From contig JAQBUF010000002.1 of assembly GCA_027623995.1 (NCBI GenBank), positions 24,714 through 88,713 of the forward strand: a stretch of DNA of 64,000 nucleotides, given 5' to 3'. This document shows positions 1 to 64,000 of the stretch, in pieces. Position 1 is the stretch's first letter; each line of letters starts with the position of its first letter. The position numbers and the translations under genes were made by a program. The notes beneath the pieces were generated by a model. It searched no databases and was not told the origin of the DNA. It saw only the letters and a program-made list of their open reading frames with translations. Source of the DNA: Nitrospirota bacterium (GTDB lineage: Bacteria; Nitrospirota; Nitrospiria; Nitrospirales; UBA8639).

Positions 1-1
1 C

Positions 2-796
2 ACCATTCAACAGCTGGCACCTCTCAAGCCAGCCTATGTCAGTGTCACCTATGGTGCTGGTGGCTCCACCCGGTCATTAACCCACGATTTGGTCGTCAAA
101 CTCCAAGCCGAAACGAGTTTAACCATCGTTTCCCATTTAACTTGCGTAGGATCGAGTCAGGATGAGATTCGCCAAATCCTCGAGACCTACAATACACGCG
201 GCATTAAAAATATTATGGCTTTGCGCGGAGATCAGCCCCAAGCCCTTCAAGAAAATATCCCACCGGCCCCTGGGTTCCACTATGCCGCTGAGCTTGTTCG
301 TTTCATCAAACACCATTTCCCTCACATGGGTGTCGGTGTGGCAGGGTTTCCCGAAGGGCATCCCGATACGCCCAATCGCCTCAAGGAAATTGATTTTTTA
401 AAGGAAAAAGTTGATGCAGGAGCCGACTATATTTGCACCCAATTATTTTTTGATAACCGGGACTTTTACGATTTCCGGGATCGATGTGAAATGGCTGGCA
501 TTCAGGTCCCGATCATTGCGGGGATTATGCCAATCACATCCAAAAAGGGAATGGCTCGCATGTCGGAGCTGGCCTTGGGAGCGCGGTTCCCTGCAAAACT
601 GCTTCGGGCAATGAGAGATGCGGATAGTCCTGAAAAAGCCGAACGAATTGGTACGACCTGGGCGACAGAACAAGTTCTTGATTTGCTAGACCATCAAGTG
701 CAAGGGATTCATCTGTATACCTTGAACAAATCCAAAGCGTCCCTCCAAATCTATGAGGCCTTGGGCATTCAAAGTTTTGATATGTTGCGCAAGTAA
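2..796 (+). CDS. metF: 5,10-methylenetetrahydrofolate reductase (partial, 5' end outside window)
   Basis: Frame open from base 2: TIQQLAPLKPAYVSVTYGAGGSTR...; motifs MALRGDQP, GVAGFPEGHP and GADYICTQLFFD are typical of MetF. Confidence 0.95.
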   Translation, partial: TIQQLAPLKPAYVSVTYGAGGSTRSLTHDLVVKLQAETSLTIVSHLTCVGSSQDEIRQILETYNTRGIKNIMALRGDQPQALQENIPPAPGFHYAAELVRFIKHHFPHMGVGVAGFPEGHPDTPNRLKEIDFLKEKVDAGADYICTQLFFDNRDFYDFRDRCEMAGIQVPIIAGIMPITSKKGMARMSELALGARFPAKLLRAMRDADSPEKAERIGTTWATEQVLDLLDHQVQGIHLYTLNKSKASLQIYEALGIQSFDMLRK

Positions 797-1139
797 CGAA
801 AGATACCAAGACACTTACCTAATTTTTCCCATTTCAGTAAATTGCTACGCATTACCGCCTACTCACGTTGCTACCAACACCCAGAATTTTGAACAATTTT
901 TGAGTGCAGGCTCGGTTAAGTTTATTTGGAATATTCCGAAGAATCAGTATGGTCATTTTCTTCTAAATTCCAAGATCATCGCAAACCAAAAGCAATGAGT
1001 TTGGGGCAACATCAACCAGTTTCTGCTTATATTAAGACAACAAAATGGGTGATCCTGTTTTAGGACTTCATCGTTTCACAGTCAATTTCCACGTTTAATA
1101 TATGGACGTTTAGCTCAACGAAAAAGGGGAAATATTCCC

Positions 1140-1640
1140 ATGGAAGGAAAGCCAATACAATCAATTTTAGTCGTAGACGACGATACCGTTTCCCGCAAAA
1201 AACTTTGCCGAATTTTTCAGCGTCTGGGGTTTGATAATATTCAGGAAGCTGCTCAAGGCGATGAGGCGCTTACCCTGCTCAAGGAACACCCTGTAGATTT
1301 GGTCATGGCCGATTGGCATATGCCCGAACTCAATGGGCTGGAACTCCTCAAAGCCATTCGTGCCGAAACGACGTTACGCGACACCCATGTGTATCTCGTC
1401 ACCACCGAAGGACGACAAGCTCAAATTGTCGCAGCCGTTCAGGCTGGAGCGACGGGATATATCATGAAACCATTTTCTCAAGAAAGCATTAAACAAAAAT
1501 TGGGAAATCGCCTCCCGCCAGACAGGACCCCGATCGAATCAGACGCTCAGAGCCAAGACGGTGAGGGACAGAATCCGAAAAATTCCGACCAGCTTGAACC
1601 CCAAACGACACAAGAGCTTCAACCGACAACAGTAGACTGA
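1140..1640 (+). CDS. Single-domain response regulator (CheY-like receiver) with acidic/polar C-terminal tail
   Basis: SILVVDDDTVSRKKL...DLVMADWHMPELNGLELL...TGYIMKPFS. Confidence 0.9.
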   Translation: MEGKPIQSILVVDDDTVSRKKLCRIFQRLGFDNIQEAAQGDEALTLLKEHPVDLVMADWHMPELNGLELLKAIRAETTLRDTHVYLVTTEGRQAQIVAAVQAGATGYIMKPFSQESIKQKLGNRLPPDRTPIESDAQSQDGEGQNPKNSDQLEPQTTQELQPTTVD

Positions 1641-2035
1641 TCGCCACATACCTACGGCTCTGCTCTCATTTTCCCTGGCAATATCTACTCTGGGACCCCA
1701 GCGGTACAGGCCAAAGGGAGGTGGAACCTGACCGAACGCCTCTTTTTCCGTCAAGACAGAACTTCTGGACCCAAAACTCCTTCTCTCTCCACCTCTGCCC
1801 AAAGTCTTACAAAAGGAAAAATCTTATCAAACCGTTTCAGTATGAAAAAAATTTCATGAAAGAGATGGGGCATCACTTTAAGCCACAAACACGACAAGGA
1901 AAGGTATCAAGTGCCCTTCAAAAATTCCCGATGGAATAAGGTAGAGAAGGATATGGAAAGCCTGTCAATTCCGCATTCTGCGAAACACACCAGTATGGAG
2001 TTTACCTACGAAATCACTCTTGGGAATGGGGGGAG

Positions 2036-2296
2036 ATGATGGAGCCTTTGAAAAAACCAATCGATCGCCGAGGGTATGAAAAACGAGGGGTCGCGGTTCC
2101 AGCAGGGATCCAAGGTCGAGGCCCCAGCGAATCCACTCTATCAACGCTACATACACAATTGGTGAAGCAGTATGGCGAAGGATGGGAGGTAGATACTGTA
2201 TACCCTGGATCGATTTGCGAGACCCCAAATTCTTCCAAAATGGAAGAAGGACACATGGTCATTTTTAAACGACGCCGACAACTGCGAGACGAGTGA
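2036..2296 (+). CDS. Hypothetical small protein
   Basis: 86 aa ORF; no family recognised. Confidence 0.35.
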   Translation: MMEPLKKPIDRRGYEKRGVAVPAGIQGRGPSESTLSTLHTQLVKQYGEGWEVDTVYPGSICETPNSSKMEEGHMVIFKRRRQLRDE

Positions 2297-2456
2297 AATC
2301 CCAACATCTGAAATATCGACGATTTCAATATCCCTCCGCCCTCTACCCAGATTTTTCTACCTCCCCCAAACCTCAGAAAAACTTCCATTCTCCAGGCAAG
2401 AACCCCCGGGAAATTTTCCATTTGAGTTCTTTTCCTAGGCAACCGATAAAACCTTC

Positions 2457-2726
2457 ATGCCTATCCCACTCTTTACGATAAAACTTGATTGCATGCCCTA
2501 CGACCAGCTGCGCTTATTAGATGCCTGGGAAGCATGGGAAGTTCCATTGGAACAGCAACGAGAATGGGTCATTCAACTATTTGGCAACCAATACGTGCAT
2601 GACATGGAGGAGTTTCTTTCAAATCAGTCCTTGCCGACACAGAAAGAAAATCACCCTACTACTGCCACCCAAAATCCCGAGACTTCTTCTGGGGACTTCC
2701 CCGAAAACACCCAACACGAATCCTAA
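2457..2726 (+). CDS. Hypothetical small protein
   Basis: 89 aa ORF with plausible composition; no family recognised. Confidence 0.4.
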   Translation: MPIPLFTIKLDCMPYDQLRLLDAWEAWEVPLEQQREWVIQLFGNQYVHDMEEFLSNQSLPTQKENHPTTATQNPETSSGDFPENTQHES

Positions 2727-2767
2727 CATTCCCGAACGTCAAGACATGACAAAAGTGTCTTCGCCCG

Positions 2768-4471
2768 TCATTTCGCCTTCTCAATCTTGCTCCAAGAATC
2801 TCGCAACGCCACCGTGCGGTTAAATACCAATTTTTCTTCAGAAGAATCCACACGATCAATACAAAAATATCCCTGTCGTTCAAATTGAAAATGGGTCCCA
2901 GCCTTCGCCTGTTGCAAGCTGGGTTCCACGTAGCATTGAGGTAACCGCTCTAACGAACCCGGGTTCAAGCAGTCCCGATAATCTTTCCCTTCTTTATCAT
3001 TTCCAGGATCCGGAACCTGAAACAGATGATCATAGAGCCTGACCTCTGCTTGAATCGCATGAGCAGCCGACACCCAATGCAACGTCCCTTTTACCTTTCG
3101 CGACGCTTGAGGTCCACCGCTTCGTGTTTCTGGATCATACGTACACCGCACCTCTTGAATTTCTCCAGTGGTATCATCCTTGACGACACTCAAGCACTTG
3201 ATAATATAGGCATAGCGCAAACGAACCTCCTGCCCAGGAGCGAGACGAAAAAACTTTTTTGGCGGGTCTTCACGAAAGTCCTCTTGTTCAATATAGAGGA
3301 CTCGAGAAAAATGAATGGTCCGGGTTCCCATGGTAGGATCTTCAGGATTATTGACCGCCGAAAGGGCCTCAACCTGCGCCTCAGGGTAATTTTCAATCAC
3401 TAATCGCAGGGGACGCAATACACCCATCACACGCAACGCACGTGTATTTAAATCCTCTCGAATGAAATGTTCGAGCAATCCGATTTCAACCGTACTGTCC
3501 CGCTTGGCCACCCCAATATGTTCACAAAAATTTCTGATCGCTTCGGGAGTATAGCCCCGTCGTCGCAACCCCATCAGGGTCGGCAAACGCGGATCATCCC
3601 ATCCCGTCACATGACCTTCTTCGACTAATGCTAATAGCTTGCGTTTACTCAAAAGGGTATACGTTAGGTTTAACCGAGCAAACTCAATTTGTTGCGAATG
3701 CCGATCCACCTGACAAGCATTCAGCACCCAATCGTATAATGGCCGATGGTCTTCAAACTCCAACGTACATAAGGAATGAGTGATCCCTTCCATCGAATCA
3801 GAAAGCGGATGCGCAAAGTCATAGTTAGGATAAATACACCATGATTCTCCCGTGCGATGATGATGAACGCGACGAATACGATACAACACAGGATCACGCA
3901 GATTGACATTCGGGGACGCCATATCGATTTTCGCGCGAAGGACATGAGTGCCATCCGAAAACTCACCGGCACGCATACGATGGAACAAATCGACATTCTC
4001 TTCAACGGATCGATTTCGATAGGGGCTATTTTTCCCAGGTTCGGTTAACGTTCCACGATGCTCCCGCATTTCGTCTGCGTTCAAACTATCCACGTAAGCC
4101 TGACCCTGTTTGATCAAAAATATGGCGTAGTCATACAAGCGCTCAAAATAGTCCGAGGCATAAAAAAGGCGATTGCCCCAATCAAAGCCGAGCCACCGCA
4201 CATCCTCTTGAATAGACTCGACGTATTCCACGTTCTCCTTCGTGGGATTGGTATCGTCAAACCGTAGGTTACACAGGCCTCCTGAAAACTCTTCGGCCAC
4301 CCCAAAGTTTAGACACATGGATTTCGCATGCCCGATATGGAGATAGCCATTGGGTTCTGGAGGAAAGCGGGTTCTCACTTCCCCGGCGAACTTCTTAGCT
4401 TCGACATCCTGTGCAATGATGGTTCGGATAAAATCCTTTGGCGATTCAGCATTCAATTCTGTCATGAGCAT
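2768..4471 (-). CDS. glnS: Glutaminyl-tRNA synthetase
   Basis: [28 protein letters not shown], and C-terminal anticodon-binding beta-barrel region. Confidence 0.95.
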
Positions 4472-4615
4472 GCAACTTTCAGATAAAGCATGAGACTCTT
4501 GGTCTCCTTAATCAATAAACTATTCCACACGTGTTTTCTCTATAAAAAGACGGTCCCCACTGTAATGTAGCACCGGAAATTCGGCAACAGACTCTTTCTG
4601 TCAATCCATGATTGC

Positions 4616-5530
4616 TTATCCACCTAGAGGCCAAAGCCAAGCTGCACCTCTGACTCCACTCGAATCACCAAATCGTGGAGGAAGCAGTCGAGTCTCAACT
4701 CGATCAGAAAATACCCAGGACTGCCACAAGGTCGGCACGGTCTGATACAGACGATCGATATTCGACAGGCCTCCACCCAAGACGATCACTTCAGGATCAA
4801 AGACATTGATGACGCTGGCTAACCCACGAGCCAACCGATGCTCATATCGCTCCAACGTCTCAAGACATTGCGAATGATGAGCTTGGGCACTTGCATGAAT
4901 GACTTCTGGTGAACAATCTTCGCCAGTTTTTTTGAAATGATCACGACTCAATCCTGGCCCCGAGAGAAAAGTTTCCAAACACCCACGTAAGCCACAATAA
5001 CATTCAGGGCCTGGTCGTTCATCGTCTTCAGGCCAAGGCAAGGGATTGTGCCCCCATTCCCCAGCTATGGCATTCGGACCATGGATTGGTCGGCCTTCCC
5101 AACATAGCCCACCACCAACCCCCGTTCCGAGGATGACTCCGAATACGGACCGGGCACCCTTTGCCGCGCCATCGGTGGCTTCAGACACCGTAAAGCAATC
5201 CGCATCATTGGCCACACGAACGGGTCGATTCAAGCGTCGCTCTAAATCTTGTTGGAAGGGATGGCCAATGAGCCAAGTGGAATTCGCATTTTTGACCAAA
5301 CCAGTGATAGGCGAAATAGTCCCAGGAATACCGATACCTACGGTCGCGGTAGTCGAAAAATCTCGTTCTAATTCTTCAACGAGAGCTCCAATGGAAAAAA
5401 GGGTGGCCGCATAGTCACCTTGCGGCGAATCCATACGACGACGGGCAACTTCCTCGCCCGCTCCATCCAAGAGGATGGCTTCAATTTTTGTTCCTCCGAC
5501 ATCAACTCCAAGACGCATGGGATTATGCAA
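4616..5530 (-). CDS. ROK family sugar kinase (fructokinase/glucokinase-like)
   Basis: LGVDVGGTKIEAILLD; GTGVGGGLCWEGRPIHGPNAIAGEWGHNPLP; CYCGLRGCLETFLSGPGL zinc motif. Confidence 0.93.
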   Translation of the reverse strand: MHNPMRLGVDVGGTKIEAILLDGAGEEVARRRMDSPQGDYAATLFSIGALVEELERDFSTTATVGIGIPGTISPITGLVKNANSTWLIGHPFQQDLERRLNRPVRVANDADCFTVSEATDGAAKGARSVFGVILGTGVGGGLCWEGRPIHGPNAIAGEWGHNPLPWPEDDERPGPECYCGLRGCLETFLSGPGLSRDHFKKTGEDCSPEVIHASAQAHHSQCLETLERYEHRLARGLASVINVFDPEVIVLGGGLSNIDRLYQTVPTLWQSWVFSDRVETRLLPPRFGDSSGVRGAAWLWPLGG

Positions 5531-5536
5531 TAGGGT

Positions 5537-8500
5537 TTATTGAGCGGTGAGAGACAGACGGGTAAGAATGCCATCCCCATCAGATTCAGAAGCAAGATTG
5601 GCCTCTACCAAAAAGATTCGTTCTTCCGGAATATTTTCTTGATTCACGAGGTGATCCCGAATACTCCTTGCACGTTCTTGCGCCAACAAACGCAACTCGG
5701 CCTCCGTGGTCTCAATCGTTTCAAGCAAGCGTTGTTGCATCTCATCAACAGAAGGAAGCTTGGGCTTTGCCTGTTGGGGACCGCCTGGCTCCGTCCCTAC
5801 CTGAGAATCTGTGGAACCACTCTCCCCCTCACCAATTGAAGCTCTCCCTTTCGCAAGTGTATTCCCAAACCTCTGGACAAATAACTCCGCAAGTAACCTA
5901 TCACGATCGTTGGATGAAAGATCCTCTACAACAGACGGCGTGGTTTGTGGTTGGCCAGGAGGAGACAACTCTTGTTGTCGTCGTTCTTTTAGTTGTGCCT
6001 CAAGTTTTGTTGTAGCAAGGCTCAACCCATCCTTGGTCGGCTCTGCCCCTCCCGTAATTTCCAATCGTAACCCAGGACGCTGGGCCAGCGCTGAGGCCAA
6101 CGTCGAAAGTTTGGCAATCTCTGGCTCAGACAAGGCCGATTGCCCCGCAGCATAGTTCACCTTCGCCAAATCATCCCCACGCCCTCCCAGCATTCCACCA
6201 ATCATGGAAAACGGAGAAGTTGCGGCCTTGGTGATAAGATTCATCAGAGTTTGCAGCACCAATTGCCCATAACTGAACTCTGGATTATTCAAATCACCGC
6301 GCACCGGCAAATCAATATCGATTCGGCCGTCACGGTCCTTCAATAAGGCCAATGCCAAAGGAACTGGCAACGAGGGCGCATCGGGACTATCGGTCGCCTC
6401 ACCCAGCGTTAATTGATCAATCTGAACCTTGTTTTCGCCAATCAATATGTGTTCCGACAAACTATAGTCCAAATCTAGCGACAGCTTGCCCTTAGTAATC
6501 GGGTACCCCATAAATTTCCACGCGTACGGAGAGACCGTCGTTAAATCCATATTCTGAAAGGCTAAGGTCAGATCGGTATACACATCCTTTTGCAAGGGAT
6601 TCACCTGCCCATGAATTTTGAGCGTGGCCACATCATCCACTCGCCCCTCCAAGGACACATCGGCTTTAGATAATTCTTGAGAAGACAATCCTTGAATCGT
6701 TCCTGAAAAGTTTTGAAGGCCTGTCACGACGTGAGGATCAATGGCCTGATCCGTAAAGTCGACGGCGGCATTTTGAATCCGTATGGTGCCAATTGTGATA
6801 AGGGGCGAAGGAGTCGCATCCTCCGTCGCGTCAGTTGAAGATTTCGCATCCTTTTCCACACCCTCATCTTCCGATGAATTTGACGGAGACCCTGGTGGCG
6901 AGAACAATCGCGAGACATTGAGCACACCCTCCGCTCCTTGCACGACTTTGGCATAAGGCAGCGTCACCACAATCTCCCGCAAATCTACCCGTGTGGGTTG
7001 AGTTTCCACGGCCAGGCCCTGAAACGCCAATTGCTCCCATTTCAAAAATTCCTCGGAGGCATCGGCCTCAGCCAATGCGAAATCATCAAGGGTCACGTCT
7101 CCTGAAAAACGTACCGCTGGGTCTTGCCCAACTTCAGCCTTAAAGGTGGTATGTCCTTGAATGGCAAGAGCCCCACGCTTCAGTTGAAATCGCACCAACG
7201 GTTCAAGGTAGGGTTGCAATGCCGTAAAGGTGAACCCTGAAAGATCCAGCTTCAAGTCCCCTGCTGGCGGCTCCAGCGTCACTTGACCACTGATCGCCAA
7301 CTTGCCTGATTGGTTAAAGGTTAAACCTAATTCCAGAATAATGGGTTGGGTAAGATCAGTGGTCACATTTTGAACCTGCAAACCAAACCCTTCGATATGA
7401 AGAGGCACTGGGGTGTGAGGCTGACGATCCTCAAACCGCACGGCATATTCTTCCAAAGAAATTTTCTTAATCGTGGCTGACCACGGCAATTCCTCTGAGT
7501 TTGAGGCCGGCGGCACATTGGATTCCACATCGGCAACCTTTGCTTCCGTGCTCGCGAATAAAGCTTGGAAATTCACGGTCCCATCTTGATTGATCCACCC
7601 CCTTACTTCGGTACCACGGGATTGAATTGAATCCACTGACACTCGACGAGCACCCACGTCTGCCTCAATTCCTCGGATAGAAAAGGACGGGATCACAATC
7701 AACTCTTCAGATTGCCCCTTTTCACGAAGGGCAAAATTTCGCAAGGTAATCGTTCCGTTGTTCAACACCAGGCCCATGGGCTCCGTCGCCATATCCACAT
7801 CGTAAGACACTTGAAGATCCAGCAACCCTTGGGAAATTTCAAATTTAAACAGATCTTGAACGTACTGCCACAGGGTCTCGGATCGAAGACCAGAGACTTC
7901 GATCTGACCTTGCGAACGAAGCGGTTCTAGAGAGACATTACCCTGCCACTGCACACGTTCCCCTTCCCCCAATTCAGCGGCCACAAAGTACGAATTTTGA
8001 TTCCCTGGCCTTGTACTGAAATTCCTCAAGGTAATCTGAAGTGGCACGATATCCGCGACAAATGTCGTGGATTTCGACTCATCACGAAACTCCACGACAC
8101 CTTGTTCGATGGACAAAAGTCCGATCTCGACGACCAATGGCTTATCATCAGAAGGATCGTTTTCAGACTCAGCGATCTCAGGAGGGAGAGGATCAGATTC
8201 GGTGCGCTGCTTTCCCAGTTCTGCGAGATTGAGACGTCCGTCTTCAAATATTTTCACCAAGCCGTAAGGAAGACTCAGACGAATGATTTCAAACCGATAC
8301 ACTTCTTCGAGTACGGACGTGGCTTCAAAATTCACGAATAGTTGTTCAAAGCCCACCATAGGGGAGCCATCAACCTCCTGAATTTCGAATCCTTCCAGCT
8401 TAAGATTAAAGGCAAAGGGATCAAAGGCGATATCCCGTAAAATTACCGGACGGCCAAGGACCTTTGAGACCTCAGGCACCCCATATTTTTTCACGGCCCA

Positions 8501-8590
8501 GGGAACCCCTAAAAAGCCAATGCCGGCATACAGTGCCACCAAACTCATGGCTATCAAAACCAAGATTCTGAGAATTTTAAAAACTCGCAT
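5537..8590 (-). CDS. DUF748/AsmA-like envelope protein with N-terminal TM anchor
   Basis: 1017 aa; N-terminal TM, repeated AsmA-like beta strands, C-terminal OmpA-like 'RSIRDHLVNQENIPEERIFLVEA'. Confidence 0.8.
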   Translation of the reverse strand: MRVFKILRILVLIAMSLVALYAGIGFLGVPWAVKKYGVPEVSKVLGRPVILRDIAFDPFAFNLKLEGFEIQEVDGSPMVGFEQLFVNFEATSVLEEVYRFEIIRLSLPYGLVKIFEDGRLNLAELGKQRTESDPLPPEIAESENDPSDDKPLVVEIGLLSIEQGVVEFRDESKSTTFVADIVPLQITLRNFSTRPGNQNSYFVAAELGEGERVQWQGNVSLEPLRSQGQIEVSGLRSETLWQYVQDLFKFEISQGLLDLQVSYDVDMATEPMGLVLNNGTITLRNFALREKGQSEELIVIPSFSIRGIEADVGARRVSVDSIQSRGTEVRGWINQDGTVNFQALFASTEAKVADVESNVPPASNSEELPWSATIKKISLEEYAVRFEDRQPHTPVPLHIEGFGLQVQNVTTDLTQPIILELGLTFNQSGKLAISGQVTLEPPAGDLKLDLSGFTFTALQPYLEPLVRFQLKRGALAIQGHTTFKAEVGQDPAVRFSGDVTLDDFALAEADASEEFLKWEQLAFQGLAVETQPTRVDLREIVVTLPYAKVVQGAEGVLNVSRLFSPPGSPSNSSEDEGVEKDAKSSTDATEDATPSPLITIGTIRIQNAAVDFTDQAIDPHVVTGLQNFSGTIQGLSSQELSKADVSLEGRVDDVATLKIHGQVNPLQKDVYTDLTLAFQNMDLTTVSPYAWKFMGYPITKGKLSLDLDYSLSEHILIGENKVQIDQLTLGEATDSPDAPSLPVPLALALLKDRDGRIDIDLPVRGDLNNPEFSYGQLVLQTLMNLITKAATSPFSMIGGMLGGRGDDLAKVNYAAGQSALSEPEIAKLSTLASALAQRPGLRLEITGGAEPTKDGLSLATTKLEAQLKERRQQELSPPGQPQTTPSVVEDLSSNDRDRLLAELFVQRFGNTLAKGRASIGEGESGSTDSQVGTEPGGPQQAKPKLPSVDEMQQRLLETIETTEAELRLLAQERARSIRDHLVNQENIPEERIFLVEANLASESDGDGILTRLSLTAQ

Positions 8591-8752
8591 ACTGCACCGT
8601 TATAGCAGGTTTAACCTGTCTCTGGGAATCAGGGGCTCGAGGCGGAAAGGGAATGAAGTTTTAGGAGTCTTTAGGAAGAAACATCCGCAGAATCACTCAG
8701 AAAATCCTGTCGCCAGGTCTTTAGACGAGGGGGGAAATCCAGATTCAACATC

Positions 8753-9613
8753 TCAATCAAAAATTACCGTCTTTTTTCCATAGACCAACACTCGATGTTC
8801 AACGTGGTTACGCACCGCCCTGGCAAGAACAAAGGTTTCAAGATCTCGCCCTTTACGGACCAAATCTTCAATGGAATCACGGTGGCCAATTCGCATGACA
8901 TCCTGCTCAATGATGGGACCTTCGTCGAGATCCTGGGTGGCATAATGCGCCGTAGCCCCGATAATTTTCACTCCCCGGTCATAGGCCTGATGATACGGTC
9001 GTGCACCAATAAACGCCGGCAAAAAGGAATGATGGATATTGATGACGGGACATCCCACGGTGTCTAAAAAAGTACTGCTCAAAATTTGCATATAGCGAGC
9101 CATCACCACGACATCAACCTGAAGGCGATGCAACTCTGCCAATACTTGTTGCTCCTGCTCTGGTTTCTTCCCAGGCAACACAGGAAGATGGCAATAGGGA
9201 ATCTCAAAGCGATCCGCCCAAAATTGGCAATCAGGATGGTTCGAGATAATGACCGGGATATCAACAGCCAACTCCCCTCGACGTTGCCGTTGCAACAGAT
9301 CCACCAAGCAATGTTCGTATTTGGATACCAGGAGGCCCACGCGAGGTCGTTTATCGGAAAAATGGAGTTCCGAGGCGATACCAAAGACTTTGGCAATCGG
9401 GGCAAACGAGGCGTGAATGGCATCACGGGGAAGCTGAAATTCTGAAAGATCAAACACTGTCCGCATCAAAAAGTCTCCGGTCTGACGATCAGTATGATGG
9501 TCCGAATCCAAGATGTTCCCGCCAAAGTCGTGAAGGAAACTCGCAACTCGCGCAACAATCCCCTTTTGATCTTTGCATCGGATTAACAAAATCCCGAACG
9601 ATGTCGTGCTCAC
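8753..9613 (-). CDS. purU: Formyltetrahydrofolate deformylase
   Basis: ACT-like N-terminus plus formyltransferase fold: VVMARYMQILSSTFL, INIHHSFLPAFIGARPYHQAYDRGVKIIGATAHYAT. Confidence 0.94.
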   Translation of the reverse strand: MSTTSFGILLIRCKDQKGIVARVASFLHDFGGNILDSDHHTDRQTGDFLMRTVFDLSEFQLPRDAIHASFAPIAKVFGIASELHFSDKRPRVGLLVSKYEHCLVDLLQRQRRGELAVDIPVIISNHPDCQFWADRFEIPYCHLPVLPGKKPEQEQQVLAELHRLQVDVVVMARYMQILSSTFLDTVGCPVINIHHSFLPAFIGARPYHQAYDRGVKIIGATAHYATQDLDEGPIIEQDVMRIGHRDSIEDLVRKGRDLETFVLARAVRNHVEHRVLVYGKKTVIFD

Positions 9614-9690
9614 AAATTCCTCCCTGTGATTCTCATCATAGATGTTCCATTGTATTTCACCTTGAAATCACATGTATATCACAGAAAGCC

Positions 9691-9986
9691 GGATCATACA
9701 GAATTTAGGAGTCTGGCAGCACAATACAATCAGGTGAAAATAATTTAGTGGCGTGAGGCTCCCTTCGTTAGATATTCCATATCTCCTTTCGATCGAAGCG
9801 CGTCGTCAAGTCTTTTGTGTAGCTGCAGGCATCTCATGCTGCCTATTCCTCGCATCAGGGGCCATTGTTGCGTTGGAAGAGGGCAAAATAAGATCGTGCA
9901 GCGACACAAGAAAGAAAGGGGCAAGAAGTTTCATGTATCCAAAATTGGATGGAGATAAAGGCAGACCCCTAAATTCAGTATGATCC
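9691..9986. mobile_element. MITE-like element, copy 1 (296 bp, ~25 bp terminal inverted repeats)
   Basis: Left end ggatcatacagaatttaggagtctg (9691-9715) is the near-perfect inverse of cagacccctaaattcagtatgatcc (9962-9986); flanks agaaagcc / agaaggcc could be an 8 bp target duplication. Confidence 0.75.
9818..9906. repeat. REP-like palindrome (family A), nested in MITE copy 1
   Basis: tgtagctgcaggcatctcatgctgcc ... aagatcgtgcagcgaca. Confidence 0.7.
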
Positions 9987-10101
9987 AGAAGGCCTTTTGT
10001 GCTTGCTTCCAGAGCACGTCAATTGGCTTACCAAACTTGTTAAATTTTTAGAAGCACTAAGGAAGGAAAGAGAGGCAAAAAAGAAAATAGGTCCAACAAA
10101 G

Positions 10102-10136
10102 AAAAGGCCCATTGGGATTTACCCAACAGGCCTTTT
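10102..10136. terminator. Strong bidirectional hairpin terminator candidate
   Basis: aaaaggcccattggg-attta-cccaacaggcctttt; long stem flanked by A/T runs, downstream of the minus-strand cold-shock gene. Confidence 0.7.
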
Positions 10137-10276
10137 CACAGATTCTTATAACCTGAAGCTCAAGTTCACAGGCACCAGCCAAGACGACACGTGACCCGAT
10201 TACTCGCTAAGTCTTAAACCGAACTGAGTCCGCCATATCACAGACTCTTGGCAACCACTCTAAAAAGCTATGGTAA

Positions 10277-10480
10277 TCAACTAGGTGTCACGTTTTTTGC
10301 GCAGGGGCCCTTCTGGCCTTCTCCGACTTCATAGTCAACTTTCTGGCCTTCATCAAGCGAGGCATAGCCAGAGACTTTGACTTCAGAATGGTGTACGAAT
10401 AGATCCTTGCCTCCATCGTCAGGAGTAATGAACCCGTAACCTTTGTTTGAATTAAACCACTTAACTGTTCCCGTACTCAT
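10277..10480 (-). CDS. Cold-shock domain protein
   Basis: [34 protein letters not shown]. Confidence 0.95.
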
Positions 10481-10765
10481 ACCGTACTTCTCCTTATTAA
10501 GTTAATAGCACTCATCCCCCAGCCAACTGTCTTTCCCGATATTGTTTCTTTTCCCTTAAACACATATTTTGGGCCTTCACTAACATTTGACTGGGGATGA
10601 AGGTGAACCTGACTGGACTTGGCATGTTCCCATTCGTGAAGGAGGTTTGACCAAAATCCATGCTGCAAGTTGCATTTAAGAGAAAGTCGTACACAGTCTT
10701 TACCGGTTTTGCAACATTAAAGTAACCGGAACCCGAGAGAAAATCAAAAATTAACCCCAAGAGAG

Positions 10766-10839
10766 TGGCTGGGGGAGAAGGATTCGAACCCTCACAGCCA
10801 GAACCAGAATCTGACGTCCTACCCTTAGACGATCCCCCA
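10766..10839 (-). tRNA. tRNA-Gln (CUG anticodon)
   Basis: Reverse complement TGGGGGATCGTCTAAGGGTAGGACGTCAGATTCTGGCTCTGGCTGTGAGGGTTCGAATCCTTCTCCCCCAGCCA folds as a cloverleaf; loop TTCTGGC; CCA encoded. Confidence 0.93.
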
Positions 10840-10937
10840 ACGTCAGAAAATCTTAATGGAGCCATCTGCTAGAGTCAAGAAACTGATGAGAGGACTCCCC
10901 TCATTCCCCGGGGTAGGGGCAACGGTCGGCAAACCAT

Positions 10938-12350
10938 CTAAAAACCCATTCGACTGACAGCTTGCGCAATGCGCAGGAGAACGCGCTCTTTTCCCAGCAA
11001 TTGCATCACTTCATGGATGCCAGGGCTGAAGGTTCGGCCAGTAAGCGCGACCCGAAGAGGTTGTGCGAACTTACCCATTTTCAGCCCGTCTTCTTCGAGC
11101 ACGGCCTGAATGATAGGATCGACCTCCTCTTTCGAAAGCCCTGCCAGGCCACTCAGACGTTCAGCAAATTTTTTGAGCGTGGGGGCAATCGCTGGTGTCA
11201 AAAATTTCATCGCAGCCTCTTCATCCATCGTAACCGGCTCCGAAATGAATGGGAGAACCCAATCTGCCATTTCAAGGAAAGTTGTTGCTCGCTCTCTGAC
11301 ATGTGGAATAACCGCTTCCAGGCCACCTTGAGGTTGCACTGCTCCCTTGGGATCATACCCGTGTTTTTCCAAAAACGGGACCAGCAACTCGGCCATGACT
11401 CGAGGATCGCCCTGCTTAAGATATTCGGCATTCAACCATTGGAGTTTTTCTGGATTAAACACCGCGGCCGATGATTGGACATTTTTCAGCGAAAATTTTT
11501 CGATCATTTCCTGGATGGTAAAAATTTCCTGATCGCCATGGGACCACCCTAATCGCACGAGATAGTTAACAAGAGCCTCCGGCAAATACCCCATTTCCTG
11601 ATAGGCCAATACCGACGTCGCACCATGCCGTTTAGAAAGACGCGCTTTATCCGACCCAAGGATCATCGGCAAATGCGCAAAGTGGGGCACCTGATATCCC
11701 AGGGCTTCAAACATCGGGACCTGTCGAGGAGTATTATTGACATGATCATCGCCTCGAATCACATGGGTAATCCCCATCAACGCATCGTCAATCACGACTG
11801 AGAAATTATAGGTGGGATAATTATTCGAGCGCAGGATGATCAAATCATCGAGCACAGTATTTTCAAAAACAATCTTTCCTTTAATGAGATCATCAACGAC
11901 CGTTTGCCCCTCTTGAGGAGATTTAAACCGTAAGGCCGCAGGTTGAGCCGGTTTCGTAATACCCAGATCGCGACACCGGCCATCATACTTTATCGATTCC
12001 CCCTTAGCCTGAGCTTCTTTACGACGCAGCTCCAACTCTTCGGGGGTGCAGACACACCAATAGGCCTTACCTTGATCAAACAGCTGTTGAGATTTTTCGC
12101 GATAGAGATCAAGCCTGTCCGTCTGTCGAAACGGCCCTTCATCCCAATCCAGCCCGGTCCATCGCAGGCCTTCAAGGATCGCGTCGATAGCCTCATCCGT
12201 AGACCGATCCCGGTCGGTATCTTCAATCCGTAACACAAACGTCCCCCCATGGTGACGTGCAAACAACCAATTAAATAATGCCGTCCGGACCCCACCAATA
12301 TGAAGATAGCCGGTAGGACTTGGTGCAAAACGCACACGAACGTCAGTCAT
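10938..12350 (-). CDS. gltX: Glutamyl-tRNA synthetase
   Basis: VRVRFAPSPTGYLHIGGVRTALFNWL; DKARLSKRHGA (KMSKS-like). Confidence 0.95.
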   Translation of the reverse strand: MTDVRVRFAPSPTGYLHIGGVRTALFNWLFARHHGGTFVLRIEDTDRDRSTDEAIDAILEGLRWTGLDWDEGPFRQTDRLDLYREKSQQLFDQGKAYWCVCTPEELELRRKEAQAKGESIKYDGRCRDLGITKPAQPAALRFKSPQEGQTVVDDLIKGKIVFENTVLDDLIILRSNNYPTYNFSVVIDDALMGITHVIRGDDHVNNTPRQVPMFEALGYQVPHFAHLPMILGSDKARLSKRHGATSVLAYQEMGYLPEALVNYLVRLGWSHGDQEIFTIQEMIEKFSLKNVQSSAAVFNPEKLQWLNAEYLKQGDPRVMAELLVPFLEKHGYDPKGAVQPQGGLEAVIPHVRERATTFLEMADWVLPFISEPVTMDEEAAMKFLTPAIAPTLKKFAERLSGLAGLSKEEVDPIIQAVLEEDGLKMGKFAQPLRVALTGRTFSPGIHEVMQLLGKERVLLRIAQAVSRMGF

Positions 12351-12383
12351 AAAATGTTATCCTTTACTTTGAGGCTTTTCCTT

Positions 12384-12683
12384 GGATCATACGCAATATA
12401 TGGTTCTACCCCTACCACCACCCAATTCTGAATATATGGACCTTCCTCTCCCTGTCTTTCTTTCTTGTGTAGCTGCACGATCTTATCGTGCCCTCTTCCA
12501 ACGGAACAATGGCCCCTGATGCGAGGAAGAGGCAGCATGAGATGCTGCAGCTACACAAAAAACTCGACGACGCGCTTCGCCCGAAAGGAGAGGCGAAATA
12601 ACCAACGAGGGGGAGCCTCACGCCACAAGATTATTTTCACCTGATCGTCTTGTGCGCCCAGACCCCTAAATTCGGTATGATCC
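12384..12683. mobile_element. MITE-like element, copy 2 (inverted relative to copy 1; left TIR degenerate)
   Basis: Right end cagacccctaaattcggtatgatcc (12659-12683); interior matches reverse complement of 9691-9986; left end ggatcatacgcaatatatggttctaccccta is decayed. Confidence 0.7.
12468..12555. repeat. REP-like palindrome (family A), nested in MITE copy 2
   Basis: tgtagctgcacgatcttatcgtgccc ... aggcagcatgagatgctgcagctaca. Confidence 0.75.
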
Positions 12684-12897
12684 GTAAAACCCTATATTGC
12701 ATATGACCCGTTTTCTTTCCGCCCACTCTCAATATGGCCCGTGTTTTTCTCCCTTCTTCTAGCAGAGATCAACGTTACTGTGCCACTCATTTTCTTGAAA
12801 ACATCAGTCACGCCTTCTTCTTGACCGAGGTACCCCTACATGATAGATTCCAACACGTTAAGTCTATTTTGCAATCAACCGACAATATGAGTGGCGT

Positions 12898-12973
12898 GGG
12901 GCTGTGGCGCAGTTGGGAGCGCGCGTGAATGGCATTCACGAGGTCGCCGGTTCAATCCCGGCCAGCTCCACCA
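12898..12973 (+). tRNA. tRNA-Ala (GGC anticodon)
   Basis: GGGGCTGTGGCGCAGTTGGGAGCGCGCGTGAATGGCATTCACGAGGTCGCCGGTTCAATCCCGGCCAGCTCCACCA; cloverleaf with loop ATGGCAT. Confidence 0.95.
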
Positions 12974-13105
12974 AATATCCAAGGGTTTAAATCATTCAAC
13001 GTTAATCCTGCCTTTAATCCGCATTCAGTTTTCACTCCAATTCGTGTTTTGGTCCTGAATGTTGCACAAATCAAGGGCGTATCAACACAGGACAGACCAT
13101 AAGCG

Positions 13106-14956
13106 ATGATTCATATTGAAGAACTGACAAAAGAATATCCAACCAAAACCTTGTTCCATGAAGCGTCCGCACATTTGCGTCCTGAAACGAGAGTAGGGCT
13201 AGTCGGACGAAACGGAACGGGGAAAACCTCTCTGCTCCGAATGATCATCGGCCAAGACACCTCAGACGGTGGTTCCATTCGGCTGCGCCCTTGGCTTCGC
13301 ATTGGCTATCTTCCTCAGGAACTGGACACCCCAACGAACCTCACGGTTCTCCAAGCCGCCCACAAAGATGAATATCCGGAGTATGAGGCTAAGCGCATTC
13401 TCTCCGGATTGGGATTTGGAGAAGGCGACTGGGATCGAACCTTGGAAACCTATTCTGGCGGCTACCGTATGCGCGTGGCCCTCGGACATCTACTCCTTTC
13501 TCATCCCGATGTGTTGATGCTCGACGAGCCCACAAACCATTTGGATCAATCCACCCAAACATGGTTTGAGTCATTTTTGAAAAATTCCAACATGACGATG
13601 CTCATCATCAGCCATGATACGGCGTTCCTCGATCGAGTGATCACGCATACGTGGGAAATCCGTGACGCACAACTGCAAGAGTATCGAGGCAATTATTCCA
13701 CATTCCAAAAACTCCGTCTTCAACTTGACCATCAGCAATCAGCCGCCGCAGAGCGCCAGTCCAAAGAAGTCGCTCGTGTTCAAAAATTCGTGGATCGATT
13801 CCGGGCCAAAGCCAATAAGGCCAAGCAGGTTCAATCGCGAATCAAACAATTGGAAAAGGTCAAACTGATTGAAGGCAAGCGCGATACCAAACGACTGCGC
13901 TTTCGATTCCCTGAGCCAAAGCCCAGTGGCAAAATGGTCCTTGAAATGCAAGGCATTAGAAAACAATACGGGGAAAAAGTCGTCTACAACAATCTTGATT
14001 TTGCCGTGGAACGCGGGCAACGCGTGGCCCTGGTTGGGGAAAACGGCGCAGGAAAAACCACCTTATTAAAAATGTTATCTGGGGTATTGAAGTTTGAAGC
14101 TGGCAAACGCATCGAAGGTCATGGGGTCTCCATTCATTATTTTGCCCAGCATCAAGCCGAAACCTTGAATCCAGAGCACAGCATTTTGGATTCCTTGGAG
14201 GAGGCGGCCCCGCAAGCCGAAAGAAACTATTTACGTGGAATCGCCGGGGTCTTTCTTTTTTCAGGAGATGATCAGAAAAAACCCATTAAGGCGTTGAGCG
14301 GCGGTGAACGGAATCGTGTCGCATTAGCTCGGATGTTAGTCGAACCTGCGAATACGCTACTCCTGGATGAGCCAACCAATCACTTGGATCCTTCCTCTGT
14401 CGATATGCTCACGGATGCCATGACCGATTTTCCAGGCACTATCGTGTTTATTTCCCACGACCCAGTATTTTTGAGCAGAGTATCCACCCGCGTAGTGGAA
14501 ATCGAAGAGGGCGTGCCCACGGATTACATAGGCGATTACGAATATTATCTCTGGAAACAATCCAAAGAACTCGAAGATCTCAAAAAACAAGAAGAAGCCA
14601 AAGCTGCCACCCAGCCCAAGGAAAATAAACAAAAACCCCAGACCAACGGAACTCCCCCGGTAGGATCCAAATCAATGGAGAAGGCACCCAATCGACGCGA
14701 CCTGAGCAAATCCATTACCCGGCTGGAGAAACAAGTGGCACGCGCAGAAGAAGAAATTGCGGAGCTAGAAGGACAGGTGCAATCCAGAGCTGCCGAACTT
14801 GCAGCCCCGGAACTGTATAAAGACTTTCCTCGCTGGAACGACCTGCATCAAGAGCACGAACGCTGGAAACACGACCTCGAAGTATTGACGAATAAATGGT
14901 CCGACCTTTCCTCCCAACTTGAATCTAAAAAAGGACAGATGGAGCAGGTGGGGTAG
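13106..14956 (+). CDS. ABC-F family ATPase
   Basis: Two ABC domains: GRNGTGKTSLL...YSGGYRMRVALGHLLLSHPDVLMLDEPTNHLD and GENGAGKTTLLKML...LSGGERNRVALARMLVEPANTLLLDEPTNHLD; C-terminal coiled coil. Confidence 0.94.
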   Translation: MIHIEELTKEYPTKTLFHEASAHLRPETRVGLVGRNGTGKTSLLRMIIGQDTSDGGSIRLRPWLRIGYLPQELDTPTNLTVLQAAHKDEYPEYEAKRILSGLGFGEGDWDRTLETYSGGYRMRVALGHLLLSHPDVLMLDEPTNHLDQSTQTWFESFLKNSNMTMLIISHDTAFLDRVITHTWEIRDAQLQEYRGNYSTFQKLRLQLDHQQSAAAERQSKEVARVQKFVDRFRAKANKAKQVQSRIKQLEKVKLIEGKRDTKRLRFRFPEPKPSGKMVLEMQGIRKQYGEKVVYNNLDFAVERGQRVALVGENGAGKTTLLKMLSGVLKFEAGKRIEGHGVSIHYFAQHQAETLNPEHSILDSLEEAAPQAERNYLRGIAGVFLFSGDDQKKPIKALSGGERNRVALARMLVEPANTLLLDEPTNHLDPSSVDMLTDAMTDFPGTIVFISHDPVFLSRVSTRVVEIEEGVPTDYIGDYEYYLWKQSKELEDLKKQEEAKAATQPKENKQKPQTNGTPPVGSKSMEKAPNRRDLSKSITRLEKQVARAEEEIAELEGQVQSRAAELAAPELYKDFPRWNDLHQEHERWKHDLEVLTNKWSDLSSQLESKKGQMEQVG

Positions 14957-14959
14957 GAA

Positions 14960-15046
14960 CGTGATGCGTCATGCGTAAAGCGTGATGGGTAAAAAATAGG
15001 AAAAACCCTCTCCACGCATAACGCTTCACGGATCACGCTTCACGTT
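14960..15046. repeat. Heptad-rich inverted repeat (family B)
   Basis: cgtgatgcgtcatgcgtaaagcgtgatgggt ... acgcataacgcttcacggatcacgcttcacg. Confidence 0.75.
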
Positions 15047-16370
15047 TGCCCCCCCTCTCACCCTTGTCCCTTGCAGGCCGATAATAGCGTCGCCCTTCTA
15101 GAGCAGGCGGAAAATGGCTTTGGCCCCCTTGAGCCTCAGGATCATCGTGAACATACCGGTACCCCTTACCATACCCCACGTCTTTCATGAGCGATGTCAC
15201 GGCATTGCGAAGGTGTAAGGGCACGGGCAAGTTCCCCAATTGTTTCGCATCAACGAGGGCTTCCTTCAGACCTGCATAGGAGGCATTGCTCTTTGGACAA
15301 GACGCCATATAGGTCGTGCCATGGGCTAAATTGATTTGCGCTTCGGGCAAGCCAACCTGCACCACGGCTTGAAAAATTGCTGTGGCCACCATGATTGCCA
15401 TGGGCTGGGCATTGCCAATATCTTCTGACGCAAAAATGACCATCCGACGTGCAATAAATTTTGGATCTTCGCCGCCTTCGAGCATTCTGGCCAACCAATA
15501 CAACGCTCCATCTGGATCGTAATCCCGCATGCTCTTGATATAGGCCGAAATGATGTTGTAATGCTCTTCCCCGTCCTTGTCATATCGGATGGACTTCTTT
15601 TGTAGAATGTGCTTGAGTTTTTCTTGATCAAGAACTTGCGGAGTGTTGTTCTTGGCCGCTGCCTGTCTCACCGCATATTCCAATGCCGTCAACATCGATC
15701 GCGCATCCCCATTTCCATAGTGAATCAACCCGATTCGCGCTTCACTGCTCAACGTGACATTGAACTTTCCTAAGCCTCGCTCATGATCCGTCATCACCCG
15801 ATCGATGATGGTGCCCATGGCGTGGTCATCCAAGGAATGAAGTTCCACGACTAACGCACGGGACAACAGCGGGGCAATAATTTCAAACGAGGGGTTTTGA
15901 GTCGTGGCTCCGATCAGAGTAATATCCCCCCGTTCCACATAGGGGAGAAACGCATCCTGCTGCGCTTTATTGAATCGATGAATTTCATCGACAAATAAAA
16001 TGGTTCGTTGCCCGGTCATCCGTCGGCGCTGGATCGATTCTTTGATGAGGCTGCGCAGCTCAGGCACGCCACTGGCCACCGCCGAAAACGGAACAAACGC
16101 GGCCTCCGAATGTCGAGCAATGAGATGGGCCAAGGTCGTCTTGCCCGATCCCGGTGGCCCCCAAAGAATGAGCGAGGGAACCTGATCAGATTCAATCGCC
16201 TGACGTAGCGCTTGATTCTCGGAGAGTAGGTGTTCCTGGCCTAGAAAGGCCGAAAATGTTTGAGGACGAAATCGCTCGGCAAGAGGCCCGACAGAAAACG
16301 AAATGGGGTCGTGGGGTTTTGACGGGTCTGTAAAAAGATCAGGTTGCTGACGGTCGTCCCTCGATAACAT
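15033..16370 (-). CDS. rarA: Replication-associated recombination protein A (RarA/MgsA AAA ATPase)
   Basis: LAERFRPQTFSAFLGQEHLL; LWGPPGSGKTTLAHLIA; ILFVDEIHRFNKAQQDAFLPYVE. Confidence 0.95.
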   Translation of the reverse strand: MLSRDDRQQPDLFTDPSKPHDPISFSVGPLAERFRPQTFSAFLGQEHLLSENQALRQAIESDQVPSLILWGPPGSGKTTLAHLIARHSEAAFVPFSAVASGVPELRSLIKESIQRRRMTGQRTILFVDEIHRFNKAQQDAFLPYVERGDITLIGATTQNPSFEIIAPLLSRALVVELHSLDDHAMGTIIDRVMTDHERGLGKFNVTLSSEARIGLIHYGNGDARSMLTALEYAVRQAAAKNNTPQVLDQEKLKHILQKKSIRYDKDGEEHYNIISAYIKSMRDYDPDGALYWLARMLEGGEDPKFIARRMVIFASEDIGNAQPMAIMVATAIFQAVVQVGLPEAQINLAHGTTYMASCPKSNASYAGLKEALVDAKQLGNLPVPLHLRNAVTSLMKDVGYGKGYRYVHDDPEAQGGQSHFPPALEGRRYYRPARDKGERGGKREA

Positions 16371-16498
16371 GAGGCCCCTACAATTTGGCAGAGATGGATG
16401 AGAGGAAATATATCCTTATGCTATATCGCCAGGAAGAAGTCCTGCAAACCGAGACAAGAACCTTGCGCCGTTAAAAAGAGAAACCGAAGGAGAAGGCT

Positions 16499-17644
16499 GT
16501 GAAAGTACACGTCAATGGCATTGATCTCGCGTATTCAGATGAGGGACAAGGGCACCCAATTGTTTTCCTTCATGCGTTCCCGCTTGACCGGACCATGTGG
16601 GCCCCGCAGGTGGAGGGACTCAAAGATCACTACCGCATCATCACGATCGATCTGCGCGGCCATGGAGAATCGGATGCCCCAATGTGGCGCTACACCTTTG
16701 AACAATTCGCTGATGACATTAAGGGCCTACTCGACCACCTGTCTATTTCACATGCAACATGTGTTGGGCTTTCCATGGGCGGCTATATCTTCTTTGCCCT
16801 GTACAAAAAATATCCCCACCTCATTCACAGCGCGGTCTTGGCAGACACGCGTGCGGAAGCTGATACGGAAAATGTCAAAGCCGCTCGATACTCGATGGCA
16901 CAAATCGCCTACACACGAGGGGCCACGGCCATCGCGGACCTCATGCTTCCAAAGCTGCTCGCTCCAGGCTCATTGGAAACACGCAAAGATATCGTTGACC
17001 AATTGCGCCAAATGATTTCTGCCAACCAAGTTTCTGGCATTGTGGGGGATTTGATGGCCATGGAGGAACGACCAGACTCCAGCCCGCTGCTGAAGGAGTT
17101 CCGTTTCCCCACGTTGATTTTAGTAGGAGAGCACGACTGCGCCTCACCGCCAGAAGAAGTGAAACGGATGGCACAACACATCCCCGGCTCACACGTTGCA
17201 CTCATCCCGCAGGCTGGGCATCTGTCTAATTTGGAAAACCCAGAGGCCTTTAATCTAGCACTCACACAATTTCTAGAAGATCTACCTGCCGTGGAAGAAG
17301 CCATGGAAGCGGAGCAACGCCGAAGTGTCCAAATGAAGGAGGGAATCGATGGTGGAGAATTATTGTTCCTGAAGAACCCCTTGGACGGTATCAAGAAATG
17401 TCTGGAGATCAAAGGGTTTGACAATGACATTTCTCGCACCAATTTTTTTTGCAATCCCAAGAACGTCTATATCAGCAAGCCCCCAGACATGGCGACCACT
17501 TCAACGAGAAATTTGATGAGAGAAAAAAATGGGAAGGCATCACAACCCAGAGTAACTGAGAAGGAGGAGAGAGGAATAGGAATGTTTCCTTTCATTTCAG
17601 GAAATCTCCCTAAAATTGAAGATCTATATCATTCCCCGTTTTGA
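16499..17644 (+). CDS. Alpha/beta hydrolase with ~115 aa unrelated C-terminal extension (GTG start)
   Basis: [54 protein letters not shown]; hydrolase core ends near LTQFLEDL. Confidence 0.88.
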
Positions 17645-18303
17645 TTTCCTGAGCGAATGAGTTTTAGAAATTCGTCGCGTGTTTGTTGCTGTTTGCGAAA
17701 CGCTCCAAGCATGTGGCTGGTGACGGCCAGGGTATTTTGCTTTTCGACTCCCCGCATCATCATGCACAAATGACGCGCTTCAATCACGACCCCCACACCA
17801 ACGGGCTTCAGCTTCGCCTGAAGTGTTTCGGCAATCTGAACGGTCAGTCGCTCTTGGACCTGAAGCCGACGGCTGAAGACATCCACGATCCGAGGAATTT
17901 TACTCAAACCCACCACTTGCTTGTCTGGAATGTATCCCACATGACATCTTCCGAAAAAAGGCAGGAGGTGATGTTCGCACAAGCTGAAGAAATCGATATT
18001 CCGCACGATGACCATTTCGTCATACTCGATTGGAAACAAGGCCCCATTGACAATGTCGTCGACATTCTCTTGATAGCCTTTCGTAAAGAACGAGAAGGCC
18101 TTCGCGACTCGCCTCGGCGTCTCTTCCAATCCACTGCGTTTGGGATCTTCACCAAGGACCGTGAGCAGTTGCGTCACGAGACCTTCGAGGTTGGCCAGTT
18201 GTCCGGTTTCGGAAACTCGCGCCACTCGACCGACTTTCCCCTTGACGTGTTTCATTTCTGGGTTTCGAGCAGATGATGATTTCGGACGAGTTTGACGATT
18301 CAT
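17629..18303 (-). CDS. folE: GTP cyclohydrolase I
   Basis: [37 protein letters not shown]...[17 protein letters not shown]. Confidence 0.95.
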
Positions 18304-18346
18304 GAATTAGTCCCTATGGAAAGAGCTGAAAAAGAGAGAAACGGCC

Positions 18347-18772
18347 TTACCGACATGGCTCACCTTGATATTCAAAATAATTATCACGAGTTTCGATCAA
18401 TCCAATTTTTTCTAACTGCCCGATCGCGATGCCACCCACAAGCTCATCCCAAATAAACTTGGCAAGATTTTCGCCGGTGGTCACGACATCCTGAAAGGCC
18501 GAGTCATGATTGAGATGGCGATGATCAAACCGTTCCACGATTTTGGTGGCCACGAGATGATCCAAACGTTCCCGATCTGTCACATCCCCCGTCTGAGGAT
18601 TGATCGTACCCCGCACCGTTACCAGAACCGTGTAATTATGTCCATGGCCATTAGGATTATTGCACTTACCAAAGACCTTCCGATTCACGTCATCGGACAA
18701 CTCCTTGGCATGAAGTCGATGCGCGGCACAAAATCGATATTGTCGGGTCACATAGGCTTGGACGTTCATCAT
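18347..18772 (-). CDS. 6-pyruvoyl-tetrahydropterin synthase / 6-carboxytetrahydropterin synthase family
   Basis: RFCAAHRLHAKELSDDVNRKVFGKCNNPNGHGHNYTV...LDHRHLN-like; start trimmed to MMNVQAY, abutting the upstream ferredoxin stop. Confidence 0.88.
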   Translation of the reverse strand: MMNVQAYVTRQYRFCAAHRLHAKELSDDVNRKVFGKCNNPNGHGHNYTVLVTVRGTINPQTGDVTDRERLDHLVATKIVERFDHRHLNHDSAFQDVVTTGENLAKFIWDELVGGIAIGQLEKIGLIETRDNYFEYQGEPCR

Positions 18773-18773
18773 A

Positions 18774-19118
18774 TCACGACTGAGAAGATTCTTTTCCTTC
18801 TTCAACAGATTCGGAGGATCCCCATTTTTCTTCAGGCACTTGTACCATGACATCGCCCAAAATTTTGGCCTGGCAACTTAATCGGTGATACGGCTCGGTG
18901 AGGGCTTCTCGATCTAATAAGTCTTGTTCTTCGAAGTCGATTTCGGATAAATTTTCGCCCCCCACCATTACTTCTACCCGACATGTGGAACACGACGCAT
19001 TCCCCCCACAGTCATGCTCCATCGGAAAACCCAACATCTCAGCGGCTTCGAAGACCGTGAGGTTTTCGGGAACCTCTCCGCTTGTTCCTTCTGGATGAAT
19101 AAATGTAATACGCGGCAT
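18774..19118 (-). CDS. [2Fe-2S] ferredoxin (adrenodoxin/plant-type fold)
   Basis: HDCGGNASCSTCRVEV ... LSCQAKI. Confidence 0.92.
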   Translation of the reverse strand: MPRITFIHPEGTSGEVPENLTVFEAAEMLGFPMEHDCGGNASCSTCRVEVMVGGENLSEIDFEEQDLLDREALTEPYHRLSCQAKILGDVMVQVPEEKWGSSESVEEGKESSQS

Positions 19119-19124
19119 AAAAAA

Positions 19125-20465
19125 TTACCTCGTTGCGAAAACCGGCTCGGCAGTTGACGGGTTAAAAGGACATGCGTGGTTCGCCACATGCGCTTCAAAC
19201 TCTGCACGAAACAGGCGAAGACTGTTCTGCACCAGCACCGATGCCCCCGTGACTAACGTACAAAAACCCGTGCCTTTAATATAGCCACTGATTTGCATGA
19301 TTCGATCAAGGTCCTGTTGCGTCCCCTGGCCTTCTTCAATTTTCTTTACGAGTTCTTCTAGATTTGCTGTTCCAATAGAACAAGGCGGGCATTGGCCACA
19401 GCTTTCTTCACGAAAAAAACTTGAGAGTTTTAAGGTTTGCTGGACCATACAGGTGGAATCATCCACTACGATCACCCCCGCTGAGCCCAGTCCCGTTCCA
19501 GCCTTTTTCAATGAATCAAAGTCCATGAGAAGATCCAATTGATCTGGGCCTATCATGGCAAAGGATGGGCCTCCCGGAAATACGGCTTTGACCTTTCCAC
19601 CATTGGGCACGCCCCCTCCACATTCCTCAATTAAGTGACGAAGGGGGGTGCCTAAGGGCAATTCATAGACCCCAGGATGCTTCACTGCCCCGCTCAAAGA
19701 AAACAACATCGTCCCTGGACTTCGCTCAGGCCCAACTTGGGTAAACCACTCAGCGCCATTTCGAAGGATCTGAGGCACATGCGACAAAGTTTCTACATTA
19801 TTCACAAGCGTAGGCTTGCCGTGCAGCCCAAAATCTGTGGGATAGAACGGGGGTTTTTGTTTGGGTTGCGCTGGCCGGCCTTGCATGGATTCCAACATGG
19901 CGGTTTCTTCACCTGCCACATAGCTCCCATGCCCATCAAATATTTCTAACTCCAAATCAATCCCGGAACCAAACACATTTTTTCCAAGGAATCCACGCTC
20001 ACGCGCCTGCGCTATAGCTTTTTCAAGATTCGTGCGGGCTGCGACAAACTCGGCATTTAAGTAGATGTACGATTCCTTGGCTCCCACAATATACGACGCA
20101 ATCACACAGCCCTCGATCAATTGATGAGGATGGTGCTCAATGAGATATCGATCTTTAAACGTCCCAGGCTCGTGCTCTCCTGCATTACACACAAAATACC
20201 GTTCGGCAATCCGGTGATGAACGACCTTTTCCCATTTTAAGCCCGTTGGGAATCCTGCCCCGCCGCGCCCTCGCAATGACGCGCGCTTGAGGGTTTGGAT
20301 GACACCATCAGGATCTTTTTCACGAAAGCATTGTTGCCAGGCATCATAGCCGCCCTGCCTGATATAGGCCTCGATATCCCAAGGTTCTCCGTCCAATGGC
20401 TGTAGTAGGCGAAGGTGCGAATTGTTTGTCATGTAAAGATCCGTAAAAAAAACCATTCTTTCCAA
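19125..20465 (-). CDS. nuoF: NADH-quinone oxidoreductase subunit F
   Basis: RGRGGAGFPTGLKWE; CNAGEHEPGTFKDR; CGQCPPCSIG; start probably internal (MTNNSHLRLL). Confidence 0.93.
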   Translation of the reverse strand: MERMVFFTDLYMTNNSHLRLLQPLDGEPWDIEAYIRQGGYDAWQQCFREKDPDGVIQTLKRASLRGRGGAGFPTGLKWEKVVHHRIAERYFVCNAGEHEPGTFKDRYLIEHHPHQLIEGCVIASYIVGAKESYIYLNAEFVAARTNLEKAIAQARERGFLGKNVFGSGIDLELEIFDGHGSYVAGEETAMLESMQGRPAQPKQKPPFYPTDFGLHGKPTLVNNVETLSHVPQILRNGAEWFTQVGPERSPGTMLFSLSGAVKHPGVYELPLGTPLRHLIEECGGGVPNGGKVKAVFPGGPSFAMIGPDQLDLLMDFDSLKKAGTGLGSAGVIVVDDSTCMVQQTLKLSSFFREESCGQCPPCSIGTANLEELVKKIEEGQGTQQDLDRIMQISGYIKGTGFCTLVTGASVLVQNSLRLFRAEFEAHVANHACPFNPSTAEPVFATR

Positions 20466-20805
20466 AAATGATTGACTCGGAACCGTGGACTATACGGGCC
20501 AGCCCCTAATTTCGTCAAGCTTTTAGACGTGACCAAACAACAAAAAACATAATACTCTCAACTGGTTAGATACCAAGACTCCAAGAAACTTTCATTGAAA
20601 TAGGTCTTGGGTATAAGCCGGTGACCCACTGGGGGCACACACCATTTTTCACCTTGTTTACTCATTCATGGCAAGCAAGACGCTGGTTTGTAAATCGGCG
20701 AGTGACCTTGTAATATTTTGCCTGCCGCTAAAGGCAATCCCAGAAGAAGGCAGACAACACCACACGAATCATTGCAACCGTCATCCAGATAGAGGAGATA
20801 AACAC

Positions 20806-21309
20806 GTGGAACCGAAGAACACAGCGCCGTTAGTTGGCATTATCATGGGAAGCAAAAGTGACTGGGACGTGATGCGACTGGCGAGTGAGACTCTAACTCA
20901 GCTCGGCATTGCCAATGAGTGCCGCGTGATATCAGCTCACCGAGCACCGGATGCGCTCTTTGAATATGTCGAGCAAGCGGAAGGCCGAGGGTTGAAAGTC
21001 ATTATCGCCGGAGCTGGTGGCGCGGCACATTTACCAGGAGTCATCGCCGCCAAAACCACCTTGCCGGTGCTGGGCTGCCCCATGCAATCCAAGACTCTTC
21101 AAGGCTTGGACTCCTTATTATCAATCGTGCAAATGCCTAAAGGTATCCCCGTGGCAACTCTAGCGATTGGTGAAGCAGGGGCCGCCAATGCCGGTTTATT
21201 TGCAGCCGCGATTTTGGCATTATCCGATTCAGGGATTAAGCAACGATTGGAAGACTATCGAAAGAAACAAACGGAGAAAGTGTTGGCAGATTCCTTTTTA
21301 AAACCGTGA
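20806..21309 (+). CDS. purE: 5-(carboxyamino)imidazole ribonucleotide mutase
   Basis: [52 protein letters not shown]; in-frame GTG at 20806 preceded by gaggag. Confidence 0.94.
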
Positions 21310-21390
21310 AGCGTCATGCGTGAAGAGTGAAGCGTTAAATAAAAAGAAAAGTTCTCTGACGCATCACGCATTTCGGGTCACGCATCACGA
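21305..21390. repeat. Heptad-rich inverted repeat (family B)
   Basis: cgtgaagcgtcatgcgtgaagagtgaagcgt ... acgcatcacgcatttcgggtcacgcatcacg. Confidence 0.75.
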
Positions 21391-21397
21391 TTTTTAA

Positions 21398-22342
21398 TCA
21401 GCCTGCATCTAGAATTCGATCAACTTCTTTGCACAACTCCCTGACACCTTGGGCCGACGTATCGAAAGCGGTCTTTTCCTCAGGAGTGAGGTCGTATTCC
21501 AAAATTTCCTCCACGCCATTTTTTCCTAGCCGCACAGGGACCCCCATATAAATCCCCTTCACTCCATACTCCCCTTCGCACAATGCCGCACAAGGAATGA
21601 CCTTGCGCTCATCCCTAATGATGGCTTCCACCATTTCCACGGCAGAGGCGGCAGGCGCATAATAAGCACTGCCCGTTTTCAGTAGATTGACGATCTCTGC
21701 GCCACCATTGCGGGTCCGCGTCACAATGTCATCAAGCTTTTCTTTCGACATCCATTGATCCACTGGTCGCCCACTCACGGTGGTATATCTCACTAACGGC
21801 ACCATGGCATCTCCATGGCCGCCAAGGACCATCGCATGCACATTGTGTACTGACACGTTCAACGCTTGCGCGATGAAGGTACTAAAGCGTGCAGAGTCCA
21901 ACACCCCTGCCATACCCACCACGCGCTCCTTGGGGAAACCGCTCACTCGATAGGCCACATGAGTCATGGCATCAAGGGGATTTGCGACAATCACCAGGAT
22001 CGCCGATGGCGAACGCTTCACAATTTCCTGTACAACCGATCGAACGATCTTGGTATTTTTTTCGAGCAATTCCGATCGGCTCATGCCAGGCTTGCGAGCC
22101 ATGCCAGAGGTAATCACCACGACATCTGAATCTGCCGTCTCATCATAATCGTTGGTCCCAATAATCTGGGAGTCATATCCGCACACGGCCCCAGCTTGAG
22201 CCAAGTCCAAGGCCTTGCCCTGTGGAAGACCTTCCACAATATCGATGAGGGCAATGGTATATCCATCCTTTTCAGCCAATCTCTGTGCGGCTGAACCTCC
22301 AACATTTCCAGCACCAACGATGGTAATTTTCTGTCGCCTCAT
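21398..22342 (-). CDS. mdh: Malate dehydrogenase
   Basis: [60 protein letters not shown]. Confidence 0.94.
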
Positions 22343-22375
22343 GACACACCTTTTTCATTTAGGTCTAATAAGTAA

Positions 22376-22807
22376 CTAGTCATCATCGTGAGTTACCCAT
22401 CCTGCGACCTTGAAATTGATGGTGCAGACGAAGTTTTCCACATAATAAAAATTGACCTTTATCTTTTTCCGACCATATTCACGAGCAAGAAATTCATCTG
22501 GAGTATCGGCAAGCTCTTGATAGCCTCCAGGAGGATAGGCTCCCAAATCCTTAAAGGCGACAATCATGCCCACCTTCACTTCCTGCATCACCTTGGCAGA
22601 ACACTGAGGATAAATCTCCCAAAACTTGGCATCAATTTCTTCCCGGGTCGGCTCAGAACTCGGATCTCCGATTATTCGATCTTTTTTCTCAAACTTAGCC
22701 AAGCGGCGAATATACGGATATTGATTCCCCGTAAACAGTTTATACAACCAGGGAGGAACTACAGGTCTTTGAGTGTCTTCTGTCATAAGATTTTCGTTAT
22801 GCGTCAA
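22376..22807 (-). CDS. Hypothetical protein (143 aa)
   Basis: Intact ORF between mdh and the VWA gene; no family recognised. Confidence 0.6.
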   Translation of the reverse strand: MTHNENLMTEDTQRPVVPPWLYKLFTGNQYPYIRRLAKFEKKDRIIGDPSSEPTREEIDAKFWEIYPQCSAKVMQEVKVGMIVAFKDLGAYPPGGYQELADTPDEFLAREYGRKKIKVNFYYVENFVCTINFKVAGWVTHDDD

Positions 22808-22876
22808 GCGTCATGCGTGAACCGTAAAATTTGCTAACTGAAAAACGTATTACGGATTACGCATCACGCTTCACGT
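22798..22876. repeat. Heptad-rich inverted repeat (family B)
   Basis: ttatgcgtcaagcgtcatgcgtgaaccgt ... acggattacgcatcacgcttcacg. Confidence 0.7.
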
Positions 22877-25800
22877 TCTTCCAGTTAATCGTTGATACAC
22901 CCGTGGCAACCGTTCAGGCAAGTCCGCCACATCGTCAAGAACCAGGTACTGAACGTCTCCATACATCCGCTTGAGGTATCCACTTGCTTCTTGATCAATC
23001 GTCAGACAAAACGGACTAATGCCACGTTGACGCGCTTCTCGCAAGGCCATCTTGGTATCTTCAAGGGCATATTCTTCGGCATATCCCCCATCAAGAGGTT
23101 TCCCGTCACTCAGGAGAATTAACAACCGATGCCGAGCTGGACATTGAAGCAACTTTTGTGCAGCGTGGCGAATGGCTGCTCCATCGCGATTTTGTTGAAG
23201 TGGTGCCATGGCTTCAATACGTTGACCTATCTTGTAGCGTGCAGTCTCTTCAAAATCTTTGAGCACGAGAAAATCTACATGGTCTCGTCCTTGTCCAGAA
23301 AAACCGTACAGGGCGTATTGATCGCCGATAGCGTCTAAGGCTTCGGCTAACAACACCAGCCCTTCCTTTTCAATATCAATGACACGACGCCCACCAGATT
23401 CAATCTGCCGACCGGTCGATCCACTCATATCCACTAAAAATGCCACAGCCACTTGCCGTTCACGTTTGTCTCGCCGTGAATAAATTCGGTCCGACGGTTC
23501 CCCTCCTGCGCGTCGGTCCACGACTCGATTAATCGCCGCATCAAGATCAAGTTCTTCGCCATGTTCATATCCATACACGCGACGCAAAGCTGTGGGACGA
23601 ATCGTCTCAAAATAGCGTCGCAATAACCGAATGGAAGACGTATGTTTTTCCAACGTCGCTTGCGCAAAGTCTGGGCTGCCTACTGAACCTGGCCGTTCGA
23701 TCACTCGACACCATTTGAGTCGATAGTCTTGAATCATCCCATCCCATTCTGGATAGAGAAAAGTCCGGTTCTCACCGTTCTGAATGGGCAACTCCCCTTG
23801 CCCTGCGCCTTTGACCGCCCAATGTTCCTCCAACACGCGATCTTCCCCTGGGTGAGAATCACCACGTTCATGTGGCTGATCCTCCACGAATTCTTTTTTG
23901 CCAGATTGATCAGATCTTTGAGATGACGAATCACCCGCTCCGCCAGACTCCTGCATGTCCTGGCTCTTGCCACCAGAGGGTGCGACCCCTTCCTCTGAAT
24001 CCGTTTCTCCTTGAACCAGTTCAGGACTCATTTCGCCTCGATAGGCAAAGTTCGTGATGGACCGATAGGCTCCGGCTGTTTCTTCCGCCGCCCGTGGGCC
24101 TGCACCAATATCGGTTTCTTCGTCCTGGGATTCCGGAGGTGGCTCGGTCGTGGGCACTTCATACGTCCCAATCATGTCTTCCATGACTTGATAAATCTGA
24201 TCCGCCGTCTCTATCACATCATCCGCCGTGGCCGAAGATTGCAAAATCGATTGAGCCAAAGCCCAGCAACGCTCAATCACCGGCTTAAGTTCATCCTGAA
24301 AATGCACCGCGTCAGCCCCCTGGGTCATATGCAGGAGCAAGGCATCAAGCACCATTTCACGCGCCGTCATCCCATGCAGGAGCGACCGCACGCTCACAGA
24401 GGCCTTCGCTAATGCTGCCAGATCATGACGGAGCCCTGGGTATTCTTGTTGCAGGAGAAATTCCACTCGCGCATCTTCAAGAATCGTCCAGAGATCTTGA
24501 ATGACACCTTTCTGAGGAAATAATGAAAACAACTCGCTTAAATTGTGAATCGGCGTAGGAGGTACCTGCTCATGGGCATACCGCGCGGCGATCTTCCGAG
24601 CCATCTCTTGCAAACGGCTCATGTCGATTTGATACGTCCCAAACTCCAAATGTCCGACTTCGTGCGCCACCATCACCGTATAAGATCGAAGGTTCATTTC
24701 TCGAGTGGGATATTGGTTCATCACCATGGGCAACCGCACCCGCATTCCCTCGGGAGTCTTTTCGGTTTGAACCTGGCTACTGCCTTCAGGCAACGATTCA
24801 ATAAACACCGATGCCCCGGCAATCATCTGCGCAAACAGTTTCAAGGAGCGCGCGACTTGTCGCAGAGTCACGCCATTCATCGCCTGTTCAATCGAATGTA
24901 ACGCCTTGGCCGTTTCCAACGCGAAATAGGCGCGAGCGCCGTCTGGACTATAGTCCAAAACTTCCATGCCGCCACGAAACCACTGTTCGAAGGCATCATG
25001 TTTTTCGTCTGAACCAACCGTCACATTCACCACTTCTGGACATCGCCGTAGATATGCCAAAGTCACGTCAGCATCGCGTTCGGCCAAAAGCGTTCCATAT
25101 TGCAGCACGAGAGTTTGCCATTCTTTGGTAGGAAGGGCTTTCAACAACCGTGGGATCTCGGCCAGAAAGGTTAACGCTATTTCCGGGGATCGATCGGCAA
25201 GAGTCGAACCAAGAGAAACCACCCGAGGCCGGATTTCGATCGTGTCAATATCTTTTAACAGCGAAGGACTGGTCCGGAAGAATTCTAAGATGCCCACATA
25301 GTCCGTCTTCCCTAGACTATTTTGGGTAATGAGTTTCGTACCAAAGGCCACCCATGGTCGAACCTCATCAAGCGGCAGCACTTCAGCCACGTTGACACAT
25401 TCTCGAAAAAACTCGATCCCCAGCACCTGATTCCAATCAGTGAGTTCCTGCCCCACTTCAGCCCAGCCAGCCAGATCAATGTTGGCATCGGCAAACAAGA
25501 GTTCAGGGGTTTTTCGGAAAAACTCAAACGCACAATTCGCAGCATATTCAGAATCGTTATCCGCCACTTCCAATGCGGTAGAGAGGACTTGTTGTCGTTG
25601 AGCAGGATCTTCAAGTATCCCTAAAATATGTGGACTTTCACGAAGATATTTGAGCGTGACCGCGCCAGACAACGAGGCCAATCCAATCGTGAGATCCAAC
25701 CAAGGCACTACCGTCTGCGGATCACAGCGACGAAGGACTTCAGGCAACGCTTCAATCGCCCCGCCTACAAGTTTGGCTGAGCTCTCCTGTAATTCCGAAA

Positions 25801-25972
25801 GCAGTTCCAAGACTTGAGCAGCTACATTCGCCTCAACTAAACGCTGAACGGCCACATCCGCAGCCTCTTGGCTCAACCGATTTCCAAATATCGCCAGCAA
25901 TTGTTCTTTGAGAGATGAATCATTCATAGCAAGTGTCGAGGAATAAGGTCGTGAATTATAAGAAGGGTCCAA
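22871..25972 (-). CDS. NorD/CbbO-like VWA-domain protein with helical N-terminal repeats and a HEXXH motif
   Basis: MIDAS FLVDMSGSTG; VAHEVGHLEFGTYQ (HEXXH); N-terminal recurring 'FFR.SP.LL' units. Confidence 0.8.
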   Translation of the reverse strand: MDPSYNSRPYSSTLAMNDSSLKEQLLAIFGNRLSQEAADVAVQRLVEANVAAQVLELLSELQESSAKLVGGAIEALPEVLRRCDPQTVVPWLDLTIGLASLSGAVTLKYLRESPHILGILEDPAQRQQVLSTALEVADNDSEYAANCAFEFFRKTPELLFADANIDLAGWAEVGQELTDWNQVLGIEFFRECVNVAEVLPLDEVRPWVAFGTKLITQNSLGKTDYVGILEFFRTSPSLLKDIDTIEIRPRVVSLGSTLADRSPEIALTFLAEIPRLLKALPTKEWQTLVLQYGTLLAERDADVTLAYLRRCPEVVNVTVGSDEKHDAFEQWFRGGMEVLDYSPDGARAYFALETAKALHSIEQAMNGVTLRQVARSLKLFAQMIAGASVFIESLPEGSSQVQTEKTPEGMRVRLPMVMNQYPTREMNLRSYTVMVAHEVGHLEFGTYQIDMSRLQEMARKIAARYAHEQVPPTPIHNLSELFSLFPQKGVIQDLWTILEDARVEFLLQQEYPGLRHDLAALAKASVSVRSLLHGMTAREMVLDALLLHMTQGADAVHFQDELKPVIERCWALAQSILQSSATADDVIETADQIYQVMEDMIGTYEVPTTEPPPESQDEETDIGAGPRAAEETAGAYRSITNFAYRGEMSPELVQGETDSEEGVAPSGGKSQDMQESGGAGDSSSQRSDQSGKKEFVEDQPHERGDSHPGEDRVLEEHWAVKGAGQGELPIQNGENRTFLYPEWDGMIQDYRLKWCRVIERPGSVGSPDFAQATLEKHTSSIRLLRRYFETIRPTALRRVYGYEHGEELDLDAAINRVVDRRAGGEPSDRIYSRRDKRERQVAVAFLVDMSGSTGRQIESGGRRVIDIEKEGLVLLAEALDAIGDQYALYGFSGQGRDHVDFLVLKDFEETARYKIGQRIEAMAPLQQNRDGAAIRHAAQKLLQCPARHRLLILLSDGKPLDGGYAEEYALEDTKMALREARQRGISPFCLTIDQEASGYLKRMYGDVQYLVLDDVADLPERLPRVYQRLTGRT

Positions 25973-26004
25973 AGAGGTTGCAAACTTTTCTGATCATCCC
26001 AACG

Positions 26005-26301
26005 TTAGACCTTCGGGAGTTTGAATGTGGTTCGAAATTCATCTTCAGTGACTCCAAGAAGTTGTATCCGTTTATTTCGGCTTGCCTGGCCAGAAGAGAT
26101 CGACACCCCTCGTTGAGGGAGAGAAAATAATTTGGCCAAATGACGACATAACTCCGTATTTGCCTCCCCCTCCACTGGCGGAGCGGCCACTCGAAACTTT
26201 AAGGCATCGCCATGCATTCCGACAAATTCCGTTTTTGAGGCCTTGGGCTGCACATAGACTGAGAGAATAACACCACCTTTTGTCTTTACAATCATATGCA
26301 T
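26005..26301 (-). CDS. DUF167/YggU family protein
   Basis: YVQPKASKTEFVGMHGDALKFRVAAPPVEGEANTEL. Confidence 0.92.
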   Translation of the reverse strand: MHMIVKTKGGVILSVYVQPKASKTEFVGMHGDALKFRVAAPPVEGEANTELCRHLAKLFSLPQRGVSISSGQASRNKRIQLLGVTEDEFRTTFKLPKV

Positions 26302-26372
26302 ATCAATAGGTTACAAACAATTTACCACTTTTTATCGTTATTGTTAGCCATAAAATTTCTGTGCATTTCATC

Positions 26373-26401
26373 TTGACAACCACACGATTGGGGATTAGAA
26401 T
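26373..26401 (+). promoter_or_regulatory. Sigma-70-type promoter candidate
   Basis: TTGACA (26373-26378), 17 bp spacer, TAGAAT (26396-26401), upstream of the Bfd-like gene. Confidence 0.6.
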
Positions 26402-26411
26402 TTAGTTCAAT

Positions 26412-26430
26412 GAGAACGGTAATCAATATC
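26412..26430. promoter_or_regulatory. Fur-box-like site
   Basis: gagaacggtaatcaatatc matches 15/19 of GATAATGATAATCATTATC; lies just downstream of the -10. Confidence 0.45.
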
Positions 26431-26449
26431 GTATTCGTTGGAGGCTGTC

Positions 26450-26656
26450 ATGTTTGTGTGTGTATGTAAAGGCATCAAAGAGTCGGACGTTCAAGAACTC
26501 GGACAAGCCGGGGTCACCTGTCCAAAGGCCTTAGCCTGTTCCCTCGGCATTGATGACGAAGATAATTGCTGCGGACGATGCCTCAACAACATTGACGACT
26601 TCGTGAATATGGCCACAGACGAACTTATTCAAGTTCGTTCTTCCGTGAGGGCGTAA
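26450..26656 (+). CDS. Bacterioferritin-associated ferredoxin-like (2Fe-2S)-binding protein
   Basis: MFVCVCKGIKESDVQEL...NCCGRCLNNI; ATG at 26450 with GGAGG upstream. Confidence 0.88.
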   Translation: MFVCVCKGIKESDVQELGQAGVTCPKALACSLGIDDEDNCCGRCLNNIDDFVNMATDELIQVRSSVRA

Positions 26657-26754
26657 CCTCCGCATTCCTGCCTTTCCTGTCTATCTGTTATAACCGTAGC
26701 TTCACTGTTGATGAAAAGACCGTCTTTTATCCCTTTCATCAAGAAAGCCAATTA

Positions 26755-28713
26755 ATGCCACCCAATATTGCTCCATATGGATCGTGGGAATCTCCACTCA
26801 CGTCAGACAGAATTGTCTCAGAATCAATTAAGCTGGGACAAATAACCCTCGATGGTGATGAGGTCTACTGGATTGAAAGTCGCCCAACCGAAGGTGGGCG
26901 CAGTGCGATCGTCCGGCTGAATGATCATGGCGCACCAGAAGCCCTTACACCACAGCCGTTCAATGTCCGAACACGAGTGCATGAATACGGTGGTGCGCCC
27001 TACCTCGCGGCTAACGGTATCATCTATTTTTCAAATTTCTCAGACCAACGGCTCTACCGGCAGACCCCAGGGCAAGACCAGGAACCCCTCACACCCGAAG
27101 GTTCCTGGTTTTATACAGATGGAATTAACGACCCAACACACCAGCGTTTGATTTATATTCGGGAAGACCACACCGCTTCCGATCACGAAGCTATCAATAC
27201 CATTGTTAGCATTCCCCTCAACACATCGGATAATCAGAACTCTGGATCAATTCTTGTGTCCGGAAACGACTTTTACGCATCCCCTCGCATGAGCCCGGAT
27301 GGTCGCCAACTGGCCTGGATTACGTGGAACCATCCCAACATGCCGTGGGATGGAGCGGAATTATGGGCTGCTGACATTCAACCTGATGGTTCACTCGCAC
27401 AAGAGCGCTACGTCGCTGGTGGCCCTCATGAATCAATCTTTCAACCGGAATGGTCACCTGAGGGCATTCTTCATTTTGTCTCGGATCGGACAGGATGGTG
27501 GAATCTGTATCGGTGGCACGAAGAGCGCATTCACCCCTTGTATCTCATGGAAGCTGAATTTGGCCTACCCCAATGGGTTTTTGGTCAACGGCTCTATGGC
27601 TTTGAATCACCATCCAGCATCGTTTGCGCCTACACCCAGAAAGGCATCTGGTACTTGGGCCGATTGGATACCACCAAGGGAAACCTTGAAACGTTTGATC
27701 TTTCCTACACAGACATTGGAAATGTCCTAGTGCGAGGATCTCATGTGATCTGTGCGGCAAGTTCACCATTACAACCCCACTCAATCCTTCAACTCAATCT
27801 GGCCACTCAACAGGTCAAGATTCTTCGTCAATCGATTGACTTTACGATTGATCAAAAATTCGTGTCTGTCCCAACAGCCATTGAGTTTCCCGCTAAAGAT
27901 GGACACACAGCCCATGCATTTTATTACCCACCTCAGAACGGAGACTTTCAGGCTCCTGAAAATGAGCGACCACCACTCATGGTCAAAAGCCATGGTGGGC
28001 CGACCGGTGCCGTCGCCACGGCATTCAACCTGATGATTCAGTATTGGACGAGCCGAGGGTTTGCCATCCTGGATGTCAACTACGGCGGCAGCACGGGCTA
28101 CGGCCGGGCCTACCGTGAACGCCTGAATGGACAGTGGGGGATTGTTGATGTCGATGATTGCGTCAGTGCGGTCCAGTACTTGATTGACCAAGGCAAGGCT
28201 GATGCGTCCCGAGTCACGATTACGGGCGGAAGCGCCGGCGGCTATACGACACTCTGCGCCCTCACCTTCCGAGACTGCTTTACGGCCGGATCAAGTTACT
28301 ATGGTGTGTCCGACCTTGAAGCATTGGTTCGCGATACCCATAAGTTTGAATCGCGATATTTAGACGGACTGATTGGGCCCTACCCAGAGGGGAAAGATCT
28401 CTACGATCAACGCTCGCCAATTTATTTCACCGACCAACTTTCTTGCCCGCTAATTTTGTTCCAGGGATTAGAAGACAAAGTGGTCCCACCGAATCAAGCC
28501 GAGAAAATGTTCGACGCGGTAAAGGGAAAAGGACTCCCAGTGGCTTATGTGGCGTTTAAAGGGGAGCAGCACGGGTTTCGACGCCCGGAAAATATTAAAC
28601 GTGTCCTCGAAAATGAATTGTATTTTTATTCTAAGATTTTTAAGTTTCTTCCTGCCGATAATCTTGAGCCTCTTCCTATTGAGAATTTTCCTAAGGACTC
28701 TTCACTCTCCTGA
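26755..28713 (+). CDS. S9 family prolyl oligopeptidase
   Basis: Beta-propeller repeats; catalytic GGSAGGYTTLCAL, HGGPTGA, FKGEQHGFRRPENI. Confidence 0.93.
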   Translation: MPPNIAPYGSWESPLTSDRIVSESIKLGQITLDGDEVYWIESRPTEGGRSAIVRLNDHGAPEALTPQPFNVRTRVHEYGGAPYLAANGIIYFSNFSDQRLYRQTPGQDQEPLTPEGSWFYTDGINDPTHQRLIYIREDHTASDHEAINTIVSIPLNTSDNQNSGSILVSGNDFYASPRMSPDGRQLAWITWNHPNMPWDGAELWAADIQPDGSLAQERYVAGGPHESIFQPEWSPEGILHFVSDRTGWWNLYRWHEERIHPLYLMEAEFGLPQWVFGQRLYGFESPSSIVCAYTQKGIWYLGRLDTTKGNLETFDLSYTDIGNVLVRGSHVICAASSPLQPHSILQLNLATQQVKILRQSIDFTIDQKFVSVPTAIEFPAKDGHTAHAFYYPPQNGDFQAPENERPPLMVKSHGGPTGAVATAFNLMIQYWTSRGFAILDVNYGGSTGYGRAYRERLNGQWGIVDVDDCVSAVQYLIDQGKADASRVTITGGSAGGYTTLCALTFRDCFTAGSSYYGVSDLEALVRDTHKFESRYLDGLIGPYPEGKDLYDQRSPIYFTDQLSCPLILFQGLEDKVVPPNQAEKMFDAVKGKGLPVAYVAFKGEQHGFRRPENIKRVLENELYFYSKIFKFLPADNLEPLPIENFPKDSSLS

Positions 28714-29145
28714 AGAATCGACCTTAGTATCCCTGAGCAAATCTTGAAGGTAAATGCGTAGCCTGGCTAAATCTTTGGAATGAAACGCCCCTTTGGTTTT
28801 TTGAAGAACTTGGATGGTTTCATAAATTCCATCACGCAATCGAAGGTAGTCCGAAACTGACACGGAGGATTCTTGTGGTCCGTGGAGGGAATGGTCCCCA
28901 TGATCCAACGCCCGAGTCAAGCCCTCGACTTGCAATTTTAACTGTTGGGTTTGTGGGTCGTTGAGTAATGCCGCTTCCACCCCCGCCTCAGGAACAATTC
29001 CGCCAAAGACACTTAACGTTTCTTCCATTGCAGCCAGTTGCCGCTCCCGCTGACTGGCTTCTTCTCTGGCCTTTCGCACCGAGCGCAACACCTGCTTATG
29101 TTGAACACCTCGCTTGGCCGCACTTAATAATTTGGGATAATCCAC
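28702..29145 (-). CDS. Hypothetical coiled-coil protein
   Basis: 147 aa, helical, no family recognised. Confidence 0.55.
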   Translation of the reverse strand: MDYPKLLSAAKRGVQHKQVLRSVRKAREEASQRERQLAAMEETLSVFGGIVPEAGVEAALLNDPQTQQLKLQVEGLTRALDHGDHSLHGPQESSVSVSDYLRLRDGIYETIQVLQKTKGAFHSKDLARLRIYLQDLLRDTKVDSSGE

Positions 29146-29348
29146 GGGCTTAAGAAAAAGAAAGGTAATCTAACCGAAGCTGTCAGGGGAAGACAGGTTT
29201 TTATTCCCCATCGACGGAGATGAAATGAATAGCAAAAATAGAATTAGAGAGGGAAACACTGGGTATCGACCCAGTTGGAGCACAGGCCAGGCAGCCGTAG
29301 GGTAAAGCCAAGATCGAAGCAGCAATACTTGAGAGGGACGGTTCGCTG

Positions 29349-30359
29349 TTAGTTCTTCAATCGTTCTATCGTTAACGCTTCATCATTATTTTTTACCGTC
29401 GCCCGAATAAAGTCGCCGAATTTAAATTCTTCGGTCACCTTGGTCTTGTCGGTGCGTTCGACACGAATTTCACCATATTCCCCACGCAAGACATAGAACG
29501 CCCCATCAATCATGAGGATTTGCCCCTTCACCACTCGGGTATCGGACGGGAGTTTATTCGGCGCAGGATTGGTTTGTTGGGCGGCTTGCCCCTTTGCCCC
29601 TGCTGATTGCGCGAGTTCAGCCTTCACTTTGGCTGGGACTGTGCTCGAAGGTGCTTGCTGCATAGTGACTCCCGAGACCTCATTGGCACCGGCACGCTCA
29701 ATTTTCAACGCCTTATTGTTCATGAGGACGACAGCCTTGATCCGATCCCCAAATTCAAACTCCTCCGTGATCTCGGTTTTGTAGGTGGCTTCAATTTGGA
29801 TTTCACCATATTCACCACGAACGATGTACAGATCACGATCAATCATCAACAGATCACCGATAATGGTTTTTCGATCCGGTTGTTTGGGTGCTGGGGCTAA
29901 CCCTGGAGCAGCAGTTTTTGCTGTGCCTTTTTCTATTTTTTTTGCAGGAGAAGCCTTCGCAGCGACTATCGAATTCTCCACCACTCCCGCCACATCACCC
30001 GGCCCGGCACGTTCGATTTTCAGCGCCTTATTATTCATGAGAACAAGGGCTTTAATTCGATCCCCAAATTCGAACTCTTCGGTGATCTCAGTTTTGTAGG
30101 TCGCTTCAATTTGAATTTCGCCCAACTTGCCGCGCACGATGTAGAGATCGCGATCAATCATCAGGAGGTCACCCACAATCGTTTTTGTGGCCTGCTTCGC
30201 TGCACCTTCTTGGGCCAACACATTCTGGCTCTGCGCTAAGAGCATCACACATACGACGCTGAGTATTTTTACCACCGCGACAGATGCTTTCATTCCGCTA
30301 TCACCTCCTATGATTGGCACAGACACCTGTGCAACGTCCGTAATAGGGTCAGAATTCAA
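29349..30359 (-). CDS. Exported protein with three tandem ~65 aa repeat domains
   Basis: Signal-like MKASVAVVKILSVVCVMLLAQSQNVLAQ; three copies of 'xGDLLMIDRDLYIVRGxxGEIQIEATYKTEITEEFEFGDRIKAxVLMNNKALKIERAG'. Confidence 0.75.
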   Translation of the reverse strand: MNSDPITDVAQVSVPIIGGDSGMKASVAVVKILSVVCVMLLAQSQNVLAQEGAAKQATKTIVGDLLMIDRDLYIVRGKLGEIQIEATYKTEITEEFEFGDRIKALVLMNNKALKIERAGPGDVAGVVENSIVAAKASPAKKIEKGTAKTAAPGLAPAPKQPDRKTIIGDLLMIDRDLYIVRGEYGEIQIEATYKTEITEEFEFGDRIKAVVLMNNKALKIERAGANEVSGVTMQQAPSSTVPAKVKAELAQSAGAKGQAAQQTNPAPNKLPSDTRVVKGQILMIDGAFYVLRGEYGEIRVERTDKTKVTEEFKFGDFIRATVKNNDEALTIERLKN

Positions 30360-30374
30360 TCATGAATATTTCGT

Positions 30375-31205
30375 TCAAATACTACCATACCCGTGCAGCC
30401 TCATCCAGAAACTCGCGATCACCAGACTGACAATGGCCAAGAGTGCAAGGAAATCCCCTCCCTTCATGGTCGACACCACAATCGGATGCCGCTTCTGGCT
30501 GGGGCCAAAACCTTTGGATTCAAGAGCCATGGCTAACAGATTAGTTTGCCGAAGCGTATGGCCAATCAAGGGCACCACCAACGCCGGGTATTGGCGAATT
30601 TTTCCAAAAAGGCTTTTAGATTGTAAATCTAACCCCCTAGACCGTTGGGCTTGAATGACCGAACCAATCGACCCCAGCAAATTCGGGACCCATCTAAAGG
30701 CCAATGAAACACAAAACCCCAACGACTGAGGGACGCCTAATCGATTCGAGGATTCCGCAAACTCTTCAATGGCCGTTGTCGACAATAAGACGAGACCACT
30801 GATCAGCATCGCATTGAGGCGAAGCCCCATACCCAGACCATGCAGCACGCCTTCTTGCATAATGGTCAGGCCTCCAATGGTCAAGAGAGGAATGGTCCCT
30901 TCCACAAAAAATGGCCACAGCACCAGGTTGTACACCAATAATAACGCCAACAAGATCCAGATTTTTTTGACATTCGAGAAACTCCGCGCCCAGATGACTA
31001 ATCCAAGCACTCCACCAGTGAGTCCCAACAAATACACTGGATCCGAAAAAAATAACGACAAAGCAAACAACCCAAGCAGGCAGAGTATTTTGGTTCGCCC
31101 ATCCAAGCGATGTAACCACGTCTGCTCATCGACATACAGAGAAAGATTCATAAAGGTTGCAACGCCTTTCGCACTTCTTCCATCGTGAGCAAGGTCACAC
31201 CCCAT
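30375..31205 (-). CDS. Energy-coupling factor transporter transmembrane protein (EcfT/CbiQ family)
   Basis: SLYVDEQTWLHRLDGRTKILCLLGLFALSLFFSDP; C-terminal QAQRSRGLDLQSKS and ALESKGFGPSQKR Ala-Arg-Gly-like motifs. Confidence 0.9.
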   Translation of the reverse strand: MGCDLAHDGRSAKGVATFMNLSLYVDEQTWLHRLDGRTKILCLLGLFALSLFFSDPVYLLGLTGGVLGLVIWARSFSNVKKIWILLALLLVYNLVLWPFFVEGTIPLLTIGGLTIMQEGVLHGLGMGLRLNAMLISGLVLLSTTAIEEFAESSNRLGVPQSLGFCVSLAFRWVPNLLGSIGSVIQAQRSRGLDLQSKSLFGKIRQYPALVVPLIGHTLRQTNLLAMALESKGFGPSQKRHPIVVSTMKGGDFLALLAIVSLVIASFWMRLHGYGSI

Positions 31206-33547
31206 CGTTGAGAGAATCGAGTGATCGCCGGCAAGGTTAACGATGCCGACTGAATCAGCTCAGGATCTGAAAAAATCTCGCGAGTCGAGCCATCCGCCAA
31301 GATCTTGCCATGCTGTAACAGTATGCATCTGCTCGCATAGTTCGCGACGAGCCCCATGTCATGCGTGATCATGATGATCGTATGGCCCTGTTGATTCAAC
31401 GTGCGCATCATGGTCATCATCCGTGCTGACTCCTCAGCATCAAGCCCCGTCGTCGGTTCATCAACAATAAGAATGCTTGGCTTGGCGGCGATAATCGAAG
31501 CCACCGCGACCCGTTGGCGCTCACCTTTGGTCAGAGAAAATGGATCTTGATCTTCCGCACCGGTTAAACCAACAGCTTCTAGAGCTTCACCTACCCGTGC
31601 CTCGCATTCTTCTGATGAACACCCGGCATTCTGGGCACCAAATGCAACTTCTTTCCTCACGGTTTCGGCAAAAATTTGATGATCAGGATTTTGAAACACA
31701 TGGCCAACAATTGACGATAGCTGGCCAACACCTGTGTGTCTGGTATCGTGTCCCATGATGATCACCTGCCCCTCATCAGGAAGAAGCAGCCCATTGAACA
31801 ATTTGGCCATCGTGCTTTTCCCAGATCCGTTTTGCCCAAGAATGGCCACAAATTCTCCAGCCTGAATCGATAACGACACCCCAGATAGTACAGGCACTCC
31901 AGGCTGGTACTGTACCGACACATTCTTGACTTCAATCACGGTTGCCAATGATGGCAAGGGAATCTTACTGGGAATTGACTCTGAAGCCTGCGATGCCGTT
32001 ACCGTCAGGCCAAGGTCATCCGCCAATTGCCAGGCCTCTTCAACGGTCGCTGGCAAAGCTTTTGTTGTATGCCCTTGAAAGCATTCAGCGAGTGTATAGG
32101 GATTGAGTCCATGGTGCTTGGCGAGGTCCGGTTGACTGAGCATGTCATGCGGAGGCCCTTGCCAAATGATTTCCCCTTGATCCAGAACACATACTCGATC
32201 GGCTTGCATCAAGTCTTCCATGCCATGTTCCGTCAGGATCACCGTCACGCCCTTGGCTTTGAGTTGATCCAAGAGCTGAAGAAACCGCGCTCGGCCTGCT
32301 GGGTCAAGATCGGTCAGTGGTTGATCCATCACCATTAACTGGGGTTCACGAACCAACACGGACGCAACCACCAAGCGCTGGCGCTGTCCGCCAGATAAAG
32401 AAAAAGGATCTCGCCGTTCCAATCCCGCTAATCCGACAAGATCAAGGGTCTCTTGCATTTGGTGACGGAATCCTTCCTCGTTCAGAAAACCACGCGCCAC
32501 TCCGTGCGACTCTAAGGCATAGCGAAGTTCTGTTTCGACATTGGTCGAGACCAGTTGCGTTTCGAAATCCTGAAACACCAGTCCCACTCGATTCGCCTGC
32601 TCCCACACAGGTGATTGCGTCGTGGAATGACCCTCGACGGTAATCGTGCCCACAAAGTCCCCCTGCACAAATTGAGGAACCAGTCCATTCATGGCATAAC
32701 ATAGGGTGGATTTCCCAGATCCCGACCGGCCCATCAACACCATCAACTCTCCCCGTTGAATATGTAACGAAATGTTGTGGAGGACAGGATGCGAAGCATG
32801 AGTGGGTCGAAAGGTCAGGTCTTGGATTGAGACGAACGCAGAAGAGGTTGATGGAAATTGTGTCGAAGGATCGAAACCATCGGTGAGCGGTGTTGCAATA
32901 TTGTCCCTCCTCAAACGTTCGCTACTTTCTAAGGCTAGATCGCTGTACAACAAATTCCATTGCTTGACACGAGGATATAAAAACAACAGGAGCGGTGGAC
33001 CAAGAATTAGGCCCATGACCAAGTTGTTAAAAAAAATGGCGGGCGTTAACAACCAAAACGGCAAGAGGCCCAGAAGTTCCACGCCCCATCCAATCGTGGC
33101 CGCACAGGCGATGGCGGCCACAACACAAATGATTAGGTACTCCAGACCTTGTCGCCAAGACCGTACCGTCGGTTCCTTCCCAGATGACAGCCATCCTAAA
33201 TTTCCCCATAACACATACGGCACATAGCCATACAAAAAATTTCCTAGAAATCCAAACAGGCTGGCTGGTCCCAGCGTGCCAAAACAATCACCAATGATAT
33301 TGCCAATACCCGCCCCCCAAGCCGCGGCAGGACCAAAGAGTAGGGAACTCACAATCGGAATCACATTCGCCGGTCGTAGTTCCACAAAGCCAGGAATGAT
33401 CGGAATGCCCACTTTAAAGGGAATAAGCACCGCCGCATAAATCGCGGCAATTTGCGCGGTTAGAACCAGCAGGCGAGTATCATGCCAGACATGTCGAAGC
33501 TCCCAATACCAACGACGCGGATTCCACCTGGAGAGAGTAGGATTCAT
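31148..33547 (-). CDS. Fused ECF transporter: N-terminal S-component-like membrane domain plus two EcfA-type ATPases
   Basis: ~200 aa of TM segments, then GRSGSGKSTL...LSGGQRQRLVVASVL, then GQNGSGKSTM...LTKGERQRVAVASIIAAKPSILIVDEPTTGLD. Confidence 0.9.
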   Translation of the reverse strand: MNPTLSRWNPRRWYWELRHVWHDTRLLVLTAQIAAIYAAVLIPFKVGIPIIPGFVELRPANVIPIVSSLLFGPAAAWGAGIGNIIGDCFGTLGPASLFGFLGNFLYGYVPYVLWGNLGWLSSGKEPTVRSWRQGLEYLIICVVAAIACAATIGWGVELLGLLPFWLLTPAIFFNNLVMGLILGPPLLLFLYPRVKQWNLLYSDLALESSERLRRDNIATPLTDGFDPSTQFPSTSSAFVSIQDLTFRPTHASHPVLHNISLHIQRGELMVLMGRSGSGKSTLCYAMNGLVPQFVQGDFVGTITVEGHSTTQSPVWEQANRVGLVFQDFETQLVSTNVETELRYALESHGVARGFLNEEGFRHQMQETLDLVGLAGLERRDPFSLSGGQRQRLVVASVLVREPQLMVMDQPLTDLDPAGRARFLQLLDQLKAKGVTVILTEHGMEDLMQADRVCVLDQGEIIWQGPPHDMLSQPDLAKHHGLNPYTLAECFQGHTTKALPATVEEAWQLADDLGLTVTASQASESIPSKIPLPSLATVIEVKNVSVQYQPGVPVLSGVSLSIQAGEFVAILGQNGSGKSTMAKLFNGLLLPDEGQVIIMGHDTRHTGVGQLSSIVGHVFQNPDHQIFAETVRKEVAFGAQNAGCSSEECEARVGEALEAVGLTGAEDQDPFSLTKGERQRVAVASIIAAKPSILIVDEPTTGLDAEESARMMTMMRTLNQQGHTIIMITHDMGLVANYASRCILLQHGKILADGSTREIFSDPELIQSASLTLPAITRFSQRWGVTLLTMEEVRKALQPL

Positions 33548-33587
33548 TGAATATGTGGATTTGAGGAAAGAATGGGCCCCCGCCCTA

Positions 33588-34796
33588 TTAAAAATTCTTC
33601 ACACACCGAAATCCGGCATGGGCATGAGGATAGCCTTGACGAAACCAATTCCTGAAGGACCGACGCAATAAGGGGGAGGCCGTTGTTGGCGATCCGCCCT
33701 TCACAATAAAGTGATCATCATCAAAGAAGCGAGAAGAATATTCAGGGTAGGTCGCGTAAGGTTGAAATCCTTGAAAAGGTCGAAAAGGTGTCGAGGTCCA
33801 TTCCCAACCATTCCCAACGAGTTGAGAGATTCCAAAGGCGCTATCCCCTTGTGGATAGGCCGTGACTGGAACTGGATTCCAATGCTGAAAATCAAAATTT
33901 ACATGGACGCCGTTGGGGGCCTCATTACCCCAAGGATACTCACATTCCTCTCCGCCCCTCGTGGCATAAGCTGCACGATGAAATTGGGCTTCAGTCGGCA
34001 GCACGAAACCAGCCCATTGCGCGTAAGCTCGGGCATCAATCAAAGACACATACACGGGCCAATGATCGGGAAGCGGTATTTCCTGAAACATAGTCAGCAG
34101 CCACCATCGCCCATCTCGCTTTACCCAAAATGGCGGGATAGCACCTCCCGCTTCAACAAACTGTAAATACTGCTGATTGGTGACTTTATATTTGCTCATG
34201 GCAAAGGCTGGCACGTCTTCTTGATGTTCACCAAATTCATTATCCCAGCCAAAGCCCTCACCCCTGCCAAGCGTCACACTTCCCTCAGGAATGTCGATCA
34301 TCCTATGACAGGGTGATGGACCTTCAGGTGGCGACGGACACGATGGCGGTATTTTTCCAGCAAGGGGAGCGTGGTGCAAAATATACGCGGTGGTTTCGGC
34401 ATGCATCCACCGATGCTCAATCGCCATTCTGATAATAGGCTCAGGCGCGTCGTCTAACGCACGATCAACGGCTTCTCGAACTTGGGTATTATAGCGTTGG
34501 ACTTCGTCAAGCGAAGGCCAATCAGAAGGAGTGTCGGCTTGTATTGACCCGCCTTCTGGATCTATCCCCGCCTCAAATAAAGAATCAAATGTTGGGTGAA
34601 ACGAGGATTGCCCCAATGTCCACCGGCAAATTTGATTCCAATCAAACGCCTCTACATGCCCGACATAAAAGATCACACGATGGCGTTCGGGGAGAGGCCG
34701 TTCATAGAGAGCCTCTGGCGTAAAGAGGGAAAAGATATGATCCATGCGGGCTCGCGCCAAGGATAGTTCCTTTCGCATTTCAGCCAAACTCTGCAT
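33588..34796 (-). CDS. egtB: EgtB-like ergothioneine biosynthesis sulfoxide synthase (DinB + FGE/SUMF1 fold)
   Basis: DinB-like N-terminus with HVEAFDWNQI and HRWMHAETTAYILHH; FGE domain GNGWEWTSTPF, SRFFDDDHFIVKGGSPTTAS. Confidence 0.9.
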   Translation of the reverse strand: MQSLAEMRKELSLARARMDHIFSLFTPEALYERPLPERHRVIFYVGHVEAFDWNQICRWTLGQSSFHPTFDSLFEAGIDPEGGSIQADTPSDWPSLDEVQRYNTQVREAVDRALDDAPEPIIRMAIEHRWMHAETTAYILHHAPLAGKIPPSCPSPPEGPSPCHRMIDIPEGSVTLGRGEGFGWDNEFGEHQEDVPAFAMSKYKVTNQQYLQFVEAGGAIPPFWVKRDGRWWLLTMFQEIPLPDHWPVYVSLIDARAYAQWAGFVLPTEAQFHRAAYATRGGEECEYPWGNEAPNGVHVNFDFQHWNPVPVTAYPQGDSAFGISQLVGNGWEWTSTPFRPFQGFQPYATYPEYSSRFFDDDHFIVKGGSPTTASPLLRRSFRNWFRQGYPHAHAGFRCVKNF

Positions 34797-34892
34797 AATC
34801 CCCCACTTAACGAGGTCTTTGAAACTCTACACAGAAGGACATCCGATACCGTTGAATAGTTGTAATATATCACTAGTCAGGGTTGTCAAGAA

Positions 34893-35654
34893 TTGCTGCC
34901 AATGAAATCACCTGTCCTCAGTATCCACGATGTGTGTAAAGAGTTTGGAACCCAGGTTCACGCGCTTCAACACATTGATCTAGAAATTTTTCACGGCGAA
35001 ACCGTGATGTTCATTGGAGAAAGTGGATCGGGAAAGACTACGCTCCTTCGAATGTTGAATGGGTTGGATCGCCCGACCTCAGGAGCCGTTCGCATTCACG
35101 GCGAGTCGATGCACGCCCAAAATCCCATTGAGCTTCGCCGCCACATGGGGTATGTCCAACAAGATGGCGGATTGTTACCACATTGGACGGTGGAAGAAAA
35201 TATTGGTCTGGTGCCCCTCTTGCTCGGGTGGGAGGTAGAGCAACGAACAGCCCGCGTAGATGTTCTGCTTGAACTCATTCATCTCGATCCTCACCAATAC
35301 CGTACACGATATCCGATCGAACTATCTGGTGGACAACGTCAACGGGTCGCGTTTGCCAGGGCCCTCGCGGCTGATCCCGATATCATTTTGCTCGATGAAC
35401 CCTTTGGCGCTCTGGATGCCATCACTCGGCATCAACTCCAAGAGGAATTTCTTGGTCTCAGGCAACACCTTAAGAAAACGATGGTCATGGTCACTCATGA
35501 TATTGATGAGGCGTTGCTCCTTGGCGACCGTATCGCGGTGTTGAAGGACGGGCACCTCTTGCAAATTGGCAGTCCTACGGAACTTCTTCACGCTCCAGCC
35601 CATGAGTATATTTCGCAATTGCTCCAGCATCGGTCTCAGAGAGGATCCTCCTGA
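34893..35654 (+). CDS. ABC transporter ATPase, OpuC/ProV-like (ergothioneine/quaternary amine type)
   Basis: GESGSGKTTLLRMLNGLDRPTSG; LSGGQRQRVAFARALAADPDIILLDEPFGALDAITR. Confidence 0.92.
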   Translation: MLPMKSPVLSIHDVCKEFGTQVHALQHIDLEIFHGETVMFIGESGSGKTTLLRMLNGLDRPTSGAVRIHGESMHAQNPIELRRHMGYVQQDGGLLPHWTVEENIGLVPLLLGWEVEQRTARVDVLLELIHLDPHQYRTRYPIELSGGQRQRVAFARALAADPDIILLDEPFGALDAITRHQLQEEFLGLRQHLKKTMVMVTHDIDEALLLGDRIAVLKDGHLLQIGSPTELLHAPAHEYISQLLQHRSQRGSS

Positions 35655-37228
35655 TGACATTGAGGCCATCACTGGGCATCGGCCTAACCACATTTCTGAT
35701 TGGCTTCATCTTGATGGCATGGACCGCACCCGCATTATCTGAAGAGGGTCGGGTGATCGTAGGATCAAAGAATTTCATGGAGAACAAACTCCTGGCTGAA
35801 ATTTTCGCGCAACTGATTGAGGCTCGCACCGATCTACACGTCGAACGGCGTTTAGGATTGGCGGGCACACAAGTCTGCTTTGAGGCACTACGCACTGGTG
35901 CTATTGACCTCTACCCGGAATACACCGGGACTGGGCTCGTGAGTATTCTTCAACTGCCGCCGACCGGTGATTCGCGCACAGCTCTCAACACGGTTCGGTC
36001 AGAGTTTTTGAAACGTTGGGATCTGTGGTGGTTGAACCCATTGGGTTTTGAAAATTCTTACGCACTGGCCGTTCCTCGGGCTCAGTTAACCGACAGTCCA
36101 CTGCGAACTATTTCAGACCTTGCCGCGATTTCTTCCTCCCTGCGAGCTGGATTGGGGTATGAGTTTATCAATCGTCCAGATGGACTGCCAGGCCTTGAAC
36201 AACAATACGGTCTCACATTCCACAACATTCAAGCCATGCAACAATCGTTGAAATATCAAGCCGCGGCGACAGGGGAAATCGATGTGCTCGATGTGTACAC
36301 CACGGATGGCCGCCTAGCGGTGTATGACTTTATCGTACTTGAAGATGACCTCCATTTCTTCCCTCCCTATGAAGCGTCTGGAGTGATTCGTGGCTCTACA
36401 CTCAAGGAACACCCTGAGTTGGGTGCCGTCTTAAGCTTACTCACCAATGCCTTTGACGCCACCACCATGCGGCAACTGAATTATCGTCTTCAAGAAGGAG
36501 GTGAGTCCGTCGAAGTGGTGGCACGTGACGCCTTGACTGCACTTCAACTGGTATCAACTGAGACCGCGGCAACTGAACACATTTCACATCATGAAGGGCT
36601 TGGCTCTTATCTGTGGTCAAATCGATCCGCCCTGATGAATCGGACCTTCGAACATGTCACACTTGCGGGGCTGGCGCTCATATTGGGCATTCTTCTCGCC
36701 ATTCCTTTGGGCTTACTTCTTGAACGTCACCAATCCGTGGCGGAACTGATTATTCGAGGTATTGGCCTCACCCAAACCATTCCTTCGATCGCGCTGCTCG
36801 CGTTTATGATCCCGGTGTTCGGCATTGGGATGCTCCCGGCCGTCATGGCGTTATGGATTTATTCGTTGTTTCCCATTGTCAGAAATACATTTTCTGGCCT
36901 TCGTGATGCCGCACCTCAGGCCGTAGAATCGTCTCGCGCATTGGGCATGACCGAATGGCAAATTCTCTATTGGGTTCGCCTACCCTTAGCCGCCCCTATG
37001 ATTATGGCAGGCGTGCGCACGGCTGGAGTCATCACCGTTGGCACTGCCACACTAGCGGCGCTCATTGGCGCTGGGGGCTTAGGCGTGCCTATTGTCGCGG
37101 GATTACAAATGGCCAACACCACCGTCATTCTTTCCGGAGCCTTACCTGCGGCGGCTCTCGCACTCATCATTGATGGCGCGTTGGGCAAAATCGAACACTG
37201 GATCCGACCACGGGGATTGAAACTGTAG
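35654..37228 (+). CDS. Fused substrate-binding protein (N-terminal) and permease (C-terminal), OpuC/EgtU-like
   Basis: GRVIVGSKNFMENKLLAEIFAQLIE...YPEYTGTGL (OpuAC fold) followed by IPLGLLLER...GIGLTQTIPSIALLAFMIPVFGIG...EAA-loop ALGMTEWQILYWVRLPLAAPMIMAGVRTA. Confidence 0.92.
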   Translation: MTLRPSLGIGLTTFLIGFILMAWTAPALSEEGRVIVGSKNFMENKLLAEIFAQLIEARTDLHVERRLGLAGTQVCFEALRTGAIDLYPEYTGTGLVSILQLPPTGDSRTALNTVRSEFLKRWDLWWLNPLGFENSYALAVPRAQLTDSPLRTISDLAAISSSLRAGLGYEFINRPDGLPGLEQQYGLTFHNIQAMQQSLKYQAAATGEIDVLDVYTTDGRLAVYDFIVLEDDLHFFPPYEASGVIRGSTLKEHPELGAVLSLLTNAFDATTMRQLNYRLQEGGESVEVVARDALTALQLVSTETAATEHISHHEGLGSYLWSNRSALMNRTFEHVTLAGLALILGILLAIPLGLLLERHQSVAELIIRGIGLTQTIPSIALLAFMIPVFGIGMLPAVMALWIYSLFPIVRNTFSGLRDAAPQAVESSRALGMTEWQILYWVRLPLAAPMIMAGVRTAGVITVGTATLAALIGAGGLGVPIVAGLQMANTTVILSGALPAAALALIIDGALGKIEHWIRPRGLKL

Positions 37229-37455
37229 AGACACTACGTATAAAAAACGCGCATATCCCTTCAACCTGTGACCGAGCAAACTCCCAGAACAATGGCGTTC
37301 AAAGTAGACGATTTTCCACACTCATCTCATGCAATATCGCTCGAATCTTGCACAAATGAAAACAAGCCGTTACAGTTTATTCGCTTCTGGTTTACCTCTT
37401 TTCATCATTTCATCCGTCACATTTTCATAGGCGCGAACTGCAAGGGAACAATTTT

Positions 37456-38433
37456 ATGTCTGATCAATCCAATATCATTATCGATGTCCACATGAACAAT
37501 CAGGATCCGACGACGGTGAAAAATGAAATCCGCGAGGGTCTTCTTTCAACGCCAAAAAAAATTCCGACAAAATATTTCTATGATGATTGGGGCTCTACCC
37601 TCTTCGAACAAATCTGTGAACTGCCTGAGTACTATCAAACTCGGACCGAGCATCAATTGCTAAAATCCGTCGCCGATGAAATCGTTTCCCAATCAGGCGC
37701 AGAGGAGTTAGTGGAATTAGGCTCAGGTGCCGCGACCAAAACCCGAGTATTACTGGATGCCATGGCACGAGCTAAACAACTGAAATTCTACGTTCCCTTT
37801 GATGTCAGTGAAGGCATCGTCCGACGAGTGGCGCAAGAACTCGTCGAGGAGTACGAAGGGTTGGAAGTACATGGGGTTGTTGGAGATTTCCTCGCGCATT
37901 TGGAACATATCCCCGATGGCGGCAGACGCTTGGTGGCTATTTTAGGTGGCACTGTCGGGAATATGGGAGCTGAAGCTGGCCCAGCCTTTTTATCATCCAT
38001 TTATGATGAAATGGATCAAGGAGATTTCTTTCTTCTTGGTGCTCAACTCATTACAGACATCGATCGTTTAGAAGCCGCATACAATGATTCAGCAGGAGTG
38101 ACCGCTGCCTTTAACAAAAATATGTTGGTGGTATTGAAATCTGTCATTGGAGCCGATTTTGATCAGGAGGCTTTTGAACATGTCGCCCGGTTCAATCAAG
38201 AGAAGGGCCGCATCGAAATGCACCTCCGGTCGGTTTGCGACCAAGTCATTCCCATTCCCAAATTAGACTTAAATCTTTGTCTCCAAGAAGGGGAAGAGAT
38301 CCTCACCGAAATCAGTATGAAGTTTACCCGTCATCAAGTGGAAGCCTTATTAACACGAGCTGGATTTAGTCCCGTTGAATGGTACACTGATCCTCAAGAG
38401 CTTCATGGGCTCGCCTTAGCCAAAAAACGTTAA
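37456..38433 (+). CDS. egtD: L-histidine N-alpha-methyltransferase
   Basis: IPTKYFYDDWGSTLFEQICELPEYYQTRTE; ELGSGAATKTRVLLDA; ILGGTVGNM. Confidence 0.93.
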   Translation: MSDQSNIIIDVHMNNQDPTTVKNEIREGLLSTPKKIPTKYFYDDWGSTLFEQICELPEYYQTRTEHQLLKSVADEIVSQSGAEELVELGSGAATKTRVLLDAMARAKQLKFYVPFDVSEGIVRRVAQELVEEYEGLEVHGVVGDFLAHLEHIPDGGRRLVAILGGTVGNMGAEAGPAFLSSIYDEMDQGDFFLLGAQLITDIDRLEAAYNDSAGVTAAFNKNMLVVLKSVIGADFDQEAFEHVARFNQEKGRIEMHLRSVCDQVIPIPKLDLNLCLQEGEEILTEISMKFTRHQVEALLTRAGFSPVEWYTDPQELHGLALAKKR

Positions 38434-38536
38434 CTCGTTTTCTTCAAACCTTTCCTTCGTTCTACCTTCTCCTTTTTTCTGCCCGCTTTGCTATGATGGC
38501 AGAGTAAGGGCATTTCCACTATTTTCATAACCCCAC

Positions 38537-39640
38537 ATGTCTGGGACATCTCCTATGATCTATCTCAATTACGCCGCACTTTCCCCAACACGTCCTGAAG
38601 CCGAACGGACCGTGACCGAGACGCTCAACGAATTCAAAAACTATTTATATTCAGATGCGGGCATCCAATGGTATCTGCACACAGTCCAAGATTGCCGCCT
38701 TCACGTGGCCAGACTCTTGAATGTCACTGATCCATCCACCATCGCCTTTGTGTCCAACGCGTCAATCGCTCACTATCTCACCCTTCGCTCCTTGGCATGG
38801 AAGCCTGGCGATTCCATTCTCACCACCACCCATGAGAATCCTTCCATCACCCGGCAACTCCACGCGTTAAAAGATCGTGGAGTGGACATTCATTTTGTTC
38901 AACCTTCATCGCCTGATCAATTGATTCAATCGATCACTCACACCCTGGACCAACATTCGGTGAAGGCCATCGTCATCAGCCATGTGTCTCACGTGGATGG
39001 CAGAATTTTTCCGATTCATGCGATTTCCGGCATAGCCAAGGAACGTGGCGTCGCATTCATCGTCGATGGCGCACAAGCGGTGGGACATATCCCTGTTGAT
39101 CTCAATCAATTGGATTGCGACGTCTATTTCTTTACCGGTCACAAATGGTGTGCGGGGCCTCTAGGCACGGGAGCGATGATGGTGAGTGATCGTTTTTTAC
39201 AATCTCACTCGACATGTGCGGTTCAAATTAAAGATGGGGAAGCCCCTTTGGCGACCCAATTTGAAATTGGGACGCACAACATCGGCCTCATTTCTGGATT
39301 GGCGAAGGCATGCGATATGACATTCACAGACGGACTAGGTGTTGAGATTCTTCAGGCATTCCGCCAGAAAGCCAAAGAAACCTTAAGCCAAATACCCGGT
39401 GTGAACATCGTGGGATGGAATGGGCCTCATGCCCCTGGCATCTTCACGATTCAAGGTAAGCCAGAGGTTGACCATTACCAATTGACAAAACGACTCGCTA
39501 ATGAATACGAGATTATCGTTAAGCCGTTTGTGGATTACCCACAGGAGATCAGGCCAGCGATCAGGCTGTCCTGGGCGACAACGATGAATGAACAGAACTT
39601 TCGGGTGGGAATCGAAAAAATTTCCGAAGGGTTTTCCTGA
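38537..39640 (+). CDS. Class V aminotransferase / cysteine desulfurase-like, candidate EgtE-type C-S lyase
   Basis: YLNYAALSPTRPEAERTV; ISHVSHVDGRIFPI; FIVDGAQAVGHIPVDLNQLDCDVYFFTGHKWCAGPLGTG. Confidence 0.88.
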   Translation: MSGTSPMIYLNYAALSPTRPEAERTVTETLNEFKNYLYSDAGIQWYLHTVQDCRLHVARLLNVTDPSTIAFVSNASIAHYLTLRSLAWKPGDSILTTTHENPSITRQLHALKDRGVDIHFVQPSSPDQLIQSITHTLDQHSVKAIVISHVSHVDGRIFPIHAISGIAKERGVAFIVDGAQAVGHIPVDLNQLDCDVYFFTGHKWCAGPLGTGAMMVSDRFLQSHSTCAVQIKDGEAPLATQFEIGTHNIGLISGLAKACDMTFTDGLGVEILQAFRQKAKETLSQIPGVNIVGWNGPHAPGIFTIQGKPEVDHYQLTKRLANEYEIIVKPFVDYPQEIRPAIRLSWATTMNEQNFRVGIEKISEGFS

Positions 39641-39681
39641 TAGAATTTTTGGATACGCCATCCATCTGGCTTCATCCTTCT

Positions 39682-40503
39682 TTACTGCGCTTCACCAGGA
39701 TGATCGCTCATCCGCTCTAATCGCTCCTCCAATCGTTGTAAGGCCTTTTGGGTTGAGCGAAGATCTTGCAAAATTTCTTTCCGGGAGACCGGAGGTTCTA
39801 ACTCCAGTAATCGCTCCGCCTTGGCTTCATCCAAATTATTGATCACGACTGCAATAAACAAATTGATCACGACGAAAGTCCCCAGGATCACAAAACTCAC
39901 AAAATAGATCCAGGCGAGATAATGAAATTCCATGGCGGTGTACATGATGTCGGTCCAATCTTCGAGCGTAACCACGCGGAAGAGTGAGAGCAGCGAGATA
40001 CCCAACGATCGCCAGTGGGTCGGATCATGTTCATGAAATAGCTGGTAGCCAGTGATGGCATAGATATAAAAGATCACGCCCATCAAGAGCATCACATGCC
40101 CCATGCTGGGGATCGAACGAACCAACGTGGAAACGATAAGACGAAGTTCTGGAATAGTGGAAATGAGCCGAACGACACGTAACAAACGAGCCAACCGGGC
40201 GATCATGGCATACTCCCCGGTCGCGGGAATGAGGGAAAAGACAATCACCGAAAAATCGAAAAGATTCCACCCATCTTGAAAATAGCGTCCCACCCGGGGT
40301 GCAAGGGCGATCATTTTCAAAAGGGCTTCAAGAATAAATACGCCAAGCACAAAATGATTGCCGAAGTGAAGCCAATCCCCATAGGCCTGAACCATTTCAG
40401 GAGATGTTTCTATTCCCAACAACACGCCATTGCCAATAATGAGCGCGATAATGAAATATTCAAAACCCGCTGTTTTTACGATTCGATCAGCAAACTGTTG
40501 CAC
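39682..40503 (-). CDS. Voltage-gated ion channel, single 6-TM domain (bacterial Nav/Cav superfamily)
   Basis: S4 RLARLLRVVRLISTIPELR; selectivity filter TLEDWTD; C-terminal coiled coil. Confidence 0.92.
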   Translation of the reverse strand: MQQFADRIVKTAGFEYFIIALIIGNGVLLGIETSPEMVQAYGDWLHFGNHFVLGVFILEALLKMIALAPRVGRYFQDGWNLFDFSVIVFSLIPATGEYAMIARLARLLRVVRLISTIPELRLIVSTLVRSIPSMGHVMLLMGVIFYIYAITGYQLFHEHDPTHWRSLGISLLSLFRVVTLEDWTDIMYTAMEFHYLAWIYFVSFVILGTFVVINLFIAVVINNLDEAKAERLLELEPPVSRKEILQDLRSTQKALQRLEERLERMSDHPGEAQ

Positions 40504-40589
40504 GTGAAAGCCTTTATATTTTTTAACTTTTAACTAGGGCACTTAAAGCCTGCCCAATTAGCACACTGTGGAATTTCTCATGGGTTTTT

Positions 40590-40708
40590 TGTAGCTGCAC
40601 AATCTCATCGTGCCCTCTTCAAGCATTTACCCCTAGGAGCCAAGGGAGGGGCGGCACCTGCCTGCGCGAAGCCGCTCCGGCGAAGGCAGGTAAGATGCCG
40701 CAGCTACA
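40590..40708. repeat. REP-like palindrome (family A) with an inserted second palindrome
   Basis: tgtagctgcacaatctcatcgtgcc ... taagatgccgcagctaca, interrupted by cctgcctgcgcgaagccgctccggcgaaggcagg. Confidence 0.7.
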
Positions 40709-40864
40709 AATTTTCATGGACACAGCCCAGATCATCGCGCGTATGAATGAAGGATTATCCCACTATTATTTCAGCAGAGAGACAACTCGACCCCTCGGAT
40801 GGCCACAAAAACCATGTGCCAAACCTGCTATCGGTTGCATGCAAAATGATGATTGGTGCTGAGC

Positions 40865-41284
40865 CTAGCTTCCAGATTGGAGGTAACCGCGGAGGATATC
40901 CCGTCGAGCGACAATCCCAATTAACTTTCCACTTCCATCGACGACAGGCACCCGAATGAGGTGATTGTTTTGTAAAATATCAATGAGGGCAGGCACATCC
41001 ATACTCTGAATAGCAGAGATAGGACTCGGCGTCATAATGTCGCCAGCCAAAACATCCCCCAATTGTTTACCCTTTCTCAGGGCCTTTAATAAATCAAACT
41101 CTGACACAATGCCGACGAGCTTTCCTTCACTGTCGATGATCGGCACCGACCCAAACCCCTCCATCATGTAGTTGGCAAGTAATTCCGCCTTTGAGTCTTT
41201 GTCCGCGGACTGCACTTCCTTTTCCATCAACTGTCCAACGGTCATTTGTCCAAATTTCGTCTCACGAATATTCGATCCTGGCAT
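40865..41284 (-). CDS. Tandem CBS-domain protein
   Basis: TVGQLMEKEV...SVPIIDSEGKLVGIVSEFDLL...DIMTPSPISA...IRVPVVDGSGKLIGIVARRDIL. Confidence 0.93.
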   Translation of the reverse strand: MPGSNIRETKFGQMTVGQLMEKEVQSADKDSKAELLANYMMEGFGSVPIIDSEGKLVGIVSEFDLLKALRKGKQLGDVLAGDIMTPSPISAIQSMDVPALIDILQNNHLIRVPVVDGSGKLIGIVARRDILRGYLQSGS

Positions 41285-41446
41285 ACGACTCTCCTTTACA
41301 GGGACACTGGTTAAATAATTTCGTTTTTTGATGGAAACATTTTGGCAAAACCCGTGAACATCTAAAAATAAACAATATCACGAAAAACGCTTTGATTCCA
41401 CAGCATCTAGAAGAAGTTCACCTCTAGACGCAGCTCGCAAGAGCAT

Positions 41447-42361
41447 TTAATCCAACTGAAATCGTCTCAAACGAGATTCAAGAATATGTTCAGAAGCCAG
41501 CGAATCCCATTTCAGATCATAATTGGCAGCCTGATCAAACGCTTCTTGGGGAATTAATCCTACAAGTTCACTACTCACGATCGACACTCCACGTTTCCCT
41601 GCCTCAGCCTTCACGGCTTCAAATACCACATAAAGGGAGGTCTGTCGAAAATTTGTGAGATTCATCGACACCTGAGCCAGACCTTTAGTCTTGAGTTCCA
41701 TACCCAAGGCTTTGACCGACGGCAACCCACCGCCCGACGTGCGGATGGTCTTCGCAATGGCTTGGGCAATAGACAGGTCAGATGTGTTCAGGAGAATATT
41801 GTAAGCAATCAATGGATGACGAGCGCCAATCACTATAGCCCCGGCGGTGGGATGGAGATTCGCCGGACCAAAATCTGGGACCCAGGCAGGGTCTGACTTC
41901 ATTCGCGAGGCAAGCCCCAGTAAGCCTCCCCGGCGAATATCCTCAAGCCGTTTGCGATAAGGTTGATCACTCGCTTCTTCATAAAGGAACACGGGAATTC
42001 CAAGTTCATCGCCTACCCGCTTTCCCACCCTCTTGGCCAAATCAATACACTGACTCATCGTTGCGCCGTCTAAGGGAATAAATGGAAGAACATCCGTAGC
42101 GCCGATTCGCGGGTGCTGCCCCTGATGTTGATTTAAATCGATCAATGTAGCTGCCGCTTTCACAAGCTCAAAGGCTGCCTTGGCCACAGCATCTTGAAGC
42201 CCCGCAAAAGTGAAGACACATCGATGATGATCAACATCAACATGTTGATCTAATAGACTTGCGTCTTTGACTATTGTCACCGCGTCAGCAAGCGCCTGAA
42301 TCGTCCCAGGATTGCTCCCTTCGCTACAATTCGCCACACATTCGATGATGGGTACTGCCAA
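41447..42361 (-). CDS. ftcD: Glutamate formimidoyltransferase
   Basis: IIECVANCSEGSNPGTIQAL; VDHHRCVFTFAG; HPRIGATDVLPFIPL. Confidence 0.92.
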   Translation of the reverse strand: MAVPIIECVANCSEGSNPGTIQALADAVTIVKDASLLDQHVDVDHHRCVFTFAGLQDAVAKAAFELVKAAATLIDLNQHQGQHPRIGATDVLPFIPLDGATMSQCIDLAKRVGKRVGDELGIPVFLYEEASDQPYRKRLEDIRRGGLLGLASRMKSDPAWVPDFGPANLHPTAGAIVIGARHPLIAYNILLNTSDLSIAQAIAKTIRTSGGGLPSVKALGMELKTKGLAQVSMNLTNFRQTSLYVVFEAVKAEAGKRGVSIVSSELVGLIPQEAFDQAANYDLKWDSLASEHILESRLRRFQLD

Positions 42362-42581
42362 TGTAGAAAATCCTTTTCCAAAATGTGGGACCAGGTTACC
42401 AAAGAGTTCCTACCCCTTACCTCTTTCTTGACAACCCGAAAGGGGCCCTACTATAGTTAAAAATAGTAACTTTTCTTTCTTCTTTCCCACAAATTCAGCA
42501 GGTATTTTTTAGCAAACCGTTTCACAGTGGGGCAGACGAAAAGACAACTACTCACTCCGATAGAATGCAATAGGTGAACCC

Positions 42582-43112
42582 ATGAGTATAACGCAAGTCG
42601 AACCCGCAACCACCCTAGCCCAACTTCAAGAAACCAAACCTGACAAGGTGACGATCGTGCTGCTAAGTGGAGAGATGGATAAAGCCATGGCGGCCTTTAT
42701 TATTGCCACCGGCGCAGCAGCCATGGGAATGCAGGTCACCATGTTTTTTACCTTCTGGGGGTTGAACGTGATTCGCAAACCCGGCGCGTCCAGTTCAGCC
42801 AAAGATTTTTTACGCAAAGCGTTTGGCTTCCTCAATAAAGGCGGTGCTGCAGGCCTTCCAATTTCCAGATTCAATTTTGGTGGGCTAGGTGCCACCATGA
42901 TGAAAAAGGTCATGAAAGACAATCGCATGCCTGGTGTGCCTGAACTCATCGAAACCGCTCAAGACCTTGATGTCAAAATGATTGCCTGTACCACAACCTT
43001 AGGCCTACTCGGAATTTCCAAGGATACCCTCATTGATGGGGTTGACGAACTTGCGGGCGTCTCCACCTATTTGGCTGAAGCCAAAGATGGTTCGGTAAAT
43101 TTGTTTATTTAA
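42582..43112 (+). CDS. DsrE2-like DsrE/DsrF family protein
   Basis: IVLLSGEMDKAMAAFIIATGAAAMGMQVTMFFTFWGLNVIRK. Confidence 0.88.
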   Translation: MSITQVEPATTLAQLQETKPDKVTIVLLSGEMDKAMAAFIIATGAAAMGMQVTMFFTFWGLNVIRKPGASSSAKDFLRKAFGFLNKGGAAGLPISRFNFGGLGATMMKKVMKDNRMPGVPELIETAQDLDVKMIACTTTLGLLGISKDTLIDGVDELAGVSTYLAEAKDGSVNLFI

Positions 43113-43186
43113 AAAAAATTGAGTATGCCCTGGACCCTTGGATAGAGGGGCGATTTTCTTGCCTGAAAAACATAGGAGTCACATAG

Positions 43187-43432
43187 ATGATTGAAAGCGA
43201 TGTCAAACTCGATACCCTGGGCTACTTCTGCCCCATGCCCATCATTCTCACGTCCAAAAAGATCAAAGAACTCACACTCGGGCAAGTGCTTGAAGTCGCC
43301 TCAGATGATGAAGGAATCAAAAAAGACATGCCCGCCTGGTGCCAAACCACAGGACATGAGTGGGTAGGACTCGAAGAAGAGGAGGCAGACCCGAAACGCG
43401 TGTACAAAGCTTACGTCAAAAAAACAAAGTAA
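43187..43432 (+). CDS. TusA family sulfurtransferase
   Basis: KLDTLGYFCPMPIILTSKKIKELTLGQVLEVASDDEGIKKDMPAWCQTTGHE. Confidence 0.92.
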   Translation: MIESDVKLDTLGYFCPMPIILTSKKIKELTLGQVLEVASDDEGIKKDMPAWCQTTGHEWVGLEEEEADPKRVYKAYVKKTK

Positions 43433-43451
43433 CGTTTCACAATACTATTGA

Positions 43452-43787
43452 TTAAAGCGTAGCCAGAGCTGCGGTCACCACGACTTTCATCACCCCCTTG
43501 CGTACGGCATCAACTTTTGCCGCACCAACCCCAGCCCGCATCAGGGCCTCCATTTTCGCCAAATCTTTTTTCCCTTTCACCAAAAACTCAAATTCGTCAG
43601 CGGTTAACAGACCGTCGGAGAGTTGCTCGGTCCATACCAACAAATCTTTTTTCATCTCTTCCATAAAGGCGTCGCCATCAGCCTTCGTATCCTCGATAAA
43701 ATCCTTCGCCTCAGTTTTTGCCACATCCACCACCCCGGACTTCACCGCATCAAGAAATTTATCAAAATTAAAGGTCGCCATATTCAA
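43452..43787 (-). CDS. Hypothetical protein
   Basis: 111 aa, lysine/acid-rich helical ORF. Confidence 0.6.
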   Translation of the reverse strand: MNMATFNFDKFLDAVKSGVVDVAKTEAKDFIEDTKADGDAFMEEMKKDLLVWTEQLSDGLLTADEFEFLVKGKKDLAKMEALMRAGVGAAKVDAVRKGVMKVVVTAALATL

Positions 43788-43813
43788 TCCCTTTCCATAA
43801 GGCGTGGATACCG

Positions 43814-44281
43814 CTAAGGCTTCGCACTTTCGGTCTTTATAATCTGATCAAAGGCCTTGGTCACCAGCCCCTTCACCCCATCAATAAAGGCCGGGCTTCG
43901 CCCCTTCCCATCGGCGACCCACTTTTTTAAAAATCCCGCCAACAGATTCCCCTCAGGATCAGCCAAGAGTTCCCACTGTTGAACAGAAATCGTATTCAAC
44001 TCCCCACGAGTTTTTTCATATTCCAACGCCTTTTGAAGCCTGAGCTGCATACCTTGTATCTCCGCTGAATGCGCATCAGGAGGCTCGATCGCTTTATCCA
44101 ACAACGCCAAAGACTCAACCTTCAAATCAATGGCATTTTGTAACGACACCGGATCCTTCTTAGCCACAGTGGCACAACCAGCCAAAAGCACAATCAAAAG
44201 GCCGATCAAAACCCTTTGAAAAGAAACAGGTTGCCAATAAAATTGTCGAGGAGTCTTGAAACGAGCAGGCCCCAGCGGCAT
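43814..44281 (-). CDS. Putative lipoprotein
   Basis: Hydrophobic leader with lipobox: VLIGLLIVLLAGCATVAKK. Confidence 0.65.
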   Translation of the reverse strand: MPLGPARFKTPRQFYWQPVSFQRVLIGLLIVLLAGCATVAKKDPVSLQNAIDLKVESLALLDKAIEPPDAHSAEIQGMQLRLQKALEYEKTRGELNTISVQQWELLADPEGNLLAGFLKKWVADGKGRSPAFIDGVKGLVTKAFDQIIKTESAKP

Positions 44282-45059
44282 TGGACTTCCCTCCTTATTT
44301 AAAACGGAAAATCTCTTAGGACTAAACCCAAATTATGGTCAATGGGATATACCATATCTTTACAACTCCTTCCAGGAAATTTGTTATGTTTGATTGAACG
44401 GGAAACTAACCATTTCAGGCAATCCTTTGATGACAGTCCATTGGGGTTAAGCCAAGTTAGGAGGGGCTTTGACCAGGAAGAAAAAAATCTAGGAATTACC
44501 CTAGAAACAGAAGAAATGAGAATATTGAGATAAACCAGATCTGAGGGAATAATGTATATTGAAAGTTCCCAGGCATTTTAACTGCTAGGCTCTACTTCCC
44601 CGTCCGCCAGAAATAGAATGAGCCCCATTTTGACAACCACTGCCGAAACTATTACCGCTTGGAATTAAAACCCAAAACTACTTGCCTTTCCTCAAACAAA
44701 AGGTGTAGCCAATCTGGCTTCCCTCGTTAGCCCTGGATCTGGAAAACCCTTTCAAGGCCCCAAAATCTTCAAGGAAAGAGATTCATCCGGCTTTGATACG
44801 CAACTGCGATTATATACCTACGGCAATAACGCCTGATCATTGGGTGATTACCAAATTCCATCGCTGAATTCCCCCATAAATGGCAGATACGCATTTTTGC
44901 TCAGGAGAAAGCATATTCCTATATTTCTTGAGCGGTTCGAGACACACCTTCTAGGGGACCGTACTTTCTCGTAGGGACCTGTTGAATATTTCAGGCCCAA
45001 ACCCCAAATCTGCTCCAGATAGGACGACAAACATCAGTGAGAGGGGATTTTCAAAAAAA

Positions 45060-45164
45060 GTTCGCCCAACAAGCAAGGCCGCAGTCATTTTGACGCGAGG
45101 AGCGTATCATCAGTAGGTGACCACGGCAACATGGCAAGAACGCCACTGACGGTGTTTTCAACGT
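45060..45164. repeat. Decayed palindromic repeat (family D)
   Basis: aagcaaggccgcag ... gaacgccactgacggtgttttcaacg resembles 55754-55905. Confidence 0.45.
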
Positions 45165-45289
45165 TCCCCGTATGTGATTTGCAAATCAGCACCTTATCCG
45201 AGGCCTAACATTTGACGAACAAAATGATCCGTGATTGATCACTAAAACCAATGTATTTTTGCAGTATGCAAGATAAAATACCTCCTAAG

Positions 45290-46276
45290 TCAGTGAAAGG
45301 AATAAGAAAATAAAAGTAGTACTCCTAGTTGGCTTGTTTCTTTAAAACGAATGACAGTTTCTCCGGCTGGAAGTGCGCTATTCGCCGTAATCCCATCACC
45401 CAACACTTTTTCGCTTGGATCGACCAATACTCCAGCTCCCAGGTTGAAACTATCACCCAATCCTTCAGGAAGATTCCCGCCAAACAACGGCGCCCGCTTA
45501 AATCCTACCATCCAACCAATGCCTACCCCTTAGATTAAATCCTCTGACCCTGGTTGTACAGCGACAAAAGGACCATGTCCCCAATTTCCTTTCTCCACCC
45601 AATCAAAATAAGTGCCTCCTAAGTCACCAAATGGAAAATTATAGTCAGGGGTAAAAAAGTAATGGGACTCCAAAAGAAAATTTGCCCGCACATTACTATC
45701 ACGCTCGACTCTGACAATTCCATTGGGATCAAGATTGGCGGATTCAATGCGATCTCGCTTCCCTGTATCAATAAGGGCCCCAATAGCTATCCCAAAACCA
45801 AAACCTTGAAATTGCTCATCTGCCTTTCTCTTCAGGTCGGCTTGAATACTCTTACGACTTTTGGCCAATTCTTCTAATTTATTTTCCGAATCCTTCACCG
45901 CAGTTTTTGCGCTTTCGTCAGCAGGGTCTGCAGCAACAAGCTTTTTAAAAGCCTCAAGGACATGCTTTTCCCGTAAAAGTGCATTCGCATGTTTCACCGA
46001 AGTACCGATTTCTCCTCCAAATGTTATCTTCACCACTTTTTCAAGCTTTGCCTCCGCAATAGCGATCTTTTCTTTCAAGGTTTTGATGGTATTTTCATCT
46101 TGAGTTGCTCCACTAAGGTATGTAGTTAGGGCTGCTTTTGCAGCATTCCATTCATCTGCCGGACCTTTGATTATTTGAGCTTCCAAAATTTTCAAATCTA
46201 CGACTTCATCCGCCAGTGCCCACATCGGAAAAAGTAAAAAAAGGAAAAAGCATAAGAAAGTGGCCTTTGTTTTCAT
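45290..46276 (-). pseudogene. Exported, possibly outer-membrane protein interrupted by one in-frame TAA
   Basis: ORFs 45530-46276 and 45290-45511 share a frame; joined reading ...WGHGPFVAVQPGSEDLI*GVGIGWMVGFKRAPLFGG...LLLFSYSFH; stop at 45530-45532. Confidence 0.65.
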
Positions 46277-46595
46277 GGTAATTTCCTTTCTCTCTGAATG
46301 ATAGATTTGTCCATCGATTAAAATCTATGAAAAGCAAGTACCATGCCTATAAAGAACAACTGATCAGGTGAGGAGTCGGGTGGAAAATTTAAAGAATCTT
46401 TTGGTTTTTTTTGAAGACAGAGCCTTCACCAATGTAGATGGATAGAAATTAAACAAAAGGAGTGTATCCGCGCAGATACACAAGTGTATCCAATTGGATA
46501 AACCTAAAAGAATCCCCAGCAAGTTGTCTGGAAGCAAGGATGTACATGGATATACTTAGGAAAAACCAGAAAAGGGCAATCACCCACCGACGATC

Positions 46596-46926
46596 GTGCT
46601 AACGGCGGAGAAAGATGCAGTGGAATTCACAATGTTGGAAAACATTAGGGTAGCCGACACGGCCCAGTCGATGAAGGGTTTGGGGTAGATGCCTAGGAGG
46701 AGGGTGCCGGCGATGCCGATGTAGACGGCAGTTTTGAGGGGAACAGAGACGGTGATGGGGGTTGGGTCTGTGGGTTCGTTGATGTACATCTTTTTGACGA
46801 CGATGAGGTAGTAGTACATTGAGATGACGATGTTGATGAGGCCCACGATTAAGAGTGTGTAGAGTTCTTGTTCCATGGCGGCGACGAAGATATACAGCTT
46901 GCCAATGAAACCCGCGAGTAATGGGA
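46596..46926 (-). pseudogene. Duplicated 3' fragment of nuoN
   Basis: Near-identical to the nuoN 3' end at constant 1290 bp offset, including MEQELYTLLIVGLINIVISMYYYLIVVKKMYINEPTDPT. Confidence 0.9.
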
Positions 46927-46960
46927 CTCCCCAAAAAAAGGGGGAGGAGATATCAAACCT

Positions 46961-47362
46961 TTAGCCAGGAAAAATTGTGCGAACCACTTCTTGTACTCGC
47001 TTTGCTAACTCTAAAGCCTGTTCAGCATCGGAACGTTCAATGACTTCCCATTCTCCTGGATATCGCGTGACTGTCGCGTAATCCGTGAGTTTCACGCAAT
47101 CATCAACCGAAATTGGGAAACGAGTATTATCGGGAAGCAGTGCGACTAACTCCGTTAAGTCATGGGTTTTTGGAAAATCCAGTCCTTCGAACACCAACCA
47201 AGCTTTCAGAAGTTTCTCGACACATTGCTGTGCATGAAAACACACCGTGTCAAGCGGACAATCTTCTTGCAGGGTGAGTGTGTGTTCAGCATTTCTTAGA
47301 TCATTTCCTGCTTTTTTGATCCATTGCAGGCCGATTTCGGTTCGTTCAGGGTTTTTGTTCAT
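46961..47362 (-). CDS. HEPN domain protein (toxin of HEPN-MNT pair)
   Basis: WIKKAGNDLRNAEHTL...CFHAQQCVEKLLKAWLVFEGLDFPKTHDLTELV; RX4-6H-like RYPGEWE region. Confidence 0.9.
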   Translation of the reverse strand: MNKNPERTEIGLQWIKKAGNDLRNAEHTLTLQEDCPLDTVCFHAQQCVEKLLKAWLVFEGLDFPKTHDLTELVALLPDNTRFPISVDDCVKLTDYATVTRYPGEWEVIERSDAEQALELAKRVQEVVRTIFPG

Positions 47363-47678
47363 ACAGAACTTTTCCTTCGCCTAAGGCCGCGCGAATGATG
47401 GTTCCAGGGCATTCACGATAGCGTTCTATTTCCTGTGGGGTGACGACCACAATATCCTTTGGTAGTCCCATCCCGCTTAATGCTCGGCGAATCCCCAAAC
47501 GAACATTTCGCCTGTCCTCAGAACGTGCCATGACTACCAAAAAATCAACATCGCTATCTGGCCCCGCAGTACCACGAGCATAGGATCCAAATAAAATGAT
47601 CTGGACAGGGTTCCAAGTTTCAACAATACGCCGAACCATCTCTTCAATGAGAGTCGCGCTATCCAATAGTTTTTGCAT
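47346..47678 (-). CDS. MNT-type minimal nucleotidyltransferase (antitoxin of HEPN-MNT pair)
   Basis: IILFGSYARGTAGPDSDVDFLVVM (GSX10DXD). Confidence 0.92.
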   Translation of the reverse strand: MQKLLDSATLIEEMVRRIVETWNPVQIILFGSYARGTAGPDSDVDFLVVMARSEDRRNVRLGIRRALSGMGLPKDIVVVTPQEIERYRECPGTIIRAALGEGKVLYEQKP

Positions 47679-47869
47679 CCGCGGTTCCTAGGCCCTCCGA
47701 AAAACTTTTGGGCAGAATACTTCTACAGTTTGGCACCTCTGTTACCAGAATCCCCTTTGCTCCCAACTCTTTTCTCGAAAAGGAGAGGGAGAATCACAAG
47801 ATACAACTTTAAAGTGAAACCGTTCTATTATGGCAAATGAAAACTGAAAGGACAAAACTTATTGGCGTG

Positions 47870-49369
47870 CTATCCACCAACAAGGGGAGACAAGACAGGG
47901 GCTGCCGCAGTTGGAGCAACAAGATTGGAGAACATCAGCGTAGCGGAGACCGCCCAGTCGATGAAGGGTTTGGGGTAGATGCCGAGGAGGAGGGTTCCGG
48001 CGATGCCGATGTAGACGGCGGTTTTTAATGGAGCGGAGACGGTGATGGAGGTTGGGTCTGTGGGTTCGTTGATGTACATTTTTTTGACGACGATGAGGTA
48101 GTAGTACATGGAGATGACGATGTTGATGAGGCCCACGATTAAGAGTGTGTAGAGTTCTTGTTCCATGGCGGCGACGAAGATATAGAGTTTGCCAATGAAG
48201 CCAGCGAGGGGTGGCACTCCAGCTAACGACAGCAAAAAGAGTAGCATCGCCGCTGCCAGAAATGGCGAGCGCCGGTTGAGACCATTGTAGTCTTCGATCT
48301 CATCGCTTTTGATGAAGTTACTAACGCCGATCACCACTGCGAAGGCTCCAAGATTTGCGAACAGATACGTGAGCAAATAGAACAGAATGGCATCACTTCC
48401 ACGTTTGGTTCCTGCGGCCATCCCAATCATGACATTGCCAATTTGTGCGATTCCGGAATACGCGAGCAAGCGTTTAATGTTGGTCTGGGCAATGGCTACG
48501 ATGTTGCCATAGGTCATCGATGCAATCGACGCCACAACAAAGAGCAACACCCACATTGGCTTAAAGCTGGCGAGCGCCACAAAAAACATTCGAATAAGAA
48601 TAGCCAGCGCCGCGCCCTTCGGGGCAATGGAGAGAAACGCGGTGACGGGTGTGGGTGCGCCTTGGTAGGTATCGGGAATCCAAGAATGAAATGGTACGGC
48701 ACCAATTTTGAAACCGAGTGCAGCAAAAATCAGAATGAACCCAATCGCCAATCCATAGCTTCCTGGCGTCGAAGTCATCTCGGAGAATACCAACGTTCCA
48801 GTTTCGCCGTAGACTAAGCTGATTCCGTAGGCTAACAGGCCCGCCGCAAATACACCGAGAATGAAAAATTTTAATCCGGCTTCGCTGGACCGCGCATCTT
48901 CCCTGAGGTACGCGACCAGCACATAGAAGCCGAAAGTCGAAAACTCTAAGGTGACGAATACCGACAACAGATCTTGGGCCGAGGCCATAAACATCATGCC
49001 CAACGCCGACATCATGACGAGGAAATAATATTCGCCTTTGAAATATTTGAATTTCTTGACGTAGTCGATGGAGATCAACAAGACGAGCAGGGTGGCAATC
49101 AGGATGATGATTTTAAAAAATATCGCCACACCATCCAGGACATACATATCTTTGAAGAGAGAGCCATGGACGCCGATGTAATCAAACCAAATCACATTGA
49201 CGAGTGTTGTCAGGATGCCGCCAATAGAGAGGTAGGCGAGATTTTCATGATCAATATTCTTGACGGAAAAATCGACAATCAGCACCACACACATCCAGAT
49301 CGTGAGAAAAATCTCTGGTGCGAGGAGCAGGAGGTCTGAGCCAGTAAGTGTGAGATCGAACGTCATCAT
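47870..49369 (-). CDS. nuoN: NADH-quinone oxidoreductase subunit N
   Basis: Antiporter-like subunit, 499 aa; last subunit of the cluster. Confidence 0.93.
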   Translation of the reverse strand: MMTFDLTLTGSDLLLLAPEIFLTIWMCVVLIVDFSVKNIDHENLAYLSIGGILTTLVNVIWFDYIGVHGSLFKDMYVLDGVAIFFKIIILIATLLVLLISIDYVKKFKYFKGEYYFLVMMSALGMMFMASAQDLLSVFVTLEFSTFGFYVLVAYLREDARSSEAGLKFFILGVFAAGLLAYGISLVYGETGTLVFSEMTSTPGSYGLAIGFILIFAALGFKIGAVPFHSWIPDTYQGAPTPVTAFLSIAPKGAALAILIRMFFVALASFKPMWVLLFVVASIASMTYGNIVAIAQTNIKRLLAYSGIAQIGNVMIGMAAGTKRGSDAILFYLLTYLFANLGAFAVVIGVSNFIKSDEIEDYNGLNRRSPFLAAAMLLFLLSLAGVPPLAGFIGKLYIFVAAMEQELYTLLIVGLINIVISMYYYLIVVKKMYINEPTDPTSITVSAPLKTAVYIGIAGTLLLGIYPKPFIDWAVSATLMFSNLVAPTAAAPVLSPLVGG

Positions 49370-49372
49370 GGG

Positions 49373-50968
49373 TTACGGCAAAATTCCTGTGGTGCTCTGC
49401 ACAATCACCGGCGCGACTTGATTGATTCGATCAAGCATGGGTTCCACGGTTGATCGCACCACGTTATAAAAATGCATGGGGAAAATTCCAAAGAAAATGC
49501 TCGTGGAAATCATGATCAGTAAGGGCAAACGATCGACCCAATTCCGGGTGTCACTGACATGTTCAAATTCTGGCGACAACTTGCCGTAAAACAGGCCACG
49601 CATCATTTTGAACAAATAGGCCAAGGTCAGCACAATTCCCAACGCGGCGACAATCACTTGGAAGGGATATTTTTCCCAACTTCCCACGATAATCATCACC
49701 TCGGCGATAAAATTCACCGTGCCTGGCATCCCAATGGAGGCCATACAGCCGATCACAAACGCCCCAGCAAGGAACGGCATTTTTTTGGCCAACCCTCCCA
49801 GCGACGGAATATCACGCGTATGCGTTTGTTCATAGATCCAACCCACCATGGCAAAGAGCATTCCCGTGGCCATGGCATGCGCAAACATATAAATGATCGC
49901 GCCGGTTAAACTAATATAGTCCAATGCCGCCATGCCCAAAAAGATATAGCCCATGTGGCTTGAACTGGAATAGCCGATGACATACTTCGTGTCCTTGGCA
50001 TAGTAGGAGACAAAGCCACCATAGACGATACTAAAGACACACAGGACTGCCGCGATGGGCATAAGCTCGCGTGTAATCTCCGGCATAATTTCAAAGGCCA
50101 CACGAATGATGGAGAAATGACCCAACTTCATCAGGACACCAGCATGCAACATGCTGGTGGCCGCAGGCGCTGCTGCATGGCCAACAGGTGACCAAGAATG
50201 CAACGGCCAAATTGGTGCGATCGACGCGAATCCAAAAAAGATCAGCAGCCAAATGATGTTGCCGAGCATGCCATCAAATTTGGCCTGTTCTCGGAGTACT
50301 AAAATGTCGAAGGTATGCACGGGTGAGAAGTGGTAAATCAGCAGGATCCCCATGAGTGCCATTACAGCACCCGCCGACAAAAACAGGACCAACTTCATCG
50401 CCGCATATTCTTTACTGTTTGACCCAAAGTTCAAAAAGAACTTGACCGAATCCCGCATCTTCAACCCGGCTTCGTCCGTCATACTCAAATAGCCTTTGGT
50501 ATGACTGCCCCACATGCCCAACAACAAATACATGGGCAACACTGACATTTCATAGAAGAAGTAGAGGAAGAACAGGTCGAGCGACATGAACACACCAATG
50601 GTCGCTGCCGCGAGGATCAACAAAAAGATATAAAATTCTTTGATGCGATCTTTGATGTGCCATGAAATAAAAATGCCCGCGAAGAGCAAGATTCCCGACG
50701 CAAACACCAAGGGCGCGCCAATGCCATCCACCCCTACATAAAACGCAATCCCCAGTTCCTCGGACCACCACCAATGGGTCATCATTTGAAACCCACCGAC
50801 GTTCGGGTCGTAGGTCATAAACACATACAATGACGCCAACAAGGCAATGCCCGCAGACGCTGCCGCCACCATACGCACCAGGAGTGCTTGCCGAGTTGGA
50901 ACAAAGATGAGCGCAATCGCGCCAACAAATGGCGCAAACAAGACTGTGAGTAAGGCAAAGGAACCCAT
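49373..50968 (-). CDS. nuoM: NADH-quinone oxidoreductase subunit M (copy 2 in transcription order)
   Basis: FFYEMSVLPMYLLLGMWG; FGFASIAPIWPLHSWSPVGHAAAPAATSMLHAGVLMKLG. Confidence 0.92.
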   Translation of the reverse strand: MGSFALLTVLFAPFVGAIALIFVPTRQALLVRMVAAASAGIALLASLYVFMTYDPNVGGFQMMTHWWWSEELGIAFYVGVDGIGAPLVFASGILLFAGIFISWHIKDRIKEFYIFLLILAAATIGVFMSLDLFFLYFFYEMSVLPMYLLLGMWGSHTKGYLSMTDEAGLKMRDSVKFFLNFGSNSKEYAAMKLVLFLSAGAVMALMGILLIYHFSPVHTFDILVLREQAKFDGMLGNIIWLLIFFGFASIAPIWPLHSWSPVGHAAAPAATSMLHAGVLMKLGHFSIIRVAFEIMPEITRELMPIAAVLCVFSIVYGGFVSYYAKDTKYVIGYSSSSHMGYIFLGMAALDYISLTGAIIYMFAHAMATGMLFAMVGWIYEQTHTRDIPSLGGLAKKMPFLAGAFVIGCMASIGMPGTVNFIAEVMIIVGSWEKYPFQVIVAALGIVLTLAYLFKMMRGLFYGKLSPEFEHVSDTRNWVDRLPLLIMISTSIFFGIFPMHFYNVVRSTVEPMLDRINQVAPVIVQSTTGILP

Positions 50969-50973
50969 ACGAT

Positions 50974-52542
50974 CTACTCTTTTACTGTGATGCGACCCAT
51001 CGCATCCATTGCAATGCGTTTATCAAATTCAATACTTGCCACCGACCCACGCTCTAACCGATCTATCACCGCCTGCACAGAACCATTGATCATTTTCAGG
51101 AACGGTGAGGGATAGAGTCCAATCCAAAAAATCATCACGCAGAGCGACACCGCAATAATTGACTCGCGTTGGGTTAAGTCGTGCAGCACCTTCGGCACCT
51201 TTTCTCCCAACGGGCCAAAGATCGCGCGTTCGTAGTACCACAGAAAATAGGACGCCGCGAAAATCACACCTGAGACGGCGACCAGCCCATAGAACCAATG
51301 GGCTTGGAAGGCTCCAAGTAGAATCAAAAACTCTCCGATAAAGCCATTCGTGCCCGGCAACCCAATCGACGCCATGCCGATGATGAGAAAGAACGTCGCG
51401 AACAACGGCATCTTGGACGCCAGCCCTCCTGCCTGATCAACAAGTGTATTCCCCGTTCGGTCGTACAAAAAACCCGCAAGGAAAAAGAGTCCGGCAGTCG
51501 TGAATCCTAAATTGATCATCTGCAACAGACTGCCTTGAATGCCTTGAAAGTTCAGCGCAAAGAGGCCAATGACGACAAAGCCTAAATGGCTAATACTGCT
51601 AAACACTAAGAGCCGACGGAAGTCAGCCTGCACAATCGCAATGATGGCTCCATAGACAATCGCGATCAACCCAAGGGCCATCACAATCATCACCACGGTT
51701 TCATTCTTGGAGGCTTCTGGGAGCAACGGAAAACTGAAACGCAAGAATCCATAGGTCCCCAGCTTCACTCCAGCCAACACGACCGACATACCAATCGGCC
51801 CCTGCACTAGCGCATCCGGCAACCAGGTGTGAAAGGGAAACACTGGGGCCTTAAACGCGAGCCCCATAAAGATGAACCAGAAAATAAGCAGCTGTTGTCC
51901 GACCGGAACTGGGACCGTCAGCAATTCAAGGAAGTCAAAACTATAGGCATTCGTGACATCATGATAATTCAAACTCAGCAGCGCGAAACCCACCAACATA
52001 AACACGCTACCCAAGAGCGTGTAGAGCACATACTTTAGCGCCGCATATTCCTTCTGTTCTCCCACCCCCCAAATTTTGATGAGGAAGTAGCTGGGGAGCA
52101 GCATCAATTCCCAGAAGACGAAAAACAGAATGAGATCGATGGACATAAAAATGCCCATGATCGTCATTTCCAAGGCCAAGACGCTCATGAGATAGAGCTT
52201 GAGATTTTCTGCTACCGAGTCCCATGAGTAGAGCACAATCATGACGGTAAGAAACGCCGTCAGACCCACGAATAAAATGCTAATGCCATCGACCGCGATG
52301 TGATAGGAAATCCCCAACGGTGGAATCCATGCATGTCGTTCACTGAATTGCATGGCCGCTGAATCGGGAATAAACCGAAACAAGAGCAACGCGGCAAGAA
52401 TCAGCTCAAGCACGGCAATGCCAAGGGCAGACTTTTTGAGTAGATCCTGATCCTTCTGCGGCCATAGCAACAGCGCGCCGATCAACGGCAAGAAAATCAG
52501 GACCGACAAAAGGGGAAACCCAAATTGCAATTCTTCAAGCAT
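50974..52542 (-). CDS. nuoM: NADH-quinone oxidoreductase subunit M (copy 1 in transcription order)
   Basis: FFVFWELMLLPSYFLIKIWG; FKAPVFPFHTWLPDALVQGPIGMSVVLAGVKLGTYG. Confidence 0.92.
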   Translation of the reverse strand: MLEELQFGFPLLSVLIFLPLIGALLLWPQKDQDLLKKSALGIAVLELILAALLLFRFIPDSAAMQFSERHAWIPPLGISYHIAVDGISILFVGLTAFLTVMIVLYSWDSVAENLKLYLMSVLALEMTIMGIFMSIDLILFFVFWELMLLPSYFLIKIWGVGEQKEYAALKYVLYTLLGSVFMLVGFALLSLNYHDVTNAYSFDFLELLTVPVPVGQQLLIFWFIFMGLAFKAPVFPFHTWLPDALVQGPIGMSVVLAGVKLGTYGFLRFSFPLLPEASKNETVVMIVMALGLIAIVYGAIIAIVQADFRRLLVFSSISHLGFVVIGLFALNFQGIQGSLLQMINLGFTTAGLFFLAGFLYDRTGNTLVDQAGGLASKMPLFATFFLIIGMASIGLPGTNGFIGEFLILLGAFQAHWFYGLVAVSGVIFAASYFLWYYERAIFGPLGEKVPKVLHDLTQRESIIAVSLCVMIFWIGLYPSPFLKMINGSVQAVIDRLERGSVASIEFDKRIAMDAMGRITVKE

Positions 52543-52612
52543 GAATACTTACCAACGCGTTTCTATTAACAACATCCATTTGGATTATTCAGCATCGTTC
52601 TCAACCGACAAA

Positions 52613-52712
52613 TCGTGATGCGTTATGTGTGATGCGTCATGCGGGGGGAAAGTTTCATTTTTGATGCACAACATAGTTTCTCACGCCTAACGCTTCACGG
52701 ATCACGCTTCAT
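52613..52712. repeat. Heptad-rich inverted repeat (family B) in nuoL-nuoM spacer
   Basis: cgtgatgcgttatgtgtgatgcgtcatgcg ... cacgcctaacgcttcacggatcacgcttcatg. Confidence 0.75.
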
Positions 52713-52716
52713 GTCC

Positions 52717-54699
52717 CTACAGGACTGACGTGCCCAGCAACCAGACAAATAAGAAATGCACAAGAATAAACAGCCCAATCACAATCACGGCGGCGTAATG
52801 ATGGACCATGCCCGTTTGCAACTTTCGCCATGACCACGCCAGAAGATGATTGGCGTACCCGACAACATTGAGTCCGGCATAGATCACATGTTTCTCTGTC
52901 CAGGTGATTCCAGCTCCGCTGGCGTCGGCTCCATGACCAATGCCGCGAATGAATCGATCGATCACATTTTGATCGAACCAATCCCATATCTGTCCAAGCC
53001 GTTTACATGGCTCAACAATAATGGCGTCGTAGAGTTCATCTACCCAGTATTTATTCAAAAAGGTACGATATGCGCCAGCATAGCGTTCTGACCATTCATC
53101 AGCCATCCCCGGTTTGACTGAATACATATAATGCGCCAACCCCCAACCGCCCAGCGCAATACTAATGGCCACGGCCATGAGCCCCATCAACGTGCCCATG
53201 CTGACCTCATGGGGAACCGCCCCAAGCGGCGTCGCGACCGAAGCTAAAAACCCATGAAGCCATCCATGTTCTGGTGGCACGCCCATAAAACCACCAAGAA
53301 TCGCTAGCCCAGCCAACACCATAAGCGGCACCGTCATCATCGGCGGAGATTCATGAATATGTTTATCGACTTCAGGATCAACACGCGATTGCCCATAAAA
53401 CGTCAGATAGGTCAGGCGAAACATATAAAATGACGTGAGGAACGCACCAATTGCCGCAAAGAGATAGAGCACATAATAATGGTTCACAAAGGCATGAGCC
53501 ATGATCTCATCTTTACTCCAGAATCCGGCCAGTGGCGGAATCCCAGCAATGGCTAGGGTGCCGATGAGAAACACCTTATAGGTGATCGGAATCTTTTTAG
53601 AGAGCCCACCCATCTTCCGAATATCTTGTTCGCCATTCAACGAATGAATCACTGCGCCCGCGGAAAGAAAGAGGAGCGCCTTGAAAAACGCATGGGTGAC
53701 GAGATGAAATATGGCGGCAGTATACGCCCCCACCCCGCAGGCCAAAAACATGTAGCCCAACTGACTGACGGTCGAATACGCTAACACGCGCTTGATGTCG
53801 TTCTGGACCAATCCAATCGTGGCAGCAAATAACGCGGTAAGCCCTCCGATGATTCCCACCGTCGCCATGGCCACAGGCGCCATATCGAATAACACATGGT
53901 TTCGAACCACCATATACACACCAGCGGTCACCATGGTCGCCGCATGAATCAGGGCACTCACCGGCGTAGGACCTTCCATGGCATCAGGCAGCCACGTATA
54001 CAGAGGAATTTGCGCCGATTTTCCAATGGCGCCGACTAACAAGCACAGAGCAATCGCCGTGGCCATTTCCGTTGACAGTTGACCAACATTGGCTAAGGCC
54101 TTGGTGTAGTCCAGTGTTTTGAAGTTCACAAACATCAAGAAGATGGCCAACAAAAATCCGGCATCACCAATACGATTGACCACAAAGGCTTTTGTGGCCG
54201 CTTTAGCCGCTGAGACTTTATGAAAGTAGTACCCGATCAACAGATAGGAACACAGCCCGACACCTTCCCACCCAATAAAGAGAACTAAGTAATTGTTCCC
54301 CATCACGAGCAGGAGCATCGAGACCATAAACAAATTCATATAGACAAAGAACCGGGTAAAGCCTTCTTCCCCATGCATATACCCAACTGAGTACACATGA
54401 ATCAGAAACCCAACGCCGGTCACCACCATCAACATGACTGCGGACAATGGATCGATCAGGAATCCAAGATTGACATGAAGGTCGCCACCAAAAATCCAGG
54501 AATACGCAATGACTTCGCGAGGAGTTGGGTCGGCCATGACCCCCATGAACACGGTGAGGGCGCAGAGGAAGGATAACCCCACTGATCCAAAGGCAATGCG
54601 TCCCGCTAGGTCATGCGAATATTTATGACCAAGGAACCCATTGATCAACACCGCCATCAGCGGAAATACTGGAATGAGAATTACAAGAAGTTCTGCCAC
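52717..54699 (-). CDS. nuoL: NADH-quinone oxidoreductase subunit L
   Basis: FIGWEGVGLCSYLLIGYYFHK; KSAQIPLYTWLPDAMEGPTPVSALIHAATMVTAGVY. Confidence 0.95.
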   Translation of the reverse strand: MAELLVILIPVFPLMAVLINGFLGHKYSHDLAGRIAFGSVGLSFLCALTVFMGVMADPTPREVIAYSWIFGGDLHVNLGFLIDPLSAVMLMVVTGVGFLIHVYSVGYMHGEEGFTRFFVYMNLFMVSMLLLVMGNNYLVLFIGWEGVGLCSYLLIGYYFHKVSAAKAATKAFVVNRIGDAGFLLAIFLMFVNFKTLDYTKALANVGQLSTEMATAIALCLLVGAIGKSAQIPLYTWLPDAMEGPTPVSALIHAATMVTAGVYMVVRNHVLFDMAPVAMATVGIIGGLTALFAATIGLVQNDIKRVLAYSTVSQLGYMFLACGVGAYTAAIFHLVTHAFFKALLFLSAGAVIHSLNGEQDIRKMGGLSKKIPITYKVFLIGTLAIAGIPPLAGFWSKDEIMAHAFVNHYYVLYLFAAIGAFLTSFYMFRLTYLTFYGQSRVDPEVDKHIHESPPMMTVPLMVLAGLAILGGFMGVPPEHGWLHGFLASVATPLGAVPHEVSMGTLMGLMAVAISIALGGWGLAHYMYSVKPGMADEWSERYAGAYRTFLNKYWVDELYDAIIVEPCKRLGQIWDWFDQNVIDRFIRGIGHGADASGAGITWTEKHVIYAGLNVVGYANHLLAWSWRKLQTGMVHHYAAVIVIGLFILVHFLFVWLLGTSVL

Positions 54700-54700
54700 G

Positions 54701-55003
54701 TTACCACTTCAAGATATTGACCTGATCCACATTGGTCGCAATTTTACCGCGGAATACGACAATGATAATGGCCAACCCAATCGCCGCTTCTCCTGCCGCA
54801 ATCGCAATGACAAAGAGTGCCGTCATTTGGCCAGCCATGGATTCCAAGTAATGAGAAAACGCCACAAGATTAATATTCGCGGCATTGAGCATAATTTCTA
54901 CGGACATCAAAACAATAATGAAGTTCCGACGGATCAGTACGCCAATGAGTCCCGTCATAAACAGGATTGCACTCAACGCGACATATGCAGAAAGAGGAAT
55001 CAT
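54701..55003 (-). CDS. nuoK: NADH-quinone oxidoreductase subunit K
   Basis: GLIGVLIRRNFIIVLMSVEIMLNAANINLVAFS. Confidence 0.95.
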   Translation of the reverse strand: MIPLSAYVALSAILFMTGLIGVLIRRNFIIVLMSVEIMLNAANINLVAFSHYLESMAGQMTALFVIAIAAGEAAIGLAIIIVVFRGKIATNVDQVNILKW

Positions 55004-55067
55004 TTGTTTCCCTAAAATTGGTTTCAGTAGTCGAAAACGTTGTTAGCCATTTATCAACTCGTTTATT

Positions 55068-55143
55068 TCGTTTGAAGTATCTCGTATCTCGTCGTTCGTA
55101 TCTCGTAAAAAACGAAATACGAGATACTAGATACGAAATACGG
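55068..55143. repeat. Inverted repeat family C in nuoJ-nuoK spacer
   Basis: cgtttgaagtatctcgtatctcgtcgttcgtatctcgt-aaaaa-acgaaatacgagatactagatacgaaatacg. Confidence 0.75.
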
Positions 55144-55149
55144 TTTTAC

Positions 55150-55680
55150 TTAATTCGACCTATCCGCCTTTGCTACCGGCGATGACGGCGTTTTGGCTAA
55201 CACGATCGCCCCAATAATGGCTCCCAACAGAAATACCCCGACGATTTCGAACAACAGCAAATAATCACTGAACATCGTAATCCCAATCGCATGACTTGGT
55301 CCGGTGGTGAGCAGCACCTCTGTCGTAGCCTTCCCCCTGATCCCTCCATAGGGAGTTTGAAAAACCAGAATGAGGAGTTCCCCAAGGATGGCCACGCCGG
55401 CAAACAACGCAAAGGGATATTTTTTATGGAGAAATTGCTCTTCGGTTTTGAGGTTCAAGAGCATCAAGACGAACAGGTACAAAATCAAAATAGCGCCCGC
55501 GTACACAATGATTTGCACGGCAAACAAGAATTCAGCATTGAGGATGACGAACAAGCCTGCCACGTGCAGAAGCAACGCCAACAGACTCATGCCGCAATGG
55601 ACAGGATTTCTTAACGCGATGGTGAAGACACCGGCAATGATGCTCACCGTCGCAAAGTACCCGAACAATAAATAGATCAT
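55150..55680 (-). CDS. nuoJ: NADH-quinone oxidoreductase subunit J
   Basis: RNPVHCGMSLLALLLHVAGLFVILNAEFLFAVQIIVYAGAILILYLFVLMLLNL. Confidence 0.94.
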   Translation of the reverse strand: MIYLLFGYFATVSIIAGVFTIALRNPVHCGMSLLALLLHVAGLFVILNAEFLFAVQIIVYAGAILILYLFVLMLLNLKTEEQFLHKKYPFALFAGVAILGELLILVFQTPYGGIRGKATTEVLLTTGPSHAIGITMFSDYLLLFEIVGVFLLGAIIGAIVLAKTPSSPVAKADRSN

Positions 55681-55753
55681 GGATTGTTTAATGTCATCAT
55701 TTCAAAAAACAAAATATCCAAACACACAATGCGTCACACTTCAAAACAAGCCT

Positions 55754-55905
55754 GTTGTTCAAAATGGCCGTCCAGCAAGGCCGCAGGCAGCGAGAAGGCC
55801 GAGGCGTACGATAGTACGTTGAGGCCTTCGAGCGCGAACGGCGCAAAGAGCGCCACGTTTGTGAGCCCGAAGGCCGAGAACGCCGCTGGCGGGCATTTTG
55901 AACAA
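55754..55905. repeat. Long palindromic repeat (family D) in nuoI-nuoJ spacer
   Basis: ttgttcaaaatggccgtccagcaaggccgcag ... gagaacgccgctggcgggcattttgaacaa. Confidence 0.75.
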
Positions 55906-55909
55906 CCGG

Positions 55910-56488
55910 CTAAGAATCGGAGGCTTCGGCTTCCTTCCCCACCGGCTGCGGGAAATGATAGCGGTAGGCACGGCTCTCCTCATCGTTCTTTTCTTGGTTA
56001 TGGGCATATAAATATTTTTTGGCATCTTCGTTATGAATGTCGCCAATCTCATAGAGCCGTTTTTTGTCGAACATGAGTGTCCGTTTGTCATGGGTCGAGA
56101 ACTCATACACTTTGGTCATCGCGAGCGCATTGACCGGGCAGGCTTCCACACAATATCCGCAAAATACACACTTGGTAATGTCGATATAAAACTCCGTCGC
56201 AATCCTTTGGAGCGGCATGGACGTATCTTGCTCACTCAACACCTTGATGCACCGGGAAGGACAGGCCGCCTCACAGAGATCACAGCCCACACACCGTTCC
56301 ACTCCATTGTCATATCGCAAGAGACCCAGCGCCCCTCGGTGGGCATCGGGAATCGTTCGTTTTTCGCGAGGATATTCAAAGGTGATGGGACGATGAAACA
56401 TATGTTTAAACGTCACCTTCATGGCCATCCAAATTTCCTTGAATAAGACCGCCTCAAAAAACTTTTTCCTTGAATTGCCTGAATCCAT
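55910..56488 (-). CDS. nuoI: NADH-quinone oxidoreductase subunit I
   Basis: CVGCDLCEAACPSRCI ... CVFCGYCVEACPVNAL, two 4Fe-4S motifs. Confidence 0.94.
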   Translation of the reverse strand: MDSGNSRKKFFEAVLFKEIWMAMKVTFKHMFHRPITFEYPREKRTIPDAHRGALGLLRYDNGVERCVGCDLCEAACPSRCIKVLSEQDTSMPLQRIATEFYIDITKCVFCGYCVEACPVNALAMTKVYEFSTHDKRTLMFDKKRLYEIGDIHNEDAKKYLYAHNQEKNDEESRAYRYHFPQPVGKEAEASDS

Positions 56489-56505
56489 ATCGAGACGCTC
56501 CCTCG

Positions 56506-59199
56506 CTACACCTTATCGATGGAAACCTGAACCAATTTAAAATAAGGCACTCGGGTCACGGGGTCGAGTTCAACCGACACCAGGTCTTTCACCGGAGGAT
56601 CGGTAAAATGCTCAGGAAACACACAGGTCCCTGGCAACACCGCAAGGTCAGCTTCTACACCTAATTCTAGCTGGCCGTGGTCGGACGTTACCCGAACACG
56701 CCCCCCCTCCGTCAACCCCAATTGCTCAACTTCTTCAGGCGCCATGCGCAAACATTTGGTGTTGGGCGAAATATCCATTAACCCCGACGCTTTGGTCGAA
56801 AGTTTTCCAGAATGGTAAATCAACTGAATCAGTTTCAACCCGACTGGCCGCACCTTGTTTCCTAGTGTTCCTGCATTCGCATATCGTCCAGGCGTTTCAC
56901 GAGCATAGCCATTACTGAGATATGCTGCAGGATCCGCTTTGATGTTCTTAGGTTGGCCAAGATTGTAATATCCAGGGAGCAGCTTGCGAATGTCATCTTG
57001 AATATCTTGCGTGGATTCATATGGGAGGGTATGGCCCATGCTATCGGCAATCCCGACAAAGATATGCCAATCCAAGACACTCTCCCCGAGCGGCTCAATA
57101 GCCGGCCTCACAAACTGCACCTTCCCTTCTTGACTGGTAAAGGTGCCGTCTTTTTCTGCAAAGGTACAGGCCGGGAACACCATATGCGCCTGTTGCCCGG
57201 TTTCTGTGAGGAATGGATCTTGGCAAATTAGCAACTCTAGCTTCCCTAGGGCCTCATCCACACCATAGGACTTCGGAAGCGTCGCCAAGGGGTTTTCGCC
57301 CACCACATACAAGGCTTTAATTTTTCCATCCCGACAACCTTGTAAAATATCCATGAGCGTTGAACCGTCGTGAGCTACGGGCAATGCATGGCCCCAGGCT
57401 TGGGCGAACTTTTCTTTGGCCGTAGCATCATCAAAGGGCACAGGGCCAGGAAGAAATTCTGGGGCCACCCCCATATCCATGGCACCCTGCTCATTACCTT
57501 CCTCCACAACCGTATTGATGCCCGAGCCTTCCGCATTGAGCTTTCCAGTAACCCAAGCCAAATCCACGAGATTCAACACATTGTGATAACCGTCAGATTG
57601 TCGAACGATGCCTTCGCCGCACAGAATGATTGAGCGCGGAGATTCGGCAAATATTTTGGCAATCTCATTGATGTGCTCGACGCTCACTCCCGTTTGGGTT
57701 GCGACATCATCCAAGGAAACCGCATTCGCCGCTTGTTTGAGTGCATCAAAGGCTTGCGGGGCTTGCCCAGTTACATCCGAATCCACGAGGTCTTGATCCA
57801 AGACCGACTTCACCAACCCTTTAACCAACAGGCCTTCCGTTCCCGGTTTCACCATCGTTGGATGGGAGGCCAGCTTGGCAAGATTGGTTTGCATCGAATC
57901 CACAACGATCAACGAGGCTTTAAACGTTCCCATCGCCGCTTTGATTCTGAGACTGGCGACCGGATTCGTTTCGGTAATGTTTGATCCCACCACCAAGATC
58001 GCCTTGGCCTTAGAAATATCAGCCGACGTATTCATGGTTCGATGAATGCCTAGAGCATGATGCATTGCTCGCACGAAATTCACATGTCCATACCGTGCGC
58101 TACTATCAAGGTTGTTTGTACCAATTACCGTTCGCATGAACCGTTGAAACACATAGAGCTCTTCATTCGTACATCGTGCCGTGATTAACCCAGCAATGGC
58201 ATCGGCACCATATTGTTCTTTAATGCCCTTCAAGCGTTCAGCCGCTGTATCCAAGGCTTCAATCCAGGGAGCCTCCACCAACGCATTGTCTTTCCGTATC
58301 CATGGCTGCTTGAGGCGCTCTTTGCTATCGATATATTGGAACCCAAATCGTCCACGAACACACAGGCCATTGTGACCGTTAACCGTATCCGTCCGATCCC
58401 CCCATTTATTTTTCCACGAAAGTGGTGAGGTGACGCGCACGACTTCCGTATCTTTAGTCTCAACATACATCTGGCAACCATCGCCACAATAATTACAGGT
58501 CGTGGTGGTCTTCTTCAGTTGCCAAGGTTTGTAGGCGTACTTGGAAAATTTATTGGTAATCGCGCCCACCGGACAGACGGCCAAACAATCGCCGCAAAAT
58601 TCGCAATCGAGCGCTTGATCCCCCTTGGCTACCACCTGCGTGAAGCCGCCCTTTTTCATAAACTGCAGAGCATCAATACGTTGCACGTCTTTGCAAATGT
58701 TGATGCATTCCCCACAAGCAATGCAGCGATTCATATTAAAATCGAGCACGAGGCTTCGGGTGTCTTCTGGAATATTTTTCTGCTTGGCATTGGCGAGATC
58801 GGTGACCTGATGCTGGAAGGCCATATCTTGCAACTCGCAATGGCCATCGGCATCACACACCGGGCAATCCAACGGATGCACCGATAAATGTTTCTCCACG
58901 CCCTTCTTGCGGGCAGCAAAAAGATCTTCACCTTCGGTGCGAATCACCATGCCCTCAGCGGCTTTGGCGGTGCATGACCGTACCGGCGATTTCTTGCCTT
59001 CTTGAATCACCAAGCACATACCACAAGACCCAAAGGGATCAAAGGTATAGTGATAGCACATGGCCGGCACAATCTTGCCCGTGCTTGAAATCACGTCATA
59101 CAGCGACACGCCTTCGTTCGCCGTGACCGGTTCCCCATCAATGCTCAGCTCAATCTTGACAGCTTCCGCATCTGGTGATGTGACTGGTTTCATCGCCAT
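56506..59199 (-). CDS. nuoG: NADH-quinone oxidoreductase subunit G
   Basis: 2Fe-2S MCYHYTFDPFGSCGMCLV, CIACGECINICKD...CEFCGDCLAVCPVGAI, molybdopterin-like domain. Confidence 0.94.
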   Translation of the reverse strand: MAMKPVTSPDAEAVKIELSIDGEPVTANEGVSLYDVISSTGKIVPAMCYHYTFDPFGSCGMCLVIQEGKKSPVRSCTAKAAEGMVIRTEGEDLFAARKKGVEKHLSVHPLDCPVCDADGHCELQDMAFQHQVTDLANAKQKNIPEDTRSLVLDFNMNRCIACGECINICKDVQRIDALQFMKKGGFTQVVAKGDQALDCEFCGDCLAVCPVGAITNKFSKYAYKPWQLKKTTTTCNYCGDGCQMYVETKDTEVVRVTSPLSWKNKWGDRTDTVNGHNGLCVRGRFGFQYIDSKERLKQPWIRKDNALVEAPWIEALDTAAERLKGIKEQYGADAIAGLITARCTNEELYVFQRFMRTVIGTNNLDSSARYGHVNFVRAMHHALGIHRTMNTSADISKAKAILVVGSNITETNPVASLRIKAAMGTFKASLIVVDSMQTNLAKLASHPTMVKPGTEGLLVKGLVKSVLDQDLVDSDVTGQAPQAFDALKQAANAVSLDDVATQTGVSVEHINEIAKIFAESPRSIILCGEGIVRQSDGYHNVLNLVDLAWVTGKLNAEGSGINTVVEEGNEQGAMDMGVAPEFLPGPVPFDDATAKEKFAQAWGHALPVAHDGSTLMDILQGCRDGKIKALYVVGENPLATLPKSYGVDEALGKLELLICQDPFLTETGQQAHMVFPACTFAEKDGTFTSQEGKVQFVRPAIEPLGESVLDWHIFVGIADSMGHTLPYESTQDIQDDIRKLLPGYYNLGQPKNIKADPAAYLSNGYARETPGRYANAGTLGNKVRPVGLKLIQLIYHSGKLSTKASGLMDISPNTKCLRMAPEEVEQLGLTEGGRVRVTSDHGQLELGVEADLAVLPGTCVFPEHFTDPPVKDLVSVELDPVTRVPYFKLVQVSIDKV

Positions 59200-59230
59200 A
59201 TATATCTCCGCCCATTAAAATTCCAAAAAA

Positions 59231-59335
59231 CGTATCTTGTATCTCGTCGTCCGTATCTCGTGAAAAAACTAACGTCGTTCGCAATCCATATTCTCTGTTT
59301 TTACGAGATACGCTTCACGAGATACGAACGACGAT
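59231..59335. repeat. Inverted repeat family C in nuoD-nuoG spacer
   Basis: cgtatcttgtatctcgtcgtccgtatctcgtg ... cacgagatacgaacgacg. Confidence 0.7.
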
Positions 59336-59338
59336 TCT

Positions 59339-60589
59339 TTATCTGTCGCATTCCCCCATGACTATGTCATACGACCCGAAAATAGTGACCGCATCGGCGA
59401 TCATGTAGCCTTTGGCCATGTGATCGAACGCCCCCATATGAATAAAGGAAGGGGACCGAATCTTCAATCGATAGGGGTTCCCACCGCCAGTACTCACAAT
59501 ATAAAAGCCGAGTTCACCTTTATGCGCCTCGGTCCCGCAATAGATTTCTCCAGCCGGGGCATCGAACCCTTGAGAGAATAGTTTGAACTGTTGAATCATG
59601 GATTCGAGATTCGTAAACACACGATCCTTTGGCGGCAACGTGACACTCGGCACATCGGCCATGACCGCCCCTTCTTTCGGCATCTGCTCCAAACACTGCT
59701 TAATGATTTTGATGCTCTCACGCATTTCTTCAATGCGAATCCAGTATCGGTCATAGGTATCGCCGTTTTTGCCAACCGGCACACTAAATTCACATTTTGG
59801 GTAGGCTCCATAGGATTCGTATTTGCGCAAATCATAATCCACGCCAGACCCACGCAATGTAGGGCCGCTCAAACCAAAACTTAGCGCATCCTCAGCCGTA
59901 ATGACCGCGACGCCCACGGTGCGCGCCAACCAAATCCGATTTTTTTCCAAGAAGATGACATATTCCTCGATCTTCGGAGGGAAATAATCCAGGAACTGGC
60001 GGACTTTTTCCAACAAGGAATCAGGAAGATCTTTTTCGATACCGCCAATGCGGTACCAACTCGTGGTCAAACGCGCCCCACATAATTCATCAAACCAATC
60101 CAAGAGAATTTCGCGGTCACGAAAGGTGTAGAAAAAGACCGTCATCGCACCAATATCCAACGCCTGAGTGCCTAACCAAAACAAATGGCCGATGATGCGC
60201 TGGATCTCTGCGACCATTGTGCGAAGATATTCCGCGCGATCCGGGACGGTAATGTCCATGAGTTTTTCGACGGCCCGACAATACGCGAAGTTGTTATACA
60301 TCGCGCACACATAATCCAGGCGATCAGTATGAGGAATGAATTGATGGTAGGTGCCATGCTCAGCAAGCTTTTCAACCCCTCGATGGAGAAAGCCCATCAC
60401 CACGGTGGACTTGGTAATGCGCTCGCCTTCAAGATCAAGAATCACCTTAAGCACACCATGGGTGGCCGGATGCTGCGGGCCCATGTTGAGCAACAGCTCT
60501 TCACTCCGAAGAACCGGAAGATCCTTGGTCTCAGGATGCTCTGGATCGACTTTATAAATTGTTTCGCGTTGATCTTCTAAATGCGCCAT
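59339..60589 (-). CDS. nuoD: NADH-quinone oxidoreductase subunit D
   Basis: LLNMGPQHPATHGVLKVILDLEGERI; GFLHRGVEKLAEH. Confidence 0.95.
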   Translation of the reverse strand: MAHLEDQRETIYKVDPEHPETKDLPVLRSEELLLNMGPQHPATHGVLKVILDLEGERITKSTVVMGFLHRGVEKLAEHGTYHQFIPHTDRLDYVCAMYNNFAYCRAVEKLMDITVPDRAEYLRTMVAEIQRIIGHLFWLGTQALDIGAMTVFFYTFRDREILLDWFDELCGARLTTSWYRIGGIEKDLPDSLLEKVRQFLDYFPPKIEEYVIFLEKNRIWLARTVGVAVITAEDALSFGLSGPTLRGSGVDYDLRKYESYGAYPKCEFSVPVGKNGDTYDRYWIRIEEMRESIKIIKQCLEQMPKEGAVMADVPSVTLPPKDRVFTNLESMIQQFKLFSQGFDAPAGEIYCGTEAHKGELGFYIVSTGGGNPYRLKIRSPSFIHMGAFDHMAKGYMIADAVTIFGSYDIVMGECDR

Positions 60590-60658
60590 ATTCGTCGCGT
60601 TACTCTCTCAACAGTTACTCATAGCCTTGAGGCTACCCTATTTGACAATATTTTCTCT

Positions 60659-60724
60659 TGTAGCTGCGCCATCTCATGGCGCCTCTGCCACGCGAGGGAG
60701 GCAGCATGAGATGCTGCAGCTACA
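60659..60724. repeat. REP-like palindrome (family A) in nuoC-nuoD spacer
   Basis: tgtagctgcgccatctcatggcgcctctgccacgcgagggaggcagcatgagatgctgcagctaca. Confidence 0.8.
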
Positions 60725-60730
60725 GGATTT

Positions 60731-61228
60731 CTATGTCGTCCCCTCATTCAAGAAATCAAACGTATCTCGCCAGCCTTTACCTTGAAGCGGGAAATCTTTC
60801 CGCAAGGGCCAACCTTCATCATATTCATCTGGCATGAGAATCCGACGTAAGTCAGGATGGTTATTGAAGCGAATACCCATCATGTCGAACACTTCGCGCT
60901 CCATGAATTCCGCCCCACGCCAAAGATCCACCATCGAATCCACAAAACAATCCTGTTCGGGCACTCGAGCTTTAATTCGAATACGATGACGGTGCCGAAT
61001 CGAGTACACTTCCCACACAACTTCAAAGCGCTCTTCGTCATCCGGCCAGTCCACCGAACTCACATGCACCATGTAATCAAAATCCATCTTTGGATCTTCA
61101 CGTAAATAGCGACAGACCTCGTGAACCTGGTCGCGAGTGATCGTCACGGCCACATCCCCACGCCATTCATAGACAGAGACTACGGCTTGCGGAAAGCGAG
61201 CTTGAAGGGATTCCGCCAATGGATGCAT
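60731..61228 (-). CDS. nuoC: NADH-quinone oxidoreductase subunit C
   Basis: FMEREVFDMMGIRFNNHPDLRRILMPDEYDEGWPLRKDFPLQG. Confidence 0.95.
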   Translation of the reverse strand: MHPLAESLQARFPQAVVSVYEWRGDVAVTITRDQVHEVCRYLREDPKMDFDYMVHVSSVDWPDDEERFEVVWEVYSIRHRHRIRIKARVPEQDCFVDSMVDLWRGAEFMEREVFDMMGIRFNNHPDLRRILMPDEYDEGWPLRKDFPLQGKGWRDTFDFLNEGTT

Positions 61229-61767
61229 TAGACGATGATTCTCCCTGCGGAAGGTTTCACTTCATCGGGCTGCTTGGTAAAGACGCGTTTCTGCATAATT
61301 TGGTCTTGGAGTTTTAATATGCCGTCAAACAAGGCTTCCGGCGTTGGAGGACAACCCGGCACATAAATATCGACTGGCACAAAGCGATCGACGCCCTGCA
61401 CCACCGGATAACTATCGTAAATATTGCCGGAGGTCGCACACGACCCCATAGAAATCACATATTTGGGTTCAGGCATTTGGTCATAGATTTTTCGAATAAC
61501 TGGGGCCATGCGACGACAGACAGTCCCCGCCACAATCATCACATCGGATTGCCGAGGCGACCCTCGAAACACCCCAGCACCGTACCGGTCAATATCATAC
61601 CGAGAAGACACCGCCGCAATCATTTCAATGGCGCAGCAGGCCAAACCAAACGTCATTGGCCACAGCGACCCCTTTCGGGCCCAGTTCACCACCTTCTCTA
61701 AGGAAAGCGTCATGATCCCAAGATCGCCATCTCTTTCGTGCTTTTTACCTATTTGGATTAGACCCAT
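61228..61767 (-). CDS. nuoB: NADH-quinone oxidoreductase subunit B
   Basis: [53 protein letters not shown]. Confidence 0.96.
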
Positions 61768-61775
61768 GAATTCCT

Positions 61776-61887
61776 CGTTATGCGTGAAGCTGAATACGTG
61801 ATGCGTAATGCGTGAAGCGTGAAGCGTAAAAAAATTCGATTATGGTTCGTGCCTTTCGCATTACGCCTAACGGATCACGCTTCACGT
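61776..61887. repeat. Heptad-rich inverted repeat (family B) in nuoA-nuoB spacer
   Basis: cgttatgcgtgaagctgaatacgtgatgcgtaatgcgtgaagcgtgaagcgt ... cgcattacgcctaacggatcacgcttcacg. Confidence 0.8.
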
Positions 61888-61890
61888 CTC

Positions 61891-62355
61891 CTAGTCCCAT
61901 TCCAGAGCGCCTTTGCGCCAGGCGTATACATAGGCAACCACGAACAAGCCGATAAAAATCAGCATTTCTATCAGGCCAATGGCTCCAAGATCATGAAAGG
62001 TAATGGCCCAGGGGTAGAGAAAAATCACCTCAATATCGAAAATCACGAACATCATGGCGATGACATAATAGCGAACGGGAAACGGCATCCGTGAATCCGA
62101 GAACGGCTCGCTTCCACATTCATAGACACTTAATTTTTCGAATTCTGGGTATTTCGGTTGGACAAGATAACTCAAAGCCAGCGTGACCAAACCAAAGGCC
62201 AAGGCGATGATAATAAACAGTAGGATGGGAGAATAATTGTCTAAATAAGTCAGTAGAAGGTCATACCCACTCATGGTGACTTCCCCAAAAAGGCAAAAAA
62301 CATCAAATTTTCCGCAGGATTCGCCATCGTAGCACCTCGATTTTTGGCGAATCAA
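61891..62355 (-). CDS. nuoA: NADH-quinone oxidoreductase subunit A (start probably at MSGYDLLLTYLDNY)
   Basis: YECGSEPFSDSRMPFPVRYYVIAMMFVIFDIEVIFLYPWA. Confidence 0.95.
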   Translation of the reverse strand: MIRQKSRCYDGESCGKFDVFCLFGEVTMSGYDLLLTYLDNYSPILLFIIIALAFGLVTLALSYLVQPKYPEFEKLSVYECGSEPFSDSRMPFPVRYYVIAMMFVIFDIEVIFLYPWAITFHDLGAIGLIEMLIFIGLFVVAYVYAWRKGALEWD

Positions 62356-62517
62356 GAGAACATAAGACCTACCAAAATGCTATCAAAAGGCCCAACGCAA
62401 TAACACACTTGGGGTAGTTGGCCTCTTCACTTTTTTGGTTGGGAACTGCATGCCCTGGACCAAAGATAACGTAAAGCCTGGAGATAAAGAAAGGGAAAGC
62501 CCGCCAGTATACTGGTT

Positions 62518-62757
62518 CTATTTTTTCGGCATATCTTCGGGTGGCCTTTTCAAGCCCTCGGGAGGTGAGTCTTGTGAATTTTCCCATTCATCGGTCAACG
62601 GATACACCGCCTTGGCCTTACTCCGTCGGTGGATTTGGGTTTGAATGCGGCGAGGAGAGGGGGAAGGGGGGGAGTCTTGTGACTTGTCCAGTCGGGGTTT
62701 TGGGGGAGGAGGGCTGCTCATATAATGATGGTAGCCTATGGCTGGTGAAAGCAACAA
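62518..62757 (-). CDS. Hypothetical proline-rich small protein
   Basis: 79 aa Pro/Lys/Ser-rich ORF; competing ORFs on other strand. Confidence 0.25.
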   Translation of the reverse strand: MLLSPAIGYHHYMSSPPPPKPRLDKSQDSPPSPSPRRIQTQIHRRSKAKAVYPLTDEWENSQDSPPEGLKRPPEDMPKK

Positions 62758-62766
62758 GGGAATTTA

Positions 62767-62934
62767 TGCAGGGTTTCGCCCCTGCAGACGAGGTCCTTTT
62801 GTTTCGGCAAAAGGACCCAAAACCATGTCCGCCCGTCTGCGGCCCCAAGGGGGTCCCTCCGCCTACGCCCCGAATACCATGGCGAGAGAACTCGCTGCGC
62901 TCAAACAGCTCTCGCCGAACAGTCGATTCGGGGC
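62767..62934. repeat. Multi-hairpin structured element adjoining avd
   Basis: tgcaggg-tttcgc-ccctgca (62767-62786); ggtccttttg-tttcgg-caaaaggacc (62792-62817); gccccgaat...attcggggc (62867-62934) enclosing ggcgagag...ctctcgcc (62881-62916). Confidence 0.7.
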
Positions 62935-63236
62935 TACGGCTCCGCCGCATCCAAAGGCGGGAAATACTTAAGAAGTATATCTAGAAAAGGAAGCGTCCCC
63001 CTTTTTAACAGCACCTGGAACGCTTCCAACCTCTCCCGCAGGTCATGAAGCACCGGCAGCTTGTCGGGCCGGGAATTGGCGCGAATAATCAGCGTCACCA
63101 GTTCTCGGCTCTGCTGCCGCAAGTCACTCCCCAGCGTGTACTTGTGATAGCGACTAAAATTGCGCACGACTTGCTCGACATACACCGTCAAATCCATCGC
63201 CGCTTTATAGATTGGCAAATGTTCGTAGCGGGCCAT
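62934..63236 (-). CDS. Avd-like four-helix-bundle protein (DGR accessory), apparently C-terminally truncated
   Basis: MARYEHLPIYKAAMDLTVYVEQVVRNFSRYHKYTLGSDLRQQSRELVTLIIRANSRPDKLPVLHDLRERLEAFQVLL. Confidence 0.82.
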   Translation of the reverse strand: MARYEHLPIYKAAMDLTVYVEQVVRNFSRYHKYTLGSDLRQQSRELVTLIIRANSRPDKLPVLHDLRERLEAFQVLLKRGTLPFLDILLKYFPPLDAAEP

Positions 63237-63302
63237 AATCTTCCTTCAGGATGAAGAGCCCCCCATCGGGGGGGCCCGACAACAATTGCTTTCGCGTCGC
63301 GA

Positions 63303-63324
63303 GCAGGGGGCAAACGCCCCCTGC
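63303..63324. other. Perfect GC hairpin/cruciform candidate between variable region and avd
   Basis: GCAGGGGGC-AAAC-GCCCCCTGC, 9 bp stem, 4 nt loop. Confidence 0.8.
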
Positions 63325-63381
63325 ACCCCCTAAATGACCAAATCACTCAAATCATCAAAGGCCCAAGGCATCACAGGGCCA

Positions 63382-64000
63382 CTAGTAGTCTGACAAGGGA
63401 CCCCCACCGCGGACACACCAGACGAAGAGGGCGCTCGCCTTATTGCCGGCGCTCACGTTGCCATTGCTGAAGCTCACGCGCCACGCATCCGCGGGAGTCT
63501 CAACATTCGTCGCCGCCGACCAATAGCTGCCCGACTGGACGTTGCTAAACGGATGGCCAGCCGGCAGATCGGGACCACCAGCCGGATTTCCAGGAACTAC
63601 CAGACTCGTCAGCTCGTGGATCGACGGCAAGCGCCAGCCCATCTGCCCGCCGGTCCCGCGCCGGATGCACTGAAAGCGCGCTGACGACCACGTCTCCGTG
63701 GTCGTCAGCGGGGACTGCTCCCACGTTAGGCCGGTATTTTTATCCAAGACGCCCTCACCCGCGGGAGTCCCCCGCAGTGGGCAGGACCCGCACAAACCGC
63801 TCCGCCGCCGGCAGGTTCTGATCCCACCGCAGCGTGTGATTGCCCTCCGCGCCCACGCCCCCCCCCGTTGGCAGATTGTCCACGGTCGTCTGTAACGTCG
63901 TGAGCTGGTCTTTGACCATGTCGGTTTGATCCTTGAGCATGTTCAGCTTGCCGTCCAGCTCCTCATGATCCTGCTGTAAGTCCTTCGTGCTCACATGGTT
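63382..64000 (-). pseudogene. DGR variable protein with DUF1566/Lcl C-type-lectin-like domain; apparent single-base frameshift, upstream end outside window or at GTG ~63994
   Basis: Frame 1 ...GNHTLRWDQNLPAAERFV..., frame 2 GEGVLDKNTGLTWEQSPLTTTETW...GWRLPSIHELTSL...SGSYWSAATNVETPADAWRVSFSNGNVSAGNKASALFVWCVRGG. Confidence 0.78.

Follow-up and report, generated by a model that had tools for sequence, protein, structure and literature searches.

A probable remnant of a diversity-generating retroelement beside the nuo genes of a Nitrospirales bacterium

The 64-kb window analysed here (G000:C86:24714-88713, whose right end is the end of contig C86) contains what is probably a decayed and now inactive diversity-generating retroelement (DGR) cassette, which in this Nitrospirales bacterium adjoins the respiratory nuo genes. 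Its assembly, G000, comprises 110 contigs and is 99.7% complete. The remnant consists of a variable protein (VP) gene with its variable region (VR), a hairpin and a stump of the accessory gene avd, arranged in DGR order; core parts are missing or broken, and relatives are complete. We infer both the present inactivity and the order of events. The initial annotation had proposed either a truncated DGR or a remote target served in trans by a reverse transcriptase (RT) elsewhere. Our analysis supports this pair of readings and favours truncation, because avd is cut short, the VP reading frame is shifted and a dispersed repeat marks the point where the locus has been fused to the nuo region. DGR target remnants are already known, and the window is another case. 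In Treponema denticola isolates, target genes remain without the core components, RT and template repeat (TR) (PMC4891356), and all3226 of Nostoc/Anabaena is a target paralog with remnant TR-VR homology and no proximal RT (PMC7517822). The window resembles both in bearing a VR-containing target after RT and TR loss, but differs in that it keeps an avd stump and in that its junction at a dispersed repeat is resolved.

The VP gene lies on the minus strand and is split by a frameshift at about 63765-63775, upstream of its Lcl_C domain (PF07603, formerly DUF1566). A profile search places this C-terminal domain at 63382-63795 (E 2.6e-24) in the shifted frame, while the N-terminal part with its coiled-coil-like linker (63755-64000) occupies another frame, which is open at the contig end and reaches a stop after the frameshift. 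The DUF1566 similarity claimed earlier for a 63382-64000 product therefore stands, but not for a single frame of that extent. The gene start lies beyond the end of contig C86 and is thus absent from it. The first 71 bp of the 63755-64000 part are identical to a stretch of a second copy on contig C71, where the frame starts with a signal-peptide-like stretch. By comparison, the homolog in G004 has a single reading frame across the equivalent of 63765-63775, and an error of sequencing or assembly could account for the frameshift. A third Lcl_C match in the genome, on contig C82, was set aside as a diverged protein without a neighbouring avd.

The copy on contig C71 (L008) forms a second cassette, with an in-frame TAG in the linker of its VP and an avd gene that runs off the contig end at residue 64. 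Comparison of the two cassettes provides the main evidence for past DGR activity. The window VR (63403-63543, minus strand; 47 codons, NVQ...VRGG) and the C71 VR show 39 differences over 47 ungapped codons, distributed 18/14/7 over codon positions 1/2/3, whereas the two avd genes show 22 differences over 64 codons, distributed 4/1/17 (Fisher p=7.7e-6 for the two patterns). The avd pattern is what ordinary divergence under purifying selection would yield, and the VR pattern is what mutagenesis of AAY-type template codons would yield. When the TRs of intact relatives serve as proxies for the missing TR of the locus itself, the VR differences are enriched at template adenines, with 28 of 46 A columns affected as against 11 of 95 others for the L159 TR (p=2.5e-9), and with p=4.4e-7 and 8.6e-6 for the TRs of L164 and L166, respectively. 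The VRs of other Nitrospirales copies also show TR-adenine enrichment, but third-position differences are more frequent in them. VR diversity, to which the initial annotation had drawn attention, is visible between the window and C71 as VR-type mutagenesis, and past adenine-specific mutagenesis of the VR is well supported.

Two candidate cis elements follow the VR on the minus strand: an AT-rich element with a period of about 8 nt, 3' of the VR stop codon (63331-63360) and common to related DGR targets, and a perfect hairpin with a 9-bp stem and a 4-nt loop (63303-63324), a candidate target-site hairpin similar to that of Bordetella phage BPP-1. Hairpins with a 9-bp stem follow the VR at C86, C71 and G031. 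BPP-1, with the order mtd-avd-TR-brt, requires a target hairpin 4-34 bp from the VR (PMC3240598). The window shares with it the VP-then-avd order, the VR at the VP C-terminus and a short GC-rich hairpin with a 4-nt loop downstream of the VR, and the C71 loop, GAGA, fits the GRNA form. However, the distance from the VR end to the window hairpin is 78 nt, outside the range of 4-34, the C86 loop, GTTT, does not fit GRNA, and, compared with BPP-1, TR and RT are missing, avd is truncated and the VP gene is frameshifted. As for the AT-rich element, ATTTG-type units with a period of about 8 nt occur after the VR stop codon in most DGR targets of the clade. Under hand-chosen classes and a motif defined on the same data, the mean number of units is 3.3 for 15 VRs from cassettes that are complete or partly complete and 2.1 for 8 remnants in Nitrospirales; it is 0.4 both downstream of 7 TRs and downstream of 5 Lcl_C genes belonging to an avd-less array in G025. 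An ATTTGRTN-like form is found 3' of the VR stop in L168, L169, L166, L006, L008 and others, and not after TRs. This periodicity offers a lead, and only a lead, to a candidate target-site signal. As a signal specific to DGRs on its own, the octamer-like element was rejected: it is preceded by a readable VR-like end in just one (L179) of 24 matching viral-contig loci, and tandem octamers of a similar kind are found elsewhere too. A search of 61800-64000 against Rfam gave nothing at gathering thresholds.

The open reading frame at 62934-63236 (minus strand), annotated earlier as an Avd-like gene, does encode Avd, although only over residues 1-78 (63003-63236). Its product matches the NCBIfam DivGenRetAVD model with E 7.8e-10 and Pfam bAvd with E 1.8e-7; these values are far beyond chance, although the bit scores do not reach the curated cut-offs, which fits a protein that has been truncated. 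The match to 23S_rRNA_IVP, in contrast, has E 0.009 and falls under that family's cut-off, which identifies the product as Avd rather than a member of the 23S IVS four-helix family. In nearly all comparisons the alignments end at residue 77-80, and one weaker alignment extends further, with gaps. The best relative among annotated phages, the 'Avd protein of DGR' of Burkholderia phage Magia, likewise aligns to residues 1-78. The frame is open for 100 codons, the last 22 of which (62934-63002) are non-Avd filler followed by the start of a dispersed repeat; a full-length Avd was not found at the window locus.

These matches bear on whether the locus is a DGR derivative at all. Many Lcl_C genes of the family occur without an avd, among them the tandem arrays of diverged Lcl_C genes in G025 (L076 2876-7503, L077 2798-6992) and G014 (L078), near which no avd was found and whose genomes yielded no DGR RT. 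One could therefore regard the locus as no more than a common Lcl_C paralog that adjoins a four-helix protein of the 23S IVP type. We consider this extremely improbable, since the Avd models fit far better than the IVP model, the same avd family adjoins TR and RT elsewhere, and the VR codon-position signature and the TR-adenine enrichment contradict it.

Between the avd stump and the nuo upstream region lies a dispersed repeat, about 200 bp long (62755-62963, minus strand). At least 47 places in the genome match it, with 40 of 129 candidates scored, and 29 copies gave a sharp consensus. G001, a genome of the same genus, can be aligned with the window upstream of nuoA as far as 62757, beyond which the two diverge, so that the breakpoint coincides with the repeat edge; in the region examined upstream of nuoA in G001, no VP, avd or RT match was found. 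Neither the 3' end of avd nor a TR or RT is present on the far side of the repeat, and the junction therefore points to a probable rearrangement or deletion at the repeat rather than a simple insertion, a mechanism that we infer. Copies of the repeat (for example L098-L127) contain several hairpin-forming segments, often form inverted neighbouring pairs and often lie at contig ends, and reading frames similar to it are also present in same-family genomes (L010, L011, L013, L017). Elsewhere in the window, 46617-48206 and 29413-30186 contain long direct repeats (300 nt at 91% identity, with a spacing of about 315-333 nt).

Neither an RT nor a TR was found within the 64-kb window, which confirms the earlier statements that it has no RT or VR-like repeat and that nuoA follows avd in minus-strand reading order. 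The genome-wide checks that were proposed alongside extend this result to the assembled genome, from which both are absent. An RVT_1 search of the assembly returned one match, on contig C22, which was rejected as a DGR RT because it is a fragment of a group II intron RT (TIGR04416 E 6.2e-22) and lies at the edge of its contig. Two DGR RT queries, which do recover DGR RTs from other genomes, gave no match in this one. The 23-base 3' end of the VR occurs only in the two VRs of C86 and C71, even at 3 mismatches, and the VR as a whole recovers from the genome only itself, the C71 VR and chance-level short matches. Since the genome yielded neither RT nor TR, the VR is expected to be frozen today. 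An intact copy in missing or unbinned DNA is possible, because contigs C86 and C71 break off within the VP gene and within avd, respectively, and the bin has no contig that continues them.

Complete counterparts of the locus exist outside the order. The same Avd family is found at full length in other orders of Nitrospirota and in a Deltaproteobacteria MAG (L016), and several of the relative loci have A-biased TR/VR pairs, most with an adjacent RT. In L162, 18 of 18 and 20 of 20 TR/VR mismatches fall at template A. Those relatives' RTs whose motif 4 was read have GNLTSQ, and the SQ motif is typical of DGR RTs (PMC3521204). As far as the avd stump, the parts in the window follow the order of the intact relatives. 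VP-avd-TR-RT is the order on two IMG/VR phage contigs, L095 and L097. These two and the loci L159, L161, L162, L168 and L169 from other Nitrospirota orders resemble the window in VP domain, Avd family and order, with an Avd identity of 44-65% over the stump between the window and the complete relatives; unlike the window, which has neither TR nor RT, the complete Lcl_C/Avd relatives have a full-length avd, an A-rich TR and mostly an RT. At L167 (G377:C29, 2566-4385) a full-length avd, a TR and two VPs with A-only mismatches are present, and no RT match was found in the 9 kb examined; this locus possibly lost its RT by deletion. At L163 (G387:C34, 5532-5888) the full-length avd is an orphan: neither a VP nor an RT was matched within about 5 kb of it, and G387 yielded no RT of this type. 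Same-family genomes also contain A-biased TR/VR DGRs (L068, L070, L071) with a GGSWNN...-like target resembling formylglycine-generating enzyme. These were rejected as partners of the locus, as their VRs are not Lcl_C-like and their genomes gave no match to this avd.

Within Nitrospirales, every recovered copy of this avd type is broken or cut by a contig end. The avd sequence ends at residue 78 in C86, 64 in C71 (contig end), about 60 in G031, about 28 in G045, about 23-32 in G044, about 24-28 in G261, 36 in both copies of G305 and about 45, with a stop, in G411. Weak full-length-like matches in G089 and G344 (E about 4e-4 to 6e-4) resemble other four-helix proteins and were left out of this count. 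Outside the order a few truncated or broken copies also occur (G102, G140, G197, G327). In G411 an RT pseudogene with internal stops lies shortly 3' of avd, and no TR was detected; as judged from these remains, it would be an intermediate stage of decay. The two cassettes of G305 share an identical truncated avd segment and have strongly different VRs.

This pattern is relevant to two further explanations. A truncated Avd-like protein could have been kept, together with the Lcl_C domain, for a new role unrelated to mutagenesis, as the open frame of 100 codons and the mostly synonymous evolution of the avd part would allow. This is very unlikely, since truncation points that differ from genome to genome (about 23 to 78 residues) are not those of a conserved shortened protein, and purifying selection can predate truncation. 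The other explanation, the remote target served in trans, would make C86 and perhaps C71 satellites with passenger avd fragments, the intact avd-TR-RT being unassembled, unbinned or phage-borne. The cut of C71 inside avd without continuation, the retained hairpin and post-VR element, the long purifying selection on avd, the G305 cassettes and the complete relatives on phage contigs all speak for it. However, no RT of this type was found in G000, G031, G044, G261 or G305, G045 has a weak partial match and G411 only the pseudogene, and both VP copies in the genome are interrupted, one by the frameshift and one by the TAG. In addition, the spacer and avd start of the G305 cassettes differ too, so that gene conversion could explain their mosaic. 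We therefore regard service in trans as rather unlikely, and it is more doubtful still that the avd-stump targets of Nitrospirales as a whole are dispersed satellites still being diversified by an RT on unbinned mobile or phage DNA.

Under the preferred reading of a decayed cassette, the ancestor would have been a VP(VR)-hairpin-avd-TR-RT element whose adenine-specific mutagenic retrohoming diversified an Lcl_C protein. TR, RT and the 3' end of avd would then have been lost in a deletion or rearrangement with one end at the dispersed repeat, which brought what was left of avd next to the region upstream of nuo; the VP gene would also have acquired its frameshift. A point against this reading is that Avd of C86 and C71 diverged under purifying selection, so that either the loss was recent or the activity was long-lasting. 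On this reading, DGR decay can be followed in place at the locus, where the mutational scars, the accessory stump and the junction can all still be read. Such loci escape surveys that take the RT as their starting point; where two VRs are available, testing their differences by codon position can reveal them even if the TR is missing. Our analysis also suggests that, in a phylum rich in intact Lcl_C/Avd DGRs, one order retains this type only as fragments.
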